Assembly: GCF_003491345.1 (NCBI RefSeq)
Contig: NZ_CP025513.1
Location: 1,105,501 to 1,169,500 of the forward strand
Source of the DNA: Neorhizobium sp. SOG26
GTDB taxonomy: Bacteria > Pseudomonadota > Alphaproteobacteria > Rhizobiales > Rhizobiaceae
Length of the DNA stretch: 64,000 nucleotides
Direction: 5' to 3'
The notes below the pieces were generated by a model that worked only from the letters and a program-made list of their open reading frames with translations, had not been told where the DNA came from and searched no databases. The position numbers were made by a program, and so were the translations under genes. Below are positions 1-64,000 of the stretch, piece by piece; the stretch's first letter is position 1; every line of letters begins with the position of its first letter.

Positions 1-1475
1 AAATCATCGCCATGCTGGGCGGTGTTTCGCCGACGCTCGGGCTTCCGGAATGGATACGTTTTTCGTTCCTCGCCGTCGGCGGTGGACTGATCGTCATCGT
101 CCTGACCCTCAGGCGTGCGGCGGACGGCCAACTGACACGACTGATCGTTTCAATGTCGATTGGCATCACCGCGTATTCGATCATTCAGAGGTTCGAGATC
201 AACAGCGAGCTCCCGGCGAGCATCTTCCTGGCGGCGACGGCAGCACTCGGTATGTTGCTTGCGGCGCCACTCGCCCACGCCTTCCTCGCCGCCGCCTATG
301 TCGCAACCGCTGTCGGAAGCGCACTGCCGGAGCCAGCGATCGTTTCCACCGCCGTGGCGTCGATGTCAAGATTCCTGCTGCTGGCCATCCCCTTCTTCCT
401 GCTGGTCGGCAGCCTGTTGACGGTGTCGGGCGTCGCCAGTCATCTGGCTACGTTCGCTGCCTCCATGGTCGGACATCGCCGCGGAGGTCTGGCACAGACG
501 ACATTGCTGACGAGCATTTTATTTTCAGGCGCATCGGGCTCGTCTGTCGCCAATGCCGCCTTCGGTGCTTCGACCTTCCAGCCGCAGTTGGTGAAGCACG
601 GTTATCCGCCCGCCCAGGCCGGTGCCATCATTGCCGCGACGTCCGTCCTCGACAACATCATTCCGCCCTCGATCGCCTTCCTGATCCTTGCGGCCGCGAC
701 CAATCTTTCCGTCGGCGCCTTGTTGCTGGAAGGACTGTTCGCAGGCCTGGTCATGGCTGTATGCCTCGCCGTCGCTATCCACCTCACGGTGCGTGGGCAG
801 CCGCGCATGCCCGCTGCGACGAGCGGGGAGCGACGGCGCGCGGCGATCGCCGCTTTGCCCGCATTCGGCTTGGGACTGATCGTGGTGCTCGGCATTCGCT
901 TCGGGATTGTCACGACCACCGAGGCTGCAGCACTTGCTGCATTCTATACCCTATGCCTTGCCATCCGCGCCAAGCTTGCGAGAGGCGCGATTTTCGGCGC
1001 CTTTGGCCAGGCGGCTCGGGAGGCTGCAGCAATCGGGCTCCTGATCGGCACGGCGGGACCGTTCGCTTTCCTTTTGGCTGTGGACGATGTGGCCGGCCTC
1101 GTCAGCGACTTCGTATCGCTTCTCGGCGGCAGCGCCTTCGCCGTCATCCTGCTTTCCAACCTCATTCTGCTGCTGGTTGGCCTGGTGCTGGATATCGGCG
1201 CAGCGATTCTCCTGTTCGGCCCGATCCTGCTGCCGTCGGCAGTTGCCGCGGGTATCGATCCCATACATTTCGGCGTGGTCCTAGTGGTGAATCTGATGAT
1301 CCACGGGCTGACGCCGCCGCTCGGCATGCTGGTGTTTGTCGTCAGCGGCGTCACGGGCGTGCCGGCCACCGCCCTTTTCCGTAACGTCCTGCCTTACCTC
1401 TTCGCCTTGCTCATCTCGCTTGCGCTGCTCTGCGCCTGGGCGCTCATCTTCCAACGCATCAATCTCGGGAACTGA
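1..1475 (+). CDS. TRAP transporter membrane subunit, DctQ-DctM fusion type (5' partial)
   Basis: This is the permease of a tripartite ATP-independent periplasmic transporter, which imports carboxylate-like solutes on a sodium gradient. The frame is open to the window edge, so the start lies upstream; a Met occurs at position 12. The first ~75 residues carry two hydrophobic segments like the end of a DctQ small subunit, and the remaining ~410 residues are a DctM large subunit with about 12 hydrophobic segments and the conserved 'SGASGSSVANAAF' and 'NIIPPS' stretches. The stop is 2 bp before the dctP-like gene, so the two are cotranslated. Substrate cannot be told from the sequence. Confidence 0.9.
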   Translation, partial: IIAMLGGVSPTLGLPEWIRFSFLAVGGGLIVIVLTLRRAADGQLTRLIVSMSIGITAYSIIQRFEINSELPASIFLAATAALGMLLAAPLAHAFLAAAYVATAVGSALPEPAIVSTAVASMSRFLLLAIPFFLLVGSLLTVSGVASHLATFAASMVGHRRGGLAQTTLLTSILFSGASGSSVANAAFGASTFQPQLVKHGYPPAQAGAIIAATSVLDNIIPPSIAFLILAAATNLSVGALLLEGLFAGLVMAVCLAVAIHLTVRGQPRMPAATSGERRRAAIAALPAFGLGLIVVLGIRFGIVTTTEAAALAAFYTLCLAIRAKLARGAIFGAFGQAAREAAAIGLLIGTAGPFAFLLAVDDVAGLVSDFVSLLGGSAFAVILLSNLILLLVGLVLDIGAAILLFGPILLPSAVAAGIDPIHFGVVLVVNLMIHGLTPPLGMLVFVVSGVTGVPATALFRNVLPYLFALLISLALLCAWALIFQRINLGN

Positions 1476-1477
1476 TC

Positions 1478-2476
1478 ATGATCAAGCTCAAACGTCGCCG
1501 ACTTCTGAAAGCAACGGCAACTGCTGCCATGGCACTTGCGGCACCCAATCTGGCCCGCGCATCGATCCGGGCCAAGACGATAACCATCGCGTCGCTGCTG
1601 GGTGAAGACAAGCCGGAAACGCTGGTGTGGCTGAAGATCCGCGACCTTGTCGAGAGCAAGCTGCCCGGCGAGTTTCGATTCAACATCGTGAAGAACAGCG
1701 CCCTTGGCGGCGAGAAGGAAGTCCTGGAAGGCACGCGGCTGGGTTCGATCCAGGCGAGCCTGTCCACCGTCTCATCACTCTCCGCCTGGCTGCCGGAACT
1801 GCAGATTCTCGATCTCCCCTTCCTGTTCCGCGATGCGAACCATGTTCGCAAGACGGTTGAGGGCCAGTTGGGCGATGATCTGAAGCACAAGCTTGCAGCG
1901 CAGGGATTTGTTGTCGGCGACTTCATCAACTACGGGGCACGCCATCTTCTGACCAAGGAGCCTGTGACACGGCCCGAGCAACTTGCTGGCAAGAAGATCC
2001 GGGTCATCCAGAGCCCACTGCACACAACGCTCTGGAGCGCATTCGGTACGACCCCGGTCGGCATTCCCATTCCGGAAACCTACAACGCTCTCTCCAGCGG
2101 CGTCGCGGACGCGATGGACCTGACCAAATCCGCCTATGCCGGGTTCAAGCTCTATGAAGTGGTGCCATACATGACGGAGACCGGGCACATCTGGGCCTCT
2201 GGTGTCATTTTCTACGCCGCGCCTTTCTGGAAGCAACTGACCGAAGAGCAGAGGACGGTCCTTGGGGACGCGTCACGCGAAGGCGCGCGATATTTCGACC
2301 GGCTGATGGCGGAAGATGAGGCGAAATCAGTTGAACAGGCACTTGGCCACGGCGGCAAGATCGTTGCACCGGAGACCCCCGACGAGTGGCGAAAAGGCGC
2401 CCGCGGAACCTGGGAACGATTTGCCGAGACGGTGGGCGGAATGCCGCTCATCGAGTCCGTCCAGCAGATCGGCTGA
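1478..2476 (+). CDS. TRAP transporter substrate-binding protein (DctP family)
   Basis: Periplasmic receptor that hands its ligand to the TRAP permease encoded just upstream. The 332-aa product begins with a twin-arginine-like signal (RRRLLK at residues 6-11), a hydrophobic stretch and a likely cleavage after ARA at residue 28. The body has DctP features: the conserved Arg region 'GKKIRVIQSP' that in the family contacts the ligand carboxylate, then 'GVADAMD'. The ATG follows GGGAA in the end of the permease gene by a few bases. It ends 12 bp from the convergent thiamine-diphosphate enzyme, leaving no room for a strong terminator. A carboxylate ligand is likely from the family, but its identity is unknown. 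Confidence 0.92.
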   Translation: MIKLKRRRLLKATATAAMALAAPNLARASIRAKTITIASLLGEDKPETLVWLKIRDLVESKLPGEFRFNIVKNSALGGEKEVLEGTRLGSIQASLSTVSSLSAWLPELQILDLPFLFRDANHVRKTVEGQLGDDLKHKLAAQGFVVGDFINYGARHLLTKEPVTRPEQLAGKKIRVIQSPLHTTLWSAFGTTPVGIPIPETYNALSSGVADAMDLTKSAYAGFKLYEVVPYMTETGHIWASGVIFYAAPFWKQLTEEQRTVLGDASREGARYFDRLMAEDEAKSVEQALGHGGKIVAPETPDEWRKGARGTWERFAETVGGMPLIESVQQIG

Positions 2477-2488
2477 ATTCCGTTGCGC

Positions 2489-4114
2489 TTATGTTGGCGC
2501 GGCCGGGTGGTAGAACGGCCAGGGTGAGGTATCGGAGCCCGTCGGGATCGGCACCTCGATCACCACCGGGGCGTCCGCCGCGAGAGCCTCGGTGAGCGCG
2601 ACCTCGAGTTCGGCCGGAGAGTTTGCCCGCATCCCGAGAACACCAAAACTCTGCGCCAGCGCGACAAAATTCGGGTTCGCCAGATCAGACCCGATAAGCC
2701 GGTTGCCATAGACCTGCTGCTGGTCGCGCCGCACGTTGCCATAGGCGTTGTTGTTGAAGACGATCGAGACGACGTTGATGCCGAACTGGCGCGCCGTTGC
2801 CAGTTCCTGCACGCCGAACAGGAAGCCCCCGTCGCCGGAGATCGAGACGACAGCCTTGTCCGGATGCGCCACCTTGACCCCCAGCGCGGTATTGAATCCG
2901 AAACCAAGATTGTCCTGATAGCCGCAGGTTACGTAGTGCCGCGGTGCGTACACCGGGAAGCACATTCGCGCGGTAAACCCAACCTGCGAGACCTCCTCCA
3001 CGAAGAACCCATCGCGCGGCAGAACCTTGCGGATCACCCGAAGATATTCCTCTTGGGGCTGCACGCTCCTCAGGGCTTCCGCGGCTTCCGCCTTCAGCTG
3101 CCGATATTCCCCAACTCGAGAAGGTCGTTGCCCGACCCTGTCTTGGAGCGCGTCAACGAGAGCAGCGACGCCAGCCTTGGCGTCCGTCACCAGCCCGAGA
3201 TCCGGCTTCAGTCGCACCATTTCGGTCGGATCAATGTCGAGGCGCAGAACCTTCAGGCCCGGCGGAAGCCAGCGCCAGCGGAAATACTGCAGCTCGAGCC
3301 GGCTGCCGACGCCAATCAGGAGATCGCATTGCGGCCAGAAACGCCACGCTGCATGCGCCATCATCGCAAGATCTTCGTCATCGCTGACGATGCCCTTGCC
3401 GTTGCGATGTGCGGTCACGGGTGCCTGGAGAAGCTTTGCAAGCGCCAGCACCTCATCACCGGCATCAACTGCGCCCGACCCGACCATGATCATCGGGTTC
3501 TTCGCAGCCGCGATCATGGAGGCGGCTTTTTCGATGAGTTCTGCATCGATCTGTGGCGCCGGCAGCGACGTTGCCGCTTCAGGAGTCGGAACTTCAGATG
3601 CCATGCCGAATACGTCCCAGGGCGCCTCGATCGCGACCGGCCGAGGACGCCCCGAATGCATCTGGGAAAATGCCTGGCGCATGATTTCGCCGGCCCCGGT
3701 GGGATGGTTGATCCGCTCAGCCCATTTCGTCAGGCCGCGCATCGTGCCAAGATGATCCGGCAGTTCATGTAGCTGCCCCCTGCCCTGCCCGATCAGGTGG
3801 GACATGATATTGCCGGTAAGGCAGAGAACCGGCGCGTTGGCGCCATAGGCGGTGCAGATGGCGGCGCCCGAATTCAGAAAGCCCGGGCCGGGAACCACAG
3901 TATAGACGCCCGTCCTGCCGGTCGCCTTGGCATAACCGTAGGCCATGTAGCCTGCGCCCTGTTCGTGGCGCGTATGAATGAACCGGATGCGGCTTTCGCG
4001 CGCCATGGCGTCGATGAGGTCGTACATATGCGCGCCGGGTATGCCGAAGACCGTATCCACCCCGTTCGCGACGAGCGAGTGCGTGATGATCTCCCCGGTC
4101 GTCATTTTCGGCAT
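2489..4114 (-). CDS. Thiamine-diphosphate-dependent enzyme, acetolactate synthase-like
   Basis: A 541-aa enzyme of the pyruvate oxidase/acetolactate synthase superfamily. All three domains are present: N-terminal PYR domain with the cofactor-activating glutamate in 'RHEQGA' (Glu51), a middle domain at about 190-330, and a C-terminal TPP domain with the GDG...NN magnesium-diphosphate motif (GDG at 427-429, NNN at 454-456). No regulatory small subunit lies nearby, so biosynthetic ilvB is unlikely; a catabolic 2-oxo-acid lyase or ligase is more likely. The ATG has a strong GGGAGGG site. It lies 96 bp downstream of urtE on the same strand and could be read from the urt promoter. Exact reaction unknown. 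Confidence 0.85.
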   Translation of the reverse strand: MPKMTTGEIITHSLVANGVDTVFGIPGAHMYDLIDAMARESRIRFIHTRHEQGAGYMAYGYAKATGRTGVYTVVPGPGFLNSGAAICTAYGANAPVLCLTGNIMSHLIGQGRGQLHELPDHLGTMRGLTKWAERINHPTGAGEIMRQAFSQMHSGRPRPVAIEAPWDVFGMASEVPTPEAATSLPAPQIDAELIEKAASMIAAAKNPMIMVGSGAVDAGDEVLALAKLLQAPVTAHRNGKGIVSDDEDLAMMAHAAWRFWPQCDLLIGVGSRLELQYFRWRWLPPGLKVLRLDIDPTEMVRLKPDLGLVTDAKAGVAALVDALQDRVGQRPSRVGEYRQLKAEAAEALRSVQPQEEYLRVIRKVLPRDGFFVEEVSQVGFTARMCFPVYAPRHYVTCGYQDNLGFGFNTALGVKVAHPDKAVVSISGDGGFLFGVQELATARQFGINVVSIVFNNNAYGNVRRDQQQVYGNRLIGSDLANPNFVALAQSFGVLGMRANSPAELEVALTEALAADAPVVIEVPIPTGSDTSPWPFYHPAAPT

Positions 4115-4163
4115 ACGGCACCCTCCCCATGATCGTCGCGACTCCGAGTCCTATCGATCACCT

Positions 4164-4185
4164 CGCGGCCCATCAAGGCCACGCG
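4164..4185 (-). other. Hairpin between urtE and the TPP enzyme
   Basis: In the 96-bp gap, GGCC arms at 4167-4170 and 4177-4180 enclose a 6-nt loop and extend outward with a bulge through CGC/GCG. No T-run follows on the minus strand, so it is at most an attenuator or an mRNA-stabilising element rather than a clear terminator. Confidence 0.3.
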
Positions 4186-4210
4186 GTGGGTATGGTTGTC
4201 TCTTGATGCG

Positions 4211-4906
4211 CTAGACCGTGAGGTGTCGCCTCGCATCCGGCGTATCCAGCGTCTCGGCCGGACCTTCATGCACGATTTCACCGCGATCCATGATGTAAAC
4301 CTGGTCGGCAAGTTCCCGGCAGAAGTCGAGATACTGTTCCACGAGCAGGATTGCCATGCCGGTTGAATCCCGGAGATAGCGGATGGCGCGGCCGATATCC
4401 TTGATGATCGACGGTTGGATACCTTCCGTCGGCTCGTCCAGCACCAGGATCTTGGGCCGGGTGACCATGGCGCGCCCAATGGCAAGCTGTTGCTGCTGCC
4501 CGCCGGAAAGATCGCCCCCGCGTCGCCCGAGCATTGATTTCAGCACGGGGAAAAGTGAGAAGATCTCGTCCGGAATGAACCTGTCCTTGCGGGCAAGCGG
4601 TGCGTAACCGCTTTGCAGATTTTCCTGCACGGTAAGCAGTGGAAAAATCTCCCGCCCTTGCGGCACATAACCGATGCCTTGCCTCGCCCGGGCATAAGGA
4701 GGAAGGCCGTTCAGCACTTCATTCTGAAAGCTGACGGTTCCTGATGAAACGGCGTGCTGCCCGGTGATCGCGCGCAGGAGCGAGCTCTTGCCCACCCCGT
4801 TGCGGCCCAGCACGCAGGTGATCTTGCCCATGTCCGCGGTGAGGGAAACGCCACGCAGGGCCTGGGCCGCACCGTAATGAAGATTGAGATTGTTGACTGT
4901 CAGCAT
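4211..4906 (-). CDS. urtE: Urea ABC transporter ATP-binding protein UrtE
   Basis: Second ATPase of the urea importer, of the LivF type. The 231-aa protein shows Walker A (GRNGVGKS, 34-41), the ABC signature LSGGQ (133-137) and Walker B (ILVLDEP, 153-159), followed by 'EGIQPSI', which is typical of UrtE. It binds the cytoplasmic face of the UrtB/UrtC permease together with UrtD. It starts 5 bp after urtD ends, so it is translationally linked to it. It is the last urt gene; the downstream TPP enzyme may share the transcript. Confidence 0.95.
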   Translation of the reverse strand: MLTVNNLNLHYGAAQALRGVSLTADMGKITCVLGRNGVGKSSLLRAITGQHAVSSGTVSFQNEVLNGLPPYARARQGIGYVPQGREIFPLLTVQENLQSGYAPLARKDRFIPDEIFSLFPVLKSMLGRRGGDLSGGQQQQLAIGRAMVTRPKILVLDEPTEGIQPSIIKDIGRAIRYLRDSTGMAILLVEQYLDFCRELADQVYIMDRGEIVHEGPAETLDTPDARRHLTV

Positions 4907-4911
4907 CGTTC

Positions 4912-5673
4912 TTAACGCCCCAGATAATTCTCGATCACCTTGGGATCGCTCGACACGAAGTCGATCGAGCCTTCGGCAAGCACGGACCCTTCAGCAAGGC
5001 AGGTCACCTTCACCCCAAGGTCCCGGATGAAGCCCATGTCATGTTCAACGACGACGACGGATCGCGTCTTGGCGATTTCCTTCAACAGGATCGCGGTCTC
5101 TGCCGTTTCCGCATCCGTCATGCCGGCGACAGGCTCGTCGACTAGCAGAAGCTTTGGCTCCTGTGCGAGCAACATGCCGATCTCCAGCCACTGCTTCTGG
5201 CCGTGTGACAGGTTGGCAGCGAGTTCGCCCCTGCGGTGGGTGAGGCGGATGGTGGTCAGGATTTCCTCGATCCGCTTTTGGTCTTCCGGTGTCAGCGTGT
5301 AGAAGAGGGTGGCGAAGACGCCGCGCTTGCGGTTGAGCGCCAGTTCAAGGTTGTCCCAGACCGTATGGCTTTCGAAGACCGTCGGCTTCTGAAACTTGCG
5401 CCCGATACCTAACTGGGAGATGTCAGCTTCGTCCTTCTTGGTGAGGTCGACTGAATCTTCGAACAGCACGGCGCCGGTATCCGGACGCGTCTTGCCCGTG
5501 ATGATGTCCATCATCGTTGTCTTGCCGGCGCCATTCGGCCCGATAATCGCGCGAAGCTCACCGGGCTCCACCACGAAGGAGAGCGCATTCAATGCCTTGA
5601 AGCCGTCGAATGAGACGGAAACGTTGTCGAGATAAAGCAGGCTCTTGGTACGGGTTTCGGCAATCGTCGTCAT
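4912..5673 (-). CDS. urtD: Urea ABC transporter ATP-binding protein UrtD
   Basis: First ATPase of the urea importer, LivG type, 253 aa. Walker A is GPNGAGKT (45-52). The signature is the LSHGQKQWLEIGM variant (155-167) that distinguishes UrtD from other branched-chain-type ATPases, followed by Walker B LLLVDEP. It lies between urtC (4-bp gap) and urtE (5-bp gap), so the five urt genes are a single operon in canonical order. It pairs with UrtE to power urea uptake. Confidence 0.95.
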   Translation of the reverse strand: MTTIAETRTKSLLYLDNVSVSFDGFKALNALSFVVEPGELRAIIGPNGAGKTTMMDIITGKTRPDTGAVLFEDSVDLTKKDEADISQLGIGRKFQKPTVFESHTVWDNLELALNRKRGVFATLFYTLTPEDQKRIEEILTTIRLTHRRGELAANLSHGQKQWLEIGMLLAQEPKLLLVDEPVAGMTDAETAETAILLKEIAKTRSVVVVEHDMGFIRDLGVKVTCLAEGSVLAEGSIDFVSSDPKVIENYLGR

Positions 5674-5677
5674 GATC

Positions 5678-6838
5678 CTACTCCGCCGCCTGCGGCAGGA
5701 GGGCGGTGCCCCTGCCCTTTTCTTGATCCGCTGCAGCTCTCAAAGTCTTTCGCGATGTCCAGCCCTGCCGGATCGTGCCGACGATACCCTTGGGTAGGAA
5801 CAGCGTGACCGCAATAAATAGCCCGCCCAGTGCGAACAGCCAGATTTCCGGAAATGCGCCGGTAAAGAAGCTCTTGCCGGCATTCACAAGAATCGCACCG
5901 ATGATCGGGCCGATCAGCGTGCCGCGCCCACCGACGGCCGTCCAGACGACGACTTCGATCGAGTTGGCCGGCGCGAACTCACCGGGGTTGATGATACCGA
6001 CCTGTGGCACGAACAGCGCCCCCGCAATTCCCGCAAACATCGCCGAGACGACGAAGGTGAAGAGCTTGATGTTTTCCACCCGGAAGCCGAGGAAGCGGAC
6101 CCGACTTTCGGCATCACGAACACCCACCAGCACCTTGCCGAACTTGGAGTGGGTGATGGCGGAGGCGACGAGAAGGCAGAGCGACAACATGATCGCCGAC
6201 ATGGCAAAGAGGACCGCGCGCGTTCCATCAGCCTGGACCGGGAAGCCGAGGATGTCCTTGAAGTCGGTCAGGCCGTTATTTCCGCCGAACCCCATGTCGT
6301 TGCGGAAGAAGGCAAGCATCAGCGCGTAGGTCATCGCCTGGGTGATGATCGACAGATAGACGCCGTTGACGCGGGAGCGGAAAGCGAACCAGCCAAACAC
6401 GAAGGCAAGCAGACCAGGCACGACAAGCACCATCAGCATGGCGAAGGGGAACCAGTCGAAGCCGTACCAAAACCACGGCAGTTCCTTCCAGTTAAGGAAG
6501 ACCATGAAGTCCGGCAGTTCCGGATTGCCATAAACGCCGCGCGAGCCGATCTGCCGCATCAGGTACATGCCCATCGCATAACCGCCGAGAGCGAAGAAGG
6601 CGCCATGGCCAAGCGAGAGTATTCCGCAGTAACCCCAGACGAGGTCGAGAGCCAAGGCCAGGAGCGCGTAGCAGAGATATTTTCCCATCAGCGACATGGC
6701 ATAGGTGGGGATGTGGAGGGCACTATCCGGCGTGGTCAGGAGATTGAGCGCCGGCACCAGGGCTGCGACGACAAGCAGGATTGCGACGGTAAGGGTGATC
6801 TTGCCGTCCAGCGCGCGCAGAATGAAGTTGGTGATCAT
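5678..6838 (-). CDS. urtC: Urea ABC transporter permease UrtC
   Basis: Inner-membrane permease of the urea importer, LivM type, 386 aa with about ten hydrophobic segments. The conserved 'LALDLVWGYCGILSLGHGAFFALGGY' region (given here only in part: LVWGYCGILSLGHG) and the later EAA-like loop around 'GVRDAESRVRFLGF' are plain. UrtC pairs with UrtB to form the channel. Its ATG overlaps the urtB stop by 4 bp (ATGA), so translation is coupled. The C-terminal tail of ~25 residues is hydrophilic and variable. Confidence 0.95.
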   Translation of the reverse strand: MITNFILRALDGKITLTVAILLVVAALVPALNLLTTPDSALHIPTYAMSLMGKYLCYALLALALDLVWGYCGILSLGHGAFFALGGYAMGMYLMRQIGSRGVYGNPELPDFMVFLNWKELPWFWYGFDWFPFAMLMVLVVPGLLAFVFGWFAFRSRVNGVYLSIITQAMTYALMLAFFRNDMGFGGNNGLTDFKDILGFPVQADGTRAVLFAMSAIMLSLCLLVASAITHSKFGKVLVGVRDAESRVRFLGFRVENIKLFTFVVSAMFAGIAGALFVPQVGIINPGEFAPANSIEVVVWTAVGGRGTLIGPIIGAILVNAGKSFFTGAFPEIWLFALGGLFIAVTLFLPKGIVGTIRQGWTSRKTLRAAADQEKGRGTALLPQAAE

Positions 6839-8454
6839 GCTTCCACCGCCCTTCCCTTGAGCGCGAAGAGGCCGCGCGGACGTTTCTGGATGAAAAGGAT
6901 GATGAGGACCAGCACCAGGATCTTTCCGAGCACGGCGCCGACCGATGGTTCGAGGAACTTGTTGAGGACGCCGAGCGAGAGGGCGCCCACGAGCGTACCC
7001 CAGAGGTTGCCGACCCCGCCGAAGACTACCACCATGAAGCTGTCGATGATGTAACTCTGCCCAAGGTTGGGCGAGACGTTGTCGATCTGCGACAGTGCGA
7101 CGCCCGCAATACCCGCGATCCCCGAACCGAGCGCGAAGGTGAGCGCATCGACCCAGGGTGTTCTAATCCCCATGGAGGACGCCATGCGGCGGTTCTGGGT
7201 GACGGCGCGCATGTTGAGCCCGTAGGCCGACTTCTTCATCAGGAAGAGAAGCGCAAAGAAGATCGAAAGCGAGAAGAGGATGATCCACATCCGGTTCCAG
7301 GTGATCGTCATGCCGCCGAGCGGGAACGATCCGGTCATCCAGGACGGGTTGCCGACCTCCTGGTTCGTCGGGCCGAAGATTGAGCGGATCGCCTGCTGAA
7401 GGATGAGGGAGACGCCCCAGGTGGCGAGAAGTGTTTCAAGCGGGCGTCCATAAAGGAAACGGATCACGCCGCGTTCAATGAGGAAGCCAACGGCGCCAGT
7501 GACGAGAAAGGCGACAGGCAAGGCGATTGCAAGCGACCACTCAAAGAGGGCGGGCGCGCTGTCGCGTATCACCTGCTGCACCACGAAGGTCGAGTAGGCT
7601 CCGAGCATGACCATCTCGCCGTGGGCCATGTTGATGATGCCCATGACGCCAAAGGTGATCGCAAGGCCGATCGCAGCCAGGAGAAGGACAGACCCCAAGG
7701 ACAGGCCGTACCAGATATTCTGGGCCATATCCCAGAGCTGCTGCTCGCTTTGCAACGCTGCGACGGCGGCCTCCACATCGGCCGTGAGTGCCGGATCAAT
7801 GCTGCCGGAGATCGTGTTCAGGATGCCCAGCGCGTTGCGTCCACCCAGATCCTTGATCGTCTGGATGGCATCGCGTTTCTCCTCGACGGACCGATCTGAG
7901 GAGAGGACTGAGACGGCGCGCGCCTCCTCCATCCGGGCCTTCACCTCGGCATCTGTTTCTTTGGCAAGTGCGGCTTCGATGAGTTCCAGGTTTTCAGAAC
8001 TTGGAGAGCGCATTACGGCATCTGCCGCCTGCAGTCGCACGCTCCGGTCGGGGCTCAGAAGCGTGAGACCGCCCATTGCGGAACGGATGGCGCGACGCAG
8101 GCTGTTGTTGACCTTGATCTTGGTGACGGCATTCTTGGCTACCTGGCCAGCGCTCTCGCCGGTGAGCGGCTCGACGAGTTCGAAGCCGTTTCCCGCGGTC
8201 TTTCCGATGAACACAAGATTATCTGTCTTGCGCACATAAAGATCACCGTCGGTAAAAGCCTGAAGCACCGGCACGACACGAGCGTCACCGGCCGCCGCCA
8301 TCTTGCCGATCAGATCCTCCGCCTGGCTGAAGTTCGCCTTGGCGAGTTGATCGATCAACGGCTTCGGATCGACCGGCTGCTGGGCGAAGGACGGCGCGGC
8401 AAGGGAGACAAGGAGAAGAGCGAAGAATGCTGCGAACAAGCTTGTTATTCTCAT
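6835..8454 (-). CDS. urtB: Urea ABC transporter permease UrtB
   Basis: Inner-membrane permease of the urea importer, LivH type. I start at the ATG at 8454 because it has an ideal GGAGG site and opens a signal peptide (MRITSLF...APSFAQ); a longer frame upstream lacks these. The 539-aa protein has the periplasmic helical extension of about 230 residues characteristic of UrtB, then the membrane domain beginning near 'GLSLGSVLLLAAIGL' and 'INMAHGEMVMLGAY'. It follows urtA by 152 bp, a gap that contains two hairpins. Confidence 0.95.
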   Translation of the reverse strand: MRITSLFAAFFALLLVSLAAPSFAQQPVDPKPLIDQLAKANFSQAEDLIGKMAAAGDARVVPVLQAFTDGDLYVRKTDNLVFIGKTAGNGFELVEPLTGESAGQVAKNAVTKIKVNNSLRRAIRSAMGGLTLLSPDRSVRLQAADAVMRSPSSENLELIEAALAKETDAEVKARMEEARAVSVLSSDRSVEEKRDAIQTIKDLGGRNALGILNTISGSIDPALTADVEAAVAALQSEQQLWDMAQNIWYGLSLGSVLLLAAIGLAITFGVMGIINMAHGEMVMLGAYSTFVVQQVIRDSAPALFEWSLAIALPVAFLVTGAVGFLIERGVIRFLYGRPLETLLATWGVSLILQQAIRSIFGPTNQEVGNPSWMTGSFPLGGMTITWNRMWIILFSLSIFFALLFLMKKSAYGLNMRAVTQNRRMASSMGIRTPWVDALTFALGSGIAGIAGVALSQIDNVSPNLGQSYIIDSFMVVVFGGVGNLWGTLVGALSLGVLNKFLEPSVGAVLGKILVLVLIILFIQKRPRGLFALKGRAVEA

Positions 8455-8540
8455 AACCTCGCCTCCTGGTGGTTGGTGCTTCTGAGTGAGAGACGGTTTT
8501 CGGACTGACCCCTTTGCCTCGCACATGCGACGCTGCGGGA

Positions 8541-8590
8541 CCCTGCGGTGCGCGCAGGGATAAGGGAGGAGGATGGCCATCCCCCTCCCT
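8541..8590 (-). other. Tandem intercistronic hairpins between urtA and urtB
   Basis: Two inverted repeats lie just after the urtA stop. The stronger one, at 8563-8590, is a 14-bp arm palindrome centred on GGCC with one mismatch (A8570/C8583). The second, at 8541-8559, pairs CCCTGCG with CGCAGGG across a 5-nt loop. No T-run follows on the minus strand. Such elements after a binding-protein gene usually stabilise its 3' end or attenuate the downstream genes, which would give more UrtA than permease. Confidence 0.6.
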
Positions 8591-8606
8591 CAAAAGATAC
8601 GCGTGA

Positions 8607-9896
8607 TCAGCTACCCTTGCCGCCGCACTTGCCGGTGTCGACGTTGAAGTTGCCGCACGACATGGGTTTGCGCCAATCGGAGATCAGGTTCTTGGAGTCC
8701 GGCAGGTAGTCGGACCACTCGTCGCCAACCACCGACGGCGTCTGCTGTACAATCTCGAACTGACCGTCGGCCTGGATCTCGCCGATCAGCACCGGCTTGG
8801 TGATGTGGTGGTTCGGCATTACGGTCGAGGTGCCGCCCGAAAGGTTCGGGACGGAGACGCCGATGATGGAGTCGAGCACCGCGTCGGTGTCCGTGGTGCC
8901 GGCGGCCTCGACCGCCTTCACCCAGGCGTTGAAGCCGATATAGGCGGCTTCCATCGGGTCGTTGGTGACGCGCTTGTCGTTCTTGGTGAAGGCATGCCAC
9001 TCCTTGATGAACTCTGCGTTCACTTCGGAATCGACAGACTGGAAGTAGTTCCAGGCGGCCAGATGCCCTACGAGCGGCTTGGTATCGAGCCCGGCAAGCT
9101 CTTCTTCGCCAACGGAGAAGGCGACGACCGGGATGTCTTCAGCCTTGACGCCCTGGTTGCCGAGTTCCTTGTAGAACGGCACGTTGGCATCGCCGTTGAT
9201 GGTGGAAACGACGGCCGTCTTCTTGCCGGCGGAGCCGAACTTCTTGATGTCGGAAACGATCGTCTGCCAGTCGGAATGGCCGAACGGCGTGTAGTTCACC
9301 ATGATGTCGGATTCGGCCACGCCCTTCGACATCAGGTAGGCTTTGAGGATCTTGTTGGTCGTCTGCGGATAAACGTAGTCGGTGCCCGCCAGCACCCAGC
9401 GCTCAACGCCTTCTTCGTTCGCCAGGTAATCTACAGCAGGGATGGCCTGCTGGTTCGGGGCAGCTCCGGTGTAGAAGATGTTGCGCGAGGATTCTTCGCC
9501 CTCATACTGGACCGGGTAGAAGAGGATCGAGTTCAGCTCTTCGAAGACCGGCAGGACCGACTTGCGGGATGACGACGTCCAGCAGCCGAACACCGCGGCG
9601 ACCTTGTCCTGGGAGATCAGCTGGCGGGCCTTTTCGGCAAACAGCGGCCAGTCGGAGGCCGGATCAACCACGACCGCCTCGAGCTTCTTGCCAAGAAGGC
9701 CGCCCTTCTTGTTCTGCTGCTCGACGAGCATCAGCATGGCGTCCTTGAGCGTCGTCTCGGAGATCGCCATCGTGCCGGAGAGCGAATGCAGGACGCCGAT
9801 CTTGATCGTGTCGTCGGCGGCAAAGGCGCCGGAAAGCGCCGTGGCGGACATGGCAGCAGCCAGCAGCGCGCCGCCCAGTTTGGAGCTAAATTTCAT
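8607..9896 (-). CDS. urtA: Urea ABC transporter substrate-binding protein UrtA
   Basis: Periplasmic urea receptor, 429 aa. The ATG at 9896 has an AGAGGGG site and opens a typical signal peptide (MKFSSKLGG...LSGAFA, cleavage near residue 26); an in-frame extension to 10076 has no signal peptide and is rejected. The mature protein shows UrtA landmarks: 'IGVLHSLSGTMAISE', 'FGCWTSSSRKSVLPVFE', 'NSILFYPVQYEG' and the C-terminal Cys pair in 'MSCGNFNVDTGKCGG'. First gene of the urt operon and divergent from the permease-like sensor kinase. Confidence 0.96.
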   Translation of the reverse strand: MKFSSKLGGALLAAAMSATALSGAFAADDTIKIGVLHSLSGTMAISETTLKDAMLMLVEQQNKKGGLLGKKLEAVVVDPASDWPLFAEKARQLISQDKVAAVFGCWTSSSRKSVLPVFEELNSILFYPVQYEGEESSRNIFYTGAAPNQQAIPAVDYLANEEGVERWVLAGTDYVYPQTTNKILKAYLMSKGVAESDIMVNYTPFGHSDWQTIVSDIKKFGSAGKKTAVVSTINGDANVPFYKELGNQGVKAEDIPVVAFSVGEEELAGLDTKPLVGHLAAWNYFQSVDSEVNAEFIKEWHAFTKNDKRVTNDPMEAAYIGFNAWVKAVEAAGTTDTDAVLDSIIGVSVPNLSGGTSTVMPNHHITKPVLIGEIQADGQFEIVQQTPSVVGDEWSDYLPDSKNLISDWRKPMSCGNFNVDTGKCGGKGS

Positions 9897-9977
9897 CGTG
9901 CGGACCCCTCTTGTGTTTGGTGCAACGAAGATTTGGCCGTTGCTGAGGGAACTATCCTGCGCTGCAGTGCAAAACCA

Positions 9978-9997
9978 CATACGCAAAATGACGTATG
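9978..9997. promoter_or_regulatory. Dyad CATACG-N8-CGTATG between urtA and the sensor kinase
   Basis: A perfect 6-bp inverted repeat with 8-bp spacer lies 82 bp upstream of the urtA ATG, within the 246-bp divergent region. The size and symmetry suit a dimeric LuxR/NarL-type regulator such as the one encoded at 13522. The binding protein is inferred, not shown. Confidence 0.45.
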
Positions 9998-10001
9998 ACG
10001 C

Positions 10002-10017
10002 GGGGGCAAACGCCCCC
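10002..10017. other. GGGGGC-AAAC-GCCCCC hairpin in the divergent promoter region
   Basis: A perfect 6-bp GC stem with a 4-nt loop sits 4 bp from the CATACG dyad. It may be a leader hairpin of the urtA transcript or a second protein-binding site. No T-run follows in either direction, so it is not a normal terminator. Confidence 0.35.
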
Positions 10018-10142
10018 ACCAACGCTTCGGATAACGCGGCAACTCCGTTACACGCGCATCGCTTCACCACTTGCAAAACATCGAGCCACGGTAGAGACTG
10101 CTTAATCTAAAGACGGTCCTCTTGAGTGCTGAAAATATAGGC

Positions 10143-13100
10143 ATGGCAGCGCGCCAACGCATCATCCCCGTCCGGCGAGATTATAATCGCTGGGTGGCAA
10201 ACCAGACGCTGGAAGATTATGCCTTGCGCTTCACCGCCAAGAGCGCCCGTCGATTCTCGTCAAGCCGTATCTCGCATACCGCGATTGGCGCCATCTCGTT
10301 CCTGGCTTTGGAAGCCATTGGGGGAGCAATCACGCTTTCCTATGGCACCACCAATGCGTTCTTCGCGATCATCGCTGCTGCCGTGTCAATGCTCGTCATC
10401 GGACTGCCGATCAGCCGATATGCGATCCGCCATGGCGTCGACATCGACCTGCTCACCCGCGGCGCAAGCTTCGGCTATATCGGCTCGACCATCACCTCGC
10501 TGATCTATGCCGCCTTCACCTTCATGCTGTTTGCGATCGAAGCCTCGATCATGACCGGCGCGCTGGAACTCGTTTTCGGCATCCCGCCCTGGATCGGCTA
10601 TATCATCAGCGCAGTGGTGGTGATCCCGCTCGTCATCTACGGCATTCGGTTGATCTCGCGTTTCCAGCTCGCCACCCAGCCTTTCTGGATCGTGCTCAAC
10701 ATCCTGCCCTTCGTGTTCATCGCCTTCCTCGACTGGGAAAAGTTCGATCTCTGGCGTGCGTTTGCGGGCATAGACCATTCCAATGCTGAAGTGGCGGGTG
10801 CGGCGCCATTCGATCTCCTTGAGTTCGGCGCCGCTTCCGCGGTCATCCTTGCGCTGATGCCGCAGATCGGCGAGCAGGTCGATTTCCTGCGTTTCCTTCC
10901 GCCAGACGGCGTGCAGAAATGGAGGCACAGGATTTCGGTTTTCCTGGCCGGCCCTGGTTGGGTGATTGTCGGGGTACCTAAGTTGCTTGCGGGTTCCTTC
11001 CTCGCCGTGCTGACGCTTGCGACGGGTACGCCGGCGCGCGAAGCCGCCGATCCGGCGCATATGTACCTCACAGCCTTCGGCTACATGATCCCGAACGAGA
11101 CGGCAGCGCTGTTGCTGATGGCTGCCTTCGTGGTGATCTCGCAGCTCAAGATCAACGTGATGAACGCGTATGCCGGGTCGCTCGCCTGGTCGAACTTCTT
11201 CTCCCGTCTCACCCACAGTCACCCGGGTCGCGTCGTCTGGCTCGTCTTTAACGTGGCGATCGCGCTGCTGTTGATGGAGCTCGGCATCTATCGCTTGCTC
11301 GAAGCCACACTTGGTATCTTCTCGATCATTGCCATGGCCTGGCTCTGCACGATCTCGGCGGACCTGTTCATCAACAAGCCGCTCGGCTGGTCGCCGGAGG
11401 GAATCGAGTTCAAGCGGGCGCATCTCTACGACATCAACCCGGTCGGTCTTGGCGCGATGTTCGGGTCCGCCTCGGTAGCGCTTGCCGCCCATTTCGGGCT
11501 GTTCGGCCCGACAATGGCGTCGCTTGCGACTTATGTAACGCTGATCGCATTCCTGCTTTCGCCGGCCATCGCCTTCGCAACCAAGGGCAAGTTTTACCTC
11601 GCCCGCAAGCCGCGCGAGGCCTGGAAGCTGCGCAAATCGATCACATGCTCGATCTGCGAACATCCCTTCGAGCATGAGGACATGGCCTGGTGCCCGGCTT
11701 ATGCAGCCCCGATCTGTTCGCTCTGCTGCACACTCGACAGCCGTTGCCATGACATGTGCAAGCCTCATGCGCGGCTGAACAATCAACTGGCCGTCATCGC
11801 GGGAACAGTCTTGCCAGATACGGTCATGGCGCGGTTGCGCACACGGCTTGGGCGCTATGGGTTGACCGCGCTCCTGTCGATCTCGCTCATTGGGGCGATC
11901 CTGGGGATGATCGCCCACCAGGTTGGACGGGCAACACCGGCGAACGCCGAGGTGATCTACGGCACGGTGCTGATCGTCTTTTTCGTTTTCGCGATCATCG
12001 CGGGCGTCGTGTCCTGGTTCTACGTACTTGCCCATGACAGCCGCGTCGTGGCGGAAGAAGAGTCTTCGCGCCAGAACACGCTTTTGCTGAAGGAGATTGC
12101 CGCACACAAGAAGACGGATGCGGCCCTGCAGGAAGCCAAGGAAACAGCTGAGGCCGCAAACCGCGCCAAGAGCCGCTACGTTGTCGGCCTGTCTCACGAG
12201 TTGCGCACGCCGCTCAATGCCGTCCTGGGTTACGCTCAGATCCTGGAGCGTGACGAAACGATTCCGGCACCTCGCCAGCCCGCGATCAAGGTAATCAAGC
12301 GGTCGGCCGATCATCTCTCAGGCCTGATCGATGGACTCCTCGATATCTCGAAAATCGAGGCCGGGCGGCTTCAGGTTTATTCCAACGAGATCAACATCCA
12401 GGATTTCCTCGACCAGATTGTAGAAATGTTCCGGCTTCAGGCGCAGGCGAAGGGGCTCGTCTTCGAGCACGAACGTGCCCACGCCCTGCCCCAATATGTC
12501 CGTACGGACGAAAAACGCCTGAGGCAGATCCTCGTGAACCTGCTGTCCAACGCGATCAAGTTCACCGACGAAGGCAAGGTCCGGTTTGACGTCTCTTATC
12601 GCAGCCAGGTGGCGACCTTCACGGTCTCTGACACTGGCCGCGGAATTGCGGAGAAAGATCTTGGCCGCATCTACGAACCTTTCCAGCGTGGCGAGGCAGA
12701 TAGCATTCGGCCGATGCCCGGGCTCGGGCTAGGCCTCACGATCACTCAACTGCTGACGAACACGCTTGGCGGCGAGATCGCTGTTGCCAGTACCAAGGGT
12801 GAAGGCTCGGTCTTCAAGGTGCGACTGATGCTTTCCGCCGTCGAACGGCCCAATACTGCACCGGCGCCTGAAAAAACGATCATCACCTATAGCGGCCCGC
12901 GCCGCACGATCGTTGTCGTGGATGACAACGAGGATCACCGTGACCTGATGCGCGAGGTCCTGGTGCCGATGGATTTCGTGGTGCTGACTGCAAGCAGCGG
13001 GACGGACTGCCTGACGTTGATCGAGGGCGTGGTGCCGGACCTTTTCCTCATCGACATCTCGATGCCCGGCATGAACGGGTGGCAGTTGGTGGAAAAGCTA

Positions 13101-13529
13101 CGTGATCTCGGCCAGACCGCGCCCATCGTCATGCTTTCTGCCAATATCGGTGACGGAGTGGTGAGCAATCCGGGCACGGACGGCCATAACGATGCGATCG
13201 CCAAGCCCGTGGATCTTCGCAGGCTCTCCGACAAGCTCGCCGTACATCTCGGGCTCTCCTGGATCTATGAAAGTGACGCGGCGCCTCCCGTTGCAACGGA
13301 TCCGCGACCGGCGGTAAAGGCGCCTGCGCCGGACCATCTGCAGGATCTCTTGCGGCTCGGTGAGATCGGTTATGTTCGCGGAATCGAGGCCAAGCTTCAC
13401 GATCTGGCGCAGAGCGATGATACCCGCGCCTTTGCCGAAGAAGCGAGCACATACGTCAAGGCATTCGACCTGGCGGGTTACATGAAATTCGTGAGTGACA
13501 CTGACATGCAAAGGGCAAGCGATGCCTGA
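10143..13529 (+). CDS. NCS1 permease-like hybrid sensor histidine kinase
   Basis: A fused receptor kinase. From the ATG at 10143 (1128 aa; an in-frame TTG at 10122 is possible) the order is: about 12 membrane helices resembling nucleobase/allantoin (NCS1) permeases, residues ~20-485; a Cys-rich module with CxxC at 502/505 and cysteines at 517, 525, 528, 529, 535 and 539; two further helices (~565-630); a coiled coil; HisKA with phospho-acceptor His685 in 'SHELRTPLNAVLGY'; HATPase with 'GLGLGLTI'; a receiver with Asp971 in 'LIDISMPGMNGW'; and a ~110-residue tail. It likely senses a nitrogenous solute at its permease domain and signals to the LuxR regulator that overlaps its stop. Divergent from urtA. 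Confidence 0.9.
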   Translation: MAARQRIIPVRRDYNRWVANQTLEDYALRFTAKSARRFSSSRISHTAIGAISFLALEAIGGAITLSYGTTNAFFAIIAAAVSMLVIGLPISRYAIRHGVDIDLLTRGASFGYIGSTITSLIYAAFTFMLFAIEASIMTGALELVFGIPPWIGYIISAVVVIPLVIYGIRLISRFQLATQPFWIVLNILPFVFIAFLDWEKFDLWRAFAGIDHSNAEVAGAAPFDLLEFGAASAVILALMPQIGEQVDFLRFLPPDGVQKWRHRISVFLAGPGWVIVGVPKLLAGSFLAVLTLATGTPAREAADPAHMYLTAFGYMIPNETAALLLMAAFVVISQLKINVMNAYAGSLAWSNFFSRLTHSHPGRVVWLVFNVAIALLLMELGIYRLLEATLGIFSIIAMAWLCTISADLFINKPLGWSPEGIEFKRAHLYDINPVGLGAMFGSASVALAAHFGLFGPTMASLATYVTLIAFLLSPAIAFATKGKFYLARKPREAWKLRKSITCSICEHPFEHEDMAWCPAYAAPICSLCCTLDSRCHDMCKPHARLNNQLAVIAGTVLPDTVMARLRTRLGRYGLTALLSISLIGAILGMIAHQVGRATPANAEVIYGTVLIVFFVFAIIAGVVSWFYVLAHDSRVVAEEESSRQNTLLLKEIAAHKKTDAALQEAKETAEAANRAKSRYVVGLSHELRTPLNAVLGYAQILERDETIPAPRQPAIKVIKRSADHLSGLIDGLLDISKIEAGRLQVYSNEINIQDFLDQIVEMFRLQAQAKGLVFEHERAHALPQYVRTDEKRLRQILVNLLSNAIKFTDEGKVRFDVSYRSQVATFTVSDTGRGIAEKDLGRIYEPFQRGEADSIRPMPGLGLGLTITQLLTNTLGGEIAVASTKGEGSVFKVRLMLSAVERPNTAPAPEKTIITYSGPRRTIVVVDDNEDHRDLMREVLVPMDFVVLTASSGTDCLTLIEGVVPDLFLIDISMPGMNGWQLVEKLRDLGQTAPIVMLSANIGDGVVSNPGTDGHNDAIAKPVDLRRLSDKLAVHLGLSWIYESDAAPPVATDPRPAVKAPAPDHLQDLLRLGEIGYVRGIEAKLHDLAQSDDTRAFAEEASTYVKAFDLAGYMKFVSDTDMQRASDA

Positions 13530-14430
13530 ACGTCCCCTGCCCCGCGACATCGTTCTTCTGGTGGACGACAGCCCCGACGCGCTGGGTTTTCTCACCGAGG
13601 CGCTCGAGGCGTCCGGGTTTTCCGTGCTGATCGCGACGTCCGGCAAAGCAGCGCTGAGCATCGTCGAGCGCATCACCCCGGACATCATTCTGCTCGATGC
13701 GGTGATGCCTGGCATGGATGGTTTTGCGACCTGCCGAAAGCTGAAGTCGAACACCACCGTGCCGCAGGTCCCGGTTATCTTCATGACGGGGCTCACGGAT
13801 ACCGAACATGTGGTCCATGCGCTCGATTCCGGCGGCGTTGATTACCTGACTAAGCCGATCAATATCGATGAACTGCGGGCGCGCATCCGCGTTCACCTGT
13901 CCAACGCCCGCTCGACACAGAGTGCGCGGGTGGCTCTTGATGCTGCGGGCCGTCATCTTCTGGCCGTGAGGGGTGATGGCACGATCCGGTGGTCGACGCC
14001 CCAGGCAACGCGCCTCATTGAGACGAACGATCTCGATCACCTGTCCCGGCAGATCTCCGCATGGCTTAAAAGCTTCGACAGGAGTGGCTCGGGCAGTGAC
14101 GTGCCTTTGTCCTACAGGCTTTCGGACGCCAATGTTCTGCGATTCAGCTTCGTGGGAAGCATCGGTGCTGACGAAATTCTGCTCCGGGTGACGGGCTCCA
14201 GCGAGCGCTCCGCAGCTGAAATTCTTAGACAGCATTTTGCGCTGACGCTGCGGGAATCGGAGGTTCTCGAGTGGATCGCCAAGGGCAAGTCAAACCGCGA
14301 TATTGGCGATATCCTTGGCCTTTCCGCACGTACCGTGAACAAGCACCTCGAGCAGATCTATGTGAAGCTCGGCGTCGAGAACCGCGCCTCGGCTGCGGTG
14401 CGTGCCATGCATGTCGTTCATGCGATCTGA
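13522..14430 (+). CDS. LuxR/FixJ-type response regulator
   Basis: Transcription regulator, 302 aa, with an N-terminal receiver (acidic pair VDD at 14-16, phospho-acceptor Asp59 in 'ILLDAVMPGMDGF', Lys in 'LTKPIN'), a ~90-residue linker of unknown fold and a C-terminal LuxR helix-turn-helix ('LTLRESEVLEWIAKGKSNRD'). The ATG overlaps the stop of the hybrid kinase by 8 bp and has an AAAGGG site inside that gene, so the two are a matched pair. The in-frame start at 13495 lacks a site. Candidate targets are urtA and its own operon. Confidence 0.9.
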   Translation: MPERPLPRDIVLLVDDSPDALGFLTEALEASGFSVLIATSGKAALSIVERITPDIILLDAVMPGMDGFATCRKLKSNTTVPQVPVIFMTGLTDTEHVVHALDSGGVDYLTKPINIDELRARIRVHLSNARSTQSARVALDAAGRHLLAVRGDGTIRWSTPQATRLIETNDLDHLSRQISAWLKSFDRSGSGSDVPLSYRLSDANVLRFSFVGSIGADEILLRVTGSSERSAAEILRQHFALTLRESEVLEWIAKGKSNRDIGDILGLSARTVNKHLEQIYVKLGVENRASAAVRAMHVVHAI

Positions 14431-14553
14431 CACACAGCCGAACGTCCTCATCCTCCATCGGGCTTGCGAGTCATTGAGTTATCAGTTCTCTGTCTGGCCT
14501 CGCGCCTGGCTTTAGAAGCCGGGGAAAGCAGTCGTAAGCTTGAGGAGTGAAGC
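14431..14553 (+). promoter_or_regulatory. Intergenic stretch before the quinone-reductase-like gene
   Basis: A 123-bp gap. The only firm signal is a GAGGAG ribosome site at about 14543-14548 for the next gene. No clear terminator for the response-regulator gene was found. Confidence 0.3.
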
Positions 14554-15480
14554 ATGAAGGCCATCCAGTATAGCGAGCACGGCACGACAGACGTGATGCA
14601 GTATGTCGACCTGCCGGATCCGGTTGCCGGTGCGGGCCAGATCCTCGTCAAGCTGGAGGCCGCAAGCGTCACGCCGTTCGACTGGAAGCTGCGCGCCGGC
14701 CATCTGCAGAATCATTTCACGCTTCCGATGCCGAGCGTGCCGGGACGCGATGGCGGCGGCACAGTCGTTGCGGTGGATGAGGACGTCAGCGAGTTCCAGG
14801 TCGGGGATCGGGTTGCCGTCATGGCTTCCGTTTTCGCCCAGGGTGGGTACGCCGAAATGATCGCCGTGGGTGAAAAGAATGCGGTGAAGATCCCGGAACG
14901 GCTTTCGACGGTTGAAGCCGTTGCGCTCACCAATGCGGGCTTGAGCGCCTGGCTTTCGGTGCAGACGGCGGAGGTCAAATCGGGCGAGAAGGTGCTGGTG
15001 CATTCCGGCGCCGGTGCCGTGGGCGGGCTCCTGATCCAACTCTGCCATCATCTTGGCGCCGAAGTGGCGACGACCTGCCGTTCAACCAATCAGGACTATG
15101 TGAAGAGCCTCGGCGCCGACCACGTCATCGCCTATGACGAGGAAGACTTTTCAGGTCTGCTGAAGGACCACGACGTGGTCTTCGATCTGATGGGCGGTGA
15201 GGTTCACGACAGGTCATACCAAGTCCTGAAGCGGGGCGGACGCTTGGCTTGGCTGGTTGCCGATCCGATCACCGATCGAGGTGCGGAGTTCGGTGTTACC
15301 GTAACACGCGTCATGGTCTCCGATGACAAGGTTGCGCTGCAAGCCATGATGGATCTGGCCGGCGGCGGCGTGATCAAGCCGCAGGTTGCGCGCACGATGC
15401 CGCTCTCGGAAGCTGCCGAGGCGCACCGGCTCATGGAGAAGGGCGCGGTATCGCGCGGACGGCTGATCCTGACGATGTGA
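14554..15480 (+). CDS. NADP-dependent MDR oxidoreductase (quinone reductase-like)
   Basis: A 308-aa medium-chain dehydrogenase/reductase without the zinc-binding cysteines, so quinone oxidoreductase type. The N-terminal GroES-like fold holds 'SVTPFDWKLRAGHLQ' and 'PGRDGGGTVVAV'; the Rossmann domain starts at 'VLVHSGAGAVGG' with the expected glycine pattern for NADPH. It probably reduces quinones or enones in the cytoplasm. The ATG has a GAGGAG site. It converges on the racemase-like gene with 17 bp between stops. No operon partner is evident, so substrate is unknown. Confidence 0.85.
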   Translation: MKAIQYSEHGTTDVMQYVDLPDPVAGAGQILVKLEAASVTPFDWKLRAGHLQNHFTLPMPSVPGRDGGGTVVAVDEDVSEFQVGDRVAVMASVFAQGGYAEMIAVGEKNAVKIPERLSTVEAVALTNAGLSAWLSVQTAEVKSGEKVLVHSGAGAVGGLLIQLCHHLGAEVATTCRSTNQDYVKSLGADHVIAYDEEDFSGLLKDHDVVFDLMGGEVHDRSYQVLKRGGRLAWLVADPITDRGAEFGVTVTRVMVSDDKVALQAMMDLAGGGVIKPQVARTMPLSEAAEAHRLMEKGAVSRGRLILTM

Positions 15481-15497
15481 CGCTCGGGCGTCGGGTG

Positions 15498-16304
15498 TCA
15501 GGTGCCGCTTGGGAAAAGCGGCGCACCTCGACCGTTGGCGACAAAGTTTCGGAAATCCTCAACCGCATGTTCATTGGCGAGCGAGCAGAAGGGGCCGCGG
15601 CTGACTTCGATGCCGTCGATCTTCTGAAGCCGCACATCCATCTCAGCGCTTTTCAAGGCAACGGCCGCCGTGTTGATTACCGGGGCGTGCAGCACCTTGA
15701 AGCCGTATTCGCCGCCGACCAAGAGCCCTGGCAGCACACCCGCAGGCACGACCACGTCGGCTCCATCCCGAACCAGCGGCTCGGCGCACGCTGTGAAACC
15801 CGCCAACATCCGCTGGCGCGCCTCGCTATCACCCGCGAAGGCCGCGCTGAAATCGGACGGTTCGCAGTTCATGCCAACAACGTGTCGCACCCGGCTGCCG
15901 AGACCGTAAAGGTCGGCCTGCTCATAGTGCCAGACCTGGAAAACATCATCGAGGGTGACAAGCGCCAGCCGTCGACCAAGGCGGGCGGCATAGTGCATGC
16001 ACACCTCTCCGGTGCCGATGACGGGAATCTTGACCGACGACTTCAGTTCGTAGAGGCCCGGGTCCTGGAAATGCCCAATCACGACGGCATCGTACCCGCG
16101 CGCGGCAGCCTCCAGTCCGTTGTCAATGGCGATTGCAGCACAGCGAAATTCGGCGAGGCGCCCGAAGTGGCGGTCGGGCGGGCTTATGCCGAAGACATCG
16201 ACCGTCGTGCCAGGCTCGGCAATGCCGTTCAGGTATTCCGAAAGCCGCGCCATGTACGCCGCACTTGCGGTTGCGTCGATGAAGCTTTGCCAGAAGATGC
16301 GCAT
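15498..16304 (-). CDS. Asp/Glu/hydantoin racemase-family protein lacking both catalytic cysteines
   Basis: A 268-aa two-lobe racemase-family protein. It aligns with hydantoin racemases through 'GYDAVVIGHFQDPGLYELK' and 'IPVIGTGEVCMHYA', but the first catalytic cysteine position is His78 and the second (usually within GCAG) reads 'VVPAGV' around 187. It therefore should not racemise by the usual two-cysteine mechanism and may be an isomerase, a decarboxylase-like enzyme or a lost-function paralogue. The ATG has a GAGGG site. It is divergent from the MarR-type regulator, with a 98-bp shared promoter region. Confidence 0.75.
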   Translation of the reverse strand: MRIFWQSFIDATASAAYMARLSEYLNGIAEPGTTVDVFGISPPDRHFGRLAEFRCAAIAIDNGLEAAARGYDAVVIGHFQDPGLYELKSSVKIPVIGTGEVCMHYAARLGRRLALVTLDDVFQVWHYEQADLYGLGSRVRHVVGMNCEPSDFSAAFAGDSEARQRMLAGFTACAEPLVRDGADVVVPAGVLPGLLVGGEYGFKVLHAPVINTAAVALKSAEMDVRLQKIDGIEVSRGPFCSLANEHAVEDFRNFVANGRGAPLFPSGT

Positions 16305-16322
16305 TGAACCCTCGTTTGCTCT

Positions 16323-16343
16323 ATTTGCGCGTGAAATTTGCGC
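16323..16343. repeat. Direct repeat ATTTGCGC x2, 13-bp period
   Basis: Two exact copies of ATTTGCGC at 16323-16330 and 16336-16343 lie in the divergent region between the racemase-like gene and the MarR-type regulator. Spacing slightly above one helical turn could place two protein monomers side by side. Function is a guess. Confidence 0.3.
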
Positions 16344-16358
16344 TCGCCATGATTAGAA

Positions 16359-16374
16359 TTTAAGGCTTTACTCT
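16359..16374 (+). promoter_or_regulatory. Weak copy of the AGGCTT operator-like motif before the MarR-type gene
   Basis: Shares the AGGCTT core and T-rich left flank (10 of 16 positions) with the site at 19286 and lies 28 bp before the regulator's ATG in the same orientation. Autoregulation would fit, but the match is weak. Confidence 0.3.
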
Positions 16375-16402
16375 CGCCTTAGATGCGTGACCGGAGAGCC
16401 TG

Positions 16403-16936
16403 ATGACCATGACCGAGACACCCTTGAGTGACGCCTCCGTTGAAATTTCGGAAGCGGCGCTGACTGAATTCGAATGGTCCCTCTGGCGCATTTCAGCAGC
16501 CTTTCTACGCTGGCAATCAGAATGTTCGAGCGAGCTTGCGGGCGCGGGCCTGAGCGGTCTCGACACCGCAATCCTGCACACGATTCGCTATCGCAACAAG
16601 CCGAAAGGGTTGAGCGAAATCTCCCGCCTGCTCGGCCGCGACGACACGGCCAATATCCAGTACGCGATCAAGAAGCTGCAAACGCTGCAGCTTATCGAAC
16701 GTGTCAAGGGACGTTCGCGGAAGGACACGCTCTACACCCCGAGCCGCAAAGGCACGAAGCTGACCCAGGATTACCGCGCGCTGCGCCGGCACCTGCTTGT
16801 CTCGCTGATCCAGAAGATGGAGCAGGCTGAGAAGGGGCTTGGCGGCGCGACCGAGATGCTGGAACTGCTGACCAGCTTCTACGATACCGCCGCCCGACGC
16901 GTCGTCAGTGGTGCTCATTCAGTTGAACGTTCCTGA
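16403..16936 (+). CDS. MarR-type winged-helix transcription regulator
   Basis: A 177-aa dimeric repressor or activator of the MarR fold. The recognition region is 'ISRLLGRDDTANIQYAIKKL' at about 78-97, followed by the wing 'RSRKDTLYTPSRKG' and a long C-terminal dimerisation helix. It is clearly paralogous to the regulator at 41010, sharing RWQ-EC, LH-IR and RDD-N-QY--KL patterns. Both paralogues lie next to peptide-type ABC importer operons. It is divergent from the racemase-like gene and convergent with ohr (10 bp between stops). Ligand unknown. Confidence 0.85.
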   Translation: MTMTETPLSDASVEISEAALTEFEWSLWRISAAFLRWQSECSSELAGAGLSGLDTAILHTIRYRNKPKGLSEISRLLGRDDTANIQYAIKKLQTLQLIERVKGRSRKDTLYTPSRKGTKLTQDYRALRRHLLVSLIQKMEQAEKGLGGATEMLELLTSFYDTAARRVVSGAHSVERS

Positions 16937-16946
16937 GCAAGCCATT

Positions 16947-17372
16947 TCAGGCGACGGTCAGCTTCACGTCCACATTGCCACGCGTTGCGTTGGAATAAGG
17001 GCAACGCTCGTGAGCGCCCGCAACTATCTCTTCAGCCTGAGCGCGCCCCATGCCCGGCAGGGACACCACCAGTTCGACGGCCAGCGCATATCCAACGGGG
17101 ACAGGGCCGATCCCGACCTTGGCGGTGACTGATATATCATCGGACAGCGCGACTTTCCTGTTCCGGGCAACGAGTTTTACCGCTCCGAGAAAACAGGCTG
17201 CGTAGCCAGCCGCGAAAAGCTGCTCCGGGTTGGTGCCCTCGCCGCCCGGCCCACCAAGGCCTTTCGGCACCGAGAGGTTGACGGAGAAGCTGCCATCCGT
17301 GCTTTGCGCCTTCCCGTCACGCCCTCCCTGAGCCGTGACGGCAGTCTCGTAAAGTATTTTCTCGGGTGTCAT
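16947..17372 (-). CDS. ohr: Organic hydroperoxide resistance protein (Ohr/OsmC family)
   Basis: Thiol peroxidase that reduces organic hydroperoxides. From the ATG at 17372, chosen for its AAAGGGAG site, the protein is 141 aa, the normal Ohr length. The full catalytic set is visible: Arg18, Glu50, peroxidatic Cys60 in 'AAGYAACFLGAV' and resolving Cys124 in 'ERCPYSNATRGN'. The start overlaps the acyl-CoA ligase stop (ATGA), which is unusual because ohr normally stands alone with ohrR. The nearby MarR-type gene is not a clear OhrR. Confidence 0.92.
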   Translation of the reverse strand: MTPEKILYETAVTAQGGRDGKAQSTDGSFSVNLSVPKGLGGPGGEGTNPEQLFAAGYAACFLGAVKLVARNRKVALSDDISVTAKVGIGPVPVGYALAVELVVSLPGMGRAQAEEIVAGAHERCPYSNATRGNVDVKLTVA

Positions 17373-19036
17373 TCCGTCTCTCCCTTTGTCATTTGGCAAT
17401 CCGTCTTTGATCCGACTGGCGGATCAACCTGTCTTCGGATCGATGCCTTGAGTTTTCGCAGGTCGATCGACGACCCCTCGGCCACCACCTTCGCCGCCAT
17501 CGCCTTGATCTCGCCGCGCTGCAGCTTCTGCGTCGAACTGACGGGAAGCTTTTCGATGAAGGCGATGAAGCCTGGCAGCTTGTGGTACGCGATGTGCTGA
17601 GCGGCTGCCTCGACGAGGCGTTTTGCCCTCTCTTCAGGAACTGCCGTTCCCGCCGCTTCGTTCTCGACCACGAACGCGAAAACTTCCTCGCCACGCAGAT
17701 CGTCGGGCACGGGTGTGACAGCAGATGCCTTGACGGCTGGATCCTTGGCAAGTGCCGCCTCTACCTCCAGCACCGCGATGTTCTCGCCGCTGCGTCGCAC
17801 GATGCTCTTTTTGCGGTCGAAGAAGTAGAGGAGACCTTTCTCGTCGGCGTAGACGACATCGCCGGTATGGAACCAGCAGCCTTCCCAAGCCTCCTCCGTC
17901 GCCTTCTCGTCCTTGAGATAGCCGCTGAAGAAGCCGTTGCGCGGGTTCGGACCCTCGGCACGCACCAGAAGCTCGCCAGGCTTGCCGAATTCGGCATCAT
18001 TGCCGGCGTCATCGACGATCCGGAACTGCATCCCCTTGCGCGGCCGCCCGATGCAGCGCTGGCCGGGTGCATAGTCGTCAGCAGCGGTTGTCGTCACCGC
18101 GCGACCACCGGTTTCCGTCATGGCCCACGCTTCAACGATCGGGATGCGGTAACGCTTCTCGAACTCGATCTTGTGGCGCGCGTCGACACCAGGTCCTAGC
18201 GCAAACTTCACCTGATGCTGCCGTTCGGCCTCTTCCACAGGCAACTGCAGCAGGATGGCTGGAATAACGCCCAAGCAATGGATGATGGTTGCACCGGAAT
18301 CCGCGATCGATGCCCACCAGGAACTGGAATGAAACCGGTCAAGCGGAACGATGGCCCCGCCCTTCATCATCATGCCAACGGCGGTGCATCCGAGCGCGTT
18401 CATGTGGAACATCGGCAGTGGCGTGAGCGCCACCTCCTCACCCTCGACCATTTCGGCGATGCCCCCCTGGGTGGTGTACCACTCGGCGAGGCAGAGGAAG
18501 TAGGCATTGGAGAGGATGCAGCCTTTCGGCTTGCCCGTACTACCGGAGGTGAAAAGCAGCGCGCATTCGGCATCCGGCTCGCCCGGGCGCGCTTCCCATG
18601 CCTTTGGTGATGGCGGGATATCATCGCCCGGCGCGACGACAACCAGCGTCTCCGGCTTGATATTGCGCAGCTCCTCCAGCCGCTCGGCAATCACCACCAT
18701 CAACGACGCCTCTGCCATATCGAGCTGGAAGAGCAGTTCATCGCGCCGCAGGTCCGGGTTGATCGGAACGATCGAGACGCCGATGGCATTCAAAGCGAGC
18801 CAATACTCGAAGAACTCCGGCCGGTTCTCGAGCAACAGGGCCACCCGGGCGCCAACGCCATAGCGCGCCTTCGCGAACGCCTGCTTCAGAAGCTCCACCC
18901 GCGCATGCACATCCCCGTAGCTGTAGCGGAAGCCTTCCGGAGCATAGGGCAACTTGGCGCTCTTCGGGGCGATCAACATCGGCGCTTGCGGGTTCTTCAG
19001 AGCCTGATGCTCGAAAAGCAGATATGGAGAATGCAT
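17369..19036 (-). CDS. AMP-dependent acyl-CoA synthetase/ligase
   Basis: A 555-aa ANL-superfamily ligase that adenylates a carboxylate and transfers it to CoA. The P-loop 'LLFTSGSTGKPKG' (about residues 170-182), the core 'AWAMTETGG', 'WFHTGDVVYADEKG' and the C-terminal lysine region 'STQKLQRGEIK' are all present, so it should be active. The closest recognisable types are crotonobetaine/carnitine-CoA-like ligases, but the substrate cannot be assigned. It overlaps ohr by 4 bp. Its upstream region has a perfect TTTTA-N4-TAAAA palindrome. Confidence 0.88.
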   Translation of the reverse strand: MHSPYLLFEHQALKNPQAPMLIAPKSAKLPYAPEGFRYSYGDVHARVELLKQAFAKARYGVGARVALLLENRPEFFEYWLALNAIGVSIVPINPDLRRDELLFQLDMAEASLMVVIAERLEELRNIKPETLVVVAPGDDIPPSPKAWEARPGEPDAECALLFTSGSTGKPKGCILSNAYFLCLAEWYTTQGGIAEMVEGEEVALTPLPMFHMNALGCTAVGMMMKGGAIVPLDRFHSSSWWASIADSGATIIHCLGVIPAILLQLPVEEAERQHQVKFALGPGVDARHKIEFEKRYRIPIVEAWAMTETGGRAVTTTAADDYAPGQRCIGRPRKGMQFRIVDDAGNDAEFGKPGELLVRAEGPNPRNGFFSGYLKDEKATEEAWEGCWFHTGDVVYADEKGLLYFFDRKKSIVRRSGENIAVLEVEAALAKDPAVKASAVTPVPDDLRGEEVFAFVVENEAAGTAVPEERAKRLVEAAAQHIAYHKLPGFIAFIEKLPVSSTQKLQRGEIKAMAAKVVAEGSSIDLRKLKASIRRQVDPPVGSKTDCQMTKGETE

Positions 19037-19116
19037 TTGCCTACCTATTCCCGCTCGAGCAGGCCCTTCATCAGGAGCATGAAGCCAACGTTATGTCCGG
19101 AGCAGTTCAAAAGACG

Positions 19117-19130
19117 TTTTAAGAGTAAAA
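19117..19130. promoter_or_regulatory. Palindrome TTTTA-AGAG-TAAAA upstream of the CoA ligase
   Basis: Perfect 5-4-5 inverted repeat, 80 bp upstream of the ligase ATG. Read on the minus strand it matches the 19286 motif at about 10 of 16 positions, so it may be a diverged copy of the same operator. A repressor site fits its position. Confidence 0.4.
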
Positions 19131-19285
19131 TAATGTTAAACCGCGTCAACCCGTTTTTCGTGACACGTTGGCACGAAAACTCCAGCGTGACGGCAGAAAT
19201 GCAACCAGGAGGTTCGGTTTACTGGCTCGTTGACTGCCTTCCGCAACTCAGCATCAGGCCTTCATTTTTCCGATCAGCAGAAAAA

Positions 19286-19301
19286 TTTTAGGCTTGAAGT
19301 A
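19286..19301 (+). promoter_or_regulatory. Operator-like motif TTTTAGGCTTGAAGTA before the first peptide-type operon
   Basis: Matches 14 of 16 bases with the motif at 46930-46945 (minus), which precedes the second peptide-type SBP gene in the same relative orientation. It lies 152 bp before the SBP ATG. A shared regulator, perhaps one of the two MarR paralogues, is inferred. Confidence 0.5.
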
Positions 19302-19453
19302 ACCTATGCCTCGAATTACCATCCGCTCAATGTCAAGGGGACGACCGCAAAAGCGGGACTGAAAACCGAAGCTCCTGGCAGGATTGCAGGCTTGCGTTCA
19401 ACAACCGCCGCAAGCCCGTCGCGTGCATCGACGGGTGAACCAGAGGGATCGTC

Positions 19454-20989
19454 ATGACTTTTGAAATCGACCGCAGAAATCTCTTGCAGATGCTCGGCCT
19501 CGCCGCGGTCAGCGGCTCCGTGCTGTCGCACGCCAGTTTCGCCTTTGCCCAGGATTCCGACAGTGTCACCATCGGCTGGCCGTCCGACGTGCCGTCCTGG
19601 GACCCTAACCTGCGCTTCAACCCTGATGCGCAGCCGATCTTCAAGCTCGTCTTTGACCAGCCGCTCGACCAGTCGCCTGACCTGAAGCTGATCCCGAACC
19701 TCATCACTAAATGGGAGCTGAAGCCGCACGGTCTTTCCATGCCGTTCGAGATCCGCGACGACGTAAAGTTCCACAATGGCGACCCGATGACGATGGAGGA
19801 CTTCCAGTACACCTTCATCGACCGTGTGAAGTCAGGCTTGAAGCTCGACATCGCCAACTCCTGGCGCACGCTGACGGAAATCGAGGTTCTGTCGCCGACC
19901 TCCGGTGTGATGAAGTTCTCCGCTCCGACCCCGACCGCGCCGCAATGGCTGGCCTTCCTTGGCAGTTATGTGGTGCCGAAGAAGTATGTCGAATCTGTCG
20001 GTGCGGAGGAGTTCGCCAAGAAGCCTATCGGCTCCGGCCCATACAAGCTCGTTGACTACCAGATGAACTCCCGCATCGTGCTGGAGCGCAATGACGACTA
20101 CTTCGGCGAGAAGCCGAAGATCAAGCAGGTCACGATCGACATCATCAAGGACCCGTCGGCACGTACCGCGGCGATCCAGTCCGGCCAGGTCGACATCACT
20201 GTCAACTTGCCCGTTCGCGAAACGGAACGGTTAGGCAAGACCGAAGGCCTGACCTCCGAAATCAACCCCTTCACCCGCATCATCATCCTGCAGATGCGCA
20301 ACGACAAGGGCTTCGAGGACAAGGCCGTGCGCCTTGCCGCCCACCATGCCATCGACAAGGCCGCGCTTTCGAAGGCCTTTTATGGCGGCGCGGCCGTGCC
20401 GCTTTCGGTGCCCGCAACGCCGGGAACGCCTGGCTTCGTGGAAGACTATAAGTTCCCGTATGATCCGGAGCTTGCAAAGAAACTTCTGGCCGACGCGGGC
20501 TACACCGCTGACAAGCCGGCCACCTTTACGCTCGCAGCAACCAACGGCCAGTTCCCGAGCGACTTCGATATCGCGCGTGCGCTCGTGCAGATGTGGCAGA
20601 AGGTTGGCCTGAAGGTCGAGCTGCAGCAGATTGAGTATTCGAAATATTTCGAGTTGAACCGCGGCGGCCAACTGCCGGAGGCGACCCTCTACAGCTTCGA
20701 CAACGCGACCGGCGACCCGGAAATTTTCGCCGGTTACCTCATGAACCCGAAGATGCCGTTCGGCGCCTGGAAGGGTCAGGAAATTGGCGACAAGATCCTC
20801 CAGCTCTTCACGGAGCCGGTGTATGAGAAGCGGGTCAAGGGGTATCAGGATCTCGCCAAGGAGATTGTCGACACCGGTGCAAACATTCCGCTGCTGCAGA
20901 GCGTGCAGACCGTCGTTCGCAAGAAGAACCTCAACTACGTGAAGTACGGCAACGCTTGGGTTCTCGGCAAGACCATGTCCTGGTCTTAG
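19454..20989 (+). CDS. ABC transporter substrate-binding protein, family 5 (peptide/opine type)
   Basis: Periplasmic receptor of a Dpp/Opp-type importer, 511 aa. It begins with a twin-arginine-like signal (DRRNLLQ) and a likely cleavage after 'ASFAFA' near residue 32. Family-5 landmarks include 'WDPNLRFNPDAQPIFKLVFD', 'PFEIRDDVKFHNGDPMTMED' and 'VRLAAHHAIDKAALSKAFYG'. It is followed by permease B, permease C and a fused ATPase, making a complete importer. Peptides, opines, glycosides or quaternary amines are all possible ligands. Confidence 0.92.
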   Translation: MTFEIDRRNLLQMLGLAAVSGSVLSHASFAFAQDSDSVTIGWPSDVPSWDPNLRFNPDAQPIFKLVFDQPLDQSPDLKLIPNLITKWELKPHGLSMPFEIRDDVKFHNGDPMTMEDFQYTFIDRVKSGLKLDIANSWRTLTEIEVLSPTSGVMKFSAPTPTAPQWLAFLGSYVVPKKYVESVGAEEFAKKPIGSGPYKLVDYQMNSRIVLERNDDYFGEKPKIKQVTIDIIKDPSARTAAIQSGQVDITVNLPVRETERLGKTEGLTSEINPFTRIIILQMRNDKGFEDKAVRLAAHHAIDKAALSKAFYGGAAVPLSVPATPGTPGFVEDYKFPYDPELAKKLLADAGYTADKPATFTLAATNGQFPSDFDIARALVQMWQKVGLKVELQQIEYSKYFELNRGGQLPEATLYSFDNATGDPEIFAGYLMNPKMPFGAWKGQEIGDKILQLFTEPVYEKRVKGYQDLAKEIVDTGANIPLLQSVQTVVRKKNLNYVKYGNAWVLGKTMSWS

Positions 20990-21008
20990 AGCGTAGGATA
21001 CTGCTTTG

Positions 21009-21031
21009 GGGGTTCGGGTACGCCCGGCCCC
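21009..21031 (+). other. Intercistronic hairpin after the peptide-type SBP gene
   Basis: GGGG and CCCC outer arms with an inner CGGG-TACG-CCCG stem lie in the 68-bp gap between the SBP and permease genes. No T-run follows. Likely a 3' stabiliser giving more binding protein than permease, as at urtA and 45289. Confidence 0.45.
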
Positions 21032-21057
21032 TCTTCCTGACATTTCTCATACGGGGC

Positions 21058-22080
21058 ATGCGCATGTTTGCGACCATTGCCAAGCTGTTGGTAAAGCGCG
21101 TGCTGACCGCGATACCGATCCTGCTCGTTGTGTCCGCGCTTCTCTTCTGCATCCTGCGCATCCTGCCGGTGGATCCGGCCGCGATGTCGCTGCCGCCCAA
21201 CGCGACCCTGGAGGAGATCGAGACGATGCGGTCGGAGATGGGACTCGACCGGCCGCTCTACGAACAGTACGGCATCTGGCTGAACCAGCTTCTGCACGGC
21301 AATATCGGACGTTCCATCCACTTTCGCCAGGATGTGACATCGCTGATCGGTAATACCTTGCCCGCCACGATCGAACTGGCTGTGATTGCGATGATGGTCG
21401 CGACCGTCTTCGGGCTCGCAGGCGGGCTGTTCCTCTTTTATGTGCGCGGCACCCGCCTTGAGGCCGTTACCGACTTTTTCTCGATCCTGCTTCTCTCCTT
21501 GCCCGAGTTTCTCTGGAGCCTCTTCCTTCTCCTCATCTTCGGTGTCTTCTTTGAGGTTCTCCCCTTCACGGGACGCCTGAGCCCAGGCTTCGAGCGCCCG
21601 GTGGTGACAGGCTTCTTGCTGCTGGACAGCCTGATCACCGGTAATATCGCGACCTTCTTCAACGCGCTGCAGCACATGATCCTGCCCTGCCTGGCGCTCG
21701 GCATCGCACTATCGCCGTCGCTGATGCGCGTGCTACGTTCCAGCCTGCTCGATGCCTACCAAGACGACTACATCCATCAGGCACGCCTGCGCGGCCTCTC
21801 CGAAAAACGCATCCTCGTCCGTCACGGACTGAAAAATGCGATCCTGCCTACGCTCAGCCTGATGGGCGTGCAGTTCGGCTTCCTGTTCGGCGGCACGCTA
21901 TTGGTGGAGATCATCTATTCCTACCCTGGGATGGGCAACCTGATGGTCGATGCGATCCGCAATGCCGACCTGCCGATCATCCAGGGCGCGGGCCTAACCT
22001 ATTGCATCGCCGTGCTGGTGATCAGCATCATCGTGGACAGCCTCTACCTGATCCTCAATCCGAAACTGAGGGTACGCTGA
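21058..22080 (+). CDS. ABC transporter permease, DppB type
   Basis: Inner-membrane subunit of the peptide-type importer, 340 aa with six hydrophobic segments and the BPD signature around 'RGLSEKRILVRHGLKNAILP', the EAA loop that docks the ATPase. I start at ATG 21058, which opens the typical short cytoplasmic leader of DppB proteins; an ATG two codons later is equally possible. The longer frame to 20956 overlaps the SBP gene and is rejected. One base separates it from permease C. Confidence 0.92.
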   Translation: MRMFATIAKLLVKRVLTAIPILLVVSALLFCILRILPVDPAAMSLPPNATLEEIETMRSEMGLDRPLYEQYGIWLNQLLHGNIGRSIHFRQDVTSLIGNTLPATIELAVIAMMVATVFGLAGGLFLFYVRGTRLEAVTDFFSILLLSLPEFLWSLFLLLIFGVFFEVLPFTGRLSPGFERPVVTGFLLLDSLITGNIATFFNALQHMILPCLALGIALSPSLMRVLRSSLLDAYQDDYIHQARLRGLSEKRILVRHGLKNAILPTLSLMGVQFGFLFGGTLLVEIIYSYPGMGNLMVDAIRNADLPIIQGAGLTYCIAVLVISIIVDSLYLILNPKLRVR

Positions 22081-22081
22081 C

Positions 22082-22954
22082 ATGGCGAGCACTGAGAGAA
22101 AAGCGCTTCCGCTCTGGCTGAAGTCCGGCCGTGTCCAGACCGGTCTCGTCATCATCCTGATCCTCGGCATCTGCGCGGTATTCGCCCCGTATCTTGCGCC
22201 GAACGATCCCAACGAACAGGACCTGCTCGCCATCCTGATCCCTCCGGCCTGGGCAGATGGCGGTGATGCGATGTATCCTCTTGGAACCGACAGCCTCGGT
22301 CGCTGCGTGCTTTCGCGTCTCATCTTTGGTGCACGGGTCGCCCTCACCGTCGCGTTCACGGCATCGGTGGGCGCCATGCTCATCGGCGCCTTCTTTGCCC
22401 ATGTGGCCGGCTATTTTGGGGGCTGGGTTGACTGGGTGATCGGCCGCGTGGTGGAAATCTGGCTCTCCTTCCCGCCGGTCATCCTATCCTTGATCCTGAT
22501 GGTTGGCTTGGGCACAGGGCTCAGAAATGTTGTGCTGGCGATTATCCTCGTCGACTGGACCCGCTTCTGCCGCGTCTTGCGAAGCGAAGTGATCGTGCTG
22601 CGGAGGCGTGACTATGTATCTGCCGCGCAACTCGTCGGCTTCTCCCACTGGCGCACCATCACCCGCGAAATCCTGCCGGGCACGTTGCCACTCCTCATTA
22701 CTCTGATGAGCCTTGAAATGGGTGTTGCCGTCATCGTCGAGGCGATCCTTTCCTTCGTCGGCATGAGCGTCGGTTCGGAAACGCCTGCCTGGGGCCAGAT
22801 GATCGCGGATGCGCGCCAGAACATCTACGAGGCGCCCTTCAACCTGATCGCACCGATCCTGGCGATCTTCTTTGCCGTGTTCGGCTTCAACATCCTAGGC
22901 GACGGCCTACGCCGCACGCTTGATACCCGCCTCACGCAGACGGAGCGCACCTGA
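22082..22954 (+). CDS. ABC transporter permease, DppC type
   Basis: Second membrane subunit, 290 aa. It has the DppC N-terminal segment ('FAPYLAPNDPNEQD'), the motif 'LGTDSLGRCVLSRLIFGAR' and the EAA loop 'AAQLVGFSHWRTITREILPG'. It pairs with the DppB-type permease to form the channel. Gaps of one base on either side show tight translational coupling in the operon. Confidence 0.93.
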   Translation: MASTERKALPLWLKSGRVQTGLVIILILGICAVFAPYLAPNDPNEQDLLAILIPPAWADGGDAMYPLGTDSLGRCVLSRLIFGARVALTVAFTASVGAMLIGAFFAHVAGYFGGWVDWVIGRVVEIWLSFPPVILSLILMVGLGTGLRNVVLAIILVDWTRFCRVLRSEVIVLRRRDYVSAAQLVGFSHWRTITREILPGTLPLLITLMSLEMGVAVIVEAILSFVGMSVGSETPAWGQMIADARQNIYEAPFNLIAPILAIFFAVFGFNILGDGLRRTLDTRLTQTERT

Positions 22955-22955
22955 T

Positions 22956-24833
22956 ATGGCCAATCGTCACTTGTCAGGTCCCATCCTTTCGGCGCGGAAC
23001 CTCAGCGTCGAGTCGCTCGGCGGCAAGGAACGGTTCCCGGTCCTGACCGATCTCAACTTCTCGCTGGAGCCGGGCAAGATCCTCGGCCTTGTCGGGGAAT
23101 CCGGCGCCGGCAAGTCAATGATCGGCCGCACCATCTCGCAGTTCCTGCCGCACGGTTTCGCGGTCACAAAAGGTACCCTGGAGTTTGGTGGCGAGGATCT
23201 GGTGGGTATGGCTGCCGAGCGGCGCCGCAATCTGCTCGGCCGCGAGATCGCCTTTATTCCGCAGGAACCGCTATCGGGCCTCAACCCGGTCTTGAGTGTC
23301 GGGCAGCAGATGAAGGAGCACCTGCTGCGCATCGGGCTGGCGCCTGGCGAAAACTGGAAGCAGCGGGCACTGAAGGAGTTCGAGGCAGTCCATCTGCCGC
23401 ATGGTGCGGCGCTGCTGGACAGATATCCGCACCAACTTTCCGGCGGCATGTGCCAGCGCATCCTGATCGCGATGGCATTTGCCAGCCGCCCGCGCCTGCT
23501 GATTGCTGATGAGCCGACAACGGCGCTGGACGTCACCATCCAGGCGCGCATCGTCAAGCTGATCGCCGAAATGCAGAAGCGCGACGGCACGGCGGTGATC
23601 TTCATCACTCACGACCTGCGCCTTGCATCGCAAATCAGCGACGAGATCATGGTGCTTTACGCTGGTCGCCCGGCGGAGCGTGGTCCCGCGAAACAGCTGT
23701 TCTCTGCGCCGGCACATCCTTATACCCGCTGCCTGCAACTCGCCAACCCGACGATCACCGGTCCACGGCGAGGGCTATACATCCTGCCCGAACGCATGCC
23801 GGGCCTACGGGTTCTGAAGGACCTGAAAGGCTGCCGCTTTGCGTCTCGCTGCCCGAACGCGGTGGAAGCCTGCACCTTAACGGAACCGCCGCTGGTGGAT
23901 ATTGGGCCAAACCACATCGCCGCCTGCATCCGCACGGAAAAGACTCCGGAGATCGTGCCTCCGCCGCTCGCGCCTGGCCGAGAGGTCACAACTGGCACGA
24001 CGCAACTGCGCGGGGAGAAGCTGACCAAGGCCTACACGACAGCCTGGAGCCCGTTCGCGTCGCGCACCAGCTTCAAGGCGGTGAACAGCGTCGACTTCAC
24101 ACTCGGCGAAGGGGAGTTCGTCGGCATTGTCGGGGAAAGCGGTAGCGGCAAGAGCTCGCTCGCCCGCCTCGTAGTAGGTCTGGACACGCCGACGGATGGG
24201 AAACTTACCCTTGCAGGTCGCGATGTCACCGCCAATGGCAATGCCGATAGAGCCTACCGTCGCGACTACATCCAGATGGTCTTCCAGGACCCGCAATCGG
24301 CGCTCAACCCACGGCGCCGGATCGGCAGCATCGTGACGCAAGCCAATGAGGCGACGGGTGCCTACAACAGCCAGCAGGAACGGATGAACCGAGCGTCCGA
24401 GCTTCTCAAGGAAATCGGCCTGCCGCCGGACGCGGCGATGCGCTTCCCTTCGCAGCTTTCCGGCGGCCAGAAGCAGCGTGTGAACATTGCCCGTGCGCTC
24501 TGCACCCTGCCGAAGATCCTTGTCGCCGACGAGATCGTTTCGGGGCTGGATGTTTCCGTCCAGGCGCAGCTTCTCGACCTTCTCCTGAAGCTTCGCGACG
24601 AGCACGGCTTCTCCATGCTCTTCATTAGCCACGACCTCTCCGTCGTCCGCTACCTCTGCGACCGCGTGATGGTCATGTACCGGGGCGAGGTGGTGGAAAG
24701 CGGCCGAACGGAGGCCGTTTTCTCCGAGCCCCAGCACCCCTACACCCGCAGCCTGCTGGCCGCAGTGCCGCCGGATGACGTGGAGAAGGAGTGGTCGCCG
24801 GTTCTGGCTGAGGCAGGATATCAGGTGGAATGA
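22956..24833 (+). CDS. Fused double ATP-binding protein, DppD-DppF type
   Basis: A 625-aa protein carrying both ATPases of the importer in one chain. The first half has Walker A GESGAGKS, LSGGMCQR and the oligopeptide-family C-terminal Cys cluster ('GCRFASRCPNAVEACT') that can hold an iron-sulfur centre; the second half has GESGSGKS and LSGGQKQR. The ATG at 22956 lies 1 bp after the permease stop. The second importer in this window (41668-43361) has the two ATPases as separate genes. Its last 13 bp overlap the convergent sitD gene. Confidence 0.93.
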   Translation: MANRHLSGPILSARNLSVESLGGKERFPVLTDLNFSLEPGKILGLVGESGAGKSMIGRTISQFLPHGFAVTKGTLEFGGEDLVGMAAERRRNLLGREIAFIPQEPLSGLNPVLSVGQQMKEHLLRIGLAPGENWKQRALKEFEAVHLPHGAALLDRYPHQLSGGMCQRILIAMAFASRPRLLIADEPTTALDVTIQARIVKLIAEMQKRDGTAVIFITHDLRLASQISDEIMVLYAGRPAERGPAKQLFSAPAHPYTRCLQLANPTITGPRRGLYILPERMPGLRVLKDLKGCRFASRCPNAVEACTLTEPPLVDIGPNHIAACIRTEKTPEIVPPPLAPGREVTTGTTQLRGEKLTKAYTTAWSPFASRTSFKAVNSVDFTLGEGEFVGIVGESGSGKSSLARLVVGLDTPTDGKLTLAGRDVTANGNADRAYRRDYIQMVFQDPQSALNPRRRIGSIVTQANEATGAYNSQQERMNRASELLKEIGLPPDAAMRFPSQLSGGQKQRVNIARALCTLPKILVADEIVSGLDVSVQAQLLDLLLKLRDEHGFSMLFISHDLSVVRYLCDRVMVMYRGEVVESGRTEAVFSEPQHPYTRSLLAAVPPDDVEKEWSPVLAEAGYQVE

Positions 24834-25660
24834 GCGCCTGCCCCACCTCCCAGGCTTACCTTCAAGAAAGCCATGGCGAAGGTGACCGACAGGAGGAGAA
24901 CAATTGTTGGCGCCGGAGCGCTGTCGATGAAGAACGACAGGTAGACGCCGAGGAACGAGGCGGTGACCGAGAGTGGCACTGCGATAAGCAGCATGATGCT
25001 GAACTTGCGGCTTAACAGAAAGGCGATGGCGCCCGGCGCGATCAGCATCGCGATGGCGAGAATGATGCCCACAGCCTGAAGCGCTCCCACAATCGTCAAC
25101 GAGATGAGGCCGAGTAAGCCGTAATGCAGGAGATTGACCCGCAGACCGACGGCGCGCGCCTGTGCCGGGTCGAAGGCGTGCAGCAGGAAGTCCTTCCACT
25201 TCAGCCCAATGATACCTGCCGTGAGGACAGCAATCCCGGCCGCCTGGGTGATGTCGCCCCATGAAACGCCGAGCATGTCACCAAACAGGATATGGTCGAG
25301 ATGCACGTCGGATTGGATCTTCACGTAGAGCACCAGACCCAGCCCGAACATGCCGGAAAACACGATGCCCATGACGGTGTCCTGTTTGATGCGGCTGTTA
25401 TCCTCGATGAAGCCGGTCGCAACGGCGCAAAACATCCCGGCAATGAAGGCGCCAACTATATAAGGGATGCCGATGATGTAAGCGAGGACCACGCCCGGAA
25501 AGACGGCGTGGCTGATCGCGTCGCCCATCAGCGACCAACCTTTGAGCACGACAAAACAGGACAGGAGCGCCATCGGGATTGCAACGACAACCGCGATCAT
25601 CAGCGCCGTAACCATGAAGTCGAACGCGAACGGTGCGAGCAGCGTATCCACGAGGTTCAC
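24821..25660 (-). CDS. sitD: Manganese/iron ABC transporter permease SitD
   Basis: Membrane subunit of a cluster-C (metal) ABC importer, 279 aa with eight or nine hydrophobic segments. The family core 'LKGWSLMGDAISHAVFPGVV' near residue 40 (partly quoted) and 'SRKFSIMLLIAVPLSV' are present. Its start overlaps sitC's stop by 4 bp (ATGA). With SitC it makes a heterodimeric channel for Mn(II), possibly Fe(II). The stop overlaps the convergent peptide-transporter ATPase gene by 13 bp. Confidence 0.9.
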   Translation of the reverse strand: MNLVDTLLAPFAFDFMVTALMIAVVVAIPMALLSCFVVLKGWSLMGDAISHAVFPGVVLAYIIGIPYIVGAFIAGMFCAVATGFIEDNSRIKQDTVMGIVFSGMFGLGLVLYVKIQSDVHLDHILFGDMLGVSWGDITQAAGIAVLTAGIIGLKWKDFLLHAFDPAQARAVGLRVNLLHYGLLGLISLTIVGALQAVGIILAIAMLIAPGAIAFLLSRKFSIMLLIAVPLSVTASFLGVYLSFFIDSAPAPTIVLLLSVTFAMAFLKVSLGGGAGAHST

Positions 25661-26517
25661 GGTCGGACCTCCGTCGTCTCGGTTGCCCGGCGGCGTGCAG
25701 CGAACATGCCGTGCTTGGGCGCGAAGAAGAATGTGGTCAGAAAGACCAGCGTCTGCAGCACAACGATGATGCCGCCTGTCGCCCCATCCAGGAAATAGCT
25801 GGCATAAGTGCCAATGAAGCTCGTGCCCGCGCCAATGGCAACGGCAAGGAGGAGGAGACGAGGAAACCTGTCGGTCAATAGGTACGCGGTCGCACCCGGC
25901 GTTACCACCATGCAGATGACCAAGAAGGCGCCGACAGTCTGAAGCGCCGCCACCGTCGAGGCGGACAGAAGCGTGAAGAACATGGTCTTCAGCAGAGTCG
26001 GATTGAGCCCGATCGATCGCGCATGGCTTTCATCGAAGAATACCACCATCAGGTCTTTCCATTTTGCAAGCAGGATTGCCAGCGACAGGAAGCCAATGAC
26101 TGCCAGTTGCAGCGTATCGCCCGGCGTTATGGCGAGGATGTTGCCGAGCACGATGGTCTGGATGTTCACCGATGTCGGCGAGATCGACACCATGAACAAG
26201 CCAAGGCCGAAGAAGGCTGAAAAGATCAGGCCGATGATGGCGTCCTCCTTCAGCTTGGTCCGCTGGTTGAGGAATAACATCACGCCTGCGGCGAGCCCTC
26301 CTGAAAAGAACGCGCCCACCGAGAACGGCAGGCCGAGCATGTAGGCGCCGGCAACGCCGGGAACGATCGCGTGCGACAAGGCGTCGCCAATGAGGGACCA
26401 GCCCTTCAACATAAGATAGCAGGACAGGAAGGCACAGACGCCCCCGACAAGCGCCGAAACCCACATGGCGTTCAGCATGTAGCTGTAGGTGAATGGCTCG
26501 AGCAGGAGGGCGCTCAT
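25657..26517 (-). CDS. sitC: Manganese/iron ABC transporter permease SitC
   Basis: Membrane subunit, 286 aa, paralogous to SitD, with '[20 protein letters not shown]' in the conserved position and a long C-terminal cytoplasmic tail. ATGA overlaps join it to sitB upstream and sitD downstream. Two different permease genes in a row are the hallmark of sitABCD in rhizobia, as opposed to single-permease znu systems. Confidence 0.9.
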
Positions 26518-27359
26518 CCGTGCCCCAACTTTTCCATGGCGCGCCCAGGAGTGTCGTCAACTTCCACTGGTGCATGCCCAAATTCGAGATGACGCAGCAC
26601 ACCGCCGAAAGTCTGGTCCAGATTCTCCCTTGTAAAGGTCTCCGCGATTGGACCCGAGGCAAGCACTGTTCCCCTGATCAGAACGGTGCGGTCACAGAAA
26701 TCTGGCACGGAGCCGAGATTGTGGGTTGAAACGAGCATTACCCTGCCCTCATCCCGCAGCTCACGGAGAAGCTGGATGATCTGTTCTTCCGTCTTGACGT
26801 CCACGCCCGTGAATGGCTCGTCGAGCAGGATGATCCGGCTGTCTTGCGCGAGCGCGCGGGCAAGGAAGACGCGCTTCTTCTGGCCGCCGGAGAGTTCACC
26901 AATCTGGCGTTTGCGGAACTCGGTCATGCTGACCCGTGCAAGCGCTGCGGCAACCGCATCATGATCGGCCGCTTTCGGGATGCGCATCATCCCCATGTAG
27001 CCGTAGCGCCCCATCATCACGACGTCCTCGACAAGGACCGGAAAGTTCCAATCCACCTCTTCCGCCTGCGGAACATAGGCGACGAGGTTCTTGCGTAGCG
27101 CGTCTTTCACCGGCATGCCGAGAATGGAAATCTCACCCTTAGCGAGCTTCACAAAACCCATGATCGCCTTGAATAGGGTTGATTTTCCGGACCCGTTTAC
27201 GCCGCTGAGTGCCGTGATCGTCCCGGTTGGCACTGCGAAGCTCGCATCTCGCAGGGCGGTATGACCGTTGCGATAGGTGACCGTGGCGCCGCTAACGAGG
27301 ATCCCGGCGCCGTCCACCTCTGCCGCAGGCAAGTTCACTGATGGAGGATGCGCGGTCAT
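26514..27359 (-). CDS. sitB: Manganese/iron ABC transporter ATP-binding protein SitB
   Basis: ATPase of the metal importer, 281 aa from the ATG at 27359, which has an AGAAGGGA site; an upstream in-frame start at 27389 lacks one. Walker A is in 'GVNGSGKST' (about 53-61), signature LSGGQ (156-160), Walker B '[12 protein letters not shown]'. The stop overlaps sitC by 4 bp. The gap to sitA is 42 bp without an obvious hairpin. Confidence 0.92.
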
Positions 27360-27401
27360 TCGGTATTCCCTTCTATCGATGAGCGGCATGAATGCGTGCG
27401 G

Positions 27402-28316
27402 TCAGGACGAGGATGCCAGACCCTTGGCGATGGTTTCGGACGTGACGCGCAAGAGGTCGAGGTAGGTCGGCACGGGGCCATCGGCTTCGGTCAGAGAATC
27501 CACATAGAGCACGCCGCCGTATCGGGCGCCGGTCTCGCGGGCGACCTGCTCGGCCGGAGCGGATGAAATGGTGCTCTCGGAGAAAACGACCGCAATGCCG
27601 TTCTTGCGCACGGAGTCGATGACCTTGCGGACCTGCTGCGGCGTTCCCTGCTGGTCGGCGTTGATCGGCCACAGGTAAAGCTCCTTCAGGCCGAAATCGC
27701 GCGCCAGGTAGGAGAAGGCGCCTTCGCTGGTCACCAACCAGCGCTTCTCTTCCGGCAATCTGGAGAGTTCAGCCTTCGTGGGCTCAATGACCGCCTTGAT
27801 CCTGTCTTTATAGGCCTCGGCGTTCTTCTTGTAGATCTCCGCATTGGCGGGATCGTGCTGCACGAAAGCGTCGCGGATGTTATCGACATAGATGAGTGCC
27901 GCAGTGGGCGACATCCAGGCGTGCGGGTTAGGCTTGCCTTGATAGGGACCTTCCGAGATGCCCATTGGTTCGACGCCCTGCGAAACGACCACGCTCGGCA
28001 CGTCCTTCAGGTTCCTGAAGAACCTCTCGAACCAGAGCTCGAGGTTGAGCCCGTTCCACAGGATGAGTTGCGCGCCCTGTGCGCGCCTGATGTCGCCAGG
28101 CGTGGGTTGATAGTTGTGGATCTCAGCGCCGGGCTTTGTGATCGACTCCACAATCGCGGCGTCACCCGCAACGTTCTGCGCAATATCGGCAATGACGGTG
28201 AAGGTCGTGACCGCTTTGAATCTCTCCTGCGCGAAAGCGGGTGCAGAGGACAGTGCGGCCGCGAACGCTGCTCCCATCATTCCTAGCATGGTCTTCCGTC
28301 GCACACTGTCGAACAT
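27402..28316 (-). CDS. sitA: Manganese/iron ABC transporter substrate-binding protein SitA
   Basis: Periplasmic cluster-A-I metal receptor, 304 aa from ATG 28316 with a GAGGAGG site. A signal peptide ends near 'APAFA' (residue 29). The four ligands expected for Mn(II) binding are visible: His67 in 'EIHNYQPTPGD', His132 in 'NPHAWMSP', Glu198 in 'TSEGAFSY' and Asp273 in 'YVDSLTEADGP'. This His2-Glu-Asp set matches PsaA/SitA rather than zinc-specific ZnuA, which also has a His-rich loop absent here. First gene of sitABCD; two palindromes upstream fit Mur control. Confidence 0.93.
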   Translation of the reverse strand: MFDSVRRKTMLGMMGAAFAAALSSAPAFAQERFKAVTTFTVIADIAQNVAGDAAIVESITKPGAEIHNYQPTPGDIRRAQGAQLILWNGLNLELWFERFFRNLKDVPSVVVSQGVEPMGISEGPYQGKPNPHAWMSPTAALIYVDNIRDAFVQHDPANAEIYKKNAEAYKDRIKAVIEPTKAELSRLPEEKRWLVTSEGAFSYLARDFGLKELYLWPINADQQGTPQQVRKVIDSVRKNGIAVVFSESTISSAPAEQVARETGARYGGVLYVDSLTEADGPVPTYLDLLRVTSETIAKGLASSS

Positions 28317-28345
28317 CCATTCCTCCTCAAGAATGCACTCGTCTC

Positions 28346-28365
28346 GCGAATGCAACTCATTCGCA
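28346..28365 (-). promoter_or_regulatory. Mur/Fur-type operator 1 upstream of sitA
   Basis: GCGAATG-CAACT-CATTCGC is a perfect 7-5-7 inverted repeat, which also reads as TGCAACT-C-ATTCGCA, the 7-1-7 layout of the second site. It lies 30 bp upstream of the sitA ATG. Rhizobial sitABCD operons are repressed by the manganese regulator Mur through two such sites. Confidence 0.6.
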
Positions 28366-28403
28366 ATTACGACAACCTTAACAGCGGTTCTCGTAAATGC
28401 AAC

Positions 28404-28418
28404 TGCGAATTATTCGCA
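28404..28418 (-). promoter_or_regulatory. Mur/Fur-type operator 2 (TGCGAAT-T-ATTCGCA)
   Basis: A perfect 15-bp palindrome with the 7-1-7 layout of Fur-family boxes, 88 bp upstream of sitA and about 95 bp upstream of the divergent SnoaL-like gene. Manganese-responsive repression by Mur is the likely role. Confidence 0.65.
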
Positions 28419-28512
28419 TCTGAATGCGGTGCGCCTATCGCCACAGGTGGCCTGGATCATTGGTGACGTTTGATGCGTTCACCATAAGATCCCAATCATG
28501 GAGATGCGCAGG

Positions 28513-28899
28513 ATGACGTCGCTATCGGAGTTGTATCGCGCTTACATCGCCTGCTTAAACCGCCGCGACTGGGAACATTTGAGGGACTACGTTGCGGAGG
28601 GCGTGCAGCACAACGGGCGGGATTTCGGGCTCTCAGGCTACCGTGACATGCTGGTCAACGACTTCGAGCAGATCCCGGATCTTGAGTTCAGGATCGGCCT
28701 TCTCGTCTGCGAGCCGCCGTTCATTGCGGCCCGGCTCGACTTCGATTGTTCGCCGAAGGGCGCCTTCCTCGGCCTAGCGGTCAACGGCCGCAGAATCTCA
28801 TTCCCAGAAAACGTATTCTATGAGTTCCGAAACGATAAGATCATGTCAGTCTGGTCGGTGATCGACAAGGTGGCCGTAGAGGCCCAACTGGCGACTTAG
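28513..28899 (+). CDS. SnoaL-like / ester cyclase-family protein
   Basis: A small cytoplasmic protein of the NTF2-like cone fold, 128 aa from the Met at 28513, which has GGAG 9 bases upstream; starts at 28498 and 28504 are also in frame. The pattern 'LYRAYIACLNRRDWEHLRDYV...VQHNGRDFGLSGYRDML' is typical of SnoaL-like predicted ester cyclases. No catalytic role can be fixed. It is divergent from sitA across the Mur-like sites, so it may respond to manganese too. Its stop abuts the MYG1 stop. Confidence 0.75.
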   Translation: MTSLSELYRAYIACLNRRDWEHLRDYVAEGVQHNGRDFGLSGYRDMLVNDFEQIPDLEFRIGLLVCEPPFIAARLDFDCSPKGAFLGLAVNGRRISFPENVFYEFRNDKIMSVWSVIDKVAVEAQLAT

Positions 28900-29823
28900 T
28901 CAGGAGTGTCCGGCTTCTTTGACGGCAAGATCCGCCAGCGCAAGCGCGGCTTCACGCGTGGCAGCTGCGGCAATGAAACGCCCATTGTGGCAGAAGCTTG
29001 CGCCTTTCACGCCGCTTGCGGCCTCAAGTTCCGCGCCCGTCAAGCCCGCCCAACTGGCCGGAAGATCGGCACGAAGCTCAAAACCTTCATCGCTGCGGCG
29101 AATGCCAGTGACGCACCAATCGGTATCACGCGGATGAACGACGAACAGGAGGTGATCGGCGCCCGCCTTCACGATGGCTGGGCGGAAGGGCATGCCCATA
29201 GGCAATTCAAGAACACGCTCGTTTCCCGCCTTGGTGATCGCCGCCAGCACCAAGGCTTCTGCCCGCAGCTTGGCGTGGATCTGGCCAATCTTTGCTTCCG
29301 CGAACCGGCGAGCGACCGCCAGTGCATCATGAAAGGCGCGGTCGGTGGCCGTGCGGTCCGTCTCGTCAAAAGGTGGCTTCAGAAGCTCCAGCAGCGATGG
29401 CAGGGTAAGCCCGGCCAGCACGCCGGCGCTGTCGGGGCTCAGCGCGCCGTTGTCGACCAGGTCGACCGGCAGGACGAAGCTGGTATCGAACGACGCGTGC
29501 ACACTCTCGATGAAGGCATCCGGCACGGCAAGTTCTGCGAGGTAGGCGCGGCCGAAATGTTTCCAGATCAAACCAAACGAGCTGTAGGGTTGGCCGTCAT
29601 CTCGCTTCGGCGCCGCGCGCTGATGGTGATCGAACAGGCGCGCCTCGGCATCGTAGCCACCGCCGACGTCATAAACGATGCGGTCGTCACCCGGGGTGAT
29701 CCATTCCGGCGCCCTGCTCCGCACGATCTTGGCCTCGGGAAAAAGCCGGGTGAGGATGACGCTCGACAGCAGTTCATCGGCATGGAAGCCACCGGAATGG
29801 GTGACGAGGTAATCTGGGATCAT
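28900..29823 (-). CDS. MYG1 family metal-dependent exonuclease-like protein
   Basis: A 307-aa protein homologous to eukaryotic MYG1, a DHH-related phosphoesterase/exonuclease. The N-terminal metal-binding motifs 'VTHSGGFHADELLS' and 'LFDHHQR' are intact, as is the C-terminal 'GASFCHNGRFIAAA'. The ATG at 29823 has an AAGG site. It probably acts on RNA or nucleotides in the cytoplasm; the bacterial role is not well known. Stops of this gene and the SnoaL-like gene touch without spacing. Confidence 0.85.
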   Translation of the reverse strand: MIPDYLVTHSGGFHADELLSSVILTRLFPEAKIVRSRAPEWITPGDDRIVYDVGGGYDAEARLFDHHQRAAPKRDDGQPYSSFGLIWKHFGRAYLAELAVPDAFIESVHASFDTSFVLPVDLVDNGALSPDSAGVLAGLTLPSLLELLKPPFDETDRTATDRAFHDALAVARRFAEAKIGQIHAKLRAEALVLAAITKAGNERVLELPMGMPFRPAIVKAGADHLLFVVHPRDTDWCVTGIRRSDEGFELRADLPASWAGLTGAELEAASGVKGASFCHNGRFIAAAATREAALALADLAVKEAGHS

Positions 29824-29935
29824 GACCGGCTGCCTTGCGCGCGAAAACGGGAGAGGCCGCAATAACCGTTTCCCTGCGTCGGCTCAATCGACATCTCGCC
29901 GCAGCTCAGAATGCAACCGGCCTACTCACACGACT

Positions 29936-31666
29936 TCAAGCAATTGGTTCGGCCTGCTTCAGAATGCCTCTGAAGGTGAAACAAGTTTCCTGCTCATCCG
30001 ATGACACATCGATCATGCCGCCATGCGCCTTGGCGATCTCGGAGGCAATGTATAGACCAAGGCCAAGCCCCTGCACGCCGGGACGTCCTTCGCCGCGCTT
30101 GAACGGCAGGAACAGCTTGCTGATCTGCCCGGTAGGTATTGCGCTCCCGCCATTGGTGACGCTGATTTCGAGAACCTGGTCACGCAAATGAGCCCGGATG
30201 AGCACCGGTGTGGCGGATGCGCCATGAGTAACCGCGTTGAACAGCAGGTTGGACGCCATCTGTGCAATCCGAAGGTGATCGACGGTGAGGCTGCGCGGCA
30301 GGTCGAATATCGCCGAGATCTCCCGCTCCGGATGCGCCACCCGCAACTCATCAACAACATGCTGGAGCGTGTCGGCAAGATCAGCGTCGGTCATGGTAAG
30401 CGAAATGCCGCCACCCATGCGGGCACGAGCAAGATCCATGACGTTGTCAACCAGACCCGCCATCCGCGTGACACTCGTCTTCATCAGCTTGAGGATCAGC
30501 GGGCTCCGCTCGGTCCAGCCTTCCTTCAGCAGGCGTGCCGTGCCGGCATCGATCGCGGCAATCGGATTGCGAAGGTCATGTCCGAGCACCGCGATAAACT
30601 GCTCCCGAAGCTCGGCGAGCTCGCGCTCCCGTTCCAGCGACGCCTGCGCCGATCGCAGCCGCGTCTCAGCATCGAGATGATAGGCAATAAGCTCGGCGAA
30701 CAGCTTGAAGGCGCCGAGGACCTCCGGGTTCTTCACCTTTGCCGGGTTCGGATCAATGGCGCAGAGCGTGCCCCAGAAGGTGCCGTTGGCAAGGATGATC
30801 GGCTCCGAGATGTAGCTCCTGAGCCCGTAGATACGTGGTGTATGGTGGTCGCGATATTGCGGATCGTCCGCGGCATCATCAAAAACGATCGTCTGCCGGT
30901 GCCCCCTGATTTCGTTGCAGAGCGTGCTTTCGATCGGCAGTTCGTCACCCGGCTTCAAGCCGAAGCCGATCGGATCGAGCACCTGGCAAGCGATCCACCG
31001 CGCCTCCGTGACCCGCGCCACCGCCGCGAAGCCCATGCCGGTCATCCGCAACACGACATCGAGGATAGTCGGGACGGCAGCGATGGCCGAAACGCGGCTC
31101 ACATCAAGCGCGAATTCTTCCGGAGAACCGGAAGTCGAGCTGAACAAAGCGGCCATGTGTCTGGCGAGCGAAACATGCGCTTCCAGGTTCTGAAGCGCCG
31201 TCGTCGCAGCGTCGGCCAGGGCTTCCAGCGTCTCGATTTCCCAGTCGTCGGGCGTGTAGGTCTGCGACCAGTAGGCGCCGATAGCCGCAATCGGATCCTC
31301 TCGACGCACTGGTGCCATGGCCAAGGCTTTCACGAATGTCTCGCTGTAAAGCGCGTGCGGGATGCGCGCGTCCGTCGAAATGTCCGGCACGACCGCCGTC
31401 TCGCGGTTGGCCATCGACCAGCCGCTGATGCAGATGGAGGCCGGAAACTTCTGTCCTTTCCAGAGGGGGCCAATCGCATCTTCTTCCACGTAGTGGCAGA
31501 GATCGCCCTCTTTGAGGATCACGGCGACGCCTTCGCAGCCGATCAGAGACCGGGCGCTGGTGCGGATGGTGTCGACGATCTCGTCAAAGCTGCGGGCGCG
31601 AGAAATCTTCGCAAGCGACCGGGTCAGCGTAGCGAACGGGGTGGAACTCCTGGTACGCTGATCCAT
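29936..31666 (-). CDS. GAF-GAF sensor histidine kinase
   Basis: A soluble 576-aa kinase. GAF domain 1 spans about residues 15-165 and GAF domain 2 about 195-335, followed by a coiled coil, HisKA with His363 in 'AVLGHDLRNPIAAID' and HATPase with 'GLGLGLYIASEIAKAHGG'. There is no membrane segment and no receiver, and no cognate response regulator is adjacent. 'CEGVAVIL...CHYVEEDAIGPLW' and similar GAF text are seen in rhizobial photosensor-like kinases, but no bilin-binding cysteine motif is evident. I start at ATG 31666 with AAAGGA upstream; a GTG lies 6 bp earlier. Confidence 0.88.
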   Translation of the reverse strand: MDQRTRSSTPFATLTRSLAKISRARSFDEIVDTIRTSARSLIGCEGVAVILKEGDLCHYVEEDAIGPLWKGQKFPASICISGWSMANRETAVVPDISTDARIPHALYSETFVKALAMAPVRREDPIAAIGAYWSQTYTPDDWEIETLEALADAATTALQNLEAHVSLARHMAALFSSTSGSPEEFALDVSRVSAIAAVPTILDVVLRMTGMGFAAVARVTEARWIACQVLDPIGFGLKPGDELPIESTLCNEIRGHRQTIVFDDAADDPQYRDHHTPRIYGLRSYISEPIILANGTFWGTLCAIDPNPAKVKNPEVLGAFKLFAELIAYHLDAETRLRSAQASLERERELAELREQFIAVLGHDLRNPIAAIDAGTARLLKEGWTERSPLILKLMKTSVTRMAGLVDNVMDLARARMGGGISLTMTDADLADTLQHVVDELRVAHPEREISAIFDLPRSLTVDHLRIAQMASNLLFNAVTHGASATPVLIRAHLRDQVLEISVTNGGSAIPTGQISKLFLPFKRGEGRPGVQGLGLGLYIASEIAKAHGGMIDVSSDEQETCFTFRGILKQAEPIA

Positions 31667-31811
31667 GATCACCGTCCTTTCCGGCGATGATGCCTTTAGC
31701 GATATCTAAGTTTCTGCAATTTCCGCGTGCTTTTGCAAGCGAAACTTCGTTTGCCGGCCGGAAGCGTACGGTGGTCGAACGGCTTAGGCGCCCTAATTTC
31801 TTGCGATCAGG

Positions 31812-32429
31812 ATGAACGGGACCAACGCAGTTGAACGGATCTGGATGAGCGGCGGGGCAGAGAACATTCCAACGACTCGAGCGATCTCCAATCATTCCAA
31901 CGCCCGCTGGGTGATGCTTTCCTGTATTGCTATTGCTGTCCAGATCAGCGCACTCTCGCTTCTTGGTCGTCATTGGTTCTGCGGTTGCGGAACGATCGAG
32001 TTCTGGCAGGGGACGCTGGACCCGATGCAGAACTCGCAGCAACTCACCGATCCTTACAGCTTTCTGCATTTCGCCTTCGGATGCGGCCTGTTTGTCTGGC
32101 TGAAGATGATCCGGCCGCAATGGCCGCTCATGCGCCGCGCCACCTATGCCATCATCAGCAGCATGATCTGGGAGGTGATGGAGAACCTGCCTTTCATCAT
32201 CCAGATCTTCGGCGCGGAAGGAAGCGGGATGGACTATTACGGCGATAGTATCGCCAACTCACTTGGCGATACTGCTGCCGTGCTCGTTGGTTTTCTTGCA
32301 GCCTCGCGCATGCCAACTCCCGTCACAGTTTCAGCCATCGTCGCGCTCGAAATCGTGACCTTCATCATGATCGGCGACAGCGTGATTGCGGGCCTGCTTC
32401 GGATCACCACCTCGACAAGTATGATCTAG
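31812..32429 (+). CDS. DUF2585 (UPF0314) family membrane protein
   Basis: A 205-aa inner-membrane protein with about five hydrophobic segments. The family hallmarks 'GRHWFCGCGTIEFWQG', 'NSQQLTDPYSFLHFAFG', 'WEVMENLPFIIQIF' and 'DYYGDSIANSLGD' are clear. The family is nearly confined to Rhizobiales and has no established function. The start is uncertain: neither Met1 nor Met12 (31845) has a good ribosome site. It is 79 bp upstream of crtX on the same strand and divergent from the GAF kinase. Confidence 0.82.
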   Translation: MNGTNAVERIWMSGGAENIPTTRAISNHSNARWVMLSCIAIAVQISALSLLGRHWFCGCGTIEFWQGTLDPMQNSQQLTDPYSFLHFAFGCGLFVWLKMIRPQWPLMRRATYAIISSMIWEVMENLPFIIQIFGAEGSGMDYYGDSIANSLGDTAAVLVGFLAASRMPTPVTVSAIVALEIVTFIMIGDSVIAGLLRITTSTSMI

Positions 32430-32508
32430 ATACACCGGTTCGTTGTCGCCTTCTTGAAGACGAAGGACCGCGGGCCATTTACCTTCGCCTGAAACCAGGA
32501 CGCTTCCC

Positions 32509-33792
32509 TTGCACTTCGCGCTGATCTGCCCACCGTTCAAGAGCCATATCGCAGTCTTCGAAACGCTCGGGCAAGAGCTTCTTCGGCGTGGCCACCGCGT
32601 CACCTTTCTCGTCAACAAGGGTATAGACCACGAGGTCTCATCGCAATTTGACGTTCAGCCGGTGGAGGGAACAGATCGGCGTCAGTTGGACGGCATCATC
32701 AAGCGTGCGTCGCGGCCAAGCGGTCCGCTTGGCATCCTGCGAACGGTTCATGACACGGCGGTACTGTCCGAAGCGTTCTGCAGGCACGGATCGGCTCAAC
32801 TGCGGCAGCTTGGCGTAGACGCAGTGCTCGGCGACCAGATGGAACCGGCAGCCGGGCTTGTTTCTCGCCATCTCCGGCTGCCGCTGATCTCGATCGCCTG
32901 TGCTGTTCCTCTGGAACGTGACACGGGAATCCCGCTTCCCTTCCTGTCGTGGCCGTACGACCCGAGCCCAAAGGGGATCAAGCGGAACGAGGGAGGCGAA
33001 CGCGTGTCGCGCCTGCTGCTGACCGAGCAACGTCGGCTGATCCAGCGCTGGTCCAAGTGCTTCCGCTTGGGTGCGGAATTTGATGATCTTCAGTCCTGCC
33101 TTTCGGATCTCGCGACGATCGCCCAGACAACGGAAGGCTTCGATTTTCCGCGCGCATCGCATAACAAGCGGCTCCACATGGTCGGCCCCATTCGGGGGGT
33201 GCAGAAAGCGGCTGGTGTCCCCTTCCCCATCGACCCGCAGAGGCCCTTCGTCTTCATGTCGCTCGGCACACTGCAGGGTCACCGGTTCCGGCTCTTTCGA
33301 ACCGCCGCGCGGGCCTGCCGCGAGCTTGATGTGCAATTGCTTGTTGCGCATTGCGGCGGCATGAGCAAAGGCCAGGAAAAGGCTTTGGGCGCCAGCTGGG
33401 TGACGGATTTTGCTCCGCAACGGGAGGTGTTGGAGCGTGCAGACCTCTGCATCACGCATGGCGGGATGAATACGGTCATGGACGCGCTGGAGTTCGCGAC
33501 GCCGATGATCGCGCTGCCGATCGCCTTCGACCAGCCCGGTGTGTCCGCCCGCATCGTCCACCACAGGGTGGGCTTGCGTCTCTCGCCGCATTTCCTGACC
33601 ACCGCGAAGATGAAACAGGCAATCCAGACGCTGCTTTCCGATTCCACCTATTCCGAAAAAGCTAAGGCTATGGACCAATCCATTGCCGCGGCCGGAGGTC
33701 TCAGGAAGGCTGTTGATATCATTGAGAGCACCGTCTCTGGAAAGGTGGGAGCCGACGGCGCACCAGAGGCGAAAGTCGCAGGCGCGAGTTGA
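32509..33792 (+). CDS. crtX: Zeaxanthin/astaxanthin glucosyltransferase CrtX
   Basis: UDP-glucose-dependent transferase that glucosylates the hydroxyl ends of zeaxanthin or astaxanthin. The 427-aa protein follows enterobacterial CrtX end to end: 'MHFALICPPFKSHI', 'DQMEPAAGLVSRHLRLPLIS', 'IACAVPLERDTGIPLP', 'SLGTLQGHRFRLFRTAARAC', and the nucleotide-sugar region 'ITHGGMNTVMDAL...FDQPGVSARIV'. The start is a TTG at 32509 with AGGA eight bases upstream. It converges on crtZ with 25 bp between stops. Together they point to a glycosylated ketocarotenoid. Confidence 0.9.
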   Translation: MHFALICPPFKSHIAVFETLGQELLRRGHRVTFLVNKGIDHEVSSQFDVQPVEGTDRRQLDGIIKRASRPSGPLGILRTVHDTAVLSEAFCRHGSAQLRQLGVDAVLGDQMEPAAGLVSRHLRLPLISIACAVPLERDTGIPLPFLSWPYDPSPKGIKRNEGGERVSRLLLTEQRRLIQRWSKCFRLGAEFDDLQSCLSDLATIAQTTEGFDFPRASHNKRLHMVGPIRGVQKAAGVPFPIDPQRPFVFMSLGTLQGHRFRLFRTAARACRELDVQLLVAHCGGMSKGQEKALGASWVTDFAPQREVLERADLCITHGGMNTVMDALEFATPMIALPIAFDQPGVSARIVHHRVGLRLSPHFLTTAKMKQAIQTLLSDSTYSEKAKAMDQSIAAAGGLRKAVDIIESTVSGKVGADGAPEAKVAGAS

Positions 33793-33817
33793 TCCCGTCG
33801 GCCCACAGGAACTTTAC

Positions 33818-34348
33818 TCAGTTCGAAACGGCTTGATGATCCTCGTCCTGCAAGGCGCGCGGATCATATTTTCGCTTGTTCTCCTGGAGCTTCTTCACAA
33901 GCCGGTCCGCTGGTTCGGCATACACGAAACCGAAGGAAACGCAGCCATCGCGGCCTTCCACCGCGTGGTGCAGGCGATGCGCCTGGTAGACGCGCTTCAG
34001 GTAACCCTTTCGCGGCACATATTTGAATGGCCACCGCTGGTGCACGAGGCCATCGTGCATGAAGAAATAGAGCACGCCGTAAATCGAGATGCCGACGGCG
34101 ATCCACCACAGCGGCCATAACCAGGCTGAACCGATCCAGAAGAGCGCGACCGCAAAGCAGGCGAAGATCACGGCGTAGAGATCGTTCTTCTCCAGAGTTT
34201 CATCATGTGGCTCATGATGCGACTTGTGCCACTTCCAGCCCCAGCCGTGCATGATGTGCTCGTGCGACCATGCCGCGAACCACTCCATGAACACGACGGT
34301 GCCGACAACCAGTACGGTCGGGACCAGATAAGACAGTATGACTTCCAT
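33818..34348 (-). CDS. crtZ: Beta-carotene 3-hydroxylase CrtZ
   Basis: Di-iron membrane hydroxylase that adds 3-OH groups to beta-ionone rings (beta-carotene to zeaxanthin, canthaxanthin to astaxanthin). From ATG 34348 (GAGGT site) it is 176 aa, the normal CrtZ length. All histidine clusters are present: 'SHEHIMHGWGWKWHKSHHEP', 'MHDGLVHQRWPFKY' and 'HRLHHAVEGRDGCVSFGF'. It starts 8 bp after crtW ends, so the two are translated together. Last gene of the minus-strand run. Confidence 0.95.
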   Translation of the reverse strand: MEVILSYLVPTVLVVGTVVFMEWFAAWSHEHIMHGWGWKWHKSHHEPHDETLEKNDLYAVIFACFAVALFWIGSAWLWPLWWIAVGISIYGVLYFFMHDGLVHQRWPFKYVPRKGYLKRVYQAHRLHHAVEGRDGCVSFGFVYAEPADRLVKKLQENKRKYDPRALQDEDHQAVSN

Positions 34349-34356
34349 TCTCGACC

Positions 34357-35118
34357 TCAGTTCGTTTTCGCGCGCAATGCGAGTTGACGCTGCGCGGGCA
34401 ATTTCCACCACGGCACCCAAGGCGCGTCATGGTGTTCGTGGTGATACCCGAAGTGGAAACACGTCAGCAAAGACAGGATGGGGGAGAAGTCGTTGCTGCG
34501 CGCCCGGTGTTGATCGGTAAAGGTTTCCTCGTCAATCCTGTGGGGTCGGTAAGTCCCGAAATAGAAGAGCTGTATTGACGACAGGATGCCCGGCAACGCC
34601 CAGAAGACCAGCATCGTCGGGAAGCGCTCCTGTAGGATGACCAGGTAGATGACGACGGCGACCGTCAAGGTGCCGAATTCGCGCCAGCCGAAGTAGTGCC
34701 GGAAGAACTTGAGGTACCAAGGCAAGAAGCTCGATGGATGCTCGACATCGAAATCCGGATCCTCGGCCGTTCCCGCATGCCTGTGGTGAGCATGGTGGTT
34801 CTTATAGAGTTTATCGTACGAGAACCCGGCATAAATGAAGACGCAGAACCGGCCGATCGCCCGGTTCAGCTTCGGGTGTCGCGGCGCGAGCGAACCGTGC
34901 ATGGAGTCATGGGCGATGATGAACAGGCCGACGCTCAGCCAGCACTGCAAGGCGATGACCAGTGGAGCCGCGAGGAGATGAGACGTAACGCTCCAGTCGA
35001 CAAGGAAAATCGCGCTGATATGGACGGCAAGCCAGGCGAGGATGACGAGGCTCGCCAGGACCAGGCCGATGGTTGTGTGACTGCGGCCGATCCGGGCATC
35101 AGTGGTTGGGGCAGCCAT
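34357..35118 (-). CDS. crtW: Beta-carotene 4-ketolase CrtW
   Basis: Di-iron membrane ketolase that adds 4-keto groups to beta-ionone rings, giving canthaxanthin or, with CrtZ, astaxanthin. The 253-aa protein has the ketolase histidine boxes 'IIAHDSMHGS', 'KNHHAHHRHAGTAEDPDFD' and 'CFHFGYHHEHHDAPWVPWW', plus four hydrophobic segments. It begins 13 bp after the ABC-2 permease gene and lies 8 bp before crtZ. Genes for making beta-carotene (crtE, B, I, Y) are not in this window. Confidence 0.95.
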   Translation of the reverse strand: MAAPTTDARIGRSHTTIGLVLASLVILAWLAVHISAIFLVDWSVTSHLLAAPLVIALQCWLSVGLFIIAHDSMHGSLAPRHPKLNRAIGRFCVFIYAGFSYDKLYKNHHAHHRHAGTAEDPDFDVEHPSSFLPWYLKFFRHYFGWREFGTLTVAVVIYLVILQERFPTMLVFWALPGILSSIQLFYFGTYRPHRIDEETFTDQHRARSNDFSPILSLLTCFHFGYHHEHHDAPWVPWWKLPAQRQLALRAKTN

Positions 35119-35131
35119 TGTGCATTTCCTT

Positions 35132-36343
35132 TTAGAACTGCAGGCGCCGTCGAGCCAGCATCAATGCGACCAGGGTTCCGACAGCAGCCATCGCTAGCAG
35201 GCAAAATATCTCCGGAAGGATGTCCGACAAGCCCTCGCCCCGCCACAAAGTGCCGTAATAGGCCTCGATGACCCAGGTATTGGGGGTATAGTGCCCGAGA
35301 TCCTGAAGCCATTGCGGCATCATGAATCGCGGCACCATCGAACCTCCGATAGCCGAACAGATCAGCACCACAAATGTGGAGATAGTTTGCGCCTGGTGCC
35401 GGGTCGTACTGGCACTTGCGACCGCCAGTGCCAGACCCGCGGCCCCCAGGGAAGCAGCAATCGACGTCAGCAGCCAAAGCCCGATCTGCTGGGTCAGGTC
35501 GAGATGGTAGACCAGCGCAGCAACAGCGAAGATCACGCCGACCTGCAGCAGGCCTTGGATCGTGACGAACAGGAACTTGCCGAGCACGACCGCATCCGTT
35601 CCCGCGGGCCCGACGGCGATCCGATCCAAAATCCCAGAGTTGCGCTCCTCGATCAGCGTCGCGGCGCTTTGCAGGGCGGAGAACAGCAGGAACATGATCG
35701 CAACGGCGCCGGCGTAATAGGTGATGCTCGCGTTGGAGCCAACTGACGAACCGACCGAAATTGTCTTGATCAGGTTGCCCGAGCTCCTATCATTGGTTGT
35801 ATCGCCATCGCCCTGACGTGCCAGCGCCTCCACGGTTGCAGAAAGCCGGGCAAACTGCTCCGGTGTTAAGGCTCCAACGACGCTCTCGAAGGTCGATGCT
35901 GTCCTCAGCAGGGCCAGATCCGGCAGCTCGGTTTGGACAAGCGCCTGAATGCGACCGGCCAAAATTGCACCAGCCATGGTCTTGCTCGGCTCCACCAAAA
36001 CCGTCACCGGTGGTGCGTCGACATCTTCCAGGCGGCCGCCAATGAAGACCCCCACATCCGCCTGCCCCCGTTCAACCCGCGCGGCGACATCATCTCGATT
36101 CGCGAGTGACGGAGAAACATGCAATGCCGGGTCGCTCCGCAGCGCCCTTTCGAAGGCTTCGGTCGAGGGCGTGGATGAAGCCGCCCCGAAAGCTACCTTC
36201 AACTGCAGCTTGTCGCTTGCTGTCGCCGCAAAAATGGAAGCAAGGATCAGGAATATCGCCGCCGGCAGCACGAATGCCAGGACCAGAGCACCCCGATCGC
36301 GCAAAAGGCTCAGGGTCATCACACGAAGCATGGCGAAGATCAT
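35132..36343 (-). CDS. ABC-2 type transporter permease
   Basis: Membrane subunit of an export-type ABC transporter, 403 aa: one N-terminal membrane segment, a large extracytoplasmic domain (~40-215), then five or six segments with the ABC-2 signature 'LIEERNSGILDRIAVGPAG'. It overlaps the ATPase gene by 4 bp (ATGA) and is 13 bp from crtW. Homologues export drugs, lipids or polysaccharides; here the position suggests a carotenoid or carotenoid-glycoside cargo, or a maintenance role in the pigmented membrane. Cargo is inference. Confidence 0.88.
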   Translation of the reverse strand: MIFAMLRVMTLSLLRDRGALVLAFVLPAAIFLILASIFAATASDKLQLKVAFGAASSTPSTEAFERALRSDPALHVSPSLANRDDVAARVERGQADVGVFIGGRLEDVDAPPVTVLVEPSKTMAGAILAGRIQALVQTELPDLALLRTASTFESVVGALTPEQFARLSATVEALARQGDGDTTNDRSSGNLIKTISVGSSVGSNASITYYAGAVAIMFLLFSALQSAATLIEERNSGILDRIAVGPAGTDAVVLGKFLFVTIQGLLQVGVIFAVAALVYHLDLTQQIGLWLLTSIAASLGAAGLALAVASASTTRHQAQTISTFVVLICSAIGGSMVPRFMMPQWLQDLGHYTPNTWVIEAYYGTLWRGEGLSDILPEIFCLLAMAAVGTLVALMLARRRLQF

Positions 36344-37287
36344 GCAGCATCTTCTCCGGCGGTCCAGCCGACCGGATGGGAGAGTTGCAGCAACAGGCTG
36401 TCCAGCCCGGGCCGCCTCAGGCGGATCTCCCGAGGCGAAAGGCCTGCATGCTGCAGAACTGCAGAGACTTCAACGATGGATCCTTCGCCGACCCGACTCC
36501 AGTTAGGCGCGCCACCTGCGGATGAGAAACCAAGTTTATGAAGTACCTTTTCCTGCACCGGCGACAGACGCTGCCCGAACTCCAGGATAATCTCGCTCTG
36601 CGCTCCAAATGCAGCGTCCAGCAGCGCACGCGGCGCTCCTTGTGGGGCAATCACGCCGTCGTGGAGAAACCCAACGCGATCGCAAAGGCTCTCCGCCTGC
36701 TGCAGGTCATGCGTGACCAGCAGTATGCCCATTCCACGGGTGCTCAGCCTCTTGATGAAGCTTTCGAGGCTGTTGCGGGCATCAAGATCAACGCCCACCA
36801 TGGGTTCATCGAGTATCAGCAAGGCGGGGTGGTGCAGGATAGCCGCTGCGATGTTGGCACGTCGCTTCCAGCCTCCAGACAAGGTCTCAACGAGATCGTT
36901 GCCGCGCTCATGCAGGTTGGAAACGTGCCCCACCTCTTCGATCGCAGCTTTGGTTTGGGCTCGAGTGAGCCCCGAGATGCGGCCGAACACTTCGAGGTTC
37001 TCGTAGACCGTAAGGTGTGGGTAGAGCGCGATTTCCTGTGGCACGAGCCCGATTGACCGCGACAGATCCTGCCGCTTGCTCTGGCCGGCAATGTCAATCG
37101 TACCCGCTACGGGCCGTAAGCGTCCGCAGATGGTGCGCACGAAGGTTGTCTTCCCCGCGCCATTGCCACCCAGCAGACCGAAAATTTCCCCAGGCTCCAC
37201 GGTGAGATCAATCCCTTTCAGGACGTTTTTATCACCGTAACGGGCGCGTAGGTCACGGACCTCAAGGGCAGCGGCGCTCTCTATCAT
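36340..37287 (-). CDS. ABC-2 type transporter ATP-binding protein
   Basis: A 315-aa ATPase of the DrrA/CcmA type with Walker A GGNGAGKT (about 38-45), signature 'LSGGWKRR' (a tryptophan variant of LSGGQ), Walker B 'LLILDEPMVGVD' and a ~90-residue C-terminal extension. It drives the ABC-2 permease that it overlaps. It begins 81 bp after the bacteriophytochrome gene on the same strand, with no terminator seen between them. The ribosome site is weak. Confidence 0.9.
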   Translation of the reverse strand: MIESAAALEVRDLRARYGDKNVLKGIDLTVEPGEIFGLLGGNGAGKTTFVRTICGRLRPVAGTIDIAGQSKRQDLSRSIGLVPQEIALYPHLTVYENLEVFGRISGLTRAQTKAAIEEVGHVSNLHERGNDLVETLSGGWKRRANIAAAILHHPALLILDEPMVGVDLDARNSLESFIKRLSTRGMGILLVTHDLQQAESLCDRVGFLHDGVIAPQGAPRALLDAAFGAQSEIILEFGQRLSPVQEKVLHKLGFSSAGGAPNWSRVGEGSIVEVSAVLQHAGLSPREIRLRRPGLDSLLLQLSHPVGWTAGEDAA

Positions 37288-37368
37288 GGCGCACCACTAT
37301 CACCCACCAAGGCTGCCGTCCATTTACAGCGGTACGTTAAAGCCCCAAGCTGACCAAATCGCACCCGA

Positions 37369-39504
37369 TTACGGCGTCTGGATCGGTGCGGTCAGGACGA
37401 CGCGCAACCCCGGCAGATTGTCTTCCTCGTCGAGATGCCCACCGAGCCGTTCAACGATGGCCTGCAGCATCCGTGAACCGAAACCGCCGGATCCCGTATT
37501 CTGCTTGCCCTTGCCGCGATCGGCGACGATCAGCCGCAGCATTCCGCGATGTTGTTCAAGCTTGATCCCGAGTGGACCGGCCCCGCCGCCATAGGCGTAT
37601 TTCTGGGCGTTAATCACCAGTTCCGTCAGGACCAGACCAACATTCACCGCCTTGTCGGTGGCAATCAGGATCGGCGCGAGATCGAGATCCAGTTGCTCCT
37701 GCCAACTTGCATCCATGCCCTGCGTCATATCGATGAGAAGCGTCTCGATATAGCGGGAGAGATCGATCACCTCGACGCTGTCGTCCTGGTACAGCCGGCG
37801 ATGGACGAGAGCGACTGCGTTGAGGCGCTTCTGCGCCTCGTCGAGCGTAGCCTTGACCTCCTGGGACGCCGCATCACGGGACTGGAGGCGCAGGAATGCC
37901 GACACGAGCTGGAGCGAGTTCTGGACGCGGTGGTTCACCTCCTTGAGGAGATAATCCTTCTGCCCGAGCAGGCTCTGGTTTTCACGCAGGCTTGTCGAAA
38001 GCTCCCGGTTCAGCTCTCGCATGCGCTGGTTGTTGCGTTGCTCGAGCATCAGGCGAACGATGCGACCTGCCGCTTCGACCTCCGCGAGGCTCCATGGGGG
38101 TGCCTTGCCTCGCACGCTCTCCGTCCAGGCCTCGAAAGATGCGCGCGGCTGCAGCGTCGCATCCGGCTCCAGCGATACGCCCTTGTGCGGATTGCCGGCC
38201 CATTTCACGACCTCGATCTGCTCCGCCCGGAACCACATGAGGATCGTCGGGACCTCGGTCGACATTGTCACCGCAAGCAGGCCGCTCACCTGTTCACGGA
38301 ACGCTTCCGCTTCCGGCCACTGGTGCGACAGGCTGGAGCTTGCGAATGGCTGGCGCGCCGCTGGAAGCCGCACGTGATCAGCAATCCTGCGAAGGTCGAT
38401 CTTGTCCGGCACCTTGCCGAAGACGAACAGGTCCCTGCCCTGGGCAGCGGCAAAGCCGTCCGCGGTGAGAAGACCTGCAATGGCCGGACCGGATTTTTCA
38501 AAGAAGTCGTGAAGCGAGCCGTCGCTTCCCAGTTGCGCCAAGACTGCGTCCTCCTGCGACCGCAACCGGATGCGCTCCCGGTAGAGCTCGGCCTCCTCCT
38601 TTGACCGGATCTGCCTCGAAAGTGCATTCGAAAGCGCCTGACATGCGGTGCGCGTCGCCAAGGGGATCGATCGAGGCTGGCTGTGGTGGCAGGCGATAAG
38701 CCCCCAGAGGATACCGTCCTTGACGATCGACACTGAAGCGGAGGCCGCAACGCCCATGTTCTTGAGATACTGGACGTGAACCGGCGAAACGCTGCGCAGC
38801 GTCGAATCGCTGAGATCCAGTCCGGTCAGATCAACGTCGGATCGGATGGGCTGCGGCACGTAACCGACGTCCGGGATGACCCGAGACCGGTTCCGCAGGT
38901 AAAGCGCGCGCGCCTGCTTGGGGATATCTGAGGCTGGGAAATGATGGTTCATGAAGCTCGACATGCCGTCGGCCGTACTTTCAGCAATGACGACACCGGC
39001 ATCATCGTCGAGAAACTGGTAGATCATCACCCGGTCGTAACCGGTTAGCTCGCGGAAGATCGCTGCGCCTTCGCGACAGAGATCGGCCACACTGGTCGTT
39101 CGCTCGAAGCGCGAGCTCGCCGCGTCCAGCGTCGTGAGGAATGGCACGGCCTCCACAGGTTCGGCTTCCGCGGGCTCGAACTCGAGAACCAGAAAGGCGC
39201 CGGATCGATAGGCAACGACGTCTGCGGCACCAGCCGGCGTATCAATACGCCCAAGCGGGGTCAGCTTTCCGGTCGTGGCGCCTTCAAGCCTCTGGCAAAG
39301 GCGTTCACTGAGAAAGGCGGAGACTTCCGTGCCGCGGCTATAGGCAGGGATGAAGCGCGAAACTTCGCCCGCTTCTCCGACTGTTCGCAGCGACGCCGGC
39401 TCGACGACGAGAAGCACACCATGGGGCTGGATGGAGCCCGGGATATGGATCGGCTCCCGGTCGCACGAGGTGATATCTGGCACTGCGTAACGCTGTTCGT
39501 TCAT
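37369..39504 (-). CDS. bphP: Bacteriophytochrome histidine kinase (PAS-GAF-PHY-HisKA_2)
   Basis: Red/far-red photoreceptor kinase, 711 aa. The biliverdin-binding Cys14 lies in 'TSCDREPIHIPGSIQPHG'; the PAS domain runs to ~115, the GAF domain (~130-300) has the chromophore motif PASDIP at 190-195, and the PHY domain (~310-490) has the tongue motif PRASF (453-457). The output kinase is of the HisKA_2/HWE type with His525 in 'KEVNHRVQNSLQL' and an ATPase ending 'GSGGFGSRMLQAIVERLGG'. No haem oxygenase or response regulator is adjacent. It precedes the ABC-2 and crtWZ genes on the same strand. Confidence 0.94.
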   Translation of the reverse strand: MNEQRYAVPDITSCDREPIHIPGSIQPHGVLLVVEPASLRTVGEAGEVSRFIPAYSRGTEVSAFLSERLCQRLEGATTGKLTPLGRIDTPAGAADVVAYRSGAFLVLEFEPAEAEPVEAVPFLTTLDAASSRFERTTSVADLCREGAAIFRELTGYDRVMIYQFLDDDAGVVIAESTADGMSSFMNHHFPASDIPKQARALYLRNRSRVIPDVGYVPQPIRSDVDLTGLDLSDSTLRSVSPVHVQYLKNMGVAASASVSIVKDGILWGLIACHHSQPRSIPLATRTACQALSNALSRQIRSKEEAELYRERIRLRSQEDAVLAQLGSDGSLHDFFEKSGPAIAGLLTADGFAAAQGRDLFVFGKVPDKIDLRRIADHVRLPAARQPFASSSLSHQWPEAEAFREQVSGLLAVTMSTEVPTILMWFRAEQIEVVKWAGNPHKGVSLEPDATLQPRASFEAWTESVRGKAPPWSLAEVEAAGRIVRLMLEQRNNQRMRELNRELSTSLRENQSLLGQKDYLLKEVNHRVQNSLQLVSAFLRLQSRDAASQEVKATLDEAQKRLNAVALVHRRLYQDDSVEVIDLSRYIETLLIDMTQGMDASWQEQLDLDLAPILIATDKAVNVGLVLTELVINAQKYAYGGGAGPLGIKLEQHRGMLRLIVADRGKGKQNTGSGGFGSRMLQAIVERLGGHLDEEDNLPGLRVVLTAPIQTP

Positions 39505-39742
39505 CTATTCCTCTCGACCCGGAGACCCGGGCCACCGTTTCCGAACTTGCAATCATACGGCCCCAATCAGTGACCACTCGAATGCGGTATAACCGGAAAA
39601 TTCCCGTATGGCGAACATGACCAGCTGTCAGGGAGCGACAGATCCGGCGCCATTACGCTTCTGCTAGAAAAACGGGAGAGGTCGAGCAGCGGTTGCTCGC
39701 AGCCAAGGGCGATAGTCGAAGGGGCAAAGCGCTGGAGAAAAT
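39505..39742 (-). promoter_or_regulatory. Upstream region of the bacteriophytochrome gene
   Basis: About 240 bp without a credible gene. It contains a small inverted repeat CGAGCA-N5-TGCTCG at 39683-39699. I could not identify a confident promoter. The stretch is bounded upstream by the terminator of the flavin monooxygenase gene, so the photoreceptor run starts its own transcript here. Confidence 0.4.
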
Positions 39743-39770
39743 GTAACAAAAGGGCGGGAATGACCCGCCC
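39743..39770 (-). terminator. Rho-independent terminator of the flavin monooxygenase gene
   Basis: On the minus strand AGGGCGGG, a 5-nt loop and CCCGCCCT form a perfect 8-bp stem followed by TTTTGTT. It begins 10 bp after the monooxygenase stop and separates that gene from bphP. Confidence 0.85.
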
Positions 39771-39779
39771 TCCGTTTGT

Positions 39780-40880
39780 TTAAGCCGATACTGCCTTACG
39801 GATGCCGGCCTGTTCCAGAATCGGCAGAACTTCATCGCGGAAGTACGGGAACTCCTCCGCATAGTCCACGAAGGACAAGGTGGTGCCGTTGAAGCCGGCG
39901 GCATGAAGCGCAAGAATGCCTTCGGCTACCTGCTGCGGTGTGCCGACGAGCGGGAAGCCGCCATGGCCCATCGCCATGCGATCCCGGATCAGCGAAAGCA
40001 GATCATGCGGGAAAGAGTGCGCATGGGCAAACTGCAGCCGCACGAGATTGTCGACTGCTTCCCAGTCCGCGTTCGCCTGGCCGAAATGCTGGACGTAATC
40101 CTTGGCTTCCTTTTCCGTCGGACGGCAGACCACGTGACTGAAGGTTAGAACGCCAACGTTGCGTTGCGCGTCAGCCCCCTGCTTCTTGAGCGCTGCGACC
40201 TCTTCCTTGGAGCGGCCGAGATCGATCGCGGGTGTGAAGAGGAAATCGGCATTTCGAACTGCGAATCCTCGTCCCTCGCCCGAACCGGCAGCGTTGAGGA
40301 TCGGGACCTTGCGAGATGGCCGCGGATCGCCGAGGACGTTCTTGAGGTTGAAATAGTTGCCGGACCAGTCGAACGCCTCTTCCCGCTCCCAAAGCGCCTT
40401 GACGATGTCGAACCACTCCTGCGCGTAAGCGTAACGTTCTTCATGACCGGCGACGAGTTGAAGCCCAAGCGCGTCGTATTCCGGCTGGTTCCAACCCGCG
40501 ACGATATTGAGCCCGACCCGCCCCTGGCTGATCTGGTCGATAGTGGCGATCTGCTTGGCAGCGACGACCGGGTGGTTCGCCGCCACATGAATGGTGGCAA
40601 AAACATTGATGTTCTGGGTCTTTGCCAAGAGACCGGCAGCCCAGGTCATCGTTTCGAGCACGCCGCCGTGGAAGTTGGTTTCACCGCCGTAGCCGATCCA
40701 GCGGGCGATCGGCAGCATGAAATCGATGCCTGCGTCGTCCAGCATGGTCGCCAGCCGGAGATTGTTTTCCCAGGAGTTTACCCAGCGCTCCGGCACCTTT
40801 GTCACGGACATGCCGCCCGAGCAGTTGGAAGCGAAGGTGCCGAGCAGGAACTGGTTGTCGGCGAACATGCTGTTGGTCAT
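39780..40880 (-). CDS. LLM-class flavin-dependent monooxygenase
   Basis: A 366-aa bacterial-luciferase-fold enzyme that uses reduced FMN and oxygen. Family text includes 'AARW'-like 'PIARWIGYGGETNFHGGVLE', 'HPVVAAKQIATIDQISQGRV', 'LNIVAGWNQPEYDALG' and 'HEERYAYAQEWFDIVKALW'. It resembles RutA, SfnG and nitrilotriacetate-type members, so the substrate may be a sulfone, a nitrogen heterocycle or an amino-polycarboxylate. It has its own terminator and is divergent from a MarR-type regulator across a perfect palindrome. The regulator and the adjacent importer suggest uptake and oxidation of one compound. Confidence 0.87.
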   Translation of the reverse strand: MTNSMFADNQFLLGTFASNCSGGMSVTKVPERWVNSWENNLRLATMLDDAGIDFMLPIARWIGYGGETNFHGGVLETMTWAAGLLAKTQNINVFATIHVAANHPVVAAKQIATIDQISQGRVGLNIVAGWNQPEYDALGLQLVAGHEERYAYAQEWFDIVKALWEREEAFDWSGNYFNLKNVLGDPRPSRKVPILNAAGSGEGRGFAVRNADFLFTPAIDLGRSKEEVAALKKQGADAQRNVGVLTFSHVVCRPTEKEAKDYVQHFGQANADWEAVDNLVRLQFAHAHSFPHDLLSLIRDRMAMGHGGFPLVGTPQQVAEGILALHAAGFNGTTLSFVDYAEEFPYFRDEVLPILEQAGIRKAVSA

Positions 40881-40908
40881 TTGGAGCCCCTCTTTTGATA
40901 GCCTTTAT

Positions 40909-40923
40909 GATAGAAATTCTATC
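40909..40923. promoter_or_regulatory. Palindrome GATAGAA-A-TTCTATC, candidate MarR operator
   Basis: Perfect 7-1-7 inverted repeat 29 bp upstream of the monooxygenase ATG, in the 129-bp region divergent with the MarR-type gene. Its location over the likely monooxygenase promoter fits repression by the adjacent regulator. Confidence 0.55.
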
Positions 40924-41009
40924 TGAAATTCGAACTTGTCAATCGGGAATGTTTTCTCCACCTTCGCCTTGACGCGCCACGTCACGTGATGGTCGCTTGG
41001 AGCAACGAG

Positions 41010-41570
41010 ATGAAGAAAGAGACGAACACGGCCACACCTTCGGAGGACGCTAGCCACCGCGTCTGGCACTTGGCGCGCAACGAGCTCGAAGAGGATGTTG
41101 CTGGGCTCGAATATGCCCTGATGCGTGGCTTCGAGGCCTTTGGCCGCTGGCAAGGCGAATGTCTGGCATCCGTGATGGATATCTCCGCAAGCGGGCCTGA
41201 AAACGCCATGCTGCATATCATCCGCATGCACGACCGCCCGAAGACGATCAAGGAACTTGCGCGTCTGACCAATCGCGACGATATCCCGAACATGCAGTAC
41301 AGCCTGCGCAAGCTCGTAGCCGCTGGACTTGTGTCCCGTCACGGGAGCGGGCGATCAGGCGTGACTTACACCGTGACGGAACAGGGGCGACAGGTGACCG
41401 ATCGGTATGCCGATGTGAGGGCTACACTGTTCATCACGGCAATTCAGTCGATCCCGGAGTTGCGAAACCGGCTCAAAGACGCCGCTGCGACGATCGATCT
41501 GCTGACCGGCATTTATGAACAAGCGGCGCGCCATGCCGCCACCCAGCGGCACTTCAATCAGTCTTCATGA
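41010..41570 (+). CDS. MarR-type winged-helix transcription regulator (paralogue 2)
   Basis: A 186-aa regulator from ATG 41010, chosen for its TTGGAG site; an in-frame ATG at 40986 has none. The DNA-binding part 'ELARLTNRDDIPNMQYSLRKL' (partly quoted as RDDIPNMQYSLRKL) is followed by a wing ending 'VTYTVTEQG' and a dimerisation helix. It is paralogous to the regulator at 16403. It is divergent from the flavin monooxygenase and convergent with the second peptide-type importer operon. Likely controls one or both. Confidence 0.85.
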   Translation: MKKETNTATPSEDASHRVWHLARNELEEDVAGLEYALMRGFEAFGRWQGECLASVMDISASGPENAMLHIIRMHDRPKTIKELARLTNRDDIPNMQYSLRKLVAAGLVSRHGSGRSGVTYTVTEQGRQVTDRYADVRATLFITAIQSIPELRNRLKDAAATIDLLTGIYEQAARHAATQRHFNQSS

Positions 41571-41603
41571 CTGGCAATAGAGACCGTTCTTGGAGAACTT
41601 CGC

Positions 41604-41668
41604 GGAAGCGAGCTTCCAGACCGGTGAGGCGGAGCGGACAGGAGACGCTTGGCTGTAGCCAGTCTCCT
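41604..41668. terminator. Two hairpins between convergent genes
   Basis: GGAAGC-GA-GCTTCC at 41604-41617 and a nested stem, AGGAGAC/GTCTCCT with inner TGGCT/AGCCA, at 41640-41668. They lie between the MarR-type gene and the last gene of the importer operon and probably end transcription from both sides, although neither has a T-run. Confidence 0.5.
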
Positions 41669-42501
41669 TAAGAACTTGGTTCGGCCAATGTTTCCCGATC
41701 CAGCCACTCCGGATCAATCTCCGGAAGCGGAATGGCATCGAGCAGCGCGCGCGTATAGCCGCTTTGGGGAGCCGCGAAGACCTGCTCGCATGGCCCCTCC
41801 TCCACCACCTTTCCGAAACGCATGACGCAGACCCGGTCGCAGACCGCACGAATGACCGATAGGTCATGGCTGATGAAGGCGAGCGCCAGGCCAAGCTCTC
41901 TCGACAGATCCTTGAGCAGGTTCAGAACTTGCGCCTGAGTTGACACGTCGAGGCCCGAAACGATCTCGTCCGCCAGCACGAAATCCGGCTCAAGCAGCGC
42001 CGCGCGTGCAATGCCAATCCGTTGGCGCTGGCCGCCGGATAGTTCATGGGGATTGCGGTCGAGAACGATCTTCGGAAGCGTGAACCGGTCCAGGATGCTC
42101 ATTACCCGCGCTTCGGCGTCGGCGGCATTCGACGCCACCCGATGAAACAGCAGCGGCTCGACCAGGATGCGGCGAATGGAATGGCGCGGGTTGAGCGACG
42201 CCATCGGGTCCTGGAAGATCATCTGCATGCGCCGGCGAAGCGGTCGCATCTGCTCATCCGGGAGATGGGTGATGTCCATGCCGTCGAAGTGGATCGTTCC
42301 AGCTGAGGTGTTCACCAACCGCAGCAGCGCGCGTCCGAAGGTGGTCTTGCCGGATCCGGATTCGCCGACAATGCCAATGGTCTCGCCGCGCTTGATGGAA
42401 AGATCGACGCCGTGCAGCACCTTGTGGCCCCGACTGCCGAAAAGGCCGCCACCGCCATAGGTGACTTCGATACCCTTGGCGACCAGAAGATCCTCAGCCA
42501 T
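41668..42501 (-). CDS. Peptide-type ABC transporter ATP-binding protein, DppF type
   Basis: Second ATPase of importer 2, 277 aa. Walker A GESGSGKT, the Q-loop 'MIFQDPMASLNPRHS', signature LSGGQRQR and 'DEIVSGLDVSTQAQ' are typical of DppF/OppF. The ATG shares one base with the stop of the DppD gene (TGATG); a GTG three bases earlier would give a 4-bp overlap. It is the last gene of a five-gene operon that starts with the SBP at 46856. Confidence 0.92.
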   Translation of the reverse strand: MAEDLLVAKGIEVTYGGGGLFGSRGHKVLHGVDLSIKRGETIGIVGESGSGKTTFGRALLRLVNTSAGTIHFDGMDITHLPDEQMRPLRRRMQMIFQDPMASLNPRHSIRRILVEPLLFHRVASNAADAEARVMSILDRFTLPKIVLDRNPHELSGGQRQRIGIARAALLEPDFVLADEIVSGLDVSTQAQVLNLLKDLSRELGLALAFISHDLSVIRAVCDRVCVMRFGKVVEEGPCEQVFAAPQSGYTRALLDAIPLPEIDPEWLDRETLAEPSS

Positions 42502-43361
42502 CACATGATCCCCATTTCGGCGCGCAACTGGTCGAAGATCGCCTGCGGCACCGGCTCGAGGCCTGCGGTCGGCCTGTCATAGCGCGGTCCTGCTGCGAGC
42601 AATGCTTTGGTATAGGCGTGCTTTGGTGTCGCCAGGACTTGCGCGGTGGGTCCCGCCTCGATCACCTTTCCAGCGTAAAGCAGCGTGACCGTATCGCAGA
42701 TCTGCGCAACAACACCGAGATCGTGGGTCACGAAGATCATGCCCGTGCCGTGGGTTTTTTGCATGCCGCGGATCAGTCGCAGAATCTGTTTCTGCACCGT
42801 GACATCGAGTGCTGTCGTCGGCTCGTCCGCCACAACCAGTTTCGGCTCAAGTGCGAAGGCGGCCGCGATGAGGACGCGCTGGCGCATCCCGCCCGACAGT
42901 TCGTGCGGATAGGCTTTGAGCACGCGCTCCGGATCTCGAATATGCACCTCTTCGAGCAGCTTCAGCGCCTTGTCGTGCGCCGCCTGGCGGGACAAGCCGC
43001 GCCGCATCCGCAGCCCATCCGTCAGTTGGGACTCGACCCGGCGGCCGGGGTTGAGTGCAGTCTGCGGGTCCTGAGGGATCAGAGAGATCTCGCTTCCCAT
43101 GATGTCGCTCAACTGCTTTGGCTTCAGTGTGAGGAGGTCTTGCCCCTCGAAGCGGATGGCGCCGCCCGTCACCCGCACCGTGCGCGGCAAGATGCCAAGG
43201 AGCGCCTTGGCGATGGTTGATTTGCCGGCGCCACTTTCGCCAACCAGACCGCGAACCTCGCCACGTTCCAGCCTCAGCGACACATCACGCAGGATCGGGG
43301 CACCATTCTCGCGGTCCGAGACGGCGGACAGGCCGGTGATGGAAAGAAAAGGTTCTGTCAT
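42501..43361 (-). CDS. Peptide-type ABC transporter ATP-binding protein, DppD type
   Basis: First ATPase of importer 2, 286 aa from ATG 43361, which overlaps the permease stop by 4 bp (ATGA); a longer frame to 43463 runs into the permease and is rejected. It has GESGAGKS, 'LIPQDPQTALNPGRR', LSGGMRQR and 'DEPTTALDVTVQKQ'. It lacks the Cys-rich tail seen in the fused ATPase of importer 1, so any iron-sulfur role is not expected here. Confidence 0.92.
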   Translation of the reverse strand: MTEPFLSITGLSAVSDRENGAPILRDVSLRLERGEVRGLVGESGAGKSTIAKALLGILPRTVRVTGGAIRFEGQDLLTLKPKQLSDIMGSEISLIPQDPQTALNPGRRVESQLTDGLRMRRGLSRQAAHDKALKLLEEVHIRDPERVLKAYPHELSGGMRQRVLIAAAFALEPKLVVADEPTTALDVTVQKQILRLIRGMQKTHGTGMIFVTHDLGVVAQICDTVTLLYAGKVIEAGPTAQVLATPKHAYTKALLAAGPRYDRPTAGLEPVPQAIFDQLRAEMGIM

Positions 43362-44206
43362 CGACGCATCATCGGGTCGAGTGCGCGGCGCAAGCCATCG
43401 CCGAGCTGGTTGAACGCAAGAACGGTAAGGAACAGCAGCACCAGAGGTGCCACCAGCACCCACCAGCCTTGATAGATGATCGCGCGGCCTTGAGCGATCA
43501 TGCCGCCCCAGGTGGGCGTGTCGGAGGAGACCGAAAGCCCCACGAAGGAGAGGATGGCTTCAACGATGACCGCTATGCCCATTTCGAGGCTCAACAGCGC
43601 CACAATCACCGGCGCCACATTGGGCAGGATCTCGGAGAACAATATTCGGGCTTTGGGAAAGCCGATGGTCTGCGCCGCCGTGACATAATCCATCTGTGCC
43701 TGCGCCATCGTCTCGGACCGCACGACGCGGCAAAAGCGGGTCCAGTCGATGATGACGATCGCTGCGATGACCGAATGCACCCCGGACCCGAGCACCGCGA
43801 CAAGCAGGATCGACAAGAGCACCGGCGGAAACGCCATCCAGATGTCGACGAGGCGCGAGATCACCACATCCACCCAGCCGCGATACCAGCCGGCCAGCAG
43901 GCCAAGCATCGTGCCGAGCAGTGCCGCAAGACCCGCGGCGACGAAAGCGACGATCAGCGCGGTCCGGCTGCCGTGGATGAGACGTGAGAGAACGTCGCGC
44001 CCGAGATCGTCCGTGCCCAGCCAATAGCCGGGTTCCGTCCCTTCGTAACCAGTTGGAGGCAGGGTGCCGAGCATCAGGTCCTGTTCCAGCGGATCCTTTG
44101 GTGCCAGCCATGGGGCGAAGACGGCGGCAATGAGCAGCAGCAGGATGAAACCTCCTGCCAGGACGACCTTCGGCTCCGAAAGAGCGGCCTTGAGCGACTT
44201 ACGCAT
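43358..44206 (-). CDS. Peptide-type ABC transporter permease, DppC type
   Basis: Inner-membrane subunit of importer 2, 282 aa, with 'FAPWLAPKDPLEQD', 'LGTDDLGRDVLSRLIHGSRT' and the EAA loop 'AAQTIGFPKARILFSEILPN'. The ATG at 44206 overlaps the DppB-type stop by 8 bp; a longer frame to 44278 lies inside that gene. It matches the DppC-type protein of importer 1 in layout but is well diverged. Confidence 0.93.
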   Translation of the reverse strand: MRKSLKAALSEPKVVLAGGFILLLLIAAVFAPWLAPKDPLEQDLMLGTLPPTGYEGTEPGYWLGTDDLGRDVLSRLIHGSRTALIVAFVAAGLAALLGTMLGLLAGWYRGWVDVVISRLVDIWMAFPPVLLSILLVAVLGSGVHSVIAAIVIIDWTRFCRVVRSETMAQAQMDYVTAAQTIGFPKARILFSEILPNVAPVIVALLSLEMGIAVIVEAILSFVGLSVSSDTPTWGGMIAQGRAIIYQGWWVLVAPLVLLFLTVLAFNQLGDGLRRALDPMMRR

Positions 44207-45212
44207 GACGAAGCCTCGGATTGAAGGCTGCCACAAGCAGGTCAACGCCAAGATTGATAAGGATGAACAATGCGCCAAAAACCAGGACGAGCCCCTGGAT
44301 CAGCGGCAGGTCGCGGTTGATGACGGCGTCGATCGCCATGTTGCCGATACCCGGATAAGCAAAGATGCGCTCAACGATGACGGTGCCACCAATCAGGAAG
44401 GTGAATTGCACGCCGGTGAGGGCAACGGTTGGGCCGATCGCATTGCGCAAGGCTTCCTGCATGATGAGGCGCAGGTTCGACTTTCCCTTGAGCTTGGCGA
44501 GCAGGATGTAATCCTGAACCATCGCCTCCAACAGCGCTTCCTTGAGCACCCGGGCGATGATGGCGGCGAGCGGCAGGCCCAGCGCAAGCACTGGCATGAT
44601 CATGTGCGAGGAAATGTCGACAATGGCCGAAAGGCGCAGCGTCAGCAGGCTTTCGATAAGATAGAAATAGGTGAAGAAGTCGTTCTGCACCGACGGATCA
44701 ACCCGACCGGATAGTGGGAAGACGGGGAAGAAGACACCGAAGACCGAGATAAGCGCCAGCGCCCAGACGAAATCCGGCACGGCTAGGATCGTGCCGTTCA
44801 CTGTGTCGAGGACAGGCTCAAGAAAGGTCCGGCGGACAAGCGTGCCGATTATGGCGATTGCACCACCGAGCAGCACTGCGAAAACGAGCGCTGCAACCGC
44901 AAGTTCGAGCGTTGCCGGCAGCCGTTCAGCGAGAAGCTCCAGCACGTTGCGGCGCAGCGAGATGGATGTGCCGAAGTCGCCTAAAAGGATCGCCTTCAGC
45001 CAGATCCAGAATTGCGACAGGATCGAGCCATCAAGCCCGTAGTTTGCGCGCATCTGGGCAATCTGCTCGGGCGTCGAGCCGGGCGAGATCATCATGGCAA
45101 TCGGATCGCCCGGCACAACGCGGAGCAGCACAAAGACGACAACGGCAACGCCGAAGAGCGTGACGGCCGCCAGTGCGATCCTGTTGAGGGCTGAGAGTAA
45201 AATCAGGGGCAT
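44199..45212 (-). CDS. Peptide-type ABC transporter permease, DppB type
   Basis: Inner-membrane subunit of importer 2, 337 aa from ATG 45212 with GAGG upstream. Six hydrophobic segments, 'RVVPGDPIAMMISPGSTPEQ' near the N-terminus and the EAA loop 'LAKLKGKSNLRLIMQEALRN' identify it. It follows the SBP gene after a 108-bp gap that holds a hairpin. Confidence 0.92.
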   Translation of the reverse strand: MPLILLSALNRIALAAVTLFGVAVVVFVLLRVVPGDPIAMMISPGSTPEQIAQMRANYGLDGSILSQFWIWLKAILLGDFGTSISLRRNVLELLAERLPATLELAVAALVFAVLLGGAIAIIGTLVRRTFLEPVLDTVNGTILAVPDFVWALALISVFGVFFPVFPLSGRVDPSVQNDFFTYFYLIESLLTLRLSAIVDISSHMIMPVLALGLPLAAIIARVLKEALLEAMVQDYILLAKLKGKSNLRLIMQEALRNAIGPTVALTGVQFTFLIGGTVIVERIFAYPGIGNMAIDAVINRDLPLIQGLVLVFGALFILINLGVDLLVAAFNPRLRHA

Positions 45213-45288
45213 GAAACAAGGCCTCACGCGCGGAAGCCGAGGCTATCCGAGCGGTTTGCGGCGAGCAAGCGAAGAAAGATGTAGGAGA

Positions 45289-45310
45289 GGCGGGCGTACA
45301 GGCACCCGCC
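45289..45310 (-). other. Intercistronic hairpin after the importer-2 SBP gene
   Basis: GGCGGG and CCCGCC arms with a 10-nt loop begin 11 bp after the SBP stop. No T-run follows on the minus strand. It parallels the hairpins after urtA and after the first peptide-type SBP gene and probably protects the SBP message. Confidence 0.5.
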
Positions 45311-45320
45311 CCTTCGTATT

Positions 45321-46856
45321 TCAGGCCTTGGCGACCAGGGTCGGCTGGAGCGCGCCGGAGACGTTCGGCGTCACCTTCAACGAAGACTTGTAGACGATCG
45401 GCTGGGCATATTGCAGTAACGGGATCACGTATCCCTGTTCGGCGATATATTTGCAGACGGCCTTCCAGCCGGCGATACGCTTTTCCTCGTCCTTCTCACC
45501 CCAGAGCGGGCCGATCATGTCATCGAGGTCCTGGGTGTTCCAGACCGAGTGTGGTGATGGGCCGAACATTGCGAAGCCGGTCGATGTCGTTGGGTCGCCG
45601 ATTGCGTTACCCCAGTTGTAGAACGCGGCCGGCGCAAGCTGGTCAGCCGCGCGCAGTTCGTAGTGCTTGGCGATCTCGTAGACTTCGATCTCTGCCTCGA
45701 TCCCGACCTTGCGCCACATGCCGACGATAGCCTGGACCATTTCGTAGTCCTTCGGCTTGAGGCCGCGCGTCGTCTGGATCTTGAACTTTGCGGGCTTGTC
45801 GGTGGAGTAGCCGGACTCAGCGAGCAGTTTCTTCGCGAGTTCCGGATCATACGGCACCTTGATCGACGGATCGTAGGCCGAATATTCCGGGGCTTCCAGC
45901 GTATCGAGCGGCACGCCATAGCCGCGCAGCAGGCGCTTGACGATGGCTTCCTTGTCAATTGCGTGGCAGGCGGCAAGACGCACGTTCTTGTCGTTCATCA
46001 CGTCGATATTATTCAGGAAGATCATGCCGATATCGGAGATCGGTGTCGCTACGCCGGCCAAGCCATCCTTCTGCTTCAGGCGGTCGAACTCCTCATAAGG
46101 GACTTCCAGCGTGATGTCGGACGAGCCGGATTCGATCTCGGCAACGCGGCTGGTGCCGTCCGGCACGAACTTGAAGATGACCGTTTCGAATGCAGGCTTG
46201 CCGCCCCAGTAGTTCGGGTTGGCCTTCAGGCGCAGGAAGGCGTTGCCCTCATAGGCATCCACTATGTACGGGCCCGTTCCGATTGGCTTCTTTTCGAAGC
46301 CGTCGGCGCCTGCCTTCTCGTAGTAGGCCTTGGGCAGGATATAGCCGGTGAGGAATGCCATCCACATGAAGTAGGTTGGCTCGAAACGCAGCACATCGCC
46401 GGTGATCTTGTTGCCTTCGATCTTGTAGTTGCCGACGGTGGACCAGATGAACTGGATCGGATTGCCGGTCTTTTCGTCGGCAGCGCGTTCAAGCGACCAG
46501 ACAACATCTTCCGGCGCGAACGGGCTGCCGTCGTGCCAGGTCACACCCTCGCGAACATCCATCCAAACCTTCGTCTTGTCCTCGTTCCAGCCCCAGCCGG
46601 TCAGTAGACCCGGCGCGAACTTCAGGTCCGGGTCCTGGCCAATGTACTGGTCGAACACCGAGCGATAGATCGCCTGGATCGTCGGATTCACCGCCGAAGG
46701 ACCGACGGTTGGGTCGAAGGACGGTAGGTTGACGTTGAAGGCGATGGTGAGCGTGTCGGATTGGGCGGCTTGCACCGGCATACGCCCGGCGAGAACGCCG
46801 GTTATGAACGCAGCAGCACCCAGACCCAACGACTGGCGGCGGGTAATATTGGTCAT
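45321..46856 (-). CDS. ABC transporter substrate-binding protein, family 5 (importer 2)
   Basis: Periplasmic receptor, 511 aa. The N-terminus carries a twin-arginine motif (TRRQSLGLG) and a likely cleavage after 'MPVQA'. Family-5 text includes 'LPSFDPTVGPSAVNPTIQAI', 'VREGVTWHDGSPFAPEDVVW' and 'VRLAACHAIDKEAIVKRLLR'. It has the same length as the importer-1 SBP. First gene of a five-gene operon (SBP, B, C, D, F). A 16-bp motif shared with importer 1 lies 73 bp upstream of its ATG. Confidence 0.93.
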   Translation of the reverse strand: MTNITRRQSLGLGAAAFITGVLAGRMPVQAAQSDTLTIAFNVNLPSFDPTVGPSAVNPTIQAIYRSVFDQYIGQDPDLKFAPGLLTGWGWNEDKTKVWMDVREGVTWHDGSPFAPEDVVWSLERAADEKTGNPIQFIWSTVGNYKIEGNKITGDVLRFEPTYFMWMAFLTGYILPKAYYEKAGADGFEKKPIGTGPYIVDAYEGNAFLRLKANPNYWGGKPAFETVIFKFVPDGTSRVAEIESGSSDITLEVPYEEFDRLKQKDGLAGVATPISDIGMIFLNNIDVMNDKNVRLAACHAIDKEAIVKRLLRGYGVPLDTLEAPEYSAYDPSIKVPYDPELAKKLLAESGYSTDKPAKFKIQTTRGLKPKDYEMVQAIVGMWRKVGIEAEIEVYEIAKHYELRAADQLAPAAFYNWGNAIGDPTTSTGFAMFGPSPHSVWNTQDLDDMIGPLWGEKDEEKRIAGWKAVCKYIAEQGYVIPLLQYAQPIVYKSSLKVTPNVSGALQPTLVAKA

Positions 46857-46929
46857 CGTGAACTCCGTCGTTCCCCTTGTTCAGCGGCAGTTCAGGCTCC
46901 CGGCCCTGCCGCTGATTTATTGATCGGAA

Positions 46930-46945
46930 TACTTTAACCCTAAAA
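46930..46945 (-). promoter_or_regulatory. Operator-like motif TTTTAGGGTTAAAGTA before importer 2
   Basis: Read on the minus strand it matches the site at 19286-19301 in 14 of 16 bases (differences at positions 8 and 11), with the same orientation to its SBP gene. Confidence 0.5.
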
Positions 46946-47089
46946 TACAGGCGGTCGCCTCGCAAGTGGATTCTCACGCATCACACAGTTTGGGGCGGCG
47001 ATATATCCTGTGGCGGCTAATTTAGGTGACGATAGCAAAAGCAACGGTTGCTCCACTGAAGTAAAGACACCAGCGCAAGCTGCATAAAC

Positions 47090-47105
47090 CTTTAGGCTTC
47101 AAACA
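47090..47105 (+). promoter_or_regulatory. Weaker copy of the shared motif before the FAD oxidoreductase
   Basis: CTTTAGGCTTCAAACA matches the 19286 site in 12 of 16 bases, keeps the TTTAGGCTT core, and lies 72 bp before the oxidoreductase ATG in the same orientation. Confidence 0.4.
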
Positions 47106-47177
47106 ATTGGCTTGCAGCGCTTGCGGCGTGATGTAGCATGTGACGCAAGGAACTCATGTCGCGCATTGGGAGCAATC

Positions 47178-48749
47178 ATGAACTACGACGCCGTCGTCAT
47201 CGGAGCAGGCCACAACGGGTTGGCGGCTGCGATCGAACTTGCTTCCAAGGGCTGGTCCGTGGCTGTCGTCGAGGCGAATGTCGAACCGGGCGGCGCGGTT
47301 AAGACGCGTGAGCTCACCCTGCCGGGCTTTCGGCACGACCTGTGCGCCATGAACCTTTCCATGTTCGCGGGCTCCGCCTTCTTCAACAAGAACAAGGACG
47401 ATCTCATCGCGCACGGGCTGGGCCTCGTTCCCGCACCGAACTGCTTCGCAAGCGTCTTCAGGGACCAGACCTGGCTCGGCGTCAGCACCAATCTCGAAGA
47501 TACGGCCGCACGCATCGCTGCACTCTCTGAGAAGGATGCTGCGGCCTGGCGGACGATGCTTGCTGAATTTGGCGCCGATGCACCGCATATCTTCGGGCTT
47601 CTCGGTTCGCCCATGCCGTCGCTTGCCTCGGCGAAGGTTGCCTGGAAGGCCTGGAGGAGCCGCGGCACGCGCTGGCTCTATGACACGCTGAGACTGCTTG
47701 TCGGCTCGCCTCGCGACTTTCTCGACTCCCGGTTCGAAAATCCCAAGGTCAAGGCAATGATGGCAGCCTGGGGTCTTCATCTCGATTTTTCACCGGATGT
47801 CGCGGGCGGCGCGCTCTTCCCTTATCTCGAATCCATGGCGAACCAGGCATTCGGCATGGTAATCGGGCAAAACGGAGCCGATACGATCGTTAAGTCGATG
47901 GTGTCGCTCTTCAAGGCAAAAGGCGGGGAGCTGATCCTCGGAGCCGCTGTCGATCGGGTTATCACCGAGGGCGGCAAAGCCACGGGTGTCAGGCTCGCTG
48001 ATGGGAGGACATTATCGGCGCGCAAGGCAGTAATCGCCAACGCGCATCCGCAACTGGTGTTCGGCAAGCTGCTTCCCGCTGACCCTGCGCGAGCCGAATT
48101 CGACGCGCGGCTTTCCAAGTACCGTGCCGGTCCAGGCACGATGATGATCCATCTGGCGCTGGACAGCCTGCCAGATTGGACGGCAGGCGAGGAGTTGAAG
48201 ACGTTCGCTTATGTCCACCTGGCGCCGGACCTAGAGATGATGAGCCGCGTCTATACGGAAGCACTGGGTGGCTTGCTGCCGGTTGAGCCGGCGCTGGTTG
48301 TGGGGCAGCCAACCGCGGTGGACCCCGGCCGTGCGCCTGACGGCAAGCATGTTCTCTGGGTGCAGGTACGCGTCCTTCCGGCGGAGATCCGGGGCGACGC
48401 TGCGGGCGAAGTCACCAGCGCCGACTGGGATCAGGTCAAGGATTCCTATGCCGATCGCGTCATGAACATCCTGGAAGGTTATGCGCCGGGAATCGGCGGC
48501 AAGGTGCTCAGCCGCTCGGTCTTCTCGCCGATCGATCTGGAGCGCGAGAACCCTAACCTCATCGGCGGCGACAACCTCGCTGGCTCCCATCACCTGGACC
48601 AGAACTTCCTGTTCCGACCGGTGCCTGGTTACTCCCGCTACAAGACGCCGGTCCCGTCGCTCTATCTGTGCGGCGCCTCCACCTGGCCCGGTGCCGGAAC
48701 CGGTGCGGGTTCGGGCTTCATGCTGGCACAGATGCTGGGCGGCAAATAG
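47178..48749 (+). CDS. FAD-dependent oxidoreductase, phytoene desaturase-like
   Basis: A 523-aa amine-oxidase-superfamily flavoprotein. The N-terminal dinucleotide fold 'DAVVIGAGHNGLAAA' is followed by 'VVEANVEPGGAVKT', and the C-terminal FAD motif is 'STWPGAGTGAGSGFMLA'. The closest recognisable relatives are NAD(P)/FAD oxidoreductases of the PYROXD2/CrtI-like group, not true bacterial CrtI, so a carotenoid role is not claimed. ATG 47178 has a GGGAG site. It is divergent from the importer-2 SBP and probably oxidises the imported compound or a product of it. Confidence 0.82.
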   Translation: MNYDAVVIGAGHNGLAAAIELASKGWSVAVVEANVEPGGAVKTRELTLPGFRHDLCAMNLSMFAGSAFFNKNKDDLIAHGLGLVPAPNCFASVFRDQTWLGVSTNLEDTAARIAALSEKDAAAWRTMLAEFGADAPHIFGLLGSPMPSLASAKVAWKAWRSRGTRWLYDTLRLLVGSPRDFLDSRFENPKVKAMMAAWGLHLDFSPDVAGGALFPYLESMANQAFGMVIGQNGADTIVKSMVSLFKAKGGELILGAAVDRVITEGGKATGVRLADGRTLSARKAVIANAHPQLVFGKLLPADPARAEFDARLSKYRAGPGTMMIHLALDSLPDWTAGEELKTFAYVHLAPDLEMMSRVYTEALGGLLPVEPALVVGQPTAVDPGRAPDGKHVLWVQVRVLPAEIRGDAAGEVTSADWDQVKDSYADRVMNILEGYAPGIGGKVLSRSVFSPIDLERENPNLIGGDNLAGSHHLDQNFLFRPVPGYSRYKTPVPSLYLCGASTWPGAGTGAGSGFMLAQMLGGK

Positions 48750-48769
48750 GGCCGCCCCTCCGAAAGCCT

Positions 48770-50143
48770 TCAAGGGTCGAGAGTGGTGACCGTCATCTGA
48801 GCCACCGTCTCTGCCACCTGGCGGGCCTGCACACGGATGTCAGGCACGGCGGTGATTTCCCAGAACTGGCCGGCCGCCAGAGCCCCAACGACAAAAATGT
48901 CGGCGCGGGACGTTCGCGCCCCGCCCGTGGCACGTGACTGGTCATCGACCTGAACGCCGAGCCCGAGGGGATCTGCCGTTATGAACTGCTGCGCCGCCAT
49001 CTCTTTGAGAAGTGGCGAATGCTTGATGCCGGCGCGTTCCATGCCTGTGCAGTTGATGAGCCAGCGGCACTGCACGTCCTCTTCAACCGGCGTGCCTCGC
49101 TTCCGGTACCTGATCACCAAGTCGCCGTCCGAAGCGCTCAGATCCTTGATGTAACCGGCCTGGATGCGCAGCGTCCCGTCTTTCACGAGCGGGTCGAACA
49201 TCGCGAAGACGTCCGGCGCAACACGATGGCGATGGATATTCCACCAGGGCAGCGCGTGGCGCAGGAAGCGGCTTCGTTCTGCCAGGGGAAGCTTCTTCCA
49301 GAGCTTCTGGGTGACCGGGCGCAACCCGTCCATGACCGAGCGCCAGTCCGACACGCTCGCCGCCTGTCGGCGAAGCTGCCGGAGAATGCCGCTGATCGAC
49401 GGCGGTAGGGCATCGACATCAACCTTCACTGCCGGAGCGGGCTGTGCGAGATGCGGAAGTGGCGCCAAGCCGCGCCGGGAGAGAACGGTGATCGGGCCGC
49501 GATGTCCATGCGTACCCAAGCTGAGCACCTGGTCGATCATCGTCAGGCCCGAACCGAGGATACAGACGTGATCCTGCCGTCCAACCCGGTTCATCCAGGA
49601 CAATCGCCACGGGTTTTCCACAATGCGAGACTTTGCTGACCCCGGCAGCGCACTTGTGTCTATCGGCAGGTCGGCGCTGCCAACACCTAGACAGAAGATG
49701 ATACTGCGGCCGGCGATCTGGTCGCCGTTGTGCAGCTGAAACGCCAGGCTTCCGTTATACTGCTCGACGCAGCCGGTCGCTTTGGCCCGGATGAAATCGA
49801 CACCGCAGCGTTCGTTGCGCTTGCGCAGAAGTGAAGCGAGGTTGTCGCGCAGATAGAGGCCGTAGTCGCTTCGTGAAGCAAAATCCCCGGTGGAGAGCGG
49901 AATATTGCGCGTCTTCAGCCACTCGGAAAAGTCGTCCGGCCGGTCTGCGAAGAGGCTCATCCGACCGGCCGGCACGTTCAGCCGATGGAGGTACAGTTCG
50001 CTGCGATAGGCGGTGCCGCGGCCGAAACCCGGATCGTCGCCGATCACGGCTACACGAGCTTCGCGCGGCAAAAGCTCCAGAAGATTGCAGGTCACTGCAA
50101 TCGCCGAAAAACCTGAACCGACAACAACGACGTCATAGATCAA
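48770..50143 (-). CDS. FAD/NAD(P)-binding protein (FAD_NAD-bd_9 type)
   Basis: A 457-aa flavoprotein with an N-terminal GxGxxA fold ('VVVVGSGFSAIAV'), 'FGRGTAYRSELYLHRLNVPAGRM' motifs typical of the HcpA/YdhS-like group, a second dinucleotide fold 'VCILGSGLTMIDQVLSLG', and 'INCTGMERAG' near the end. Probable NAD(P)H-dependent reductase or hydroxylase of unknown substrate. The best start is TTG at 50143 with GGAG six bases upstream; another TTG at 50170 has no site. It converges on the FAD oxidoreductase with a 20-bp gap. Confidence 0.78.
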   Translation of the reverse strand: MIYDVVVVGSGFSAIAVTCNLLELLPREARVAVIGDDPGFGRGTAYRSELYLHRLNVPAGRMSLFADRPDDFSEWLKTRNIPLSTGDFASRSDYGLYLRDNLASLLRKRNERCGVDFIRAKATGCVEQYNGSLAFQLHNGDQIAGRSIIFCLGVGSADLPIDTSALPGSAKSRIVENPWRLSWMNRVGRQDHVCILGSGLTMIDQVLSLGTHGHRGPITVLSRRGLAPLPHLAQPAPAVKVDVDALPPSISGILRQLRRQAASVSDWRSVMDGLRPVTQKLWKKLPLAERSRFLRHALPWWNIHRHRVAPDVFAMFDPLVKDGTLRIQAGYIKDLSASDGDLVIRYRKRGTPVEEDVQCRWLINCTGMERAGIKHSPLLKEMAAQQFITADPLGLGVQVDDQSRATGGARTSRADIFVVGALAAGQFWEITAVPDIRVQARQVAETVAQMTVTTLDP

Positions 50144-50249
50144 ATGGCACTCCTGGGTGATCGGGTCCAATCATGGGCCAATGTGCCGGGGCTTATACGC
50201 CCGGCCGCTGAGGCTTCGGCTTCTGGCTCTGGCAATCCGCAATCGGCAG

Positions 50250-50378
50250 CTACCGCGCCAGCGCCAAGCTGGACGGTTCGGATTGCGGCGGAGTCTGCTG
50301 CTTGGACGGCAGGACATAGGATGCGGCGATGGCCAGTGCCACGACTGCGGCGGATGTGGAGAGCAAGGTCGTCTTCAT
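50250..50378 (-). CDS. Small signal-anchored protein, 42 aa, unknown function
   Basis: A short frame with a very strong ribosome site (GGAGGAAG, 5 bases before the ATG). The product has a Lys at position 2, a hydrophobic segment (about residues 4-24, 'LLSTSAAVVALAIAASYVL') and a Pro/Ser/Gln-rich tail. It may be a membrane-anchored or secreted peptide. It sits 106 bp upstream of the FAD/NAD(P)-binding gene on the same strand and could share its transcript. No family recognised. Confidence 0.55.
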   Translation of the reverse strand: MKTTLLSTSAAVVALAIAASYVLPSKQQTPPQSEPSSLALAR

Positions 50379-50744
50379 CAGGCTTCCTCCGTCTTCATCG
50401 ACCGAACGCAACTGCGGCATTGAATAAGCGTTCCGCACGCGATCGAACGTGGTGATCCTCGCGACGTGCGCCAGCCGCGCCTTCTTCGTTCGCACCCACA
50501 GTTAAATGTCGATCGACGTCCTGTCCACCCGGCCGCGACGTGATACACTTTCTCAGTCGCAACCGTTACCCTTCAAGGATGTACGCGCTCGACCTCCCAG
50601 TGCGCCACATGAAATTGCGTTCGCGGCTTCATTCAAAGTTTAGTCGTCCGATGACTGGGGAGCATCAACAAGAGAATAATCTTCCTTCTCTACTTATCCG
50701 GTAGTCAATAGCCTTTCTCCCAATACGGTCGATGGGAGAAACCG
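50379..50744. promoter_or_regulatory. 366-bp region upstream of the sulfonate operon
   Basis: No credible gene. It must hold the promoters for the small protein (minus) and for the ssu-type operon (plus). I see a weak inverted repeat AGAGAA-N9-TTCTCT at 50671-50691 and the GGGAG ribosome site of the first operon gene. No recognisable sulfur-regulator box was found by eye. Confidence 0.4.
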
Positions 50745-51917
50745 ATGACGACTATCGGACGCGACGAACCACTGAACTTCTTCTGGTTCATTCCGACACA
50801 TGGCGACGGCACCTATCTCGGCACCGACCATCTGAGCCGACGCCCGGAATTTCGCTACTTCAAGCAGGTGGCTATGGCTGTCGACGAGCTGGGTTATGAA
50901 GGCGTCCTGCTGCCGACCGGACAATCCTGCGAAGACTCCTGGATTACGGCAACCGGGCTTTCGGTGATCACCGAGCGGCTGAAATACCTCGTCGCGCTGC
51001 GCCCCGGCGTCACCTCCCCCACCTTCGCGGCACGACAGACGGCAGCACTCGATCGGTTGAGCAACGGTCGCCTGCTCCTCAATGTCGTTGTCGGCGGCAA
51101 TCCGACCGAACTTGCGGGCGACGGCATATTCCTCAGCCACGACGAACGGTATGAGCAGGCCGGTGAGTTTCTCGATATCTGGAAGCGGTTGCTCACCGGC
51201 GAAACCGTGAATTTCAAGGGCAAGTACTACGATCTGAAGGGCGCTCGTTCTGACTTTCCGACGGTCAGCCAGCCGCACCCGCCACTCTATTTCGGCGGTT
51301 CCTCCGAGGCGGGCCAGGAACTCGCGGTAGAGGCGACGGATATGTACCTCACCTGGGGCGAGCCGCTCGAGCAGGTGAAGGAAAAGCTCGATGCCGTTCG
51401 TGCCAAGGCGGCCAAGGCCGGTCGCAAGATCCGCTTCGGCATGCGCATCCACTTCATCGTCCGCGAGGACGAAGAGGATGCCTGGCGTGCAGCAGACAAG
51501 CTGATCAGCAACATTTCGGATGAGCAGATCGAGCGCAGCTGGCAGCGTTTCCAGAAGGAAATGGATTCTGTTGGTCAGCGACGGCAAGCCGCGCTGCATG
51601 GGGGGCGCCGCGACAAGCTGCTGGTCGCGCCGAACCTCTGGGCAGGCGTCGGGCTCGTGCGCACCGGCGTCGGCACCGCACTCGTCGGCACGCCGCAACA
51701 GGTCGCGGACCGCCTGCGAGAATACAAGGCACTCGGGATCGATACGATCATCGGCTCCGGTTATCCGCATCTCGAAGAAGCCTATCGGGTGGCTGAACTC
51801 CTCTTCCCGCTTCTCGGCATCGACAAGCACCGCCGCCAGGGCTTGCGCGACAGCGTCGCAAACGAGTTTGCCGTGGGCGACTACGGCGGCACCAGGCTCG
51901 CCAGCGCAGCCGGTTGA
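50745..51917 (+). CDS. ssuD: FMNH2-dependent alkanesulfonate monooxygenase, SsuD type
   Basis: Luciferase-fold enzyme that splits alkanesulfonates into sulfite and an aldehyde with FMNH2 and oxygen. The 390-aa product shows SsuD text: '[18 protein letters not shown]', '[14 protein letters not shown]', '[20 protein letters not shown]', '[16 protein letters not shown]' and 'YFGGSSEAG'. It is the first gene of an operon with a sulfonate-type ABC importer. No FMN reductase (ssuE) is present, so the flavin must come from elsewhere. Confidence 0.9.
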
Positions 51918-51964
51918 CCTCCAATTTCCGTAAACAAGTCACGCCATCTCCGAAAGGTCCATGC

Positions 51965-52969
51965 ATGCTGAAACACATGAAGCTCCTTGCCGCTGCGGCC
52001 GTGGCGCTCACCACGCTTCTTCCTTCGACCGGCGCTTATGCGGAAGGCCTGATCCGCATCTCCCAGCAGTTCGGAACGCTCTACCTGCCGCTGCACGTGA
52101 TCCGCGACCAGAACCTGCTTGAAAAGCATGCGAAGGCTGTCGGGCTCGATGAGATCAAGGTGGAGTGGGCGCAGCTTTCCGGCGGCGACGCTATCAATGC
52201 CGCGCTGCTTTCCGGCTCGATTGACATTGCTGCCGCAGGCATTGGGCCGTTCCTGACCCTTTGGGGACGGACTGATGGCTCTGTAAAGATCGTCGCCGGC
52301 CTTGCCAATCAGCCCAACTATCTCATCAGCAGCAATCCGAACATAAAGTCCCTGGCCGATTTTACTGCAAACGACAAGATTGCCCTGCCGGCCGTCGGCG
52401 TGTCGGTCCAGGCGCGCATCCTGCAGATGGCGGCCGAAAAGCAGTTCGGCGAAGGAAACCACAACAAGCTCGACAACAACACGGTGAGCCTCCCGCATCC
52501 GGATGCAACGGCCGCGCTTCTTTCCGGCTCGACCGAACTCACCTCGCACCTTTCCAACACGCCGTTCCAGGAGCAGGCGCTGAAGGACCCGAAGGTGCAC
52601 AAGATCCTGTCGTCCTATGACGTGCTGGGCGGACCCGTAACACCAACCTATCTGTATGCCACCACTGACTGGCGCGAGAAGAACCCGAAGACCTTCCAGG
52701 CGTTCTTCGAGGCGCTGAAGGAAGCATCCACCTGGATCGAAGCGAACAAGAAAGCCGCTGCCGAGACCTACATCCGCGTCGAAAAATCCAAGCTCGATCC
52801 AGCCTTCGTCCAGTCGCTGATCGAATCCCCGGACAACAAGTTCACCGTGGTCCCGACGCGATCCTTCGCTTTCGCCGATTTCCTGTACCGGACGGGCGCC
52901 ATCAAGAAGAAGGCTGAGAGCTGGAAGGATTACACCTTCGAGGAACTGCATAATGAAGATGGGAGCTGA
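51965..52969 (+). CDS. ssuA: Sulfonate ABC transporter substrate-binding protein, SsuA type
   Basis: Periplasmic receptor, 334 aa from ATG 51965 with AAAGG upstream; an in-frame TTG at 51914 overlapping the monooxygenase is unlikely. The signal peptide ends near 'TGAYA'. The mature part has the SsuA/NrtA/TauA fold ('IRISQQFGTLYLPLHVIRDQ' and 'SGGDAINAALLSGSIDIAAA'). Nitrate or taurine binding is possible from the fold alone; sulfonate is favoured by the flanking monooxygenases. Confidence 0.87.
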   Translation: MLKHMKLLAAAAVALTTLLPSTGAYAEGLIRISQQFGTLYLPLHVIRDQNLLEKHAKAVGLDEIKVEWAQLSGGDAINAALLSGSIDIAAAGIGPFLTLWGRTDGSVKIVAGLANQPNYLISSNPNIKSLADFTANDKIALPAVGVSVQARILQMAAEKQFGEGNHNKLDNNTVSLPHPDATAALLSGSTELTSHLSNTPFQEQALKDPKVHKILSSYDVLGGPVTPTYLYATTDWREKNPKTFQAFFEALKEASTWIEANKKAAAETYIRVEKSKLDPAFVQSLIESPDNKFTVVPTRSFAFADFLYRTGAIKKKAESWKDYTFEELHNEDGS

Positions 52970-52972
52970 GCG

Positions 52973-53779
52973 ATGCTGGCACGCGAACCGCTTCCGCCGG
53001 CCGTTATCGAAACAGACCGCCTGACGTTGGAATACGGAACGGATGCAGGCGTCGTGCGAGCGGTGGAGGACGTCTCGTTCCGAGTTGGGGAAGGCGAGCG
53101 ACTGGTCCTGCTCGGCCCCTCAGGCTGCGGCAAATCCTCAATCCTCAAATCCGTCGCCGGCTTCGTGAAGCCGGCCTCCGGTGTCATCAGGGTGCGCGGC
53201 ACGGAGGTCAAAAGCCCCGGCCCAGATCGTATGGTCGTGTTTCAGGAGTTCGACCAACTCCTGCCCTGGAAGACGGTTCGGCAGAATGTCGAGTTCCCGT
53301 TGCGGATCGTCGGCAAGCTGTCGCGAAGCGAGATCCGCGAGCGAACGGAGACGGCATTGCGGAAGGTTAGCCTCGAGCGGGTGATAGATAGCTACCCGCA
53401 CACGCTTTCCGGTGGCATGAAGCAGCGCGCGGCAATTGCCCGGGCCTTGGTAACGGACGCCGATGTCCTCCTGATGGACGAGCCGTTCGCGGCGCTCGAT
53501 GCGCTGACCCGTACCCAGCTCCAGACTGAACTTCTCGATCTGGCGCAGGAGCTTGGCTTCACGCTGCTATTCGTGACGCATTCGATCGACGAGGCGATCC
53601 TCATCGGTACAAAACTGCATCTCCTCTCGCCTCATCCCGGCCGGACGATCACCAGCCTCGACACCGACGACTTCGGCCGCGGGGACATCGGCAGCGCGCG
53701 CCTCGAAAGCATGTCTCGTGAGGTGCACGACCTCTTGTTTGCGCCGAGTGCCCGAAAGGACATCCTCGAGCATGTCTGA
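52973..53779 (+). CDS. ssuB: Sulfonate ABC transporter ATP-binding protein, SsuB type
   Basis: ATPase of the sulfonate importer, 268 aa, with Walker A GPSGCGKS, 'FQEFDQLLPWKTVRQNVEFP', signature LSGGMKQR and Walker B 'VLLMDEPFAALDALTR'. The start is 3 bp after ssuA with a GGGAG site, and its end overlaps the permease gene by 8 bp. 'LLPWKT' after the Q-loop is typical of the nitrate/sulfonate/taurine ATPase group. Confidence 0.92.
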   Translation: MLAREPLPPAVIETDRLTLEYGTDAGVVRAVEDVSFRVGEGERLVLLGPSGCGKSSILKSVAGFVKPASGVIRVRGTEVKSPGPDRMVVFQEFDQLLPWKTVRQNVEFPLRIVGKLSRSEIRERTETALRKVSLERVIDSYPHTLSGGMKQRAAIARALVTDADVLLMDEPFAALDALTRTQLQTELLDLAQELGFTLLFVTHSIDEAILIGTKLHLLSPHPGRTITSLDTDDFGRGDIGSARLESMSREVHDLLFAPSARKDILEHV

Positions 53780-54605
53780 CCTGTCCCTCAACCCGTCCAC
53801 TTCAGCGGCTGCCTGGAAGAGCCTCCGAAACTATGCCTGGAATTCACCGGCGGTTCGGAAGATTCTGGTGCTGGCGCTGCTCGCGCTGACATGGGAACTT
53901 GCAGCACGCTTCAATGCCAAGCCCATCCTGTTCCCGAGCTTCGTCGAAACGATGACAGCGCTCTGGCAGGCGATCACAACCGAGAACCTTCTCCAGGCAT
54001 CCTGGGTATCGATGTCGGTCCTGCTGAAGGGTTACGCCATCGCGCTGGCCCTGGCGCTCGTGCTCGTGTCCCTCGCCGTTGCCAGCCGGTTCGTGCGCGA
54101 ACTGCTGCAGACGTTGATCTCGATGTTCAACCCACTTCCCGCAATCGCGCTCCTCCCGGTCGCCATGTTGTGGTTTGGCCTTGGCGAAAAGAGCCTTCTG
54201 GTCGTTCTGGTTCATGCGGTGCTCTGGCCTTTCGCGCTGGCGGCGCTGACCGGCTTCGACAGCGTGCCCGAAACACAGCGCCTCGTTGGCCGCAACTATG
54301 GTCTGCGCGGCCCGTCCTACGTGGCGCGCATCCTCATCCCCGCTGCCCTTCCATCCATCCTCTATGGACTGAAGATCGCCTGGGCTTTCGCCTGGCGCAC
54401 CCTGATCGCTGCCGAACTCGTCTTTGGCGTCAGCTCGTCGAACGGCGGCCTCGGCTGGTTCATCTTCCGCAATCGCAACGAGCTGTTCACCGACAAGGTA
54501 TTCGCGGGCCTCGCGATGGTCATCATTATCGGCCTTGCCGTCGAGGGCATCGTTTTCCGGATCATCGAAAGCGTCACCGTCCGTCGCTGGGGCATGCAGC
54601 GCTAA
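53772..54605 (+). CDS. ssuC: Sulfonate ABC transporter permease, SsuC type
   Basis: Inner-membrane subunit, 277 aa with six hydrophobic segments and the EAA loop 'GRNYGLRGPSYVARILIPAALPS' (partly: YVARILIPAALPSIL). ATG 53772 overlaps the ssuB stop by 8 bp. It probably forms a homodimeric channel with SsuB. Confidence 0.9.
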   Translation: MSDLSLNPSTSAAAWKSLRNYAWNSPAVRKILVLALLALTWELAARFNAKPILFPSFVETMTALWQAITTENLLQASWVSMSVLLKGYAIALALALVLVSLAVASRFVRELLQTLISMFNPLPAIALLPVAMLWFGLGEKSLLVVLVHAVLWPFALAALTGFDSVPETQRLVGRNYGLRGPSYVARILIPAALPSILYGLKIAWAFAWRTLIAAELVFGVSSSNGGLGWFIFRNRNELFTDKVFAGLAMVIIIGLAVEGIVFRIIESVTVRRWGMQR

Positions 54606-54638
54606 CACTCCACATTCACACAGAGACACTTTAAGAGC

Positions 54639-55706
54639 ATGGACAGTAAAACAGAGTTCCTATGGTACATCCCGAACGACGTCAGGGCCGGGCACCGCGG
54701 TGACGCGGCGGTCGACGGGCACAACAGCCTTGATGCGCTGACGACCCAGGCAAAGGCGCTGGAAGACAACGGCTGGAAGGGCGCGCTCTTGGGCACGGGC
54801 TGGGGACGTCCGGACACCTTCACGGTGGCAACAGCGTTGACCGCGCGCACCTCCACATTCGAGCCCTTGATTGCCGTCCGACCGGGCTACTGGAAGCCCG
54901 CAAACTTCGCGTCGGCCGCGGCAACGCTAGATCAGCTGTCGGGCGGTCGTGTACGGGTGAATGTCGTTTCCGGACTTGATGATCTTGCAGCCTATGGCGA
55001 CAGCGAAGGGGACCAAGCGCAGCGTTATGCCCGCACGAAGGAGTTCATGCGGCTGGTCCGTCGGCTCTGGACTGAGGAGGCTGTCACCTTCGAGGGCGAC
55101 TATTTCTCCGTCAGGAACTCAACAGTGGAGCCGCGGATCGGCGCAGGCCCCGCGCGCCCACACCCGAAGCTCTATTTCGGCGGCGCGTCCGAGGCCGCCG
55201 AACGCGTCGCCGCCACGGAAGCCGATGTGCAGCTCTTCTGGGGCGAGACCTATGACGGCGTCCGGCAGCGCATCGAACGGTTGAAAGAACTGGGCAAGTC
55301 GCTCGATCGCGATCTTCCGCCTCTGGAATTCGGCCTGCGGATCACGACGCTGGTGCGCGAAACCAGCGAAGAAGCATGGCGAGATGCCGAAGCCAAAGTT
55401 GCAAAGATGGCGGAGGGCAAGGCTGGCAGCTGGCACGACCACCGGACGGCCGTCGCTGTCGGCCAGCAGCGTTTATATGACCTCGCAGCAAAGGGCGACG
55501 TGGTTGATGACAATCTCTATACGGCACCCGGCAAATACGGCGGCGGTGGTGCCGCAACGACCTGGCTTGTCGGTTCTGCGGAGGAGGTGGCGCGTTCGCT
55601 CCGCAAGTACCGCGACCTCGGTGTGACGCACTTCATCCTGTCGGACACGCCCTACCTCACCGAGATCAAGAGGCAGGGCCAGCTTCTGCTGCCGCTTCTG
55701 AAGTAG
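54639..55706 (+). CDS. Second LLM-class flavin monooxygenase of the sulfonate operon
   Basis: A 355-aa luciferase-fold enzyme related to SsuD but well diverged: 'LWYIPNDVRAGHRGD', 'KGALLGTGWGRPDTFTVATA', 'AVRPGYWKPANFASAAATLD', 'VNVVSGLDDLAAYGD' and 'YFGGASEAAERVA'. It follows the permease by 33 bp and closes the operon. A second substrate range, for example sulfonates of another chain length or dialkyl sulfones, is likely but unproven. Confidence 0.88.
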   Translation: MDSKTEFLWYIPNDVRAGHRGDAAVDGHNSLDALTTQAKALEDNGWKGALLGTGWGRPDTFTVATALTARTSTFEPLIAVRPGYWKPANFASAAATLDQLSGGRVRVNVVSGLDDLAAYGDSEGDQAQRYARTKEFMRLVRRLWTEEAVTFEGDYFSVRNSTVEPRIGAGPARPHPKLYFGGASEAAERVAATEADVQLFWGETYDGVRQRIERLKELGKSLDRDLPPLEFGLRITTLVRETSEEAWRDAEAKVAKMAEGKAGSWHDHRTAVAVGQQRLYDLAAKGDVVDDNLYTAPGKYGGGGAATTWLVGSAEEVARSLRKYRDLGVTHFILSDTPYLTEIKRQGQLLLPLLK

Positions 55707-55742
55707 TGCACTGGACGGTTCGTCTCGACCGGCAGGAGCCGA

Positions 55743-56729
55743 TCAGTTCACCACCATCTGGAACCAGGTGTCGAGGAACTTGCTGCGCTTGATCGTGTCC
55801 CGAAACACCAGAAGCTCCGGGCCGAGCTCGATCCGCTGGAGGCTCTCCAGGTCAGCGAAATCCGCAGGATAGGTGAAACCGACCGCCGCAAGGGCTGGCT
55901 TGGTCTCCGGCGACTGGAGCACGTTGAGCACAATACGCGCGCCGCGCAGGTTCGGCGCGCCTTTCGGCACAAGGACCGTCCACGGTACAGTCAGCACATA
56001 ATCCTGCGGGACAACAATCTGCACGTCAGCGGGCATCGCGCCGCTGGCCAGCAGCGCCGACAGCGGCGCGTTGTACACCACATCGATCTCGCCGACACGG
56101 AACGCCGCAAGGAGATCGTCCGTCGTGTCATAGATCCGCGCATCCGCTGCGCCGAACGATTGCATGAGCCGCCAATATAGCGATGTGCGGATCGAATCTT
56201 GCGAAGCAAGCAGGTAGCTGACATCGTCGATGCCGATATTGACGATGCCAACGCGGCGGGAAAACCGCTGGGTGTTCTGTTCCAGCGCGCGAACGAGTTC
56301 GATGCGGGTCCGAGGCAAACGATCCACGAAGGCGCCTTGCCGCAGAACCATGACGGCAGGATCTGACCAGAAGCCGAACACTTCCTCGCGCCACTGCGTC
56401 TCCGCCGCAGCACCCGCGGCCGCGTCGCGCGTGGCGAAACCTTCATTGGCAATCGAAACGGCTATGTCTGGCGAAGCCAACAACGCGATGTCAAAGGGCG
56501 CCACGGTGCGTTTTGCATCAGCGGCGATCTGCGCAGACGACAGTCGCACATAAGAGAGTTCCGCGCCGGGCAGACGGGCCGCCAGCGCCGTCATCAGCGG
56601 TTCTATCCGTTCCTCGGACACCACTCCTGCGATCCGAACTGCCCGCTCCTGTGCCGCAACAGCGCCGGGAATGAGCCACACGAGCAGCAGGCACGTGACG
56701 AGATTCCGCAAACTTATCCCGAACATCAA
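55743..56729 (-). CDS. Periplasmic solute-binding protein partnered with a two-component system
   Basis: A 328-aa extracytoplasmic protein with a signal peptide ending 'PGAVAA' (about residue 25). The body resembles type-2 iron/phosphonate-like binding proteins ('FDIALLASPDIAVSIANEGF', 'VGEIDVVYNAPLSALLASG'). It has no transporter genes on its own strand; instead its ATG overlaps the kinase stop by 4 bp. Like PgtC or HptA it may be a co-sensor that presents a ligand to the kinase. Ligand unknown. Confidence 0.78.
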   Translation of the reverse strand: MMFGISLRNLVTCLLLVWLIPGAVAAQERAVRIAGVVSEERIEPLMTALAARLPGAELSYVRLSSAQIAADAKRTVAPFDIALLASPDIAVSIANEGFATRDAAAGAAAETQWREEVFGFWSDPAVMVLRQGAFVDRLPRTRIELVRALEQNTQRFSRRVGIVNIGIDDVSYLLASQDSIRTSLYWRLMQSFGAADARIYDTTDDLLAAFRVGEIDVVYNAPLSALLASGAMPADVQIVVPQDYVLTVPWTVLVPKGAPNLRGARIVLNVLQSPETKPALAAVGFTYPADFADLESLQRIELGPELLVFRDTIKRSKFLDTWFQMVVN

Positions 56730-58114
56730 TCTCCCTCCCCGCGCGTCACCGGCAGAACGACCTGCACGATCAGCCCGCCGCCTTCGCGGTCCGCGACTGA
56801 GATGCTGCCGCCAAAGGCGACGGCGACATCCTTGGCGATCGCGAGGCCAAGCCCGGTTCCGGGGTGACGGGCGTCGACGCGCGCAAACCGCTGGAAGATC
56901 TTCCCCTTCGCGGCGTCCGGAATGCCCGGACCACGATCCATCACCCGCAGAATCGCCTTTCCGTCCTTCACCGAAAGATCGACGTCCGTCGGCCCCGGCG
57001 CATGAATGAAGGCGTTTTCCACGAGGTTGCGCACCATCTCCTTCAACACGACAGGCTCCGCAACAACAGGAACGGGTTCCTCCTCCACCACAAGATCCAG
57101 GGATTGGATCAGGCGCGCGTAAGCGCTTTCCGCCCGCAACATTCGCAGGGCAGCGTGAATGGCATCACGGAGATCAACGACCTCGCGCTCCTGGGTCTCC
57201 AACCGGTGCATGGTGGTCGCGTCCGAGAGCAGCAGGTTCGCCAGCAGGCTCGCGTCGCGCGCATTGTGATGGATCCGCGAAAAGCGGCGGCGCGCGCTCG
57301 GGTCCTGCGCCTCCTCCAGACCCACTTCCGCCTGTGCCTGGATGGCCGCAAGCGGTGTCCGCAGCTGGTGAGCGGCGTCGGCTGTCACACGCTTGACACC
57401 GTCCAATACCGAGCCCAGCCGCTCCATGAATTCATTCAGCGCCGCCACCAGCGCCGAAACCTCAGTGGGTACCTCACGATCGATGCGGCTGAGGTCTGAC
57501 GGGCGTCGCGCCCTCAGATCGCTTTCGATGAGCCTCAACGGCGAGAAAGCCGAACGGACGGAAACAAGAATCAGGCCGCCCGACAGAAGTGCGATGGCGA
57601 CTGCGGGAAGCATGCCGTTGAATGTCAGTTGCGCGGCAAGTTCCTGGCGGGCCTCTCTGGTTTCGGCCACCATCACTCCGATCCAGCCGCCCGTTCCCGT
57701 CACCGTGTCGACGCGATACCGCTGAACCGACGCGATTCGCACCGGATCACCCCGGTAATCGGCGTCGTGGATCTGGAGACTGGCGTCCTGCGGTGCGGGA
57801 ATGTCGAGCCCCAGCGTGGGAGCGCCGCTGACCAGCGCGCCATCCGGCCCGGTAACGCGGTAGAAGACCCGGTTGAGGCGGGAGGTGCCAAGGATGGCGA
57901 ACGCGGAGTAAGGGATGTCGACGGCGACCGCTCCCTCCTCAATGCCCACCGTATCAGCGATCGCCAGCACCGATGCCGTTAGAACCCGATCGAACGCTTC
58001 ATCGGCTGCGCGTGTCGCATAAGCGCGAACCATCACCACCAGCACACTGCCGATCACCAGGAAGAGACAGACGGTGGTGATGAGGAGCCGACGCTCGATC
58101 GACATTCGTGCCAT
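56726..58114 (-). CDS. Sensor histidine kinase, TctE type
   Basis: Membrane kinase, 462 aa: first membrane helix at about 9-29, a periplasmic domain (~30-165) of the type seen in TctE-like kinases, second helix ~168-186, HAMP, HisKA with His249 in 'VTADAAHQLRTPLAAIQAQ' and HATPase ending in 'GTGLGLAIAKDVAVAFGG'. It overlaps the regulator stop by one base (TGATG) and the binding-protein gene by 4 bp, so three proteins are coupled. It likely reads the state of the binding protein. Confidence 0.9.
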   Translation of the reverse strand: MARMSIERRLLITTVCLFLVIGSVLVVMVRAYATRAADEAFDRVLTASVLAIADTVGIEEGAVAVDIPYSAFAILGTSRLNRVFYRVTGPDGALVSGAPTLGLDIPAPQDASLQIHDADYRGDPVRIASVQRYRVDTVTGTGGWIGVMVAETREARQELAAQLTFNGMLPAVAIALLSGGLILVSVRSAFSPLRLIESDLRARRPSDLSRIDREVPTEVSALVAALNEFMERLGSVLDGVKRVTADAAHQLRTPLAAIQAQAEVGLEEAQDPSARRRFSRIHHNARDASLLANLLLSDATTMHRLETQEREVVDLRDAIHAALRMLRAESAYARLIQSLDLVVEEEPVPVVAEPVVLKEMVRNLVENAFIHAPGPTDVDLSVKDGKAILRVMDRGPGIPDAAKGKIFQRFARVDARHPGTGLGLAIAKDVAVAFGGSISVADREGGGLIVQVVLPVTRGEGD

Positions 58115-58794
58115 CAGACGACCGCACTGGATTTAATGCGCAGCATGTAACCGACCCCGCGATGCGTGACGATTTCGACATCCACTTCATCAAGCTTCCT
58201 GCGGACACGGGAAACGAGCAGTTCCACCGCATTCGGGGTCCCGGCGTCGTCGTGACCGAAGAGCTTCAGGTAGAGGCGCTCCTTGCTGACGGTAATGCCT
58301 GCATGAGACGCCAGCGTTTCCAGCACCTCGAACTCCCGGCGGCCCAGCTCCAACGGTCGACCATCGACGCGCGCGGAACGCGAGGAAAGATCGACTTCCA
58401 GTCCGCCGACGCGAATGAGGGACTTGGCGAGCCCCTGGTGGCGACGTGTCACGGCCCTTAAGCGGGCTTCGAGCTCTCCAAGATCAAACGGCTTGACGAT
58501 GTAGTCATCCGCGCCGAGGTCGAGCAGGCTTATCTTGTCGTCAAGCTGGTTCCTGGCCGTGATGACAAGCACCGGCGTGGGCGAGTTCTGCTGGCGCATG
58601 TGCGCCATAACATCAAAACCGCTCCGGCCGGGCAGATTGATATCGAGCACGACGACGTCGAACTCGCCGTGGATCGCCAGCTCCTCCCCAGAAATTCCGT
58701 CCTGCGCCAACACCACGTGGTGCCCCGCCCGCGTCAGCTTTGCTTCGACCGCTTCGGCGATATCGACGGAATCTTCAATAACAAGGACGCGCAT
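58114..58794 (-). CDS. OmpR-family response regulator, TctD type
   Basis: A 226-aa regulator with phospho-acceptor Asp51 in 'VVVLDINLPGRSGF', conserved Lys in 'DDYIVKPFDLGE' and a C-terminal winged helix ('LGRREFEVLETLASHAG', 'VSRVRRKL'). First gene of the three-gene minus operon. It is divergent from the PhnD-like/Fbp-type operon, which is the obvious target. Confidence 0.92.
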   Translation of the reverse strand: MRVLVIEDSVDIAEAVEAKLTRAGHHVVLAQDGISGEELAIHGEFDVVVLDINLPGRSGFDVMAHMRQQNSPTPVLVITARNQLDDKISLLDLGADDYIVKPFDLGELEARLRAVTRRHQGLAKSLIRVGGLEVDLSSRSARVDGRPLELGRREFEVLETLASHAGITVSKERLYLKLFGHDDAGTPNAVELLVSRVRRKLDEVDVEIVTHRGVGYMLRIKSSAVV

Positions 58795-58891
58795 GGGCTG
58801 ACAGGACTCTGACAGGAACTTTCTGGATAACTGCGATCCTACAGCAAGGGCTTTACCAAACGCGAGACGGTAAAGCCTGCGGGAGGAGAAA
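58795..58891. promoter_or_regulatory. 97-bp divergent promoter region (regulator / PhnD-like gene)
   Basis: It contains a tandem 'CTGACAGGA/TCTGACAGGA' direct repeat at 58797-58817 (CTGACAGGA at 58798-58806 and 58809-58817, 11-bp period), a layout suited to OmpR-family head-to-tail dimers, and the GGGAGGAG ribosome site of the plus-strand gene. Confidence 0.5.
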
Positions 58892-59854
58892 ATGAAACAT
58901 CACCGCATCCTTGTTGCGTGCGGCATCCTCGCAGCCTTTTTTTGGATCGGCAGCACCGAAAGCCGTGCAGAGACGTGTGTCCAGCGCGGCGCGCTCGACG
59001 TGGCCTATTGTGACGCCGACGGCGATCTTGTGGCCGATCCCCCGACTGACCCCGCAAAGCTGCGGAATCCGACGACGCTCGTCTGGGCCTTTGCGCCGAT
59101 TGAGGACCCTGCCGTTTACGCGCAGCTGTTCCGGCCGTTCACGAAGCACCTCTCCACATGCCTCGACCGGCAGATCGTTTATTACCCGGTCCAATCCGTT
59201 GCCGCCGAAATCGCCGCCATGCGCGCAGGACGCCTGCATTTTGCAGGTTTCTCCACCGGGCCAACGCTTGAGGCCGTCAACCGTGCGGGTGCAGTGCCCT
59301 TTGCAGCGAAAGGACAAAGTGGTGAGGTGCGCGGCTATCGCCTGATCGCAATCGTACGGGCGGACTCACCGTTTCAGACGCTGGCAGACCTGAAGAGCAA
59401 GCGTGTCGCCCATGTTTCCGCCGCCTCCAACTCCGGCAATCTTGCGCCTCGTGCATTGTTTCCCGCCGAAGGCCTGACGCCGGATGTCGATTATCGCCCG
59501 ATCATGTCGGGCGCGCATGACCGGTCGGTAATGGGCGTGCTGTCGCACGACTACGACATGGCGGCCGTCGCATCGGACGTACTCCAGCGACTGGTGGAGC
59601 GCGGTGCGGTCGATTGGACCGCGATCCGAACCCTCTACGAAAGCCCGCTCTTTCCGACCTCGGCCTTCGCCCATGCCCACGATCTTGATCCGGACCTGAC
59701 GGAGAAGCTGAAGGCCTGCTTCTTTTCATTCCGCTTCCCACCGGAAATGACAGCCGCCTTCAACGGCGACGAGCAATTTCTTCCCGTCCGCTACGACGAG
59801 GCCTGGAAGGCCGTGCGCGCAGTGACCGACGTTGTCGGCGCTTTGCCCGACTGA
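58892..59854 (+). CDS. PhnD-family periplasmic binding protein
   Basis: A 320-aa periplasmic protein with a signal peptide ending near 'ESRA' (residue 26). 'LVWAFAPIEDPAVYAQLFRP', 'YPVQSVAAEIAAMRAGRLHF' and 'YDMAAVASDVLQRLVERGAV' place it with phosphonate/phosphite/arsenite-type receptors (PhnD, PtxB, AioX). Two cysteines near the mature N-terminus may form a disulfide. It overlaps the permease by one base, so it belongs to the importer, which also has an FbpA-type receptor at its other end. Confidence 0.85.
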   Translation: MKHHRILVACGILAAFFWIGSTESRAETCVQRGALDVAYCDADGDLVADPPTDPAKLRNPTTLVWAFAPIEDPAVYAQLFRPFTKHLSTCLDRQIVYYPVQSVAAEIAAMRAGRLHFAGFSTGPTLEAVNRAGAVPFAAKGQSGEVRGYRLIAIVRADSPFQTLADLKSKRVAHVSAASNSGNLAPRALFPAEGLTPDVDYRPIMSGAHDRSVMGVLSHDYDMAAVASDVLQRLVERGAVDWTAIRTLYESPLFPTSAFAHAHDLDPDLTEKLKACFFSFRFPPEMTAAFNGDEQFLPVRYDEAWKAVRAVTDVVGALPD

Positions 59855-61728
59855 TGCGCAAAGACAAGAACATAAACAGAAGTGATGCCATGACCCTGCA
59901 AACTGATTCGTCCGAGGACACCCAGCGTCCTCAGCCAGCAACGAAACGACTGTCGTATCTGCTGCGCGTCAACAGCGCCGACCCGACGCTGATGCTCGCT
60001 TTGTTGCTGCTGGTCGTGTTCGGTTATCTGATCTTGGCACCCGTCGTGCTTTTGCTCATCGATGCCGTGACCGTGCATTTCGCCGATATCGCCCGCACCA
60101 AGCAGGATCTTGGTGACTTGACGTTTTATTACCTGAACCGCGTGCTTGTCTCGCCCATTTCACGCGATCTGTTCTGGTGGCCGCTGGCCCACACCGCGAT
60201 TATCTCGGTTGCCGCGATCGTTATTTCCTTCCTCGTCGGCGCCCCGATCGGTTGGCTGCTCAGCCGCACCGATCTGATCGGCAAGAAGTGGTTCTCGACA
60301 GCACTGCTTTTGCCCTACATGTTACCATCCTGGACCTTTGCGCTCGCTTGGCTCACCCTGTTCAAGAACCGCACGACGGGTGGCCAGCCCGGATGGATGG
60401 AGACCTTTGGCTTCAATCCTCCGGACTGGTTGGCGTACGGAGCGCTGCCGATCTCGTTGATCCTGGCGCTGCACTACGCGCCCTTCGTGATCCTGCTTTT
60501 CGGCAATGCGCTGAAGCAGTTCGACACACAGCTTGAAGACTCCGCACGAAGCCTCGGCGCGAGCCCGGCAACTGTTGCCCGGCGGATCATTCTCCCCTTG
60601 ATGATGCCGTCGCTCGTCTCGGCCGCGACGCTCATTTTCGCGAAGTGCCTCGGCGATTTCGGCGTCGCCTACGTGCTTGGCGCGCCGGTCGGTTTTGACG
60701 TATTGGCAACCTCGCTCTTTCGCGCGATCTCGACCAGCCAGGCAGGCGCTTCGGCGGTTCTTGCCGGCGTCATCGTCCTGCTCGGGACGATCTCCATCAT
60801 CATCGACATGCGCCTGCTGAAGGAAGCCAAGCGTTTCGTCACCATCGGCTCGAAAGGCGCGATGGTTCGCCAGACGCCGCTTGGCAAATGGCAGGCACCG
60901 GCATTCGCCTGGGCGCTTCTCGTCTTCATCATCAGCGCGGGTATCCCGCTCCTGGCGCTGACACTGACGACAGTGATGCGTGTCCCGGGCTCATTCAGCC
61001 TCGACAATTTCACGCTGGACTACTGGATCGGCACCGACCTCGGCACCACGGCATTGCGTCAGGGCATTCTGCTGACCGGCGAGTTCTGGCTTGCACTGTG
61101 GAATACGGTCTGGATGGTGGGGCTTGCGGCGATTGGCGCTGGTGTACTCGGCCTCCTCGTCGGTTATGCCGTCGTGCGTTCGCCTTTCGCGTCCGTTTCG
61201 GTCGCGCTTCGCCAGATCACCTTCCTTCCCTATCTCGTTCCCGGCATCGCGTTTGCGGCGGCCTACCTCTCGATGTTCGCGGTCGCTCGCCCTCCCCTGC
61301 CGGCACTCTATGGCACGCCGATCATCCTCGTGCTCGCGATCCTCGCAGACCAGATGCCGTTTGCGTCCCGCGCCGGCATATCCTCGATGATGCAGCTCGG
61401 CCGTGAACCGGAAGAAGCAGGCCAGATCGTGGGTGCCGGCTGGTTCCGCCGCATGCGTTCCATTGTCCTGCCGATCCAGCGCAATGCTCTCGTTTCGGCG
61501 ATCCTTCTGCCCTTCATCTCCGGCATCAAGGGTCTGAGCTTGGTCGTCGTTCTGGCGGTACCCGGCACCGACCTCCTGACAACCTACGCAATCCGCCTTG
61601 TCGACTATGGCTACAGCCAGGCCGCGAACGCCGTGGTCGTGATGCTCTGCGTCGTTGCCTTCACCGGCACGATGCTCGTCCAGAAAATCGGCAAGGCCAA
61701 CCTCTCAGACGGCATGGGAAGCAAATAA
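59854..61728 (+). CDS. ABC transporter permease, FbpB type (double domain)
   Basis: A 624-aa membrane protein that duplicates the permease fold: two halves of about six segments, each with an EAA-type loop ('DSARSLGASPATVARRIILP' in the first and 'EAGQIVGAGWFRRMRSIVLP' in the second). This is the layout of Fe(III)-type (FbpB/SfuB/AfuB) permeases, whose cargo can also be hexose phosphates, putrescine-like or phosphonate compounds. The ATG shares one base with the upstream stop; Met13 (59890) is an alternative. Confidence 0.9.
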   Translation: MRKDKNINRSDAMTLQTDSSEDTQRPQPATKRLSYLLRVNSADPTLMLALLLLVVFGYLILAPVVLLLIDAVTVHFADIARTKQDLGDLTFYYLNRVLVSPISRDLFWWPLAHTAIISVAAIVISFLVGAPIGWLLSRTDLIGKKWFSTALLLPYMLPSWTFALAWLTLFKNRTTGGQPGWMETFGFNPPDWLAYGALPISLILALHYAPFVILLFGNALKQFDTQLEDSARSLGASPATVARRIILPLMMPSLVSAATLIFAKCLGDFGVAYVLGAPVGFDVLATSLFRAISTSQAGASAVLAGVIVLLGTISIIIDMRLLKEAKRFVTIGSKGAMVRQTPLGKWQAPAFAWALLVFIISAGIPLLALTLTTVMRVPGSFSLDNFTLDYWIGTDLGTTALRQGILLTGEFWLALWNTVWMVGLAAIGAGVLGLLVGYAVVRSPFASVSVALRQITFLPYLVPGIAFAAAYLSMFAVARPPLPALYGTPIILVLAILADQMPFASRAGISSMMQLGREPEEAGQIVGAGWFRRMRSIVLPIQRNALVSAILLPFISGIKGLSLVVVLAVPGTDLLTTYAIRLVDYGYSQAANAVVVMLCVVAFTGTMLVQKIGKANLSDGMGSK

Positions 61729-62828
61729 TGTCCAGCATCACCTTGGAAAACATCCGCAAGAGCTATGGCCGCAGCGGCCCGGCCGCGATCGCCAATCTCA
61801 GCATGGAGATCGGCGCATCGGAATTCCTCTGCCTGCTTGGCCCCTCCGGTTGCGGCAAGACCACTACCTTGCGAATGATCGCCGGCCTCGAACACCCAAC
61901 GGATGGCCGTATCCTGGTCGACGGCAAGCCGATCGTCTCGGTGGCGGACGGCATTTTCACCGTGCCGGAAAAACGCAACATGGGTCTCGTGTTCCAGAAC
62001 TACGCGCTCTGGCCGCACATGACGATCCGCGACAACGTCGCCTTCGGCCTCACCTTGCGCAAGACGCCTGACGCTGAGCGCGATGCGATCGTCAACCAGG
62101 TCATGACAAAGCTCGGAATTGCCAAATATGCCGATCGCTATCCGGCGCAGCTGTCTGGTGGACAGCAGCAGCGCGTGGCACTGGCGCGTATGCTGGCGCT
62201 GAAGCCATCCGTCATCCTGCTCGACGAGCCGCTGTCGAACCTCGACGCCAAGCTGCGTCTCGAGATGCGGGCCGAGCTGAAGCGCATCCACGCCGAAGCG
62301 GGCTCCACCATCGTCTTCGTCACCCATGACCAGTGGGAGGCCATGACGCTTGCCACCACGATCGCGGTTATGAGCGAAGGTGAGTTGCAGCAGGTGGGCA
62401 CGCCGGACGACATTTATGAGCGGCCCGCGAACCGCTTCGTGGCCGAGTTTGTCGGCAGCCTGCCGATCAACATCATTAACCGGGGTGCAGTCGAGACAGG
62501 GCCCTTGGTTGCCTGGCTCGATCAGGTTCTGACGCACTTCGATATTGATGCAGCACCGGTAGCATCTGCGGGCATCCGGCCGGAAGCCACGCGACTTGGC
62601 CGACTTTCCGAGGACGAGGCTGCGAGATGCGCAGCAGGTTATGGTTCCGTGGTGGATGTTGTTCCGACTGGCGGAAGCTGGATCGTTGAAATCGACGTCC
62701 AACGCACCCGCTTCTTCGCAATCGCGACCGAAAACCCACGACTTTCGGCGGGGGATACCACCCATTTCTGGGTCGAACGGCAACATCTGCACCTTTTCGA
62801 CCGGGAGAAGCAGCGCATTGCCCTTTGA
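61728..62828 (+). CDS. ABC transporter ATP-binding protein, FbpC type
   Basis: A 366-aa ATPase with Walker A GPSGCGKTT (38-46), signature LSGGQQQR, Walker B 'VILLDEPLSNLDAKLR' and a C-terminal regulatory OB-like domain ('IRPEATRLGRLSEDE', 'GSVVDVVPTGGSWIVEIDVQ'). The start shares one base with the permease stop (TAATG). It powers the double-domain permease. Confidence 0.93.
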   Translation: MSSITLENIRKSYGRSGPAAIANLSMEIGASEFLCLLGPSGCGKTTTLRMIAGLEHPTDGRILVDGKPIVSVADGIFTVPEKRNMGLVFQNYALWPHMTIRDNVAFGLTLRKTPDAERDAIVNQVMTKLGIAKYADRYPAQLSGGQQQRVALARMLALKPSVILLDEPLSNLDAKLRLEMRAELKRIHAEAGSTIVFVTHDQWEAMTLATTIAVMSEGELQQVGTPDDIYERPANRFVAEFVGSLPINIINRGAVETGPLVAWLDQVLTHFDIDAAPVASAGIRPEATRLGRLSEDEAARCAAGYGSVVDVVPTGGSWIVEIDVQRTRFFAIATENPRLSAGDTTHFWVERQHLHLFDREKQRIAL

Positions 62829-62862
62829 GGCATATGCGAAACAAGAGGCAATGGAGGAAAAC

Positions 62863-64000
62863 ATGCCAAAACTATCGATCTACATGCTGGCGGGCGTTTC
62901 AGCGCTGACGATTGGTCTCACGAGCGCCTCGGCGCAGGATGCCACGGAGATCGGAATCCCCGACAGCGAGTATTCGCTGGAGGCACTGATCGAGGCGGCC
63001 AAGAAGGAGGAGCCGATCACCGTTGTCGACGCGACCGGAAAGATCGTCTCGATGGCTGAGAACTTCTCCAAGAAGTACGGCCTGAAGGCGACCGGCGTTA
63101 AGATGAACGGCCAGGACCAGGAACAGATCATCGCGCGAGAAGCGGCTGCCAACAACGTGCGCACCGACGTCTTCAACATGAGCAACCTGCCGTCCGTGAC
63201 GAGCCAGATCCTGCCGCAGGGTTTCGGCATCTCCTGGCTGGCGCCGGACCTCAAGGACAAGATTCCCGCTGAGTACCAGAACCCGGCAATCACCAGCAAC
63301 AACCCGTGGGTCTTCGCCTATAACACCGACGTGCATGGTGAGACCTGCCCGGTCGACAATCTCTGGGCGCTGACGACGGAAGATTGGAAGGGCCGGGTAG
63401 CGATCCCTGACCCGCTTCTGCGCAACGAAACCATGTTCTGGTTCAACCAGCTTGCAGCCCATGGCGAAACGGAACTGCGCGAAGCCTACAAGGCGCAGTT
63501 CGGCGAAGAGTTGAAGACCGAAGAGGCGAGCGCGGCGGCCGAGTGGGTCAAGCGGCTTGCCCAGAACAAGCCGAAGGTTACCAAGAGCGACACCGATGTC
63601 GGCCCGATTGTTGGTGCCAAGGAAGAAAAGCCGCCGATCGGCTTCCTCAGCGCAGCGATCTTCCGCGACGCCAAGAAGGACGGCTACGGAATGGGCATCT
63701 GCAAGGAGATGAAGCCCTGGATTGGGCAGCTGACGCCGCGTGTGGCCGTCATCGCTTTCGGCACGAAGAGCCCGAACACCGCCAAGCTCTTCGCCCGCTT
63801 CATGATGACGGAGGAAGGCATGGCGCCGCAGCTGACTGACGGCAAGATCTCCACCAATACCGAGGCGAAGATGCCGGAAGGTGAAGCCTCCGGCGTTGCG
63901 GCGGTGATTGATCGTCTCTACGTCAATCACTCCGAAACGACCCAGGACGACTTCGCCAAGCTGCAGGACTGGCAGGATTTCTGGCTGACGAACTCGCGCT
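62863..64000 (+). CDS. FbpA-type periplasmic binding protein (3' partial)
   Basis: An open frame running off the window end, 379 codons visible. ATG 62863 follows a GGAGGAAA site; a signal peptide MPKLSIYML...TSASA is cleaved near residue 24. The mature part is a type-2 extracellular solute-binding protein ('EEPITVVDATGKIVSMAENF', 'VFAYNTDVHGETCPVDNLW', 'WKGRVAIPDPLLRNETM', 'VAVIAFGTKSPNTAKLFARF'). A tyrosine pair typical of Fe(III)-only FbpA is not obvious, so an organic or phosphorylated ligand is more likely. Fourth gene of the operon and its second receptor. Confidence 0.88.
   Translation, partial: MPKLSIYMLAGVSALTIGLTSASAQDATEIGIPDSEYSLEALIEAAKKEEPITVVDATGKIVSMAENFSKKYGLKATGVKMNGQDQEQIIAREAAANNVRTDVFNMSNLPSVTSQILPQGFGISWLAPDLKDKIPAEYQNPAITSNNPWVFAYNTDVHGETCPVDNLWALTTEDWKGRVAIPDPLLRNETMFWFNQLAAHGETELREAYKAQFGEELKTEEASAAAEWVKRLAQNKPKVTKSDTDVGPIVGAKEEKPPIGFLSAAIFRDAKKDGYGMGICKEMKPWIGQLTPRVAVIAFGTKSPNTAKLFARFMMTEEGMAPQLTDGKISTNTEAKMPEGEASGVAAVIDRLYVNHSETTQDDFAKLQDWQDFWLTNSR

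Follow-up and report, generated by a model that had tools for sequence, protein, structure and literature searches.

Within the analysed window (64,000 nucleotides of the Neorhizobium sp. SOG26 genome), an ATPase gene and the ABC-2 permease gene behind it belong to a carotenoid-linked exporter subfamily, which is recognised by an ATPase gene upstream of an ABC2_membrane_3 permease gene and by crt neighbours; both features are present here. The two products probably form an ABC exporter acting in a late carotenoid step, i.e. by shifting finished or near-finished pigment outward. The bacteriophytochrome gene bphP in front of the pair, judged from gene neighbourhoods, appears to adjoin it in this genome alone, standing in the same run yet outside the conserved module.

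The ABC pair in carotenoid gene clusters

A permease-alignment scan of named genomes returned 296 relatives, and neighbourhoods were taken from the best 80 of these 296, 27 of which have less than 8 kb of flank on at least one side. Among these best 80 of 296, the ATPase gene lies directly upstream of the permease gene at 79 loci (the exception, L040, is cut at that point), carotenoid genes other than crtE are found near the pair at 73 (CrtN/CrtP-like matches being tallied as crtI), a crtE-like gene lies upstream on the same strand at 58, and crtZ or crtW follows immediately 3' of the permease gene at 56. The order ATPase-permease-crtW/crtZ faces crtB-crtI at 45 of the 80, including loci of Devosia and Caulobacter. 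The seven loci without carotenoid genes other than crtE comprise L064 and L085, which have less than 1 kb of downstream sequence, and five of Xanthobacter, where only a crtE-like gene and fni stand beside the pair (Pfam run on L077). In Methylobacterium, L031 and Microvirga, the pair is accompanied by CrtI-family oxidases, an acyltransferase and a GT2, i.e. by C30-type carotenoid genes; one of these C30-type loci, L100, is cut, with a single oxidase visible. Many of the 80 loci are near kin of each other in the permease tree. In this tree, built from 84 permeases, the permease of the window groups with those of L033 and R. wenxiniae L035 (100/97), a placement that carries a long-branch warning.

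The linkage was also seen in two genome draws, i.e. 385 genomes of the class and 247 of the family, both including the window's own genome. Permeases at E<=1e-40 occurred in nine distinct genomes across both draws, and all nine adjoin carotenoid genes. As a control, none of 23 other ABC2_membrane_3 matches (11 genomes) was within 10 kb of a located crtW or crtY, the crtY positions being those of the family genomes and the comparison in the five non-family genomes being with crtW; the nearest of these matches (G367:2955547) lies about 12.8 kb from crtW and about 9.7 kb from crtE of the same cluster. A weak permease match, L032 of G532, had no crt gene nearby. Since the pair is present in 6 of the 31 crtY genomes of the family draw and, besides the window, at 2 of 12 crtW loci, both of one genus, it is not generally needed for carotenogenesis. 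What the initial annotation had put forward as a pigment exporter is thus strongly supported as a companion of the pathway, by the synteny in the best 80 of 296 loci and by the nine draw matches, while transport of the pigment itself would be the step added by interpretation. The arrangement had also been described as unfamiliar; as an ABC pair with crt genes it proves to be widespread, but the phytochrome is missing from it.

Similar gene neighbourhoods can be traced in the literature. For Fulvimarina pelagi, a sequence-based statement of 2016 places an ABC-transporter gene adjacent to the carotenogenic crtZ and crtY and names an MFS gene too (PMC4962014); by this description, on which the likeness rests, an ABC gene stands by crt genes as it does here, while a phytochrome goes unmentioned in section 2.4 of that paper. 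In the Methylobacterium loci, what follows the permease gene matches, by order and protein kinds, the cassette META1p3663-3665 of M. extorquens AM1, i.e. a GT, an acyltransferase and crtP, of which the GT and the acyltransferase were proven by deletion according to the main text of PMC10448405, where the words 'transporter' and 'permease' do not occur; the product there is a C30 acyl-glucoside, in contrast to the C40 ketocarotenoid predicted here. Against the exporter reading, the crt cluster of Paracoccus marcusii is described as crtWZYIBE plus crtX, and no ABC gene is named in that description (PMC13036509). In the literature searched, with subscription papers mostly outside its scope, we recognised no study that put the function of an ABC transporter from a carotenoid cluster of bacteria to the test.

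Layout of the locus and its pigment genes

The run lies on the minus strand in the order bphP (37369..39504), ABC ATPase (36340..37287), ABC-2 permease (35132..36343), crtW (34357..35118) and crtZ (33818..34348), with gaps of 81, -4, 13 and 8 bp. The crtX-like gene (32509..33792, plus strand, TTG start) converges on crtZ, as the initial annotation had described, with 25 bp between the two gene ends; the coordinates and gaps of its six ORFs were matched exactly on re-reading the window. The ATPase (Pfam ABC_tran) is the partner of the permease (Pfam ABC2_membrane_3, 6e-35), their genes overlapping by 4 bp. Recent acquisition of foreign DNA was rejected on composition, as the GC content of eight genes, i.e. 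those from the DUF2585 gene to bphP and the HK gene, is 0.56-0.62 vs 0.608 for the window. The only near plasmid match to the locus was a 12% piece, in the bphP part, from a Neorhizobium plasmid, and a PLSDB search with the permease at E<=1e-20 returned one plasmid, from Microvirga. Three same-genus genomes in the family draw are without crtW, crtY, the permease and a close bphP orthologue at the thresholds used.

The products of crtW and crtZ are the predicted ketolase and hydroxylase of an astaxanthin-type ketocarotenoid. The former, from the single crtW copy in the genome, has HDSMH at 70, HHAHH at 108 and HHEHH at 226, the histidine boxes of the membrane di-iron fold of CrtW. It is called CrtW-like because it scores 241 bits against NF045690 (NCBIfam CrtW), i.e. 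under the curated cut-off of 350, as do its relatives of L035 and L028, which stand in full beta-ring clusters (234 and 230 bits). The crtZ product, a beta-carotene hydroxylase by likeness, has histidine motifs, is above the cut-off for Pfam FA_hydroxylase, is without an NCBIfam match and shares 75-83% identity with crtZ of L033, L035 and L041. The crtX product, a glycosyltransferase of the UDPGT/MGT type, is above the cut-off for Pfam UDPGT and below that for NCBIfam MGT (150.7 bits, cut-off 260); its identity is 67-68% to crtX of L033 and L035 and 47% to the copies near crtW in L020 and L023.

The backbone genes crtY, crtI and crtB, a crtE candidate and fni lie on contig C1, apart from the tailoring and exporter block of the window, which rules out an incomplete carotenoid pathway. 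The crtE candidate reaches neither cut-off and scores higher as a farnesyl diphosphate synthase (213.8 bits) than as CrtE (160.3 bits). By E-value, the crtY of this genome is nearest to those of G164, G085, G232, G208 and G225, which are exactly the five other family genomes that have the ABC pair.

Just before crtX lies a gene for a DUF2585 (UPF0314) membrane protein (31812..32429, plus strand; Pfam PF10755, 126 bits), a crt-linked paralogue that also adjoins crtX in R. wenxiniae L035 and in L033. Across 62 chosen family genomes, 21 of 58 DUF2585 matches, each in a different genome, have crtY or crtW within 10 kb. It is a second uncharacterised membrane protein travelling with pigment genes in the family. 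A place in the ABC module is ruled out, since, of the five other pair-bearing family genomes, four (G085, G164, G208 and G225) gave no DUF2585 match.

The phytochrome gene in front of the pair

The product of bphP (711 aa) shows the PAS-GAF-PHY core and the bilin-binding Cys of a bacteriophytochrome: PAS_2, GAF, PHY and HisKA_2 are above their Pfam cut-offs, and the motifs include Cys14 (CDREPIH), PASDIP at 190, PRASF at 453 and the H-box NHRVQNSLQ at 524. No receiver domain was found in it, and against the BphP equivalog NF041576 it scores 330 bits, under the cut-off of 1040. Bacteriophytochrome control of carotenoids is found in Deinococcus, and phytochrome/crt loci in Bradyrhizobium. While the phytochrome influences pigment in those systems, here there is adjacency in one genome, with a linkage that is not conserved.

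The initial annotation had proposed that red/far-red light sets the ketocarotenoid end-group chemistry. A single operon under such control, running from bphP through the four genes that follow and covering export too, is unlikely in our assessment, even though several features of the run fit it. All five genes share a strand, and the 81-bp gap between bphP and the ATPase gene (37288..37368, minus strand), where a terminator and a separate promoter had been named as evidence against the idea, has neither a terminator-like nor a sigma-70-like site. The upstream region known from L035 and L033 has left no trace before the ATPase gene, as the gap shows no significant likeness to it (60 and 79 of 500 shuffled sequences do as well). 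In front of bphP, a terminator-like hairpin lies behind an LLM monooxygenase gene (39749..39773, minus strand; 10-pair stem with 7 GC pairs and a T-rich tail), so that bphP may start a new unit, although the terminator scan as a whole gave 8 sites vs a mean of 7.3 in shuffles, i.e. about equal. Taken together, co-transcription of bphP with the ABC and crt genes is possible in this one genome, going by the arrangement of the run.

Linkage elsewhere argues against light control. We found no bphP near the ABC pair at the best 80 of the 296 permease relatives, none near crtW or the permease at 14 loci, and no crt or ABC-pair genes near the closest bphP orthologues at 15 loci, several of the latter two sets being short at contig ends (e.g. 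L019, L025, L133 and L135). The order BphP-ABC2-CrtW-CrtZ is thus seen in this genome only, and membership of bphP in the conserved module is ruled out. Furthermore, in half of the six pair-bearing family genomes (G085, G164 and G225) no phytochrome was matched at E<=1e-60, and the ORF list and Pfam revealed no response regulator or DNA-binding gene in the run from bphP to crtZ. The proposed control of end-group chemistry is therefore not supported.

A statistical association does exist, with phytochromes in 28 of 31 crtY genomes vs 71 of 216 others in the family draw, and with crtY in 9 of 16 genomes of the bphP subgroup vs 22 of 231 of the rest (by genus, 8 of 14 vs 9 of 95), as judged by Fisher tests that ignore kinship. 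However, crtY also co-occurs with other BphP paralogues (22 of 89 vs 9 of 158); the association is therefore not special to bphP, fits a shared lifestyle and was discarded as special evidence.

We rather favour a chance rearrangement in which the tailoring genes and the ABC pair were parted, as one block, from the backbone and placed behind bphP with no regulatory role, an explanation limited to the phytochrome that agrees with the exporter reading. In R. wenxiniae L035, the block sits between DUF2585-crtX and crtB-I-Y-fni, with crtE next, while here backbone and block are on two contigs and crtX faces crtZ; the E-value kinship of crtY with the five other pair-bearing genomes also agrees. Nevertheless, such a move could have been kept for a useful promoter, which a single genome cannot tell, and a two-step gene gain would likewise yield two places.

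Fold, probable cargo and proposed role of the exporter

The ATPase has Walker A, LSGG, Walker B and H-loop motifs, and the permease consists of a first TM helix, an extracytoplasmic domain (about 44-200) and further TM helices. Among the best NCBIfam names of the two are DrrAB and NodI. In general build the pair is like the DrrAB daunorubicin-type exporters (TIGR01188/TIGR01247) and the NodI/NodJ nodulation-factor exporter, but the scores are below the cut-offs (193.6 vs 312.45 and 57.2 vs 223.05 bits for the former, 182.5 vs 521 bits for NodI). Sequence search with the permease found no PDB chain, and PADLOC gave only weak ATPase matches to two mads models. The predicted permease model (pLDDT 89.6; Foldseek E 1.5e-10) has among its best structural matches ABCH-9C of a ceramide complex (Z 22.6, 347 aligned over residues 1-400, rmsd 14.5), NosDFY (Z 20.4, 225 aligned, rmsd 3.5) and ABCA4. 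As modelled, the permease shares the transmembrane fold of ABCG/ABCA/ABCH-like exporters, the class called 'type V'. Identity is 9-22% among the matches listed, i.e. insect ABCH-9C, ABCA4, ABCA1/7, ABCG1/2 and NosDFY, none of which is by title a bacterial carotenoid transporter. Fold likeness tells nothing of the substrate; NosDFY matches highly though by title it is no lipid exporter.

Considering that close relatives stand in the pigment clusters of many bacteria, the pair probably moves pigment; what was observed is the two genes, the fold class and the conserved place in crt clusters of varied chemistry, and from these we infer substrate and direction. It is somewhat doubtful, by comparison, that the pair serves the pathway with another cargo, such as a prenyl lipid, a phospholipid moved to make room, or acyl or glycosyl products only. 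The Xanthobacter loci, where the crtE-like gene, fni and the ABC pair stand alone, fit a prenyl-lipid role too, some clusters hold GT or acyltransferase genes, and a ceramide complex as well as ABCA/ABCG proteins are among the structural matches. Yet the C30 route of M. extorquens AM1 is said, in the main text of PMC10448405, to begin at squalene and not at GGPP, and C30-type clusters carry the same pair; that GGPP-independent and GGPP-based pathways share it points to the carotenoid and not to a prenyl precursor. Moreover, crtX was found at only nine of the best 80 of 296 loci, so that CrtX glycosides are not the common denominator.

With pigment as the preferred cargo, the CrtW- and CrtZ-like enzymes would make an astaxanthin-type ketocarotenoid, which the CrtX-like enzyme would perhaps glycosylate. 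The ABC pair would pick the pigment up at the inner leaflet of the inner membrane, then flip or extrude it outward, to the outer leaflet or the outer membrane. ORF clustering around the 80 loci found no recurrent partner gene for the passage of pigment to the outer membrane; it gave crt genes, the ABC pair, fni, reverse-strand shadows and families in at most 11 loci, and the unlabelled families in at least 8 loci were all limited to Caulobacter and related loci. Because the ATPase gene starts 81 bp behind bphP, part of the transcription of the module may come from the bphP promoter. Such sharing does not imply that light governs the chemistry of the pigment. The boldest version, i.e. a dedicated, widely spread exporter family that brings C40 hydroxy- and ketocarotenoids and C30 acyl-glucosides from where they are made to the outer side of the envelope in Alpha- and Gammaproteobacteria, supplying the transport step that bacterial carotenoid biology lacks, and that is captured here behind a phytochrome gene so that light tunes export and ketolation, strikes us as quite improbable.

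To our knowledge, it is an unsolved question how strongly hydrophobic pigments get from the inner leaflet of the inner membrane to the outer layers of Gram-negative bacteria. A two-gene exporter candidate that recurs in crt clusters makes this question directly testable, all the more as its cluster types include one with proven tailoring enzymes in a tractable genus (Methylobacterium), and it may be relevant to astaxanthin production.

Carotenoid genes of the window genome

The initial annotation is confirmed in its gene arrangement: bphP (37369–39504), an ABC ATPase gene (36340–37287), an ABC-2 permease gene (35132–36343), crtW (34357–35118) and crtZ (33818–34348) follow one another on the minus strand with gaps of 81, −4, 13 and 8 bp, and crtX (32509–33792, plus strand) converges on them. 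The genome comprises 4.56 Mb in three contigs, with the window on contig C3 (1.17 Mb), and holds one copy of crtW. A FAD-dependent oxidoreductase of the CrtI/CrtO superfamily (47112–48749; 206 bits to CrtO, cut-off 1000, and 25 % to CrtI) may be a widespread relative without a carotenoid role.

The Pfam phytoene synthase model matches two places on contig C1, one of which carries crtY, crtI and crtB consecutively, with a prenyl synthase, which could be CrtE or farnesyl diphosphate synthase, and a type 2 IPP isomerase gene (fni) alongside. Against NCBIfam, CrtY, the CrtI-family protein and the isomerase from there score above cut-off, and CrtB is the top name for its protein, with a score under the cut-off. 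The pathway is therefore complete but divided, i.e. the tailoring genes are on C3 and the backbone genes on C1, where a search of the backbone locus for the ABC pair gave no close relative and only a 30 % ATPase match. All these carotenoid and ABC genes form one cluster in Rhizobium wenxiniae (L035) and at a second locus (L033); in five other permease-bearing family genomes, crtY lies 3.9–4.9 kb off on the same contig (start to start), and theirs are the CrtY proteins nearest by E-value to that of C1. From this unity, linkage and kinship, we infer that a formerly single carotenoid cluster would have become separated in the window genome.

Ahead of crtX lies a DUF2585 membrane protein gene (31812–32429). 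Of 58 DUF2585 matches in 62 selected family genomes (31 carrying crtY, 31 not), 21 lay no more than 10 kb from crtY or crtW, each in a different genome; the remaining 37 lay elsewhere, also in genomes lacking crtY. The family thus has a DUF2585 (UPF0314) paralogue that accompanies crtX, crtY or crtW and may be a membrane protein acting in carotenoid metabolism. It need not go with the ABC pair, since four of the five other ABC-bearing family genomes have no DUF2585 match. Divergent from the DUF2585 gene is a GAF-GAF-HisKA histidine kinase gene (29936–31672), its protein being without a receiver domain; around the ABC pair, the best 80 of 296 permease loci showed no match to it at E≤1e-10. A hybrid histidine kinase of 1135 aa with a receiver domain is encoded at 10122–13529.

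The ABC pair in carotenoid clusters

A search of named genomes with an alignment of four permeases yielded 296 relatives, the best 80 of which were kept and their loci analysed by tblastn. In 79 of these 80 the ATPase gene is immediately upstream of the permease gene, the remaining locus (L040) ending there, and 73/80 contain a non-crtE crt gene (E≤1e-20), as do 48 of the 53 loci whose flanks reach 8 kb or more on both sides. At E≤1e-10, the same best 80 include crtE in 64, the crtI family in 59, crtZ in 58, crtB in 55, crtY in 52, crtW in 27, crtX in nine, DUF2585 in five and a phytochrome sensor in none. The ATPase, permease and crtZ/crtW genes head towards opposite-strand crtB and crtI in 45/80, and crtE is mostly ahead of the ATPase gene (58/80). 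Other orders occur among the 80, such as crtY-I-B on the same strand in Paracoccus (L046), and also in Halomonas (L058). Outside these 80, L027 and L028 read crtE-ATPase-permease-crtW-crtZ, converging on crtB-I-Y. The seven loci without a non-crtE crt gene are L064 and L085, with less than 1 kb downstream, and five from Xanthobacter (L077, L081, L088, L096 and L105), where the pair has only a crtE-like gene and fni beside it, so that further carotenoid genes, if any, would lie elsewhere, as in the window genome. At L110, on a contig filed as Planctomycetota, the pair accompanies crtY, crtI and crtB; its permease forms a long branch amid proteobacterial rows of the permease tree, and transfer or misbinning may account for this.

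Among 385 genomes drawn from the class and 247 from the family, nine distinct genomes, including the window genome, gave strong permease matches (E≤1e-40), and all nine adjoin carotenoid genes. Three others, at a weaker E of 1e-15 to 1e-21, stand outside a carotenoid context, two in crtY-negative genomes (G126 and G179) and one (L032 of G532) with no crt gene in the fetched stretch. As a control, 27 ABC2_membrane_3 matches were collected from 11 genomes; 23 fall outside the subfamily, and none of these is within 10 kb of crtW or crtY, as far as the latter were located, the nearest (G367) being ~12.8 kb from crtW and ~9.7 kb from crtE. The pair is not generally needed, since just 6/31 crtY-positive family genomes and, window excluded, 2/12 crtW loci carry it.

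The phytochrome and the proposed light control

Red/far-red control of the ketocarotenoid end groups was also proposed, and here the proposal finds no support past adjacency in one genome: bphP was found at none of the best 80 of 296 ABC loci and at none of 14 fetched crtW or permease loci. As far as the contigs reach, no crt or ABC-pair gene lies within ~9 kb of 15 close family orthologues (at least 47 % identity), their surroundings giving generic ATPase and transporter matches only. The window genome has two phytochromes besides bphP.

Across the family draw, a phytochrome is present in 28/31 crtY genomes versus 71/216 others (p 8e-10, uncorrected for kinship); crtY occurs in 9/16 genomes with the bphP subgroup versus 22/231, and in 22/89 with other phytochrome paralogues versus 9/158. 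A lit lifestyle in common accounts for this co-occurrence as well as regulation does. In G085, G164 and G225, the three that have crtY and lack a phytochrome match, the ABC pair is present throughout, so it does not require one.

The 81-bp gap between bphP and the ATPase gene showed no terminator-like and no sigma-70-like site when scanned, and the region upstream of the ATPase gene in Rhizobium clusters is missing from the window locus. Read-through from bphP is therefore possible, and co-transcription with the ABC pair is a tentative reading that we slightly disfavour; that light sets the end-group chemistry seems improbable.

Proposed substrate of the ABC pair

C40 and C30 carotenoid routes have no common prenyl precursor beyond farnesyl diphosphate. 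The pair accompanies CrtI-family oxidases, a GT2 glycosyltransferase and an acyltransferase at seven Methylobacterium loci, at L031 and on a plasmid of Microvirga; one Methylobacterium locus (L100) is cut short, with one oxidase visible. In M. extorquens AM1, according to PMC10448405, deletions proved that the crtP-adjacent glycosyltransferase and acyltransferase make an acyl-glucosyl C30 carotenoid, its precursor being given as squalene. We tentatively equate the Methylobacterium loci with this cassette by gene order and kinds of protein. Since C40 and C30 clusters both hold the pair and share no later prenyl precursor, the simplest candidate for a substrate common to both is the carotenoid itself.

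The permease model (84 sequences, pLDDT 89.6) starts with one transmembrane helix, followed by an extracytoplasmic domain and the other helices. Its top solved-structure matches, i.e. an insect ABCH protein with ceramide, NosDFY, ABCA4 and other ABCA and ABCG proteins, belong to the type V class, many members of which move lipids. The modelled fold fits membrane-lipid export, and proves no substrate.

Transporter genes near bacterial carotenoid genes have precedents: PMC4962014 places ABC-transporter and MFS-transporter genes beside crtZ and crtY of Fulvimarina pelagi and a putative carotenoid transporter gene in a Sphingomonas astaxanthinifaciens cluster. Among the open-access papers listed by our searches we recognised no functional work on an ABC transporter in such a cluster; for yeast, one review names the ABC transporter Pdr10 in carotenoid secretion (PMC12557945) and another cites work on beta-carotene secretion in Saccharomyces by an endogenous ABC transporter (PMC10223009).

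The exporter–pigment link drawn in the initial annotation is thus real and far wider than it supposed (73/80 loci, 9/9 genomes), while transport itself we only infer. The ABC pair is very probably a working part of carotenoid metabolism, and it is somewhat likely that it moves the carotenoid itself.
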